A DNA stretch of 34,191 bases, from positions 1-34,191 of the forward strand of contig PBWA01000046.1 in NCBI GenBank assembly GCA_002728855.1, given 5' to 3'. Below the pieces are notes generated by a model. That model saw only the letters and a program-made list of their open reading frames with translations. It did no database searches and was not told the DNA's origin. Of the stretch, positions 1 through 34,191 are shown one piece after another. Source of the stretch: Flavobacteriaceae bacterium. GTDB taxonomy: Bacteria; Bacteroidota; Bacteroidia; Flavobacteriales; Flavobacteriaceae. A program made the translations under genes and the position numbers. How positions within the stretch are numbered: position 1 is the stretch's first letter; each line of letters opens with the position of its first letter.

Positions 1-94
1 AGAAATAATTGGTTATGGAACACCTGAGAATTTGTCTAAAATAAAATCAAGTCATACGGCAAAATATCTTTTTAAAGAGCTGAAATCTGCATAA
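1..94 (+). CDS. uvrA: UvrA C-terminal end (partial)
   Basis: Only the last 30 codons are present (frame from base 2, TAA at 92-94). UvrA is the damage-recognition ABC ATPase of nucleotide excision repair. The visible tail reads GTPENLSKIKSSHTAKYL, which matches the conserved UvrA ending (EGTPE followed by SHT-[AG]-[KR]-[YF]-L) that comes after the second ATPase domain. The next gene starts 4 bases downstream on the same strand, so the two may share a transcript. The match rests on about 20 residues, but this ending is characteristic. Confidence 0.82.
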   Translation, partial: EIIGYGTPENLSKIKSSHTAKYLFKELKSA

Positions 95-98
95 ATAA

Positions 99-2900
99 AT
101 GAAAAAAATATTATACATTATATTGTTTTTTAAAACATCAATACTTTTTTCACAAACAAATATAAATTATGATATTAAAGCAAGATTTGATGAAAATGAT
201 GGTAAGATTGATATAAATCAAAGTATTTCCTATAAAAATATATCAGACAATACTATCGAAACAATCTATCTTAATGATTGGTCAAATTCATATTCAAGCA
301 CTGACACTCCATTAGCAAAAAGATTTGGAGAAGAATACGACAGGAGCTTTTATCTCTCATCAAAAAACAAACTTGGATTTACAAATATTCATCATATAAG
401 AAAAGATGGTAATGAAGCCAATTGGAACAGATTATCCGATCAAAAAGATATTATACGTATTGATCTAAATCGACCATTAGAAAAAAATGACAGTATTAAT
501 CTTGATATAAAATATTCAGTAAAACTTCCTGATTCAAAATTTACAGGCTATGGCAATAAAAATAGAGAAACATTTCATCTCAAACATTGGTATATTACAA
601 TTAGTCCTATTCATAATGGAGAATGGAAGAAATACAGTAATCTAGATCTTGATGACAGTAGTATTAATCAAGCTGATTATAAAATAAGTTTAAATATTTT
701 AAAAAACTTAACTGTGAATGTTAATTTAGAAAGCATAGGAAGCCCAGTTATCGTTGATGATGATAGAGTAATTAAAAACTATCATGGAGAAAACAAAAAG
801 GAAATAGAGTTTGTATTAGGTTATAAAAATAACTTCAAAAAAATACTTGATGACCAAGGGAAATTAATAATTACTGATATATATAGTAAAAATCTTGATG
901 ATAAAGACTTGAATGAAAATGTAATTGAAATAATTAAGTTTGTTAGGTCTTTTTTAGAAGTTGAAAATGATAAAACCTCTCTTATTTCGAAAATAGTATA
1001 TGAGAAAAATCCATATTATGGGTTGAATGATCTTCCATCTTTTCTAAGGCCTTTTAGTGATGACTTTCTTAATGAAATTACCTTTTTAAAAGCTTACTTA
1101 CATTATTTTTTAAATAGTAAACTAACAATAGATTTAAGAGAAAACCATTGGATATTATCAGGTCTTCAGACTTATATCATAATAAAATATATTGAAGAAT
1201 TTCATCCAAAACAAAAATTTCTTGGAAGAATATCAAATCTTGGTATAATGAAACTATATAATATCTCAACAGTTGACTTCAATGATAGTTTTTTGCTTTA
1301 TTCTGAATTTGTAAAACGTGCTAATCTTCAGCAAGCAGATATTACTGTCAAAAATAAACTTACAAGGTTTAATGAACGAATTGCATCGCCATATAATGTA
1401 GGTTTAGGGTTAAAATATCTAGAAGAATATTTAGGTGAAAATAATGTTAAGAAAGGAATTAGAAAATTCATGAAAAATCCAAAAAAATCATCTTTTAGAG
1501 AGTCTATTTCTTCTAATACCAAAAAAGATGTTAATTGGTTCTTTGATGATTATGTAGGAAAAAGGGAGTCTTTTGACTTATCAATTGAAAAATTAGAAAT
1601 TAAAGAAAATAATATTTTAATTCAGGTCCTAAATAAAAAAGGATCAATTGTTCCATACACTGTTGGTCAATTAAGAAATGATAGTTTAGTAGATTTAAGG
1701 TGGATAGATCCAAAAAACAAGAGTACTTCAATAAGCTTAAAATATCTTGACTCTGATTATATATCTATTAACCCAAGTATAAGATTTCCTGAAATTAATA
1801 GAAGTAATAACTGGAGATATATTAAAAGAAAAATTAAACCCATTCAGTTTAATTTTTTCAAGGACTATGAATCTCCAAAAAGAGAGCAGATATACTATAA
1901 TCCAATAATGAATTATAATTATTATGATGGTTTTTCTTTCGGATCAAGGTTTCACAATAAAGGAATAAAAATGCAAAAATTTACTTTTGAGCTTATGCCG
2001 GAGTACTCAACTAATCAAGAAACAATTGTTGGTGCAATAAAAGGGCAACTTAATTTGTTTAATGAAAAAAGTAAAAATTATCGCACTCAAATTAATCTTT
2101 ATGCTAGTAGTTATCATTATAAGTTAAATTCAAGGTATAGAGTAATACTTCCTGGAATATCAACTTTTTTAAGAACTCCTGACTTCCGTTCAAATAAGGG
2201 ACAGGTTTTTAGCTTGTTTTATTACAGTGTCTTTAGAGAAAATCTAAAAGATTCTGAAATGAATCCAAATTATAATGTATTAAGTACAAAATATTTATTT
2301 TCCAATAAAACAGCAGTAAAACATTTTACAATTAAAACTAATTTTGAAGTGTCTAAAGGATTCGGTAAAATAGATTTAACAAGTGATTATAGAAAACTTT
2401 TCCCAAGTGGTAGACAATTTAGCGCTAGATTATTTATAGGTAAGTTTCTTTGGCATAACCGAACCAAAACTAATTATTTTGATTATAATCTAAACCGTCC
2501 TACAGACTATCTTTTCAATTATAATTATTTCGGAAGATCAGAGGAACAGGGTGTTTTCAGTCAACAATTTGTTATGGCCGAAGGTGGATTTAAATCAAAA
2601 TTCAAAACCTCATCAGCTAATAACTATATTTTATCTTCAAACTTTACAATTGGGTTGTGGAAATTTGTTGAATTGTATTCTGATATTGGGGTTATAAAAA
2701 ATATAGGCACATCATCAAAAGGTTTTTTTGATTCAGGTATTGGGTTAAATTTTATACCTGATTATCTTCAACTATATTTCCCTTTTTATTCCTCTAATGG
2801 TTGGCAAATTAATCGTGATAAGTATGAAGAAAAAATAAGATTTATTTTATCGATTGATCCTGATCAACTAATGTCACTTTTTTCAAGAAGGTGGTTTTAG
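99..2900 (+). CDS. Secreted M1-peptidase-like protein with degenerate zinc site
   Basis: 933 residues starting with a Sec signal peptide (hydrophobic residues 4-17, likely cut near FSQ at 17-19). Residues 20-230 resemble the beta-sandwich N-domain of M1 (gluzincin) aminopeptidases and about 240-480 the catalytic-domain fold. Residues 600-933 are rich in alternating aromatic/polar strands and end in Phe, as outer-membrane beta-barrels do. The M1 signature HEXXH-X18-E is replaced by KAYLH-X18-S near residues 330-354. Only the second His remains, so peptidase activity is unlikely. The following GLQTY stretch still fits the M1 GL-T-Y pattern. The gene lies 4 bases after uvrA. I infer a structural, chaperone or binding role at the outer membrane; the substrate is unknown. 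Confidence 0.72.
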   Translation: MKKILYIILFFKTSILFSQTNINYDIKARFDENDGKIDINQSISYKNISDNTIETIYLNDWSNSYSSTDTPLAKRFGEEYDRSFYLSSKNKLGFTNIHHIRKDGNEANWNRLSDQKDIIRIDLNRPLEKNDSINLDIKYSVKLPDSKFTGYGNKNRETFHLKHWYITISPIHNGEWKKYSNLDLDDSSINQADYKISLNILKNLTVNVNLESIGSPVIVDDDRVIKNYHGENKKEIEFVLGYKNNFKKILDDQGKLIITDIYSKNLDDKDLNENVIEIIKFVRSFLEVENDKTSLISKIVYEKNPYYGLNDLPSFLRPFSDDFLNEITFLKAYLHYFLNSKLTIDLRENHWILSGLQTYIIIKYIEEFHPKQKFLGRISNLGIMKLYNISTVDFNDSFLLYSEFVKRANLQQADITVKNKLTRFNERIASPYNVGLGLKYLEEYLGENNVKKGIRKFMKNPKKSSFRESISSNTKKDVNWFFDDYVGKRESFDLSIEKLEIKENNILIQVLNKKGSIVPYTVGQLRNDSLVDLRWIDPKNKSTSISLKYLDSDYISINPSIRFPEINRSNNWRYIKRKIKPIQFNFFKDYESPKREQIYYNPIMNYNYYDGFSFGSRFHNKGIKMQKFTFELMPEYSTNQETIVGAIKGQLNLFNEKSKNYRTQINLYASSYHYKLNSRYRVILPGISTFLRTPDFRSNKGQVFSLFYYSVFRENLKDSEMNPNYNVLSTKYLFSNKTAVKHFTIKTNFEVSKGFGKIDLTSDYRKLFPSGRQFSARLFIGKFLWHNRTKTNYFDYNLNRPTDYLFNYNYFGRSEEQGVFSQQFVMAEGGFKSKFKTSSANNYILSSNFTIGLWKFVELYSDIGVIKNIGTSSKGFFDSGIGLNFIPDYLQLYFPFYSSNGWQINRDKYEEKIRFILSIDPDQLMSLFSRRWF

Positions 2901-2957
2901 TTAAACAAGCTTTTAAAAGTTCACTTTCTAATTAATTCAAAAGTTTTTAAAATATTG

Positions 2958-2965
2958 TAAATTTG
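2958..2965 (+). promoter_or_regulatory. Promoter -7 element for E1 gene
   Basis: TAAATTTG is an exact match to the Bacteroidota TAnnTTTG element. A transcript starting about 4 bases after it would begin near 2969, giving only about 6 untranslated bases before the ATG at 2975. No good TTG -33 element is visible at the expected spacing. The in-frame TTG at 2963 lies inside this element and is therefore unlikely to be the start codon. Confidence 0.6.
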
Positions 2966-2974
2966 TTTCCCCCT

Positions 2975-5389
2975 ATGAAGCCTAGTATTAAAGAAAATAA
3001 CGATGTTTTAAGTTTTGCAGATTACAAAAAAAAAGTTATTCAGGATTATGAATTAGTCATATTAAGTAGGCAATGTAGTATTTTAGGCCGCAGAGAGGTT
3101 TTAAATGGGAAAGGTAAATTTGGAATATTTGGTGATGGTAAAGAACTCCCTCAAGTAGTTCTTAATCATTTTTTTCAGAAAGGGGATTATCGCGCAGGTT
3201 ATTATCGAGATCAAACACTTTTGATGGCTCAAGGCTTACTTGATTCAGACAAATTTTTCGCTTCGCTTTACGGACACCCAGATTTAAATTATGAACCTAT
3301 GTCTGGTGGTCGACAAATGGGAGCGCATTTTATGACCGAGAATATTGATAAAAATGGTAATTGGATTTCACAAAAAACCATATTTAATCATAGTGCAGAT
3401 TTATCTCCAACAGCATCTCAAATGCCCAGATTGGTTGGATTAGCTCAAGCTTCAAAAATTTACAGAAATCTTAATATAAAGAATGCATCTAATTTTTCAT
3501 CTAATGGAAATGAAATTGCTTGGGGCACAATAGGAAATGCTAGTACTAGCGAAGGAGTCTTTTTTGAGGCTATTAATGCTATTGGAGTTCTTCAAGTTCC
3601 AATGATTATTAGTGTATGGGATGACGGATACGGAATTTCTGTTGATAACAAGCTTCAAACAACAAAAGAAAGCATTTCAGAGGTCTTGAAAGGATTTCAA
3701 AGAAATGACAAGTTGGATGGCTTTGAAATATTAACTGTTAAAGGATGGGACTATGCTGAATTGCTTAAAACCTATGAATATGCTTCTAAATTAGCAAGAG
3801 AAAAGCATGTTCCTAGCCTAATCCATGTTACGGAGCTTACTCAGCCATTAGGTCATTCTACTTCTGGTTCACATGAACGCTATAAATCCAAAAAAAGATT
3901 GGAATGGGAAAAAAAATTTGATTGTAATCTTAAAATGAAAGAATGGATTCTTACAAATGGCATTTCAAAAGAAAAAAATTTGATTGAATTAGAATCAAAA
4001 ATTAAGGAAGATGTAAAAGAATCAAGAATTCGGTCATGGAAAAATTATCAAAAACCAATTATTAAATTGAGAAAAGAGCTCAATGAATTTGCTGAAAAAA
4101 TCCCTTCTATTTCAAGTAATGAAATTTCATCTAAAATATTAACTAATTTAAATAAGAAAACAGATCTTTTATATAAGGACATTATTTCTGCATCAAGAAA
4201 AATAAACTATCAATTAACTTTTGAAAAAAACAATGATACATTGATGTTTAAAAAATGGTTAAATGATCTTAAATTAATTTTAAATAAAAAATATTCATCA
4301 AACCTTTATAGTGAGGGTATAAACTCAGCCAATGAAGTAAATGAGATTCCTATTGTTTATGATAAAGATTCTATAGTTTCAGATGCAAGCTTAATTCTTA
4401 GAAATAATTTTGATGCGCTTTTAAAAAAATACGATAGGTTATTAATCTTTGGGGAAGATACTGGTAAAATAGGTGGGGTCAACCAGGGTCTTAAAGGATT
4501 GCAGGAGGAATATGGGTCAGAAAGAGTTTCTGATACGGGCATAAGAGAATCCACCATAATTGGACAAGGAATTGGCATGGCTTTACGAGGACTAAGACCA
4601 ATTGCTGAGATACAATATTTAGATTATATTTTATATTGCATACAAACTCTTAGCGATGATTTAGCTACATTAAGTTATCGGACTGTGGGTAGACAAATTG
4701 CCCCATTAATTATAAGGACTAGAGGGCATCGTTTAGAGGGTATTTGGCACTCTGGATCTCCAATGGGAGCACTTACAAATTTATTGAGAGGAATTCTTAT
4801 TCTAGTGCCTCGAAATATGACTAAAGCTGCAGGTTTTTATAATACTCTAATGAAATGTAATCAACCAGCTATTGTTGTTGAACCCTTAAATGCATACAGG
4901 ATTAAAGAAAAAATGCCAAAAAACTTAGGAGAGTTTTGCTTACCTGTTGGAGAAATAGAAATAATTAAAGAGGGTAATGACATTACGATAGTTTCATATG
5001 GATCAACTCTTAGAATTGTAAGTTTTGTAGTGGATGAACTAGAAAAAATTGGAATTAATTGTGAATTAATTGATCTTCAAACTTTAATTCCTTTTGATCA
5101 ATCTAAAAGAATCAGAGAGAGTCTTTCAAAAACAAATAGATTGTTAATAGTTGATGAAGATTTACCTGGAGGAGCATCATCTTATATACTTCAGGAACTT
5201 CTTAAAAAACAAGATATATATAATCTTTTAGATAGTCCTCCTGAATTATTAACTGCAAAAGAACACAGGCCCCCTTATGCTGAAGATGGAGATTACTTTT
5301 CTAAACCCTCAAAAGAAGATGTTTTTGAAAAGATAATTTCAATAATGCATGAAGTAGATCCAAAAAGATATCCCTTAGCTGAGAGCTAA
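2975..5389 (+). CDS. Branched-chain 2-oxoacid dehydrogenase E1, fused alpha-beta
   Basis: A thiamine-diphosphate E1 component that decarboxylates branched-chain 2-oxo acids and acylates the lipoyl E2 subunit. The alpha half (about 1-390) shows GRQMGAHF, a SADLSPTASQMP stretch equivalent to the BCKDH SSPLATQ segment, and the cofactor region GNASTSEGVFFEA followed by WDDGYGIS. The beta half (about 470-804) shows the catalytic-glutamate region FGED-G-GGV, then SDTGIRE, GMALRGLRPIAEIQY and RTRGHR. The single-chain alpha-beta fusion is typical of Bacteroidota. ATG 2975 is preferred over TTG 2963, which sits in the promoter motif, and it gives 804 residues. No E2 or E3 gene is nearby. A terminator overlaps the stop codon. 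It could act on other 2-oxo acids, but it does not look like classic AceE. Confidence 0.88.
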   Translation: MKPSIKENNDVLSFADYKKKVIQDYELVILSRQCSILGRREVLNGKGKFGIFGDGKELPQVVLNHFFQKGDYRAGYYRDQTLLMAQGLLDSDKFFASLYGHPDLNYEPMSGGRQMGAHFMTENIDKNGNWISQKTIFNHSADLSPTASQMPRLVGLAQASKIYRNLNIKNASNFSSNGNEIAWGTIGNASTSEGVFFEAINAIGVLQVPMIISVWDDGYGISVDNKLQTTKESISEVLKGFQRNDKLDGFEILTVKGWDYAELLKTYEYASKLAREKHVPSLIHVTELTQPLGHSTSGSHERYKSKKRLEWEKKFDCNLKMKEWILTNGISKEKNLIELESKIKEDVKESRIRSWKNYQKPIIKLRKELNEFAEKIPSISSNEISSKILTNLNKKTDLLYKDIISASRKINYQLTFEKNNDTLMFKKWLNDLKLILNKKYSSNLYSEGINSANEVNEIPIVYDKDSIVSDASLILRNNFDALLKKYDRLLIFGEDTGKIGGVNQGLKGLQEEYGSERVSDTGIRESTIIGQGIGMALRGLRPIAEIQYLDYILYCIQTLSDDLATLSYRTVGRQIAPLIIRTRGHRLEGIWHSGSPMGALTNLLRGILILVPRNMTKAAGFYNTLMKCNQPAIVVEPLNAYRIKEKMPKNLGEFCLPVGEIEIIKEGNDITIVSYGSTLRIVSFVVDELEKIGINCELIDLQTLIPFDQSKRIRESLSKTNRLLIVDEDLPGGASSYILQELLKKQDIYNLLDSPPELLTAKEHRPPYAEDGDYFSKPSKEDVFEKIISIMHEVDPKRYPLAES

Positions 5390-5399
5390 GGTTTATTTT
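5373..5399 (+). terminator. Intrinsic terminator inside the end of the E1 gene
   Basis: An 8-bp perfect stem, CCTTAGCT (5373-5380) and AGCTAAGG (5384-5391), with loop GAG, followed by TTTATTTT (5392-5399). The stem contains the E1 stop codon TAA (5387-5389), and the T-tract runs into the 3' end of the convergent holA gene. On the other strand a T-run lies about 6 bases past the stem, so it may act weakly in both directions. Confidence 0.72.
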
Positions 5400-6391
5400 G
5401 AAATTTTAATTAATAGATCTTGTAATATTTTTTTTGGATTACTTGTTCTAGAAGAAACTCCCTTACTTTTCAAATCTGCTTCTAAAATATATTCTAGGAT
5501 TTTAGATATTTGTTTCATAGTATAGTTTTTAGATGCCAAATAATAATCTTTTATAAAAAATGAACTTATTCCCATTATCTGAGAAGCACTAGATTTATTT
5601 TCAATTGCCTTATACATCATAAGCCGTTTGAAAAAAGTATGCATTCCTCCCAACGTCATAGCAATTGGTATACTTTTTGAGTCATAAAAAAGATATTTAC
5701 TTATTTGAAAACATTTAGTGAAATTTCTATCGCCTAAAGCCTTATATAATTCAAAATTGTTAAACTTTTTACTGAATCCAATATACTTTTCGATTATTTC
5801 TGGAGTTATTAGAGTTTCATCTGATAAAACAATTTTAAGCTTTTCAATTTCTTTCATAATCTTTGAAAGATCATTTCCCATTGAATTATATAATATTTCA
5901 ATTGAACTAGGATCAATATCGAGCTTATTTTTCTTGATTTCAAAACTTAGCCACCTCTTAATTTCATGATCATATAATTCTCTGCTATCATAAACAACTC
6001 CATTTTTTTTAGCAACTTTATATAATTTGCCTCTTTTATCAAACAATTTATGCTTGTAACAAAAGACTAAAATTGTTTGTCTCTGTGGATTTAAAATATA
6101 ATCGACTAGTAGATCTAGAGAAGACCTAATGTTCTGAGCCTCTCTAACAATGATAAGGTTGTAGGTGCCAATCATAGGATATCTTTTTGCCGTTTCTATG
6201 ATTTGTGAAACTTGAATATCTTTTCCGTAGAAAACAGAATAATCAAATTCTCTATTAGAGTCGTCTATAAGTTCATTTGCTATAAAAGATTCAAATTTGT
6301 CTATAAAATATTGTTCTGGACCTGACAGTAAGTAAAAGTTTGAAAATTTTTGAGCTTTCACATTAGAAATTATTTTTTTAAAGTCATCCAT
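5393..6391 (-). CDS. holA: DNA polymerase III subunit delta
   Basis: 332 residues, the normal length for HolA, the clamp-loader subunit that opens the beta sliding clamp during replication. The N-terminus (KFSNFYLLSGPEQYFIDKF) is the conserved HolA opening, where a degenerate P-loop replaces Walker A. The typical segments YPMIGTYNLIIVREA (about 70-84), the QTILVFCY strand and the helical C-terminal collar domain follow. Its ATG (6391-6389) faces the neighbouring nuclease gene, and the two possible start codons share the bases AT within CCATGT. It converges with the E1 gene, leaving 3 bases between the stop codons. No TAnnTTTG element is seen immediately upstream; any promoter must lie inside the neighbour. 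Confidence 0.9.
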   Translation of the reverse strand: MDDFKKIISNVKAQKFSNFYLLSGPEQYFIDKFESFIANELIDDSNREFDYSVFYGKDIQVSQIIETAKRYPMIGTYNLIIVREAQNIRSSLDLLVDYILNPQRQTILVFCYKHKLFDKRGKLYKVAKKNGVVYDSRELYDHEIKRWLSFEIKKNKLDIDPSSIEILYNSMGNDLSKIMKEIEKLKIVLSDETLITPEIIEKYIGFSKKFNNFELYKALGDRNFTKCFQISKYLFYDSKSIPIAMTLGGMHTFFKRLMMYKAIENKSSASQIMGISSFFIKDYYLASKNYTMKQISKILEYILEADLKSKGVSSRTSNPKKILQDLLIKISK

Positions 6392-6419
6392 GTCAGAAAA
6401 TTATATGCATTTTTGTACT

Positions 6420-6875
6420 ATGAATAGGTTAAATTTTCCAGTTTTCAAATTACCTATTAAAAATAGGGAAAATAAAAAATTTATTTTTGATTTCATACGA
6501 AAAAAATGGGTAGTATTAACACCTGAAGAATGGGTTAGGCAAAATACAATTTCATATTTAATCCAAATAAAAAAATATCCCAAAAGCCATATTAAAATTG
6601 AAGGGGTAATTACAATAAATAATTTAAAAAAAAGATACGATGTTATAGCATTTAATAAAGAATATGAAATTCAAATATTAATAGAATGTAAATCTCCAAC
6701 ATATAAAATATCTAGAAAAGTTTTTGATCAAATTGCATTGTATAATCTTCAAGTTTCAAGTAAATATTTGATGATTACTAATGGAATAAAGCATTATTTT
6801 TGCCAAATGGATTATGAAAAAAAAATATATCTTTTCATAGATGACTTGCCAAATTACAATTCAAAAGTAAATTAG
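6420..6875 (+). CDS. HSDR_N-type PD-(D/E)XK nuclease-like protein
   Basis: A small stand-alone protein resembling the N-terminal nuclease domain of type I restriction subunit R. The core PD-(D/E)XK residues are visible: D74 in RYDVIAF and E89/K91 in ILIECKS, with conserved TPEEWVRQ at about 34-41. An ATG at 6390 would add 10 residues and overlap the holA start. I prefer 6420 because relatives, as I recall them, begin at the LNFP segment, and a near-consensus -7 element (CATTTTTG, 6408-6415) ends just before it. No HsdM, HsdS or helicase domain is present, so this is not a restriction system. Residence beside holA is common in flavobacteria. The function is unknown. The next gene starts 1 base after its stop. 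Confidence 0.72.
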   Translation: MNRLNFPVFKLPIKNRENKKFIFDFIRKKWVVLTPEEWVRQNTISYLIQIKKYPKSHIKIEGVITINNLKKRYDVIAFNKEYEIQILIECKSPTYKISRKVFDQIALYNLQVSSKYLMITNGIKHYFCQMDYEKKIYLFIDDLPNYNSKVN

Positions 6876-6876
6876 A

Positions 6877-7875
6877 GTGAAAACTGCTTTAGCAATACTT
6901 AATTATAACGGACAAAAGTTTTTAAAAAACTACATACCCTCTATTGTTAAATATTCTTCTGAAGCATCAATATATTTAATTGATAATGGATCAAACGATA
7001 ATTCAATTAAATTCATAAAAAAATACTTTCCTTCAATAAAATTAATTATACACAAAAAAAATCTTGGTTTTTGCGAAGGATACAATAAAGCTATTAGCAA
7101 AATTGATGCAGAACTAATTTGCATAATGAATAATGATTTAACTGTTAAGAGTAAATGGCTGCTACCAATAATTGATCATTTTAAAAAAAATTTAAATACC
7201 GCAATTGCTCAACCCCATATTTTAGATTTAAAAAAACCAGAATTTTTTGAATATGCAGGTGCAGCAGGTGGATTTGTTGATCGATTAGGATATCCTTATT
7301 GCAGAGGAAGAGTTTTTAACACTATAGAAAAAGATTTAGGTCAATTCGATAATACTGAAAAAATTTTTTGGGCAAGTGGCGCCTGTTTTTTTATTAGAAA
7401 AGAGATATTTAACTCTCTAAATGGATTTGACTCAGATTTTTTTGCACATCAAGAAGAGATTGATCTTTGTTGGAGGGCATTCAATCAAGGCTTAGATATC
7501 GTTTCCATTGGAGAATCCAAAGTTTTTCATTTAGGAGAAGGCACCCTGCAGAACTCTCCAAAAAAAACTTTCCTAAATTTTAGAAATAGTCTTCTTTCAC
7601 TTTTAAAAAATCTTCCCGAGAAGAGAACTCTAAGAATTATTGAAAGATTACTATGGGATTACTTAGCTTTTTTATTTTTTTTATTAAAACTTAAGCCCTT
7701 CCATGCATTTGCTATTTTAAAAGCTCATCTTTCTTTTTTCAAATTATCTAAAAAAATTAAAAATAAGATGAGATTTAGTCCTATAAACAAACAATATTAT
7801 AAAATTAATAATCTACCTGTAAAATATTTTTTGCATGGTAGAAAGAAATTTACCTCACTTTTAAAGAATTTCTAA
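6877..7875 (+). CDS. Family 2 glycosyltransferase
   Basis: 332 residues with a GT-A fold, similar to the rhamnosyltransferase (WbbL/RfbF) branch of GT2. The opening ALAILNYNGQ, then LIDNGSNDNS, the NLGFCEGYN segment and the acidic NND motif (about 86-88) form the nucleotide-sugar site. WASGACFFIRKEIF, QEEIDLCWRA (catalytic acidic region) and FHLGEGT follow. A hydrophobic stretch near residues 255-272 may associate with the membrane. The start is GTG, 1 base after the upstream TAG, so translational coupling is likely. It probably adds a sugar to a cell-surface glycan, but donor and acceptor cannot be read from the sequence. No other glycan genes are nearby. Confidence 0.85.
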   Translation: MKTALAILNYNGQKFLKNYIPSIVKYSSEASIYLIDNGSNDNSIKFIKKYFPSIKLIIHKKNLGFCEGYNKAISKIDAELICIMNNDLTVKSKWLLPIIDHFKKNLNTAIAQPHILDLKKPEFFEYAGAAGGFVDRLGYPYCRGRVFNTIEKDLGQFDNTEKIFWASGACFFIRKEIFNSLNGFDSDFFAHQEEIDLCWRAFNQGLDIVSIGESKVFHLGEGTLQNSPKKTFLNFRNSLLSLLKNLPEKRTLRIIERLLWDYLAFLFFLLKLKPFHAFAILKAHLSFFKLSKKIKNKMRFSPINKQYYKINNLPVKYFLHGRKKFTSLLKNF

Positions 7876-7883
7876 TTTTATAT

Positions 7884-7891
7884 TAATTTTG
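7884..7891 (+). promoter_or_regulatory. Promoter -7 element for OmpA lipoprotein gene
   Basis: TAATTTTG is an exact TAnnTTTG match in the 47-base gap before the OmpA-family gene. The predicted transcript start is near 7895, giving a leader of about 28 bases with no Shine-Dalgarno sequence. Confidence 0.6.
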
Positions 7892-7922
7892 CGATTGATT
7901 TAAACCTTATTAATATAAAACT

Positions 7923-8771
7923 ATGCGAAAAATATCACCACTCCTGTTTGTAATTTTTCTGTTGATAAGTTCATGTATTTCTCAAAAAAAATATCTTGAA
8001 CTCGAAGATCTTCAAAGAAACACAAAAAGTCTTTTAGACTCTGCGACAATAAAACTTAATACCTGTAATGAAGAAAAAGAGGCTGCTCTCGCTAATTTAT
8101 CTTCAATACAAGATCAGGTTAGATTTTTAAAATCAAATAACCAAGATTTAATTAATAATATTGGGAATCTAACCACTCTTTCTCAAAAAGGTGCTGAAAA
8201 CCTTGAAAAATCTTTAGAAAGCATGAAAGAAAAAGATCTTCGAATTCAAAATATGCAAGAAGCTGTTACCAAAAAGGACTCAGTTACCCTAGCACTTGTA
8301 ACAAGTTTAAAAGGTGTCCTTGGAAACCTTAGCGATGATGACATTGAAATAAATGTTGAAAAAGGAGTCGTTTACGTTTCTATTTCTGACAAATTATTAT
8401 TCAACAGTGGAAGTTATACTGTTACTCAAAGAGCAAAAGAAGTTCTTGGTAAAGTTGCAAAGGTAGTAAATGATAAACCTGATATTGAATTCATGGTTGA
8501 GGGTCATACTGATAATGTTCCAATTAAAATTGACGGTATAGATGACAACTGGGACCTAAGTGTAAAAAGAGCAACATCTGTTATAAGGATCCTTCAAAAT
8601 GATTTTGAAGTAAAGCCTGAACGAATGACTGCAGCTGGTAGAAGCTATTATGTTCCATTATATGAGAATGATTCTCCGTCAAATAGAGCAAAAAATAGAA
8701 GAACTAGAATCGTTGTTCTGCCAAAACTTGATCAATTTTATGATTTAATAGAACAAGGAATGGGGAATTAG
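7923..8771 (+). CDS. OmpA-family peptidoglycan-binding lipoprotein
   Basis: 282 residues. The signal peptide ends in the lipobox I-S-S-C18, so the mature protein is lipid-anchored. Residues 20-130 are Gln/Glu/Lys/Leu-rich and likely form a coiled coil spanning the periplasm. Residues 140-275 form an OmpA C-terminal domain: LLFNSGSYTVT, VEGHTDNVPI, NWDLSVKRA and PSNRAKNRRTRI, including the conserved Asp and Arg that bind the meso-diaminopimelate stem. The MotB-like NWDLS-RA motif does not imply motility, because no flagellar genes are present. It likely tethers the outer membrane to peptidoglycan. It has its own promoter and ends at a strong terminator. Confidence 0.9.
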   Translation: MRKISPLLFVIFLLISSCISQKKYLELEDLQRNTKSLLDSATIKLNTCNEEKEAALANLSSIQDQVRFLKSNNQDLINNIGNLTTLSQKGAENLEKSLESMKEKDLRIQNMQEAVTKKDSVTLALVTSLKGVLGNLSDDDIEINVEKGVVYVSISDKLLFNSGSYTVTQRAKEVLGKVAKVVNDKPDIEFMVEGHTDNVPIKIDGIDDNWDLSVKRATSVIRILQNDFEVKPERMTAAGRSYYVPLYENDSPSNRAKNRRTRIVVLPKLDQFYDLIEQGMGN

Positions 8772-8789
8772 AATATGAAAATATCAATT

Positions 8790-8816
8790 AAGCTGCCTTT
8801 TGGCAGCTTTTTTTTT
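8790..8816 (+). terminator. Strong intrinsic terminator
   Basis: A perfect 8-bp GC-containing stem, AAGCTGCC (8790-8797) and GGCAGCTT (8802-8809), with loop TTTT, followed by an uninterrupted T-run to 8816. It ends the OmpA transcript directly before the stop codon of the convergent helicase gene. The opposite side lacks a T-run, so it should work on the plus strand only. Confidence 0.92.
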
Positions 8817-8817
8817 G

Positions 8818-11097
8818 CTATTTAATTGGAATTAGTTTAGCAAATCTTAATAATAATTTTTTTGAGCCCGAATTCTTAAAATTAATAAGAGCACTTTTAT
8901 TACCACCACTCCCCTCTATTTTTATAACAATACCTATTCCAAATCTTTCATGCTCTACCTTATCTCCTTCTGAGATAGATATTATATTCGTTGAATGATT
9001 TGAAATATTTTCTGATGAGTTAACCCTGGATAATTTCTTTTTATTATTTAACCCAATAAAGTTCAGTGGTTTTTTTCTTATTTGCTTTTTTTGAAATTTA
9101 TTATAAAGTTCAAAATCATTACTTTGCTCATGCTCAACATATTCAGAATCTATTTCTTTCAAAAATCTACTAGATTCAGATTCAATTAATTTACCCCATC
9201 TATATCTTGACTGAGCATACGATATAAAAATGATTGATTTAGCCCTTGTAAGAGCTACGTAAAATAATCTTCTCTCCTCTTCAAGATCAGATCTTGAGCT
9301 TAAACTTAAAGCTGATGGAAAAAGATCTTCTTCTAAGCCAACAATAAAAACTATTGGAAACTCTAATCCTTTTGCTAAATGAATAGTCATTAAAGAAACC
9401 TTATCACTTTCATTCTCAATGTTTTTATCAAAATCTGTGGCTAAAGCAATATCCTCAAGAAATTCATTTAGACTTCCTGTTGAATCAACAATTTCCCTCT
9501 GTGCTTCAACAAAATCTCTCATCCCATTAACTAATTCTTGGACATTCTCTGTTTTTGCAATTGAATCAATAGTACTTTCTTTTTTTAGTTCCTCTAAAAA
9601 ATTAGTTTTCTTCACTACAATTTCGACCATCTCAAAAGCATTTAATTTATTACTTTGAAATTGAAGAGATTTTATAAATGTTAGGAAGTTTTCTATTTTA
9701 TAAAGTGTTTTAGAAGGTATAGAAAATTTAAGTTCTTTGCTTCTTTCAAGAGCTTCAAAAAAAGATATACTATTTTCTCTTGCTCCAACAATAATCTTGT
9801 CGATTGTAGTTAAACCGATCCCCCTAGTTGGATAATTAATTATTCTTTTGAAGCTCTCCTCGTCATTTGGGTTGACAATAACCCTTAGGTAAGCTAATAC
9901 GTCCTTTATCTCTTTTCTTTGATAAAAAGAGAGTCCCCCATATATTCTGTAAGGAATTGATGATTTTCTAAAAGCATCTTCTATACTCCTTGACTGTGCA
10001 TTAGTTCTATATAAAATAACAAAATCACTATTCTTTTTGTTTTCTTGATTTACAAATTTTTTAATTGTTCTTGATATATATCTGGCCTCTTCTCCATCCG
10101 TTAAACATCTTCTTATTTTTATCTTTTGACCCTCTCCATTTGCAGTCCAAACGACTTTATCTATTTTATTCTTGTTATACTTAATTACTGAATTTGCAGC
10201 ATTAACAATATTTTTTGTTGATCTATAATTTTGCTCTAATCGGTATATTTTAACATCAGAGTAATCTTTTTGAAAATCGATTATATTTCTAATGTTTGCT
10301 CCTCTAAAGCTATAGATACTTTGAGCATCATCTCCTACCACGCAAATATTTTGAAACTTATCTGATAATGCTTTAATAATAATATACTGAGAATGATTGG
10401 TGTCCTGATATTCATCAACTAGAATATAACGAAATTGATTTTGATATTTAGCGAGAACTTCAGGATAAAGATTTAACAACTCATTTGTTTTTAAAAGTAG
10501 ATCATCAAAATCCATCGCATCTGATCGAAAACATCTTTCAACATATTCCTTGTAAATTTCTCCCATTTTAGGCCTTCTTGAAACCAAATCATATTCTACT
10601 AAATCTGAGTTGTTTTCATATGCATTAACAGTAATTAGATTATTTTTAAACATTGAAATCCTATTCCGAATTTCTTTGTATTTATAAAGATCTTTATCCA
10701 ATAAAAAATCTTTAATAATCGATGAAATAATGCGATCGGAATCTTGAGTGTCATAAATTGTAAATCTACTAGTGTATCCTAATTTTTCTGCTTCATTTCT
10801 TAAAATCCTAGCAAAAATTGAATGAAAAGTTCCCATCCAAATATTTTTTGCCTCACTACTCCCGACGAGAGATATAATTCTCTCTTTCATTTCACGTGCT
10901 GCTTTATTTGTAAATGTTAGGGCAAGTATAGAAAATGGATCAACACCCTTTAACATTAAATTTATTATTCTATGCGTAAGAACTCTTGTCTTGCCAGATC
11001 CTGCTCCAGCAACAACAATCATAGGCCCTTCTTTATGAATTACCGGGGCCAATTGTGATTCATTTAGTTCTGACAGATGACTAAAATCTTTATTCAT
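8818..11097 (-). CDS. uvrD: UvrD/PcrA-type 3'-5' DNA helicase
   Basis: 759 residues, a full-length superfamily 1A helicase for nucleotide-excision/mismatch repair and removal of proteins from DNA. Visible motifs in order: Q-motif Q15, Walker A GAGSGKT (31-37), TFTNKAAREMKER, Walker B VDEYQDTN (about 226-233), VGDDAQSIYSFRGA, LEQNYRST, GGLSFYQRKEIKD, TIHLAKGLEFPIVF, and LFYVALTRA. The C-terminus (GDKVEHERFGIGIVIKIEG) is the Tudor-like PcrA/UvrD tail that contacts RNA polymerase. It lies 8 bases downstream of the patatin gene on the same strand and is probably co-transcribed. UvrD versus PcrA naming is arbitrary here. Confidence 0.93.
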   Translation of the reverse strand: MNKDFSHLSELNESQLAPVIHKEGPMIVVAGAGSGKTRVLTHRIINLMLKGVDPFSILALTFTNKAAREMKERIISLVGSSEAKNIWMGTFHSIFARILRNEAEKLGYTSRFTIYDTQDSDRIISSIIKDFLLDKDLYKYKEIRNRISMFKNNLITVNAYENNSDLVEYDLVSRRPKMGEIYKEYVERCFRSDAMDFDDLLLKTNELLNLYPEVLAKYQNQFRYILVDEYQDTNHSQYIIIKALSDKFQNICVVGDDAQSIYSFRGANIRNIIDFQKDYSDVKIYRLEQNYRSTKNIVNAANSVIKYNKNKIDKVVWTANGEGQKIKIRRCLTDGEEARYISRTIKKFVNQENKKNSDFVILYRTNAQSRSIEDAFRKSSIPYRIYGGLSFYQRKEIKDVLAYLRVIVNPNDEESFKRIINYPTRGIGLTTIDKIIVGARENSISFFEALERSKELKFSIPSKTLYKIENFLTFIKSLQFQSNKLNAFEMVEIVVKKTNFLEELKKESTIDSIAKTENVQELVNGMRDFVEAQREIVDSTGSLNEFLEDIALATDFDKNIENESDKVSLMTIHLAKGLEFPIVFIVGLEEDLFPSALSLSSRSDLEEERRLFYVALTRAKSIIFISYAQSRYRWGKLIESESSRFLKEIDSEYVEHEQSNDFELYNKFQKKQIRKKPLNFIGLNNKKKLSRVNSSENISNHSTNIISISEGDKVEHERFGIGIVIKIEGSGGNKSALINFKNSGSKKLLLRFAKLIPIK

Positions 11098-11105
11098 AAA
11101 AAAAT

Positions 11106-11993
11106 TTAATTAGCATTATTTTTCATTCTTGCATAATCAAATCCTTCAGTCCACCACTTTTTCATTTTCTCTTTTTCAAAAATCAATGAATTATTTGTTA
11201 AAATCCTTGGGGTATAATATAAATTAATTTTCGCCTCTTTCTTATAAGCCATAAGCTCACCGATTTTAATATTTTGAGACTCAATTTTATCTGTCATGAA
11301 ATTAAAAATTGAAGTTAGAGCTTGAAAAGCATTTCTCGAGTGAACTCTATTGGTATATTGAAATTCAGTATCTAAAATAATAGCATCTAAATAGCTAGAT
11401 CCAATTCGAATAGCCTCCTCCACTGAAATTATTGTACCAAGACCTCCATCTGCATATTCACATCCCTCCTTAACTGACAAAGTCATAAATGGAACATAGT
11501 TACATGAAAGCCATATCCAGTCTAAATAGTCGATATATGAACAATTTTTAAGTCTCTTATATTCAACTTTATTTCTTGAAAGATTAGAGACGGTAATAAA
11601 AACCTCTTTTTTTGAATCTTTAAGTTTGTTGAAATCTTCAATTGTAATTGCTTCTTGAATAGTCTTTCTTAAGTTATTACTCTCTCCAAATGTTTTTCTA
11701 CCCTTAATAAAATTTCTAATAACATTTAAGTGATTGATACTTATTGATTCGACTTTACCCTTCTTTTTAATTCTAAATGGACAATTATCAAAAATCTTTT
11801 CTTGTGTTACCTTAGTGAATAATTTTTTTAGCTCTTGAGTTTTTCCTAGTGCAAGATGCGTTATTAATAAGCTACCTGTAGAAGTGCCAAAATAAATATC
11901 ATAATCATTATTCATTTCATCAATTAAATACTCACCAACTCCACCAGCAAAAGCGCCTTTACTTCCTCCACCTGAAATTACTAGAGCACGCAT
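11106..11993 (-). CDS. Patatin-like phospholipase
   Basis: 295 residues with the complete patatin catalytic set: oxyanion loop GGGSKG (8-13), nucleophile elbow GTSTG with Ser38, and the DGG motif with Asp182. These enzymes are Ser-Asp dyad acyl hydrolases. No signal peptide or transmembrane segment is apparent, so it is probably cytoplasmic or membrane-peripheral. It is the first gene of a two-gene minus-strand unit with uvrD, which most likely reflects compact packing. The 92-base gap to the divergent recG holds no exact TAnnTTTG on either strand. The lipid substrate is unknown. Confidence 0.88.
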   Translation of the reverse strand: MRALVISGGGSKGAFAGGVGEYLIDEMNNDYDIYFGTSTGSLLITHLALGKTQELKKLFTKVTQEKIFDNCPFRIKKKGKVESISINHLNVIRNFIKGRKTFGESNNLRKTIQEAITIEDFNKLKDSKKEVFITVSNLSRNKVEYKRLKNCSYIDYLDWIWLSCNYVPFMTLSVKEGCEYADGGLGTIISVEEAIRIGSSYLDAIILDTEFQYTNRVHSRNAFQALTSIFNFMTDKIESQNIKIGELMAYKKEAKINLYYTPRILTNNSLIFEKEKMKKWWTEGFDYARMKNNAN

Positions 11994-12085
11994 TTAATAT
12001 TTATATTGATTTTATCCTAAATTAGAAGAAGTTTTTTAACAATTCAAATTGAATTTAAATATTTAATTAACATTAGCTAATTAAT

Positions 12086-14185
12086 ATGGACCAATTGCAA
12101 ACCCCAATTGAATATCTTAAAGGTGTAGGTCCTAATAGAGCTGATTTACTTAAAAAAGAGCTCAAGATTTTTACTTTTCAAGATTTACTTTATTTTTTTC
12201 CAAATCGATACATAGATAGAAGCAGATTCTATAAAATTTCTGAATTGCCTAAAAATAATTCTGAAGTTCAATTAAAAGGTCAAATAACTAATATTGAAAC
12301 AATTTCTCAAAAGTCTGGCAGAAGACTAGTTGCAAATTTTTCAGATGGTGAGAATACAATAGAACTTTTGTGGTTCAGAGGATATAAATGGATTAAAGAA
12401 AGTCTAAAAAAAAATGTTCCCTATATCATATTTGGAAGGATAAATTGGTTTAAAGGTAAACCGAGTATACCTCATCCAGAAATGGATCTTGAGTCAGATT
12501 TTATTAAAAAACCGTCCCAAATACTAAAACCAATTTATCCAAGTACTGAAAACATTTTATCAAAAGGCATATCTCAAAAAGTAATTTTCAATTTATTAAT
12601 TAATCTTTTTAAAGTATTAAAAAGTAATATAGGTGAAAGCTTGCCAGATTATTTATTGAAAAAATATAATTTTTTAAATAAACATGAAGCAATTAAAAAT
12701 ATTCACTTCCCAAATAATCAAAAGACTCTTTCAATTGCGCAAGAAAGATTAAAATTTGAGGAATTATTTTATATCCAAATCCAGTTAATACTAAAAAACA
12801 ATAGGAGAAAGAAAAAGATAAAAGGTTTGGTTTTTAAAAAAGTTGGTGATGGCTTGAATTCTTTCTTTAAAAACAATTTAAGCTTTGAATTAACAAATGC
12901 TCAAAAAAAAGTAATAAAAGAAATAAGAAAAGATCTTGGTAGCGGAAGGCAAATGAGTAGATTATTACAAGGTGATGTAGGTTCTGGAAAAACTATAGTT
13001 GCATTGATGTCTATGCTGATTGCTTTTGATAATGGTTATCAATCCTGTATAATGGCACCAACTGAGATACTAGCTCAGCAGCATTTTCAATCAATATCAA
13101 AATTTTTGTCAAATTTAAATATATCGGTAGAACTTTTAACTGGGAATTCTAAGAAATCTCACAGAAATTTAATTGATAAAAAACTTAAAAATGGAGAACT
13201 AAATATATTAATTGGAACGCATTCAATCATTGAAGAAAAAATAATTTTTTCAAATCTAGGATTAGCAATAATTGATGAACAACACAGATTCGGAGTAGCT
13301 CAAAGGGCAAAACTTTGGAAAAAAAATATTATACCTCCCCACGTTTTAGTTATGACTGCAACTCCAATACCTAGAACGCTGGCAATGACATTATATGGAG
13401 ATCTCGATGTTTCAGTTATTAATGAATTGCCTCCAGGAAGAAAAGAGGTCAAGACATATCACCGATATGATTCAAATCGATTAAAAGTTTATAAATTCAT
13501 AAAAGAAGAGATTAAAAAGGGTGCTCAAGTATATGTAGTTTATCCTCTTATCCAAGAATCTGAAAAAATGGACTACAAAGATTTAATTGATGGGTATGAA
13601 AGTATAAGTCGTTATTTTCCTCCACCAGAATTTCAAATAAGTGTTGTGCATGGAAAAATGAAAAGTTCTGATAAAGAATACGAGATGAAAAGGTTTGCTG
13701 AAGGAAAAACAAATATAATGGTAGCCACAACAGTTATTGAAGTTGGTGTAAATGTGACTAATGCCTCTTTAATGATTATTGAAAGTTCAGAAAGATTTGG
13801 ACTCTCCCAATTACATCAACTAAGAGGTAGAGTTGGAAGAGGCAATAAACAAAGTTATTGTATTCTAATGAGTGACAATAAATTAAGTTCAGATGCAAGA
13901 AAAAGATTAGAGGTTATGGCTCAAACCAATAATGGTTTTAAAATAGCTGAAACTGACCTTAATATTAGGGGGCCTGGAAACATAATGGGTACGGAACAAA
14001 GTGGGTTAATAAAATTAAAAATTGCTGATGTTGTTAATGACAATTTAAAATTAAAAAATGCAAGAGATGAAGCAATTAAAATTTTGAAGAAGGATTCAGA
14101 TCTTTTATTGGTGGAAAATCAAATTATAAAAAAAACACTCTTTACAATGAAAACATATAAAAATATGTGGAATTACATAAGCTAA
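12086..14185 (+). CDS. recG: ATP-dependent DNA helicase RecG
   Basis: 699 residues, the normal RecG length. RecG remodels stalled replication forks and branch-migrates Holliday junctions. The N-terminal wedge/OB domain covers about 1-170 (LKGVGPNRADLLKKELKIF; FPNRYIDRS). Walker A GDVGSGKT lies near 296-303 and the DEQH box (IIDEQHRFGVAQR) near 397. TATPIPRTLAMTLYGDLD, VVHGKMKSSDKE, ATTVIEVGVNV and QLRGRVGRG follow, then the RecG C-terminal domain with the R-G-P-G-N-MGT-QSG motif. It is the first gene after a divergent gap and has no strong promoter match. Confidence 0.95.
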   Translation: MDQLQTPIEYLKGVGPNRADLLKKELKIFTFQDLLYFFPNRYIDRSRFYKISELPKNNSEVQLKGQITNIETISQKSGRRLVANFSDGENTIELLWFRGYKWIKESLKKNVPYIIFGRINWFKGKPSIPHPEMDLESDFIKKPSQILKPIYPSTENILSKGISQKVIFNLLINLFKVLKSNIGESLPDYLLKKYNFLNKHEAIKNIHFPNNQKTLSIAQERLKFEELFYIQIQLILKNNRRKKKIKGLVFKKVGDGLNSFFKNNLSFELTNAQKKVIKEIRKDLGSGRQMSRLLQGDVGSGKTIVALMSMLIAFDNGYQSCIMAPTEILAQQHFQSISKFLSNLNISVELLTGNSKKSHRNLIDKKLKNGELNILIGTHSIIEEKIIFSNLGLAIIDEQHRFGVAQRAKLWKKNIIPPHVLVMTATPIPRTLAMTLYGDLDVSVINELPPGRKEVKTYHRYDSNRLKVYKFIKEEIKKGAQVYVVYPLIQESEKMDYKDLIDGYESISRYFPPPEFQISVVHGKMKSSDKEYEMKRFAEGKTNIMVATTVIEVGVNVTNASLMIIESSERFGLSQLHQLRGRVGRGNKQSYCILMSDNKLSSDARKRLEVMAQTNNGFKIAETDLNIRGPGNIMGTEQSGLIKLKIADVVNDNLKLKNARDEAIKILKKDSDLLLVENQIIKKTLFTMKTYKNMWNYIS

Positions 14186-14212
14186 AAATAAAACTCCTAC
14201 GCTTAAGATTAT

Positions 14213-14220
14213 TATATTTG
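14213..14220 (+). promoter_or_regulatory. Promoter -7 element for pheT
   Basis: TATATTTG is an exact TAnnTTTG match; the start is expected near 14224 with a leader of about 20 bases. The leader contains a short inverted repeat AGCAA-TTC-TTGCT (14226-14238) just before the ATG. It is too small for a T-box or an attenuator. Confidence 0.6.
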
Positions 14221-14243
14221 CAAGTAGCAATTCTTGCTCACAT

Positions 14244-16643
14244 ATGAAAATATCATACAACTGGATCAATCAATTTTTAAATACAAATATTCCCCATATA
14301 AAAGTTTCTGAAATGCTTACCTCAATTGGTCTAGAAGTAGAGGGTGTTGAGGAATTTTGTTCAGTTAAAGGAGGGCTTAAAAACGTTGTTGTAGGAGAAG
14401 TCTTATCATGTAAAAAACATCCAAATGCTGATAGATTAAAAGTTACTCAAGTTAATCTTGGAGGTGAAATAGTTCAAATTGTTTGTGGAGCTCCCAATGT
14501 AGATAAAGATCAAAAAGTAGCTGTAGCTACTGTAGGATCAATATTGTATGATCCAAAAGGGAATGAATTAAAAATCAAAAAAACTGTAATTAGAGGGGAA
14601 GAAAGTAATGGAATGATTTGCGCTGAAGATGAACTTGGAATTGGAGATTCACATGATGGTATAATTGTACTTAATAATAAAATTAATCCTGGGACTCCTT
14701 GCAGTAAAGTTTTTGAAGTTGAACATGACTATATCTTTAATATAGGTTTGACTCCAAATAGAGCAGATGCAATGAGTCATATGGGAGTAGCAAGAGATTT
14801 AAAAGCACTGTTGAGTTATAATAAAGTTAATTTCAAATGGACTTTTCCTGAAATTACAAAGTTTAAATTTGACACAATTAATAAATCAATTCCTATCGAT
14901 ATCCAAGAGCCTAAATTGGTTGATGCCTATCATGGCATTAGCATAACAAACGTTTCTGTTAAAAAATCCCCCATTTGGCTTCAAAATAAATTAAAATCCA
15001 TAGATATTACTCCAAAAAATAATATAGTAGATATTACAAATTATATTTTACATGAACTAGGTCAGCCATTACACGCATTTGATGCAAAAAAAATAAATAA
15101 AGGTATTATTGTAAAGAAATTTAAAAGTCAAAAAAAGTTTAAAACCTTGGACGGAGTCGAAAGAGATTTAGATGAAAATGATTTGATGATTTGTGACCAC
15201 AAAAAACCTTTATGTATAGCTGGTATAATTGGAGGAGAAGAATCTTCTGTTGGAGATAAAACAAAAGATGTTTTTCTAGAAAGCGCATGCTTTAATTCTA
15301 TTTCTGTTAGAAAATCAGCTAAAAAAATTGGCTTAAATACTGATGCTTCTTTTCGATTTGAAAGGGGTGTAGATCCTGAAATAGGAATTTATGCAATCAA
15401 GAGAGCTGCTATTCTAATCAAAGAATTAGCTGGTGGAATCATAGGTCAAATATCTTCTTTTCAACAGAAAATAAAAGAGAAAAAGGTTGTTTTAAAATTT
15501 GATTATATAGATAAAATAATAGGACAAGAAATTAGTAAGAGTGAAATAATTGAAATTTTAACCTCTCTTGATATGATTGTGAAAAAAAATGGTCAAGACA
15601 GTTTAAAGGTTTTAATACCTGAATACAGAATTGATGTATATCGTCCAGCTGATTTAGTTGAAGAAATATTGAGGATTTATGGTTACAATAAGATTAAAAT
15701 ATCAGATAAATTTAAAAGTAACTTTTACGATTATGAATCAAAAACAATATACAATTTCAAAGAAAATATTGCGCAAACACTTGTAAATTATGGATTTTAT
15801 GAAAGTATTAATAACTCGATTAGTTCTCCAAAGAATAACGCAATAAAGGATAATGAAAAATCTATCAAAATAATTAATCCAATGGGTGCTGAGTTATCTG
15901 AGTTAAGAAACTCACTAATACCTGGATGCCTAGAATTAATAAAATTTAATTCTAACAGGCAAATAAAAAATATAAAAATTTTTGAGTTTGGTAAGATTTA
16001 TAAGCGAAACAAAGATAACTTTACAGAGTCAAAATTGTTGTCAATCGCATTAACTGGTAACATCCATGAAGAAAATTGGAACCTGAAAGAGCAACCTGAT
16101 ATCTTCTTTTACTATAAAGGAATTATAGAAACAATGCTTACTAATAAAATAAAATATTGGGAAGAAAAATTTATCAAAAATGAAACTTTTCAAGAGGGAT
16201 TAGAATTTAACATAGATGGTGAAAAAATTTTTGAGTTTGGATTTTTAAATAAAAATTTATTAGACATCTTCTCTATCAAACAAAATCTAATATATGGTCA
16301 GCTATATCTAGATACAGTATCAAAATATCTAATTGATAAAGTAATTTTTAAAAGTATACCAAAATTCCCAATTGTGAGAAGAGATTTTTCATTGTTACTA
16401 AATCAAGATATAAATTTTAAACATATTGAGACGTTAGCTCAATTGACTGAAAAAAATATTTTAAAAAAAGTAAAACTATTTGATGTGTATATTGGAGAAA
16501 AACTTCCAGATAATAAAAAATCTTATGGAGTAAGTTTTTATTTTCAAGATCAAAACAAAACACTAACGGATCATCATGTAGACAAAGTAATGGAAAAAAT
16601 AAGAATTAAACTATCCAATGAAATTGGTGCAGAAATACGTTAA
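14244..16643 (+). CDS. pheT: Phenylalanine-tRNA ligase beta subunit
   Basis: 799 residues, full length. Together with PheS (not in this window) it charges tRNA-Phe. The opening MKISYNWINQFL and GLEVEGVE is followed by the EMAP/OB tRNA-binding domain (about 40-150: VVGEVLSCKKHPNADRLKV, IVCGAPNV). The B3/B4 editing domain (about 205-395) includes DITNYILHELGQPLHAFDA and FRFERGVDPE. The B5 domain, the catalytic-like core and the C-terminal FDX-ACB domain (about 705-799: FPIVRRDFSLL, LFDVY, KSYGVSFYFQ) come next. pheS is not adjacent, as is usual in this phylum. The gene has its own promoter, and two small genes follow at 14- and 7-base gaps. Confidence 0.95.
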   Translation: MKISYNWINQFLNTNIPHIKVSEMLTSIGLEVEGVEEFCSVKGGLKNVVVGEVLSCKKHPNADRLKVTQVNLGGEIVQIVCGAPNVDKDQKVAVATVGSILYDPKGNELKIKKTVIRGEESNGMICAEDELGIGDSHDGIIVLNNKINPGTPCSKVFEVEHDYIFNIGLTPNRADAMSHMGVARDLKALLSYNKVNFKWTFPEITKFKFDTINKSIPIDIQEPKLVDAYHGISITNVSVKKSPIWLQNKLKSIDITPKNNIVDITNYILHELGQPLHAFDAKKINKGIIVKKFKSQKKFKTLDGVERDLDENDLMICDHKKPLCIAGIIGGEESSVGDKTKDVFLESACFNSISVRKSAKKIGLNTDASFRFERGVDPEIGIYAIKRAAILIKELAGGIIGQISSFQQKIKEKKVVLKFDYIDKIIGQEISKSEIIEILTSLDMIVKKNGQDSLKVLIPEYRIDVYRPADLVEEILRIYGYNKIKISDKFKSNFYDYESKTIYNFKENIAQTLVNYGFYESINNSISSPKNNAIKDNEKSIKIINPMGAELSELRNSLIPGCLELIKFNSNRQIKNIKIFEFGKIYKRNKDNFTESKLLSIALTGNIHEENWNLKEQPDIFFYYKGIIETMLTNKIKYWEEKFIKNETFQEGLEFNIDGEKIFEFGFLNKNLLDIFSIKQNLIYGQLYLDTVSKYLIDKVIFKSIPKFPIVRRDFSLLLNQDINFKHIETLAQLTEKNILKKVKLFDVYIGEKLPDNKKSYGVSFYFQDQNKTLTDHHVDKVMEKIRIKLSNEIGAEIR

Positions 16644-16657
16644 CTTAAATTAAATAA

Positions 16658-17332
16658 ATGATAATAAATTACGAAACTAATATAGAAAAAGTTCTAAATA
16701 AACTTTCAAACAAAACAAATTCAAGATCTTTTGATTTAATAAGTAAGGAGATGTCTAAAAATATATTTTTAAGTAAAAATCAAATTATTTTTGAAAAATT
16801 GAATCCTAAAAAAATCTTTCACATCCAAGATATAAAGAAAGTTTGTGTTGATTACAGGTTGAGATTTTTAGATTCATCTTACTATAAAGGAAAAATTCCA
16901 AACATTGCTCTTGATAAGATAAATTCCTTACAAAAAAAACACCGCACAAGCCTAAGTAATTTCAAAATAATGGGCCCCTCAAGTGTTTTTCAATTGGAGA
17001 AAAAAGACGATCCATTGTTATTCGTTCAAATTAGTAAGAATTATTATTATCTAGTTCATAAATGGGGAAATGATTTTTCTGGTTTAAGAAGAATTTTTGT
17101 TTGGCCATTTAAAAATTTGAATACATTACTATTAACACTATTTTTTATAAGTCTTATAATTACAAAATTAGTCCCTGAGGGATTATTTTCTCATTCAATG
17201 GATTTTAAATCTTTTTGGATCATTCATCTTTTTATTTTAAAAGGATTAATTTCTATTGCTATATTCTATGGATTTGCATACGGTAAAAACTTCAATGTTA
17301 ATATTTGGAATAACAAATTTGATAAGTTTTAG
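16658..17332 (+). CDS. Uncharacterised protein with C-terminal membrane segments
   Basis: I do not recognise a named family. The protein has 224 residues: a soluble N-terminal part (1-145) and two probable transmembrane helices (about 153-171 and 186-206) ending in a short basic tail. The middle contains VCVDYRLRFLDSSYYKGKIP and then MGPSSVFQLEKKDDPLLFVQ, which look conserved; I recall similar text in hypothetical proteins of other Bacteroidota. No enzymatic motif or signal peptide is seen. It sits between pheT and a DUF2007 gene with very short gaps, so it is probably co-transcribed with them. Confidence 0.7.
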   Translation: MIINYETNIEKVLNKLSNKTNSRSFDLISKEMSKNIFLSKNQIIFEKLNPKKIFHIQDIKKVCVDYRLRFLDSSYYKGKIPNIALDKINSLQKKHRTSLSNFKIMGPSSVFQLEKKDDPLLFVQISKNYYYLVHKWGNDFSGLRRIFVWPFKNLNTLLLTLFFISLIITKLVPEGLFSHSMDFKSFWIIHLFILKGLISIAIFYGFAYGKNFNVNIWNNKFDKF

Positions 17333-17339
17333 TTGATAT

Positions 17340-17558
17340 ATGCTTAAAAAATCTGTTTTAGTTTTTAGTGGGTCTCCAATGATTACTCCTCTAATATACA
17401 GGGCTCTTTCAGATGAAAATATCTACCCAATAGTAAAAGATGAGGCTGAATCTGCTAGACTAGCAGGTTTTGGTATTAACTCATTTGATCAAAAGATTTT
17501 TGTTAATAAAAAACAAGAAAAAAAAGCATTAGAAATTATAAATTCTCTTAACCTGTAA
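17340..17558 (+). CDS. DUF2007-family small protein
   Basis: 72 residues matching the DUF2007 ('putative signal transducing protein') pattern: VLVFSGSPMITPLIYRALSD, then IVKDEAESARLAGFG, ending with a helix containing KALEII. The family has a ferredoxin-like, GlnB-related fold and no proven function. It follows the membrane protein gene by 7 bases and likely shares its mRNA. It may be a small regulator for the preceding membrane protein, but that is inference from adjacency only. Confidence 0.8.
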   Translation: MLKKSVLVFSGSPMITPLIYRALSDENIYPIVKDEAESARLAGFGINSFDQKIFVNKKQEKKALEIINSLNL

Positions 17559-17583
17559 GTTAAAAGACTTACCACTATATAAC

Positions 17584-19206
17584 TTAATTATAAAGTTTAA
17601 TTCTTGAATTTTTAATATCTGAATCAGTCATATAGTCATTTAAGGTTAGATATTTATCAATCATACCATTTGGCCCAATCTCAATAATTCTGTTTGCAAC
17701 AGTTTGAGCAAACTCTCTATCTTTAGTTGAAAGCAAAACTGTTCCTTTATAGTTTTTTAAAGCATTATTGAAGGATGTTATCGATTCAAGATCTAAATGA
17801 TTAGTTGGCTCATCAAGTATCAAAACATTAGATTTATTCATCATTATTTTTGAAAGCATGCATCTTACTTTTTCACCTCCAGAAAGAACAGTAGCCTTTT
17901 TTAAAGCCTCATCACCACTAAATAACATTTTTCCTAAAAACCCTCTTAAATAGAGATCATCAATTTCATCGTTTCCATTTGTCCACTGCCTAAGCCATTG
18001 AATTAAATCTAAATCATCATTAAAGAAATCGCTATTATCCATTGGTAAGTAGCCAAAAGATGTTGTGATTCCCCACTCAAAAATTCCTGAATTTGGATTG
18101 ATATTTTTTGAAAGAATCTCATAAAGCGCTGTTGTTGCTCTAGAGTTTTTTGAATAAAGAACTACTTTATCTCCCTTAATTAAATTAAAACTAATTTTAT
18201 TAAAAAGAGTCTCTGAGTCTTTTGTGTAAGATAAATTATCAACATTTAAAATTTGATCACCTGCTTCTCTTTCCTGTTCAAAAATTATTGCTGGATATCT
18301 TCTGCTTGATGGCTTAATATCCTCAATATTAAGTTTATCAATCATTTTTTTTCGTGAGGTAGCTTGCTTTGACTTAGCCACATTAGCAGAAAATCTAGAA
18401 ATAAATTCTTCGAGTTCCTTTTTTTTATCCTCAGCCTTTTTATTTTGCTGAATTTTCTGTTTTGCAACTAGTTTACTAGATTCAGACCAAAATGAATAAT
18501 TTCCTGAAAAATGACTAATTTTTCCAAAATCAATATCTGATATGTGGGTACACACATTATCTAAAAAATAACGATCGTGTGAAACTATTATAACTATATT
18601 CTCATATTCAGCTAAAAAATTTTCAAGCCAAACAATAGCTTCATAATCTAGATCATTAGTTGGCTCATCCATAATTAAAACATCTGGATTACCAAACAAT
18701 GATTGAGCTAAAAGTACTTTAACCTTTTGTTTGCCAGTCATATTTGACATAATTGTATTATGAAAAGATTCATTTATTCCAAGATTAGATAATAAAGTAG
18801 CAGCATCAGTTTCTGCATTCCATCCATTTATTTCTTCAAATTTAATTTGCAACTCCCCTAGTCGCTCTCCATCTTGATCTGAAAAGTTTTCATTGGAATA
18901 AATTTCTTCCATCTCTTGTTTAATTTTAAACAATGAATTATTTCCTCTAATAACAGTTTCCATTACACTAAAATTATCATGTGAATTATGATCTTGTTCT
19001 AAAAAAGATATTCTCTTACCTGGTTCTAAATCAACTGTCCCTGAATTTGCAACAAGTTTACCAGACAAAATTTTTAAAAACGTTGATTTACCTGCGCCAT
19101 TGGCTCCAATGATTCCATAACAATTCCCAGGAGAGAAAATAATATTGACCTGGTCAAATAAAGTTCTTTTACCAAATTGAAGCGATAGATTAGATACTGA
19201 AAGCAT
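17584..19206 (-). CDS. ABC-F family ATPase, YbiT-like
   Basis: 540 residues with two ABC domains and no membrane segments, closest in layout to E. coli YbiT. ABC-F proteins act on ribosomes. NBD1 has Walker A GANGAGKST (34-42) and Walker B IMDEPTNDLD, but its signature is degenerate (NMTGKQK, about 155-161). The linker contains the typical FISRFSANVAKSKQATSRKKMID. NBD2 has a good signature LSGGEK (about 440-446) and Walker B LILDEPTNHLD, but its Walker A is degraded to SKNSRATT (about 349-356). In the closed form, one ATP site is therefore intact and the other is defective on both faces. It converges with the DUF2007 gene and has no exact promoter element upstream. Confidence 0.9.
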   Translation of the reverse strand: MLSVSNLSLQFGKRTLFDQVNIIFSPGNCYGIIGANGAGKSTFLKILSGKLVANSGTVDLEPGKRISFLEQDHNSHDNFSVMETVIRGNNSLFKIKQEMEEIYSNENFSDQDGERLGELQIKFEEINGWNAETDAATLLSNLGINESFHNTIMSNMTGKQKVKVLLAQSLFGNPDVLIMDEPTNDLDYEAIVWLENFLAEYENIVIIVSHDRYFLDNVCTHISDIDFGKISHFSGNYSFWSESSKLVAKQKIQQNKKAEDKKKELEEFISRFSANVAKSKQATSRKKMIDKLNIEDIKPSSRRYPAIIFEQEREAGDQILNVDNLSYTKDSETLFNKISFNLIKGDKVVLYSKNSRATTALYEILSKNINPNSGIFEWGITTSFGYLPMDNSDFFNDDLDLIQWLRQWTNGNDEIDDLYLRGFLGKMLFSGDEALKKATVLSGGEKVRCMLSKIMMNKSNVLILDEPTNHLDLESITSFNNALKNYKGTVLLSTKDREFAQTVANRIIEIGPNGMIDKYLTLNDYMTDSDIKNSRIKLYN

Positions 19207-19259
19207 AAAAAAAAATAATCTGCTAATTTAATATTCTAGTTAAAAATAAAAACAGTTTT

Positions 19260-19276
19260 ACTCTAATATTTAGAGT
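19260..19276. repeat. Inverted repeat between divergent genes
   Basis: ACTCTAA-TAT-TTAGAGT: 7-bp perfect arms with a 3-base spacer. It lies in the 108-base gap between the divergent ABC-F and lipoprotein genes, about 39 bases upstream of the lipoprotein start. It could be an operator. A palindrome this size can also arise by chance in AT-rich DNA. Confidence 0.35.
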
Positions 19277-19314
19277 TCCATACAATTAAAAATGATAACT
19301 TTATTTTTTTAACT

Positions 19315-20682
19315 ATGAATAAATTTTGGAATTATTTCTTTTTACTTGTTTTAATTTCTTGTCAAAAAGATAAAAAAGCTGATCATGTTTTTTTTGGAGG
19401 TCAAATTATAAATCCCTCCTCAAGTTATGTTACTTTATACAAGGATAACCAAAGGATTGATTCTCTTAAATTAGACGAATCATTTAGATTTTATAAAAAA
19501 TATGATTCCTTAGATTTAGGAATATACAAAATTGAGCACATACCAGAATACAATTCTGTTTTCCTTGAAAAAGGAGATAGTATTTGGATAAGAATTAATG
19601 CTTCAGCATTCAATGAATCAATATTTTATTCTGGAAAAGGAGCGTCGAAAAATAATTTTATGACAGATCTTCAGTTGGTATTTGAAAATGAAAATAAATT
19701 TTTATCTACAAAGTATTCAAATGACAGAATAAGTTTTAATTCTATAATAGATTCTCTTTTATTAGAGAAAAAAGAGAAATGGATTTTAATGGATTCTCTT
19801 ATAGAGCTCTCTCCAATCGCTCAAAAAATAACTCAAGCTGCATATATATATCCATATGCAACAAAAAGAGAAAGATATGCTTTATTAAGAGGTATTAACT
19901 GGAATAAAAAACAAGATAGTACTTTCTTTAAATACAGAAAATACTTGAATTATGGTGAAAATGACTTGGCTTTTTTTGATCCATACATAATGTATTTAAT
20001 GAATTATATTAATGAAAGAGCACTAGATAGTTCAGAAAGTTTTTTTTTAAATAAAGGAAAGACAAAATTTAATATTAAAAGATTAGAGGTTATTGAAAAG
20101 GAAATCACTGGAAGTGTCCTAAAAAATAATCTGGCTAGAGCTATTGCCTATGAAGAGATTTTAAATTATGAAAATCATAAAGAGCATGATAAGTTCCTGC
20201 AATATTATTTTACTGTAAACTCATCTAAGTCTCATTTAAATGAAGTGCTTACTCTTCATCAAGGAATCCGACAAATGAGTAAAAACAAGATACTTCCCAG
20301 GATTAGTTTACAAAATCATAAGTTAGATACAATAAGAAGTAATAATATATTTAAAAACCCAACTGTAATATATTTTTGGTCTCAAACTCAGATGAATCAT
20401 TTTAGAAGTACAATACAAAAAGTTAAAATGCTTGAGTTGGAATATCCTGATTATGATTTTATAGGAATATCTATTCAGCCATACAATGAAATTGTTACTC
20501 AGGTTCATCAGATGATGCAAATTGATCAAAATAAGCAATATGCGTTTTTAAATTTTGAAAATGCGAGTAAAAAATGGATAATCAGATTATTAAATAAAGC
20601 AATAATCGTAGATAAAAATGGTGTGATAATTAATGGGTTTGCAAATTTTGCCTCCTCCGACTTTTCAAAAGAACTTAGATGA
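19315..20682 (+). CDS. Thioredoxin-fold lipoprotein lacking the CXXC motif
   Basis: 455 residues. The signal peptide ends in lipobox L-I-S-C16, so it is a lipoprotein. Residues 25-110 look like a small beta domain (FGGQIINPSSSYVTLY), as in the N-terminal domain of TlpA-like Bacteroidota lipoproteins. A helical middle (about 120-330) follows. The C-terminal thioredoxin-like domain starts near 348 (NPTVIYFW, then the DFIGISI strand and AIIVDKNGVII). At the active site, W-C-x-x-C is replaced by W355-S-Q-T-Q359, so disulphide chemistry is not possible there. It converges with the transaldolase gene, leaving 3 bases between. A role as a binding or scaffold lipoprotein in the periplasm is inferred. 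Confidence 0.72.
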   Translation: MNKFWNYFFLLVLISCQKDKKADHVFFGGQIINPSSSYVTLYKDNQRIDSLKLDESFRFYKKYDSLDLGIYKIEHIPEYNSVFLEKGDSIWIRINASAFNESIFYSGKGASKNNFMTDLQLVFENENKFLSTKYSNDRISFNSIIDSLLLEKKEKWILMDSLIELSPIAQKITQAAYIYPYATKRERYALLRGINWNKKQDSTFFKYRKYLNYGENDLAFFDPYIMYLMNYINERALDSSESFFLNKGKTKFNIKRLEVIEKEITGSVLKNNLARAIAYEEILNYENHKEHDKFLQYYFTVNSSKSHLNEVLTLHQGIRQMSKNKILPRISLQNHKLDTIRSNNIFKNPTVIYFWSQTQMNHFRSTIQKVKMLELEYPDYDFIGISIQPYNEIVTQVHQMMQIDQNKQYAFLNFENASKKWIIRLLNKAIIVDKNGVIINGFANFASSDFSKELR

Positions 20683-20685
20683 AAA

Positions 20686-21339
20686 TCAATTATTTTTTTT
20701 ATGATCTTCTAAAAACTTTTTTAAACCCGAATCAGTTAAAGGATGTTTTAATAAACCTAATATTGAATTCAAGGGTCCTGTCATAACATCTGCTCCTATT
20801 TTTGCACAATCAATAATATGCATGGTATGACGAATTGAAGCAGCTAAAATTTCAGTTTCAAATTTATAATTATTGTATATTTCTCTTATCTCTTGAATTA
20901 AAGATAACCCATCATTAGAAATATCATCAAGACGGCCAATAAAAGGAGAAACATAATTTGCTCCTGCTTTTGCTGCCAGAAGAGCCTGACCAGGAGAAAA
21001 AATCAAGGTGCAATTGGTCTTTATATTGTTTATTGAAAAATATTTTAAAGCCTGTATACCCTCTTTAATCATTGGAATCTTTACAACAATATTTTTATGA
21101 AGTTTAGCTAATTTCTCCCCTTCTTTAATCATACCCTTTAGATCTGTTGAAATTACTTCTGCTGAAACATCACCATCAACTATATTGCATATATCTATAT
21201 AATGTTGAGCTATATTTGCTTCACCTCTAATACCTTCCTTTGCCATCAGCGAGGGATTAGTTGTAACTCCATCAAGAACTCCTAAAGATTGAGCTTCCCT
21301 AATTTGATCTAAATTAGCTGTATCTATAAAAAATTTCAT
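20686..21339 (-). CDS. TalC-type small transaldolase (FSA-like family)
   Basis: 217 residues, the compact decameric TalC/fructose-6-phosphate aldolase family. Evidence: [30 protein letters not shown], and the Schiff-base lysine K87 in VVKIPM. Two residues separate transaldolases from true F6P aldolases (Gln59 and Tyr131 in E. coli FsaA). Here they are Glu61 (SAEVIS) and Phe133 (SPFIGR), as in transaldolases. I therefore predict transfer of dihydroxyacetone in the non-oxidative pentose phosphate pathway. It lies 11 bases downstream of the SDR gene on the same strand and is probably co-transcribed. Confidence 0.9.
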
Positions 21340-21350
21340 TAGGTGTAAAT

Positions 21351-22157
21351 TTAAAGTTTATAATGATTCATCAAAATTCTTTCATATATTTTTTCAGGTA
21401 AAATCTTTTTTAAGGTAGTACTAATTTTTTGAAGAAAAGGGCCTAACATATAATGAATCCTTGGGTTTTTCTTTTTAATAATATTACTTACAAGATTTGC
21501 CAGTTCTACTGGATTTCTAGAGTTATTCATACTAAGACTCCATTGATCTAAAAAGCCTTTATAAACTTTGTAGTAAGCTGAATTATTTTTTATCAAAGTA
21601 TCCTTACGATTTATTTTAATTTCTGTGTTATAATCACCTGGAGCTATATTAATAACTCGAATACCAAATCTTTTTACCTCCATATTTAAAGCCTCACCTA
21701 AAAACTCCATCGATGCTTTTGATGCACAATAGGTGCTTACAAAAGGAATTCCATGAAAACCAGCTATAGAGGTTATGTTTAGAATAAGTCCATAATTATT
21801 TTTTCGCATAATTGGAAGAACATTTTGAATCAGATCAATCTGCCCAAAAAAATTTGTGTCAAAAACATTCTTAACATCCTTAATTGAAATTTCTTCAACT
21901 GGACCTGAAAATCCAATTCCTGCATTGTTTATTAGAATATCAATTTTTTTTTTCTCTTTTAATATTCTTTCAACTAAATTGGAAGATTCTTTAAATGAAG
22001 TAATATCATATTTTAATAGTTTATATTTTTTTGGGGAAGGATATTTATTTGGATTTCTACTGGTTCCATATACTGTATAGCCTTCATCAGATAATTTTTC
22101 AGCTATAATTTTTCCAAATCCTGAAGAAGCACCAGTAATTAAAACAATTTTTGACAT
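21351..22157 (-). CDS. SDR-family NAD(P)-dependent oxidoreductase
   Basis: 268 residues, a classical short-chain dehydrogenase. The cofactor motif TGASSGFG is at 8-15, NNAG at 77-80, and the catalytic residues are N102, S130, Y143 and K147 (YCASK). An in-frame TTG at 22178 would add 7 residues but lies inside the 3' stem of the SRP RNA, so ATG 22157 (MSKIVLITG) is chosen. The C-terminal 60 residues ([17 protein letters not shown]) are basic and may contact membrane. The substrate is unknown. The gene starts about 16 bases after the SRP RNA 3' stem with no separate promoter visible. Confidence 0.88.
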
Positions 22158-22167
22158 TTTAGAGAAT

Positions 22168-22268
22168 AAAAAGGGCAAGCGACCTACATCACACCGCTAC
22201 AACCACCTACCCTTGCTGTGTTCCCACCCTGGGGGATTTGGCAGGAGCTGGTTGTGCAGGACTTGCCC
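22168..22268 (-). ncRNA. ffs: Signal recognition particle RNA (4.5S, small type)
   Basis: About 96 nt plus a U tail, clearly GC-richer than its surroundings. The ends pair (GGGCAAG at 22268-22262 with CTTGCCC at 22179-22173). The apical part holds the Ffh-binding hallmark: CCAGG, then the stem GTG, a GGAA tetraloop (22224-22221), CAC, and then AGCA and AGGG. This is the CAGG/AGCA symmetric loop under a GGAA tetraloop, as in E. coli 4.5S RNA. It is followed on the minus strand by TTTTTATT, a terminator-like U tract closing on the terminal stem. A full-consensus promoter starts it. It forms the SRP with Ffh for co-translational membrane targeting. Confidence 0.93.
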
Positions 22269-22271
22269 AGA

Positions 22272-22301
22272 CAAATATAAGAGGTTTATGTGGTTCAACA
22301 A
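22272..22301 (-). promoter_or_regulatory. Full-consensus Bacteroidota promoter for ffs
   Basis: Minus strand: TTG (22301-22299), a spacer of exactly 19 bases, then TATATTTG (22279-22272). This matches the Bacteroidota housekeeping promoter TTG-N19-TAnnTTTG. The RNA's first G (22268) lies 4 bases after the element, which calibrates the transcript start expected for the other promoters here. Confidence 0.85.
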
Positions 22302-22320
22302 TTATTTCATTTTAATTAAA

Positions 22321-22328
22321 TAACTTTG
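22321..22328 (+). promoter_or_regulatory. Promoter -7 element for glutaminyl cyclase gene
   Basis: TAACTTTG matches TAnnTTTG exactly. The start is expected near 22332, with a leader of about 14 bases before the ATG at 22346. It is divergent from the ffs promoter within the same roughly 75-base gap. Confidence 0.55.
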
Positions 22329-22345
22329 ATAAAATTTAAATTAAA

Positions 22346-23371
22346 ATGAAGATTACTTCAAGCATTATATTTTTAATTTTTTTTCTAAAATGTGGTTCTA
22401 GTGCCAGTGACGATTTTTCAATAAAAATTAATTCAAATTCTAAAAAACTAACCAATAATGATTCAATTAAGCTGTCAATAAAAAATAACAAAAATCATGT
22501 TATAGACTCTGTACATTATTTTTTAAATCAAGAAAAAATTTACCAAAATTATTCTTTGAAAAATCTAAAGCTAGGCAATCACCTAATTGAAGCATCTATT
22601 TTTTCTAATAAAGAAAATATAATTAAGCAGACTACCATAAAGATTTTTGCTAACTCTCCTCCTATTCTTTATACCTATGAAATTATTAACGAATATCCCC
22701 ATGATCAAGAAGCATATACCCAAGGACTTGAATTTTATAATGATACACTCTATGAAAGTACTGGTTTAAAAGGGAAATCAACAATAAGGAAATTAAATTA
22801 TAAAACTGGCGAGATATACTCAATTCAACCATTAGATCCTGTATATTTTGGCGAAGGATTAACTCTTATTAATGATAAACTAATTCAATTAACCTGGAGA
22901 GAAGGAATTGGTTTTCAGTACAATCCAATCACATTAGAAATAGAAAGATCATTTTCCTATGACAAAAGTAAAGAAGGATGGGGTTTATGTAACGATGGAG
23001 TGAAAATTTACAAATCTGATGGTACTAATTTTCTTTGGATATTAGATTCAAAAACTCAAAAAGAAATCGATTATATTGAGGTAATGACCAATAAATCAAG
23101 TCTAAATAAAATAAATGAATTAGAATATGCTAATGGTAAAATATATGCTAACACATATCAATTTGACAAGGATGTTGCGGTTATAATTAATCCAAAAAAT
23201 GGAATGGTTGAAGGTGTAATTGACTTTTCAGGTCTAAAAGACAGAGTGAATAAACATCCTAAATTAGATGTATTGAATGGAATAGCTTATAATAAAAAAA
23301 GCAAAACATTTTTTGTGACTGGAAAAAATTGGAATAAATTATTTGAAGTGAATATACACAGGAAAAATTAA
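22346..23371 (+). CDS. Glutaminyl-peptide cyclotransferase (plant/bacterial type)
   Basis: 341 residues. The five-bladed beta-propeller cyclase domain spans about 110-341: AYTQGLEFYNDTLYESTGLKG, VYFGEGLTLI, QLTWREG, EGWGLCNDG, SDGTNFLWILD, INELEYANGKIYANTY and LNGIAYN. These enzymes turn N-terminal Gln into pyroglutamate. Residues 1-15 form a signal peptide followed by Cys16. The lipobox F-L-K-C is atypical because Lys precedes the Cys, so lipidation is uncertain. Residues 20-105 form an extra beta-rich region (NSNSKKLTNNDSIKLSIKN), possibly Ig-like. It converges with glyA, leaving 2 bases between. Confidence 0.88.
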   Translation: MKITSSIIFLIFFLKCGSSASDDFSIKINSNSKKLTNNDSIKLSIKNNKNHVIDSVHYFLNQEKIYQNYSLKNLKLGNHLIEASIFSNKENIIKQTTIKIFANSPPILYTYEIINEYPHDQEAYTQGLEFYNDTLYESTGLKGKSTIRKLNYKTGEIYSIQPLDPVYFGEGLTLINDKLIQLTWREGIGFQYNPITLEIERSFSYDKSKEGWGLCNDGVKIYKSDGTNFLWILDSKTQKEIDYIEVMTNKSSLNKINELEYANGKIYANTYQFDKDVAVIINPKNGMVEGVIDFSGLKDRVNKHPKLDVLNGIAYNKKSKTFFVTGKNWNKLFEVNIHRKN

Positions 23372-23373
23372 AC

Positions 23374-24648
23374 CTATATAAATAATGGAAATGGACTCAT
23401 CATCTGTCTTACTTCTAATGAAATTCTTTCTACTATAGAATTATCTGAATGATTTGTCAAAACAGAATCAATAAAGTAAACAATTTTTTCAATATTCTCT
23501 TCTTTTAAGCCCCTTGTTGTAATTGCAGCAGTTCCAATTCGAATACCTGATGTAATAAATGGAGACTTATCGTCAAATGGAACCATATTTTTGTTAACGG
23601 TGATATCAGCTCTAGCAAGAACCTCTTCAGCCTCCTTCCCTGTAATATTTTTATTTCTGAGATCAATGAGAATCATATGATTATCTGTTCCACCAGAAAT
23701 AACGTTATAGCCTTTTTTAATAAATAAATCTGCCATCAGTTTTGCATTTAGTTGAACTCTTTTCATATAGTTTTTAAACTCAGGGTTCAAAGCCTCTCCA
23801 AAAGCAATTGCCTTTGCTGCAATCACGTGCTCCAAAGGCCCTCCTTGATTTCCAGGAAAAACTGACATATTTATTAAATGGGACATTTTTCGTAAAGATC
23901 CATTTTTTAGTTTAATACCGAAAGGATTTTCAAAATCACTACCCATAAGAATCAAACCTCCTCTTGGTCCTCTGAGAGTCTTATGAGTTGTAGTAGTTAC
24001 TACATGACAGTGGGGCAAAGGATCATTTAGAAGCCCAGTAGCTATAAGACCTGCTGGATGAGCGATATCGGCCATTAAAAAAGCTCCTACTTTATCAGCA
24101 ATACTCCTGAATTTTTTAAAATCCATATCTCTTGAGTAGGATGAAGCTCCCGCAATTATCATTTTTGGGTTGACTTTTGAGGCAATCATATCTATTTTAT
24201 CATAATCAAGTCTTCCTGTATCTTTTTCTACACCGTAAAAATGAGCTTTGTATAGTTGTCCAGAAAAATTTACTGGAGAACCATGAGTTAGATGACCTCC
24301 ATGAGATAAATCAAAACCTAGAATTGTATCATTTGGATTTAAAAAAGCAGAAAAAACAGCTGTATTTGCTTGTGAGCCAGAATGAGGCTGAACATTTGCA
24401 TATTCAGCACCAAAAAGTTTCATAGCTCTATCAATAGCAATATCTTCAATATCATCAACAACCTCACACCCTCCATAATATCTTTTCCCAGGGTATCCTT
24501 CAGCATATTTATTTGTTAAAACAGATCCAGTAGCTTTCATAACTTCTGGGCTAGTAAAATTTTCTGAAGCTATTAACTCAATTCCATGAAGTTGTCGATT
24601 TTCTTCTTTTTGAATTAAGTCAAAAACTATTTTCGAACTATCTAACAT
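23374..24648 (-). CDS. glyA: Serine hydroxymethyltransferase
   Basis: 424 residues, full length. It converts serine and tetrahydrofolate to glycine and methylene-tetrahydrofolate with PLP. Motifs: ELIASENF (24-31), [15 protein letters not shown] (46-60), [17 protein letters not shown] (194-201), and the PLP lysine K223 in [24 protein letters not shown] follows. The ATG at 24648 lies about 11 bases after a predicted transcript start. The upstream gap of 115 bases is shared with the divergent NAD(P)HX repair gene. No glycine riboswitch is visible in it. Confidence 0.96.
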
Positions 24649-24662
24649 AAAAAAACAAAAAA

Positions 24663-24670
24663 CAAAAATA
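24663..24670 (-). promoter_or_regulatory. Promoter -7 element for glyA
   Basis: The minus strand reads TATTTTTG, an exact TAnnTTTG match. The start is expected near 24659, giving an 11-base leader to the glyA ATG. No TTG is found at the ideal -33 spacing. Confidence 0.55.
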
Positions 24671-24694
24671 TAAATTTAATAAGGTTATAGGATC

Positions 24695-24702
24695 TATTTT
24701 TG
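24695..24702 (+). promoter_or_regulatory. Promoter -7 element for the NAD(P)HX repair gene
   Basis: TATTTTTG on the plus strand, an exact TAnnTTTG match, with the start expected near 24706 and a leader of about 58 bases, the longest among the promoters proposed here. It points away from the glyA element 25 bases to its left. Confidence 0.45.
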
Positions 24703-24763
24703 GCCCATTAATTTCAATGTTTTACACAAGAAATTAACATTTTATTAGTTATTTTATGTAGTT

Positions 24764-26254
24764 ATGAAAATACTTACTTCTGATCAAATAAAAAGGGTAG
24801 ATCAGTTTACAATAAAAAATAAAAAAATTAGTTCAATTCAGCTTATGGAGAATGCTGCTTTAGCTTGTTCAAAATGGATAAAAAACAAATTTTCTATTCA
24901 ACACAAGTTTATTTTTTTGTGTGGTAATGGTAATAATGGTGGTGATGGGTTAGCAATTGCAAGGAATCTATCAAAAGATGGATATTCATCTTTATGTTTT
25001 GAATACATTATTAAAAGAAAATCAAGTAAGGATTATCTCATAAATAAAAAAAGGCTCCCCTTTAAAACAAAAGTTTTAAGTCTAAATTCATTAAAAAAAT
25101 TAAGTATTGGTAAAAAACACATATTCGTTGACTCAATAATAGGATCAGGTTTAAACAGACATTTAGATGATAGTTTAAAAGAAGTGATCAATTGGATAAA
25201 TAAAAATGCTGAAAAAATTATTTCAATTGATATCCCAACTGGAATGTATACAGAATACAATAGCCTCAATAAATATATAATTAAAGCGTCCTATACGCTC
25301 ACCTTTCAATTTCCAAAATTATCTTTTATGCTTCCGGAAGCAGGAAATTCAGTAGGTGATTTTAAAATCCTTGATATTGGTTTAGATGAAAATTATATAA
25401 AGAAATTATCATCTAATTTTTTTTATAATACCAAAAAAAGTCTAAAACCATTTTTTAAAAAATATAAAAAATTTGACCATAAAGGGAAAAGAGGGCATCT
25501 TCTTTTAGTTGCTGGCAGTAGAGGAAAAATTGGAGCTTCTGTTTTAGCTGGAAAAGTTTCTTTTTTTTCAGGATTAGGGAAACTAACAATTTGTACTCCA
25601 AAATGTGGGACTGAAACGATTCAAACTTCACTACCAGAAGCAATGTTAGAAATAAATGAAGGTCAAAACTATTTAAGTGGAAAACTTATTTCTAAAATAA
25701 AAGTTATCGCAATTGGACCTGGAATTGGCACTTCAAAATCCACAATATCTTATGTTCAATCAATTATTAAAAATTCTTCGTCTCCCTTGATAATTGATGC
25801 TGACGCTTTAAATATTATAAGTAAAAATAAAAAGCTAATGAATGATCTGCCTGAAAACAGTATCTTAACACCACATCCAAAAGAACTTGAAAGATTAGTC
25901 GGAATTTGGAAAAATGACCAAGATAAATTATTAAAACTTAGAAAATTATCTTTTAAATACAAGATCATAGTTATTTTAAAAGGAGCTCATACTTGTATAT
26001 CTCTTCCCTCAAATGAAATATGGTTTAATTCAAGTGGCAATCCAGGGATGGCAACTGCAGGAAGTGGAGATGTTTTAACTGGTCTTTTAGGTGGATTCTT
26101 AGCTCAGGGTTACTCTCCTAATATTTGTGCTAGAATAGCAGTTTATCTTCATGGCTCAGCAGCTGACATAGGATCAAAAAAATTGAGTCAAGAGACAATT
26201 ATCTCAGGTGATATTCAAAAGTATTTATCAGAAGCTATAAAAAAATTATATTAG
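24764..26254 (+). CDS. nnr: Bifunctional NAD(P)HX epimerase / ADP-dependent dehydratase
   Basis: 496 residues that repair hydrated NADH and NADPH. The N-terminal YjeF_N epimerase domain (about 1-215) shows QIKRVDQFTI, LMENAA, the CGNGNNGGDGLAIARNL nucleotide loop, VDSIIGSGL and SIDIPTGM. The C-terminal ribokinase-like dehydratase domain (about 225-496) shows KGKRGHLLLVAGSRGKIGA, IGPGIG, IDADALNI, LTPHPKELERL, VILKGAH, and NPGMATAGSGDVLTG. Both catalytic halves look intact. It is transcribed alone from a divergent gap with glyA, and clpB follows after 94 bases. Confidence 0.93.
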   Translation: MKILTSDQIKRVDQFTIKNKKISSIQLMENAALACSKWIKNKFSIQHKFIFLCGNGNNGGDGLAIARNLSKDGYSSLCFEYIIKRKSSKDYLINKKRLPFKTKVLSLNSLKKLSIGKKHIFVDSIIGSGLNRHLDDSLKEVINWINKNAEKIISIDIPTGMYTEYNSLNKYIIKASYTLTFQFPKLSFMLPEAGNSVGDFKILDIGLDENYIKKLSSNFFYNTKKSLKPFFKKYKKFDHKGKRGHLLLVAGSRGKIGASVLAGKVSFFSGLGKLTICTPKCGTETIQTSLPEAMLEINEGQNYLSGKLISKIKVIAIGPGIGTSKSTISYVQSIIKNSSSPLIIDADALNIISKNKKLMNDLPENSILTPHPKELERLVGIWKNDQDKLLKLRKLSFKYKIIVILKGAHTCISLPSNEIWFNSSGNPGMATAGSGDVLTGLLGGFLAQGYSPNICARIAVYLHGSAADIGSKKLSQETIISGDIQKYLSEAIKKLY

Positions 26255-26265
26255 CAAGACTTTTT

Positions 26266-26300
26266 GACATGATTTATAAAAATTTATGACATAAAGACAT
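26266..26300 (+). repeat. GACAT repeats upstream of clpB
   Basis: GACAT occurs at 26266-26270, 26288-26292 and 26296-26300; the last two are part of a tandem GACATAAA repeat. They lie 50-80 bases before the clpB start in an otherwise AT-only gap. A near-miss promoter element (TAACTTTTG, one extra base) follows at 26317-26325. No CIRCE operator or E. coli-type heat-shock promoter is visible. A regulatory role is a guess. Confidence 0.3.
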
Positions 26301-26348
26301 AAATAATTAGTTGGAATAACTTTTGTTTTTATTATTGGAAAGTATATT

Positions 26349-28949
26349 ATGGATTTTAGCAATTTTACATTAAAGTCGCAAGAGGTAATTGAATCTTCCC
26401 ATAATCTATGCCAGGCTATGAAGCATAGAAATATTGAAAACATACATATTTTAAGTTCACTAATAAAAATTGACGATAGTTTTTTCCCTTTTATTATGAA
26501 GAAACTTCAACAAAAAACTGAAGGATTAAAAAAATCAGTCGATAAAATTTTATCTCAAATTCCAAAATCAGTAACTAAAGAATCTTCTCTTTCTCAAAAA
26601 GCAAGTCAAACCCTTATCAACGCAATAAATATTGCTAAAGTTGAAAATGATGAATTTGTTGCAACACACCATCTTCTTCTGGCCCTCTTTAACTCCAGAG
26701 GAAAGACTGATAAGCTCTTAAAATCTCTAGGTATAAATGAAAAAAATTTAAAAAACACACTAAAGGAAATAAACAATGGGGAAAAAATCACATCTAATTC
26801 AGTCGAACAAAAATTTAATGCATTACAAAAATACTCGAGAAATTTGAACAAATTAGCTTCCGAGGGTAAATTGGACCCAGTCATAGGAAGAGATGATGAA
26901 ATAAGAAGACTTTTGCAAATACTCTCCCGAAGAACAAAAAATAATCCTATTCTTGTTGGTGAACCTGGGACAGGAAAAACGGCCATAGCAGAGGGGTTAG
27001 CCAATAGAATTATCATTGGAGATGTTCCAGAAAACTTAAAAGATAAACAAATCTTTTCATTAGATATGGGTGCATTAATTGCAGGTGCGAAATTTAAAGG
27101 AGAGTTTGAAGAAAGATTAAAAAGCGTGATAAAAGAAGTCTCCTCAAGTAACGGGAATATTGTTTTATTTATTGATGAAATACATACATTAGTGGGAACA
27201 GGAGGTGGCCAAGGAGCAATTGATGCTGCAAATATTCTAAAACCAGCACTTGCTAGAGGTGAGTTAAGAGCAATCGGAGCAACCACACTTAATGAATATC
27301 AAAAGTATTTTGAGAAAGACAAAGCTTTAGAAAGAAGATTTCAAAAAGTATTTGTAGAAGAACCTGATATTGATAGTGCAATATCAATCCTAAGAGGAAT
27401 CAAAGAGAGGTATGAATCACATCACAAAGTTCAAATTAAAGATGAAGCTATTATTGCTTCTGTAATGCTATCTGATCGATACATTGGCAATAGATTTCTT
27501 CCGGATAAGGCAATTGATTTAATTGATGAAGCAGCATCAAAATTAAGAATTGAAATGAATTCCAAGCCTGAAGAATTAGATGATTTAGATAGAAGAATAA
27601 GGCAAATAGAAATTGAGATTGTTGCAATAAAAAGGGAAAAGGACAAGCTTAAATTAGAGAATTTAAATCATGAGCTTTCTAATTTAAAGGAGAGTAGAAA
27701 TGAAATCTATACTAGATGGAGCCAAGAGAAAGAATTATTAGATAATATTCAGCAACAAAAGCTTGAAATAGAAAACTACAAGCAAAGGTCTGAGCGTGCA
27801 GAGAGAGATGGAGATTATGGGTTAGTAGCTGAGATAAGATATGGAAAGATCAAAGATGCTCAGGAAAAAATCAAGAAATTAAATGCTCAATTATCTAAAT
27901 TTCAAAATTCTAACTCTTTAATTAGAGAAGTAGTTACGTATGACGATATAGCTGAAGTGATATCTAAGTGGACAGGCATACCTGTTAATAAAATGTTACG
28001 TTCAGACAAAGAAAAATTATTGAATTTAGAAGATGAAATTCATAAAAGAATAATAGGTCAAGAAAATCCTGTAAATCTAATAAGTGATGCCATCAGAAGA
28101 AGTAGGACAGGCCTACAAGATCCCAATAAGCCCATTGGTAGTTTTTTATTTTTAGGCACTACAGGAGTTGGTAAAACAGAGGTTGCTAAAGCCCTAGCTG
28201 AGGTTTTGTTTGATAATGAAAATAATTTAACTAGAATTGATATGAGTGAATATCAGGAATCTCACGCAATTAGCAGACTAATTGGATCTCCTCCTGGATA
28301 TGTTGGCTATGAAGAAGGTGGGCAGCTAACAGAGGCTGTAAGAAATAAACCTTACTCGGTAATATTATTAGATGAAATTGAAAAAGCCCATCCAGATGCA
28401 TTTAATATCTTACTTCAAGTTCTCGATGAAGGTAGATTGACAGATAATAAGGGAAGATTAGCTGACTTTAAAAACTCAGTAATTATTATGACAAGTAATC
28501 TTGGAAGTGATAAAATTTTAGATGCTTTTACAGCAAATTCTAGTTTTGAAATTGCAGAAAAAAAATCTAAAGAAGCTGTTTTGCAAGAATTAAAATTAAA
28601 AGTCAGGCCAGAATTTTTAAACAGAATTGATGACATAGTTCTTTTTTCACCTCTAACAAAAAATGAAATCAAAGAAATTGTTAAGCTTCAATTTTCAAAG
28701 ATTCAAAATCAGTTAAATGATAAAAATATTAAACTAAGTATTGTAGACGAGGCTATCGATGAACTTACAAAGAAGAGTTTAGACCCTCAATATGGAGGTA
28801 GGCCTGTAAAACGAGTACTTCAAAAAGAGATATTAAATCCCCTCAGCAAAAAGCTTCTCAATGATGAAATTAATGATTACCATGATATTATTATAGACTT
28901 TTTTGGAAATAAGATATTATTTAGAAAGACAAAAGGAGTTAAAAATTAA
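26349..28949 (+). CDS. clpB: ATP-dependent disaggregase ClpB
   Basis: 866 residues, the full ClpB/Hsp104 architecture: N-domain (about 1-145), NBD1 with Walker A GEPGTGKT (about 205-212) and Walker B VLFIDEIHTL, and a coiled-coil M-domain (about 400-520, with YGLVAEIRYGKI). NBD2 follows with GTTGVGKT (about 603-610), VILLDEIEKAHPD and a C-terminal GGRPVKRVLQ. The M-domain separates ClpB from ClpA and ClpC. It works with DnaK to rescue aggregated proteins. smpB follows after 22 bases, so two quality-control functions may share a transcript. Confidence 0.96.
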   Translation: MDFSNFTLKSQEVIESSHNLCQAMKHRNIENIHILSSLIKIDDSFFPFIMKKLQQKTEGLKKSVDKILSQIPKSVTKESSLSQKASQTLINAINIAKVENDEFVATHHLLLALFNSRGKTDKLLKSLGINEKNLKNTLKEINNGEKITSNSVEQKFNALQKYSRNLNKLASEGKLDPVIGRDDEIRRLLQILSRRTKNNPILVGEPGTGKTAIAEGLANRIIIGDVPENLKDKQIFSLDMGALIAGAKFKGEFEERLKSVIKEVSSSNGNIVLFIDEIHTLVGTGGGQGAIDAANILKPALARGELRAIGATTLNEYQKYFEKDKALERRFQKVFVEEPDIDSAISILRGIKERYESHHKVQIKDEAIIASVMLSDRYIGNRFLPDKAIDLIDEAASKLRIEMNSKPEELDDLDRRIRQIEIEIVAIKREKDKLKLENLNHELSNLKESRNEIYTRWSQEKELLDNIQQQKLEIENYKQRSERAERDGDYGLVAEIRYGKIKDAQEKIKKLNAQLSKFQNSNSLIREVVTYDDIAEVISKWTGIPVNKMLRSDKEKLLNLEDEIHKRIIGQENPVNLISDAIRRSRTGLQDPNKPIGSFLFLGTTGVGKTEVAKALAEVLFDNENNLTRIDMSEYQESHAISRLIGSPPGYVGYEEGGQLTEAVRNKPYSVILLDEIEKAHPDAFNILLQVLDEGRLTDNKGRLADFKNSVIIMTSNLGSDKILDAFTANSSFEIAEKKSKEAVLQELKLKVRPEFLNRIDDIVLFSPLTKNEIKEIVKLQFSKIQNQLNDKNIKLSIVDEAIDELTKKSLDPQYGGRPVKRVLQKEILNPLSKKLLNDEINDYHDIIIDFFGNKILFRKTKGVKN

Positions 28950-28971
28950 GCTAAATGGTTAAATTTATGGT

Positions 28972-29424
28972 GTGCAGAAAAAAATTAATATTCAAAATAA
29001 AAAAGCTCAATTTGAATATCTACTAATTTCCAATTATAATGCTGGGATAGTACTTTCTGGAACAGAAATTAAGTCCATCCGAGATGGAAAGGCTTCAATC
29101 AAAGAAGCCTTTTGTCAATTCAATGAAAAGAATGAACTTTTTATTGTAGGAATGTATATCGGCGAATATGCTTTTGCTAAAAATTTCACTCATAGCCCAA
29201 GATCAAATCGTAAACTACTTCTTAATAAGGCAGAGTTGAAAAAACTGTCGAAAGAAGTTAAAAATTCAGGCTTAACAATTATACCTGTTAAATTATTTAT
29301 TAATGATAAAGGATTTGCAAAAATTCAAATTGCTCTTGCAAAAGGAAAAAAATTATACGATAAAAGAGAGGCTATAAAAAATAGAGAAATAAAGAGAAAC
29401 CTTAATCAGATTAAAAAAAAATAA
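28972..29424 (+). CDS. smpB: SsrA-binding protein SmpB
   Basis: 150 residues, normal length. It carries tmRNA into stalled ribosomes for trans-translation. The conserved opening KINIQNKKAQFEYLL, GIVLSGTEIKSIRDGKASIKEAFC, the HSPRSNRKLLLNK segment, KLFINDKGFAKIQIALAKGKKLYDKRE and a basic tail are all present. The start is GTG at 28972; no in-frame ATG gives the conserved N-terminus. No tmRNA gene lies in this window. It converges with pcm, leaving 4 bases between the stop codons. Confidence 0.96.
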   Translation: MQKKINIQNKKAQFEYLLISNYNAGIVLSGTEIKSIRDGKASIKEAFCQFNEKNELFIVGMYIGEYAFAKNFTHSPRSNRKLLLNKAELKKLSKEVKNSGLTIIPVKLFINDKGFAKIQIALAKGKKLYDKREAIKNREIKRNLNQIKKK

Positions 29425-29428
29425 ATAT

Positions 29429-30070
29429 TTAAGCTTTATTTTTAAGAAGGGGAACGAATCTAAAATTTCCGAACACTTCTTTTTTTATCCTGTTTTCTCT
29501 AATTTTTGTAAATCGAGTCATTTTTTGATTATTTTTCCCAACTGGTATAACCAACCGGCCTCCTATTGAAAGTTGATCGAGGAAAACTTTTGGGACAGTT
29601 TCTGCAGCTGCAGTAACAATTATAGCATCATAAGGAGCATAGTCTGCTAAACCTATGGTCCCATCTTGGAAAATTGTCTTTTTTGGCTTAAAACCCAAAT
29701 TGTTTAATAATCGAAATGCTTTTTTGTATAAATCTTGTTTACGCTCTAAAGTATATAGTTTTACACCCAAATTTACTAATATAGCTGCCTGATATCCAGA
29801 GCCTGTTCCAATTTCTAAAACCTTTTCACCCCTTTTTACTTCAAGCAACTGAGTTTGAAGTGCGACGGTATATGGTTGCGAAATCGTTTGACCTGATGCA
29901 ATGGGAAAAGCCTTATCTAAGTAGGAGTAACTTTCTAAAGCAGGATCCATAAATAAATGTCTTGGCACTTTATCTATGGCATTTAAAACTTTGTTATCAT
30001 TTATGCCCTTATCTTTTAATAGATTTACTAGCTGTTTTCTTTGACCTTGATGTTTTGAGGAGTCTATCAT
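29429..30070 (-). CDS. pcm: Protein-L-isoaspartate O-methyltransferase
   Basis: 213 residues. It methylates isoaspartyl residues in aged proteins using S-adenosylmethionine. Visible: VPRHLFMDPALESYSYLDKAFPIASGQTISQPY (family motif, about 35-67), motif I VLEIGTGSGYQAAIL (84-98), the strand APYDAIIVTAAAETVP, and LSIGGRLVIPVG near the C-terminus. The ATG at 30070 lies only about 1 base after the predicted transcript start, implying an essentially leaderless mRNA. It is divergent from the Gfo/Idh/MocA gene. Confidence 0.94.
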   Translation of the reverse strand: MIDSSKHQGQRKQLVNLLKDKGINDNKVLNAIDKVPRHLFMDPALESYSYLDKAFPIASGQTISQPYTVALQTQLLEVKRGEKVLEIGTGSGYQAAILVNLGVKLYTLERKQDLYKKAFRLLNNLGFKPKKTIFQDGTIGLADYAPYDAIIVTAAAETVPKVFLDQLSIGGRLVIPVGKNNQKMTRFTKIRENRIKKEVFGNFRFVPLLKNKA

Positions 30071-30074
30071 AAAG

Positions 30075-30082
30075 CAAATCTA
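30075..30082 (-). promoter_or_regulatory. Promoter -7 element for pcm
   Basis: The minus strand reads TAGATTTG, an exact TAnnTTTG match 4 bases from the pcm ATG. By the ffs calibration, transcription would begin at about 30071, one base before the start codon. Confidence 0.55.
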
Positions 30083-30113
30083 TGCGATTTAGATAAATTA
30101 ATTGAAAAGATAG

Positions 30114-30121
30114 TATTTTTG
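30114..30121 (+). promoter_or_regulatory. Promoter -7 element for the oxidoreductase operon
   Basis: TATTTTTG, an exact TAnnTTTG match. The start is expected near 30125, about 13 bases before the ATG at 30138. It probably drives the tight run 30138-33162. Confidence 0.55.
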
Positions 30122-30137
30122 ATTAAAATATAAATTA

Positions 30138-31097
30138 ATGATAAAAATTGGAGTAATAGGAGCCGGACATCTTGGAAAAATTCACCTAAAAATTTTAGAA
30201 AAGTCAAATAGATTCAATCTTATTGGATATCATGATAACGATAAAAGTAAAGTAGAAGAAATTAGAAAATCAAATGACTATATTCATTTTGAAACTGCTG
30301 AAGAACTTATAGAGAGAGTTGATGTCGTAGATATTGTCACACCAACAATTTCACATTATGAAATTGCACTAATGTCAATAAATAAAGGAAAACATATTTT
30401 TGTTGAAAAACCTATTGCATTTAATTTGGAACAGGCGAAAAAAATTACTTCCCTTGCTAAAAAAAATAAATTATTGGGTCAAGTAGGGCATGTAGAGAGA
30501 TTTAATCCTGGTTTTAAATCAGTTGTAAATTCAATCAAACATCCAATGTTTATTGAGTCTCATCGCCTTGCAGAGTTCAATAATAGAGGTACGGATGTTT
30601 CTGTTGTTTTAGACTTAATGATTCATGACATTGATATCATTTTAAGTACTGTAAAATCAAATGTCAAATCTGTTTCTGCGTCTGGAATAGCAGTTATCAG
30701 CAAAAGCCCTGACATTGCTAATGCTAGAATTAAATTTGAAAATGGATGTGTTGCTAATTTAACATCAAGCAGAATTTCACTCAAAAAAATGAGGAAGACT
30801 AGGTTTTTTCAAAGGGATGCATACATCTCAGTAGATTTTTTAGAAAAAAAAGCAGAAATTCTAAAAATTATAGATGCTCCAAAAAAAATCGGAGAGTTTG
30901 ATATGATTCTTAAAAATGCTGAGGGTGAAAAAAAGCAAATTTACTTTGAAAATCCCTCCATAAATAACTACAACGCAATAGATGAGGAATTGAATCATTT
31001 TGCAGATTGTATAAAAAAAAACATATCTCCTATTGTTTCGCTTAATGATGGAACAAAAGCTTTAAAATTAGCAAACCAAATAATTGATTCTTTCTAA
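30138..31097 (+). CDS. Gfo/Idh/MocA-family oxidoreductase
   Basis: 319 residues. The N-terminal Rossmann domain has IGVIGAGHLGKIHL (4-17) for NAD(P). The family EKP motif is E90-K91-P92, with the Lys as a catalytic residue. The C-terminal beta-sheet domain holds DLMIHDIDI with H163, the usual catalytic His region. The substrate, probably a sugar or related polyol, cannot be deduced. It leads a compact operon; the next gene starts 2 bases after its stop codon. Confidence 0.85.
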   Translation: MIKIGVIGAGHLGKIHLKILEKSNRFNLIGYHDNDKSKVEEIRKSNDYIHFETAEELIERVDVVDIVTPTISHYEIALMSINKGKHIFVEKPIAFNLEQAKKITSLAKKNKLLGQVGHVERFNPGFKSVVNSIKHPMFIESHRLAEFNNRGTDVSVVLDLMIHDIDIILSTVKSNVKSVSASGIAVISKSPDIANARIKFENGCVANLTSSRISLKKMRKTRFFQRDAYISVDFLEKKAEILKIIDAPKKIGEFDMILKNAEGEKKQIYFENPSINNYNAIDEELNHFADCIKKNISPIVSLNDGTKALKLANQIIDSF

Positions 31098-31099
31098 TA

Positions 31100-31963
31100 A
31101 TGAATAATATCCTAGTAATTGGAAGCGGAGTAATGGGAAATGGTATTGCAGAATTATTATCAATTAATGGAATAAAAACAACTATTACTGACACTAGTGT
31201 TAAAAGTTTAAACCAATCAAAAGAAAAAATTTTATTTAGCCTTAATTCATTAGTAAACAAATCTAAAATTACTAATAGGCAAAAAAATATTGCACTTGAA
31301 AATATTGATTTTAAGGAAAAAATTGATCAAAAGATGAATAATTTAGATCTTGTGATAGAAGCTGCTACTGAAGATTTTAACATAAAAAAAGAAATTTTTA
31401 GTACAGTTGAAAAAAAAATTTCACCTGATTGTATTTTAGCAAGTAATACTTCTTCAATTTCAATAAGTAAAATGGCCTCTCAATTAAAATTTCCTGAAAG
31501 ATTTATTGGGATGCATTTTTTCAATCCTGCTACAATTATGAAATTGGTAGAAATAGTTAAAGGTCAAAAAACAAGTACAGAAACATGTAATAAAATTCTT
31601 GAATTCACAAAAAGAATTGGAAAAATTGGGGTTATTTCAAAGGATTATCCTGGATTCATTTCAAATAGAATTTTAATGCCAATGATAAATGAAGCAATTG
31701 AAGCTTTAAGACAAAATGTAGCTGGAGTTGAAGAAATAGATTCTGTGATGAAGTTAGGAATGGCCCACCCAATGGGTCCCTTAAAGCTTGCAGATTTAAT
31801 TGGATTAGATGTATGCAAGTCTATCTTAGAGGTTTTAAGGGATGGGTTTAATGATGCCAAATATAATCCTAGTAAACTATTAGTAAAAATGGTGAATGAG
31901 GGTAAGCTCGGAAGAAAAACTAAACAAGGCTTCTATAATTATAACATTGATAAAAATAATTAA
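31100..31963 (+). CDS. 3-hydroxybutyryl-CoA dehydrogenase
   Basis: 287 residues. The NAD-binding loop is IGSGVMGNGIA (7-17), SNTSSISI lies near 115-122, and the catalytic pair is H139 (GMHFFNPA) and E151 (KLVEIV). The C-terminal domain has GFISNRILMPMINEA and AHPMGPLKLADLIGLD. It oxidises or reduces short-chain 3-hydroxyacyl-CoA. It is a single-domain type, not the fused FadB multienzyme. It lies between an oxidoreductase and a PLP protein in the operon, with no thiolase or hydratase nearby. Confidence 0.92.
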   Translation: MNNILVIGSGVMGNGIAELLSINGIKTTITDTSVKSLNQSKEKILFSLNSLVNKSKITNRQKNIALENIDFKEKIDQKMNNLDLVIEAATEDFNIKKEIFSTVEKKISPDCILASNTSSISISKMASQLKFPERFIGMHFFNPATIMKLVEIVKGQKTSTETCNKILEFTKRIGKIGVISKDYPGFISNRILMPMINEAIEALRQNVAGVEEIDSVMKLGMAHPMGPLKLADLIGLDVCKSILEVLRDGFNDAKYNPSKLLVKMVNEGKLGRKTKQGFYNYNIDKNN

Positions 31964-31975
31964 CAAAGTATTCTA

Positions 31976-32623
31976 ATGAATATACAAGACCGAATCAAAG
32001 AAATTCTAATTACAATTCCAAAAAATGTTGATTTGGTAGCAGTTTCTAAAACAAAATCAAGTGAAGAAATTATATATGCATACAATGAAGGCTTAAGAGT
32101 TTTTGGAGAAAATAAGGTTCAAGAAATGACAGAAAAACAGAAAATTTTACCACCTGATATTGAATGGCATATGGTAGGTCATTTACAAAGAAATAAAGTT
32201 AAATATATCGCTAGTTATGTTTCTTTAATTCATAGTGTAGATAGCATGAAATTGATAGTTGAAATAAATAAGCAAGCGTTAAAATTTAATAGAATAATTC
32301 CATGCTTGCTTCAAATTAAAATTGCTGAAGAGGAAACAAAATATGGTTTATCAGAAACTGAGGCACATTACCTTATAGAGAATTCAATAAAATTTAACAA
32401 TATCAAAATCATTGGTTTAATGGGAATGGCAAGTTTCACAGAAGATGAGCTAAAAATCAATAATGAATTCAAAAAATTAAAATTTTTTTTTGATAAACTA
32501 AAGTTAAAGTTTCATCATTTAAAAATTTTATCAATGGGAATGAGTTCTGATTATAAGCTTGCAATGAAAAATGGAAGTAACATGATTAGGATAGGAAGTC
32601 AAATATTTGGTCCAAGAAATTAA
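31976..32623 (+). CDS. YggS-family pyridoxal phosphate homeostasis protein
   Basis: 215 residues, the usual length for YggS/PROSC. It binds PLP through K25 (LVAVSKTK) and helps control free PLP and amino-acid balance. The other family motifs are FGENKVQE, EWHMVGHLQRNKVK, IHSVDS, LLQIKIAEEETKYGL, LMGMASF, LSMGMSSDYKLA and MIRIGSQIFG. It lies in the operon with 12- and 2-base gaps to its neighbours. Confidence 0.94.
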   Translation: MNIQDRIKEILITIPKNVDLVAVSKTKSSEEIIYAYNEGLRVFGENKVQEMTEKQKILPPDIEWHMVGHLQRNKVKYIASYVSLIHSVDSMKLIVEINKQALKFNRIIPCLLQIKIAEEETKYGLSETEAHYLIENSIKFNNIKIIGLMGMASFTEDELKINNEFKKLKFFFDKLKLKFHHLKILSMGMSSDYKLAMKNGSNMIRIGSQIFGPRN

Positions 32624-32625
32624 GT

Positions 32626-33162
32626 ATGTACGCAATAATTGATCTTGAAACTACCGGAGGAAAATATAAAGAAGAAGATGTTACTGAAATTGCAATTTAT
32701 AGGTATGATGGCAAAAAAGTAATTGATTCTTTTGTTAGTCTTGTTAAACCTGAAAAAAAAATACATCCCTTCGTTCAAAAGCTCACAGGAATAAGTGATG
32801 AAATAGTTAAAAATGCTCCTTATTTTTATCAAATAGCAAAAAATATTTTAGAAATAACTAATGATACAATTTTAGTGGCTCACAATGCTGAATTTGACTA
32901 CCGAATGATCAAACAAGAATTTAAAAGATTAGGTTATGATTATAATAAAATTACAATTTGCACAATTGAATATTCAAAAACTATTTTTCCAGAAATAAAA
33001 TCTTATAAATTAGACAATTTAGCAATGAATTTAAATATAGAAATATTTAATCGTCATAGAGCTGATGGTGATGCCTCGGCTACTTTAGAAATATTCAAAT
33101 TATTATTAAAAAAGGATATAGATAAAAAAATTCTCAATCAAGTCATAAAGTCAAAAAGCTAA
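32626..33162 (+). CDS. DnaQ-like DEDDh 3'-5' exonuclease
   Basis: 178 residues with the full DEDDh set: D6/E8 in IIDLETTGG, D91 in HNAEFDYRM, and H144/D149 in HRADGDASAT. This is the DNA polymerase III epsilon fold. Bacteroidota often carry longer versions fused to a GIY-YIG (UvrC-like) domain, and this one lacks it. It could be the proofreading subunit or a separate repair exonuclease; the sequence alone does not decide. It starts 2 bases after the YggS stop codon and ends before a new promoter. Confidence 0.88.
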   Translation: MYAIIDLETTGGKYKEEDVTEIAIYRYDGKKVIDSFVSLVKPEKKIHPFVQKLTGISDEIVKNAPYFYQIAKNILEITNDTILVAHNAEFDYRMIKQEFKRLGYDYNKITICTIEYSKTIFPEIKSYKLDNLAMNLNIEIFNRHRADGDASATLEIFKLLLKKDIDKKILNQVIKSKS

Positions 33163-33168
33163 AATCAA

Positions 33169-33176
33169 TACATTTG
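33169..33176 (+). promoter_or_regulatory. Promoter -7 element for channel gene
   Basis: TACATTTG, an exact TAnnTTTG match. The start is expected near 33180, giving a leader of about 32 bases that is mostly occupied by the perfect palindrome at 33178-33200. Confidence 0.6.
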
Positions 33177-33177
33177 T

Positions 33178-33200
33178 AAAAGAATAATTGTTATTCTTTT
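33178..33200. repeat. Perfect 10-bp inverted repeat at channel transcript start
   Basis: The arms are AAAAGAATAA (33178-33187) and its exact complement TTATTCTTTT (33191-33200), with the 3-base centre TTG. It sits directly after the -7 element, covering the predicted transcript start. It could be a repressor operator or a 5'-terminal mRNA hairpin. It might also serve as a weak terminator for the upstream exonuclease gene, since the right arm ends in TTTT. Confidence 0.6.
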
Positions 33201-33211
33201 AATTTACCGAG

Positions 33212-34033
33212 TTGGAAAAATCAAAACTTCGACATAGACTACATGAGATAATTTATGAGGCTGATACTCCCATAGGAAAGCTTTTTGATCTTATTATAAT
33301 TGCTTTAATTCTGCTTAGTGTTGTTTTTGTTGCTCTTGATAGTGTTCAGCCAATATATAAGAAGTATCACAAAGAACTGAATATGGCTGAGTGGTTAATA
33401 ACTGTTATATTCACTATTGAATATATTGCAAGAATTCTTGCTGTGAAAAAACCCATAAAATATATTTTTAGCTTTTATGGGATAGTTGATTTTTTAGCTA
33501 TTATACCTCAATATATTTCTTTATTTCTTACAGGAAGTGAGGTTCTTGCCTCTATAAGAGCACTAAGATTATTAAGAGTATTTCGAATTCTAAAACTTAC
33601 TCGTTATGTTTCCGAATCAAATAAATTAATAAAAGCTATGAAGGCCAGTAGAGCCAAGATATCTGTTTTTTTATATTTCCTACTAATTATTTGTGTTCTT
33701 TTTGGAACATTAATGTATTTAGTTGAAAGTGACGAAAGTGGATTTACTAGTATTCCTGAAAGTATCTATTGGTGTATCGTTACTTTAACAACTGTAGGAT
33801 ATGGAGATATTGCACCCATCACTCCTATTGGTCAATTCATAGCAGCATTTATTATGGTTCTAGGATACGGAATTATTGCAGTGCCCACTGGTATAGTTTC
33901 TGCCGAATTTGTCATGCAAAAACCAAAAAAAATAGACATCAATACTCAACATTGTCCTCACTGTTCACATGATAATCATAAAGATAACGCAGTATATTGT
34001 CATAAATGTGGAGGCGTTTTAAATGATGTCTAA
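33212..34033 (+). CDS. Voltage-gated potassium-type ion channel with zinc ribbon
   Basis: 273 residues with six transmembrane segments. S4 carries positive residues every third position (R116, R119, R122, R125, K128, R131), the voltage-sensor pattern. The pore loop holds the potassium selectivity filter TVGYGD (194-199), followed by S6. The C-terminus is a cytoplasmic zinc ribbon with C248/C251 and C263/C266. The start is TTG at 33212; no in-frame ATG precedes S1. miaA overlaps its 3' end by 11 bases, suggesting coupled translation. Metal- or redox-dependent gating through the ribbon is inference. Confidence 0.9.
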
Positions 34034-34191
34034 AAAAACTTTAATCTACGTTGGAGGTCCAACCGCATCGGGTAAAACTGATCTTGGTATAGAACTAGCT
34101 AAAAATTTTAATACTGAAATTATTTCTTGTGATTCTAGACAGTTTTATAAAGAAATGACAATTGGTACATCAATCCCATCAATGAATGAAA
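34023..34191 (+). CDS. miaA: tRNA dimethylallyltransferase, N-terminal part (partial)
   Basis: Only the first 56 codons lie in the window. The P-loop [13 protein letters not shown] and the segment [17 protein letters not shown] match MiaA, which adds a dimethylallyl group to A37 of tRNAs reading U-starting codons. Two adjacent ATGs (34023, 34026) are possible starts, and both lie inside the end of the channel gene. Confidence 0.92.

Follow-up and report, generated by a model that had tools for sequence, protein, structure and literature searches.

The window, by which we mean the whole stretch of 34,191 nucleotides analysed here, opens together with its contig in the end of a putative uvrA gene (bases 2-94, its last 30 codons, as read from the sequence). 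The gene considered below follows on the forward strand, and its 933 open codons would occur by chance with a probability of about 5e-37 at the base composition of the window. The features of the gene and its product are listed below, with the boundaries of the M1-like domains placed by eye.

99-2900, forward strand: whole gene, starting with ATG and encoding 933 aa with Phe as the last residue (list of open reading frames).
99-152, forward strand: putative signal peptide, residues 1-18, with cleavage before Gln19, read from the sequence by eye.
156-884, forward strand: M1-like domain I, residues 20-262, mostly strands (model; M1 chains align from residue 20).
885-1562, forward strand: M1-like domain II, the former catalytic domain, residues 263-488 (model and M1 matches).
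1011-1055, forward strand: former GxMEN loop, residues 305-319, consensus PxYGLNQLPSFIxPF (conservation and tree rows).
1089-1103, forward strand: former HExxH, here KAYLH, residues 331-335 (alignment with intact relatives).
1158-1160, forward strand: position of the former third zinc ligand, residue 354, here Ser and in 76 of 80 relatives Asp.
1389-1391, forward strand: position of the former catalytic Tyr, residue 431, here Pro (alignment).
1563-1778, forward strand: M1-like domain III, a beta-sandwich, residues 489-560 (model).
1884-2849, forward strand: predicted 16-strand outer-membrane barrel, residues 596-917 (two models, Foldseek and VIA-align).
2457-2624, forward strand: long conserved loop between strands 11 and 12, residues 787-842, with the motif DYLF..GRSE..G..SQQ..EGGFK (models, mostly of low confidence there).
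2850-2897, forward strand: conserved C-terminal tail LFxRxWF, residues 918-933, mostly predicted helix (conservation and model).

The gene is present in one copy in its own genome (1.62 Mb, 83% complete) and sits in a conserved chromosomal place. Among 80 loci encoding relatives, several of them cut by contig ends, 75 contain a LOG-like gene and 69 a putative uvrA, usually immediately upstream, and 75 contain an E1 dehydrogenase cluster, usually immediately downstream, all names being read from the sequences. In the window, too, an E1 gene comes after 99-2900. The LOG-like gene usually lies between uvrA and this gene; it is absent here because window and contig begin with the end of the putative uvrA. 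Further along, a Pfam match was obtained for 19 of 20 scanned neighbour proteins at 2963-31097 (one of them weak, to DUF4369), which look like ordinary housekeeping or envelope genes; 16658-17332 was the sole one of the 20 without such a match.

The residue that would become the N-terminus after export, Gln19, is nearly invariant among the relatives and fits the Q-rule, according to which an N-terminal pyroglutamate is formed after the signal peptide, as described in the part of PMC5837995 considered here. A glutamine cyclotransferase (PF05096) is encoded 20 kb downstream, at 22346-23371, and together with Gln19 it fits the same rule.

The protein had been described in the first-pass annotation as an M1-fold outer-membrane protein that has lost its zinc site. 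Searches of Pfam, NCBIfam and PDB sequences gave no match for the protein, and a viral structure library gave none at E 0.001. The AlphaFold model of the whole protein (mean pLDDT 84.1, pTM 0.85) nevertheless superposes well on M1 peptidases: the best match in VIA-align is ERAP1 (3qnf_C, Z 22.5, rmsd 3.2 over 460 residues), all 50 among the matches listed are M1 proteins with Z between 19.6 and 22.5, and Foldseek agrees on the fold (E 2e-18). PF01433 does not match the window protein itself, but it is found in all four intact relatives examined (L043, L046, L048 and L049, intact meaning that HExxH-X18-E is kept) and, at E<=1, in 31 of 38 relatives that have lost the motif, with a best value of 4.7e-7. 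In the 4 + 7 intact M1-barrel proteins that were scanned, the M1 domain is the only one to which Pfam gives a name. Judged from the model, which matches M1 peptidases, and from co-linear relatives that carry an intact site, the assignment to M1 is right.

The spacing of the M1 zinc site is kept as claimed, in the form KAYLH-X18-S, with Ser354 following residues 331-335 after exactly 18 residues. Since KAYLH and Ser align with the HExxH and Glu columns of intact relatives, this spacing is not a coincidence. It had also been stated that two of the three zinc ligands and the general base are gone, which holds for the window protein; the remaining His335, however, is not a conserved residue. In 80 relatives the former motif positions read Lys in 78, Thr in 70, Asn in 46 or His in 12, and Asp in 76, and because Asn mostly occupies the position of His335 in the orthologues, this histidine should not be read as a kept ligand. 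The loss also goes further than the earlier description, as the catalytic Tyr and the greater part of the GxMEN-type loop have disappeared too. Ten positions are invariant in the 36 intact rows of our tree, namely G, M, E, Y and P of the loop, H, E, H and E of the motif, and the Tyr, all of them presumably corresponding to the active-site positions known under these names in M1 enzymes. The window protein retains two of the ten, the Pro and the second His. GMEYP as a whole and the catalytic Tyr, each present in 36 of 36 intact rows, occur in none of the 21 lost rows; position by position, G, M, E, the first His and Tyr are kept in 0 of 21, Y in 1, the general base Glu in 2, the second His in 3, the third ligand in 6 and Pro in 14. 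The extreme case against a non-catalytic reading is L037 (3001-5889, G005), a member of the window's own family with KEFLH-X18-E, in which the first His alone is missing from the motif; L037 lacks GMEY and the Tyr and retains Pro, Glu, His and Glu. M1 chemistry as such has not been lost by the organism, since its genome encodes two other M1 proteins that keep the motif; judged by length, their open frames of 644 and 767 aa do not include such a barrel.

A first scan of genome contigs found no relative. Proteins matching that of the window were detected in 50 of 60 genomes searched (its own included) and in 34 of 36 other genomes of the same genus or family; from the scan of named genomes the best 80 of at least 584 loci encoding a relative were taken. 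HExxH is found in 0 of the 81 rows of the orthologue alignment A3. The more distant L043, L046, L048 and L049, from the same order, align co-linearly almost from end to end and have HEIGH or HEVGH followed by the 18-residue spacing and Glu. A search with a mixed alignment at E 1e-10 gave matches in 185 of 198 genomes of the class (its own included), other M1 proteins being among them, and none in 13; the proteins taken from it are a part only, from the best-scoring places. In all, HExxH-X18-E is kept in 67 of 118 proteins and lost in 51, a set in which L044 and L169 count the same place twice and L005 is a fragment at a contig end that still covers the site. Outside the order the motif is kept in 62 of 63 proteins, the one without it being L231, and in the window's family it is present in 0 of 40. 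The zinc-site loss is thus not private to this genome as far as the homologue alignment goes, and the clade-wide loss for which the first-pass annotation had suggested looking is indeed seen. A quick LG+G4 tree of 58 hand-chosen rows (GxMEN and zinc-site columns excluded, no bootstrap, long branches for L163 and L050 and a warning for L047 with L050) requires two state changes. The 21 lost rows, grouped with SH-aLRT 98, account for the first and L231 for the second; the rows that branch closest to the lost group, L043 and L046, are both intact. On this quick tree, one loss falls on the common ancestor that the window's family shares with several sister families, and a separate one elsewhere. 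L231 (G196) belongs to another family of the class; it has RMVAN in place of HExxH and still carries Glu at the third ligand position.

The C-terminal third had been described as strand-rich and ending in Phe, and both models indeed fold it into a barrel of 16 strands, the last one short. Modelled alone, the barrel has a pLDDT of 72.8 and a pTM of 0.72. Strands 11 and 12 are connected by its longest loop, which is modelled with low confidence and which we take to occupy the place of L6 in Omp85 barrels; the loop motif GR.E..G..SQQ..(D/E)GGFK is common to intact and lost relatives.

A pseudopeptidase of M1 descent joined to a beta-barrel, as proposed in the first-pass annotation, is therefore backed by the fold, the intact co-linear relatives, the low dN/dS given below and the clade-wide loss. 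The role suggested there, peptide binding or surface-protein handling, is possible. As to what such a protein might do, we see about an even chance that the M1-like domain, after a single ancestral loss of catalysis, has been maintained to serve an Omp85-like barrel of the outer membrane as a module for binding or gating. In an exported protein, the M1 core (domains I-III) would then be followed by a 16-strand Omp85-like barrel in the place that domain IV occupies in M1 peptidases; its origin would lie in the intact M1-peptidase-barrel proteins, a family widespread in the class. Catalysis would have disappeared a single time, before the window's family and several of its sister families diverged, with the gene kept thereafter under purifying selection. 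The even strand count and the analogy with Omp85 place the M1-like part probably in the periplasm, where it may sit at the barrel mouth. The former substrate cleft, rebuilt around YGLNQLP, could serve as the non-catalytic binding or gating module, and its ligand might be a polypeptide or a partner protein handled by the barrel. The pattern of conservation is in keeping with a role for the cleft: when the M1-like part of 80 orthologues is scanned in 526 fifteen-residue windows, conservation is highest at residues 305-319, the former GxMEN loop, and next, at a separate place, at 421-435, the region of the former catalytic Tyr. What counts against this reading is that the helices that once held the zinc site are, by the same kind of comparison, only slightly more conserved than the whole of domain II, with entropies of 1.21 (former HExxH) and 1.22 (former third ligand) versus 1.38 bits for the domain overall.

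Strong conservation is also found in the linker 561-595, the L6-like loop, the last strands and the C-terminal tail. This would fit a tight interface between the M1-like part and the barrel, as would the pTM of the whole model, and suggests another way of looking at the protein, in which the M1-like part is a scaffold only, a substitute for POTRA domains that holds or plugs the barrel, with the former-cleft loop making an interdomain contact and binding no ligand. In M1 enzymes, however, the GxMEN loop lines the substrate cleft and does not belong to the outer face of the domain, and this makes a mere scaffold somewhat unlikely in our judgement.

The nature of the barrel bears on a further alternative, an ordinary porin-like pore outside the Omp85 superfamily, for which the M1-like part would be a nutrient receptor or a plug. 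In VIA-align the porins CymA, LamB and ScrY (sucrose porin) reach Z 13-14, level with Omp85 proteins at 13-15, and the profile comparison with Omp85 is weak. With PorP, TonB-receptor barrel and reversed-row controls included, all hhalign probabilities for the barrel were <=13%, mixed Omp85 and TamL-like profiles scoring somewhat above the controls and a BamA-only profile not; one of seven comparisons made without those controls gave 65%, which was not reproduced, and the other six gave under 10%. An attempt to recognise the superfamily by sequence with home-made HMMs clearly found L163 alone (E 9.3e-6 and 6.4e-4), other rows being mixed with reversed decoys, and L163 is not among the 14 best rows of a BamA-only HMM. 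Membership in the Omp85 superfamily is thus not proven by sequence. On the other hand, the 50 Foldseek matches listed for the barrel all belong to this superfamily by description (TamA, BamA, Sam50, FhaC), with E between 7.4e-7 and 2.7e-4. The 16 strands and the longest loop between strands 11 and 12 likewise speak against a simple pore. L163 itself (589-3780, G043; 1067 aa) is a distant relative with an intact M1 domain (HExxH), and its barrel, recognised by the Omp85 HMMs, contains GGGLNLRGY; a PF01103 match of 34 bits appeared for it in the genome profile search and was not listed by hmmscan. We take the barrel to be probably Omp85-like and consider the porin reading unlikely.

A third possibility is that the M1-like part is a relic, the barrel carrying the function and the dead domain being tolerated. 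It is suggested by the divergence of the two parts. At a barrel identity of 20-30% the mean identity of the M1 part is 50% in intact pairs (n=417) versus 20% in lost pairs (n=28), and at 30-40% it is 54% (143 pairs) versus 26% (114 pairs), with L231, L163 and L050 left out of the comparison. The far greater divergence at equal barrel identity argues that, once the site had been lost, constraint on the M1 part was relaxed or took another direction. The first-pass annotation had set intact homologues combined with relaxed selection against its own reading; intact homologues do exist and the M1 part is more divergent in the lost proteins, but purifying selection is still strong. Between the window gene and its one congener dN/dS is low, 0.187 (dN 0.119, dS 0.639; 470 shared codons), and for residues 325-365 the ratio is 0.032 (41 codons, dS above 1). 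The 24 other pairs gave 22 finite ratios of 0.029-0.077 and two saturated ones; in the nine pairs with dS below 1 the ratio was 0.029-0.059. More to the point for a dead domain, the ratios of the N-terminal part taken separately are 0.035-0.091, finite values being obtained for 22 of 24 pairs. Frames of 930-973 aa are open in 39 of the 40 proteins of the window's family, the remaining one being cut by a contig end, and the earlier view that the gene shows no frame decay and is maintained agrees with its 933 intact codons and low dN/dS. A freely drifting relic should not hold the old cleft loop so constant. Strong purifying selection and a former cleft loop that is the most conserved part of the domain are why decay is not the reading we prefer, and we regard it as quite improbable.

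We regard it as very improbable that the protein still catalyses a reaction at a site of another kind, without metal or with a different one: the non-random residues at the former ligand positions (mostly Lys and Asp) might indicate a new conserved pocket and L037 keeps three of the four motif residues, but the window protein has no other HExxH, the site sought at the suggestion of the first-pass annotation, a search for three patterns with two His (HE..H, H..EH and H...H) found none in it, E..H occurring at 157 and 366, residues 1-560 contain one His (85) and no Cys conserved at >=80%, and residue 354 is Ser and not Asp.

Returning to the binding or gating module, one may ask what its intact form did. 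It is conceivable, though doubtful, that a POTRA-less Omp85-like machine widespread in the class has an M1 peptidase for its periplasmic module, that in the window's clade this trimmer of N-termini became a pure polypeptide receptor feeding or gating the barrel, and that the intact form could be a periplasmic aminopeptidase on account of which these bacteria need the N-terminal pyroglutamate of the Q-rule. In the part of PMC5837995 considered here, the question why P. gingivalis cannot do without glutaminyl cyclase is left unanswered, and shielding from proteases of its own periplasm is mentioned. Purely as an idea, the outer-membrane M1 aminopeptidase of the intact lineages might be a candidate for such a protease.

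Several known systems can be set beside this protein. With peptidase family M1 (PF01433: ERAP1, puromycin-sensitive aminopeptidase, LTA4 hydrolase) it shares the fold of domains I-III and the position and spacing of the former zinc site; in contrast to these enzymes it lacks two of the three ligands, the general base, GMEY of the loop and the catalytic Tyr, and has a membrane barrel instead of the helical domain IV. The Omp85 superfamily (BamA, TamA, Sam50, FhaC, PlpD) resembles it in the 16-strand barrel and the long loop between strands 11 and 12. It differs from that superfamily in that the window protein contains no POTRA domain, its N-terminal part being M1-like, that the (V/I)RG(F/Y) motif of L6 is absent, the conserved motif there being (D/E)GGFK (GGFK in the window protein), and that it has no match to PF01103. 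Omp85 groups without POTRA exist, and the ten subfamilies described in the portions of PMC4104836 used here include no M1 fusion, the 'Metallo' group carrying PF00149. Should the barrel really be of the Omp85 kind, a peptidase module standing in for POTRA domains would be an architecture not met in those portions of the survey. The F. johnsoniae BAM subunits BamG, BamH, BamM and BamP are likewise accessory outer-membrane proteins, of a related bacterium, but none is described as M1-like in the sections of PMC12611786 referred to here. Identity with a BAM subunit was considered and rejected: according to the same sections BamM is a PPI-fold lipoprotein, and neither the window protein nor the A3 profile matched a PDB sequence at E<=1. 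The F. psychrophilum elastase FP0506, a gluzincin lipoprotein with intact HExxH, was set apart by its description in the part of PMC6414381 taken into account. Within a limited literature search on M1-barrel proteins or M1 pseudoenzymes, none was recognised as this protein. The closest comparison is with the intact M1-peptidase-barrel proteins of the class, which have the same co-linear architecture and the same barrel loop motif, but unlike the window protein keep HExxH-X18-E, GMEYP and the Tyr. With sister lineages that still have the active site at hand for comparison, the disappearance of that site from a conserved outer-membrane protein provides a clean natural experiment in the outer-membrane biogenesis of Bacteroidota, a field under active study.
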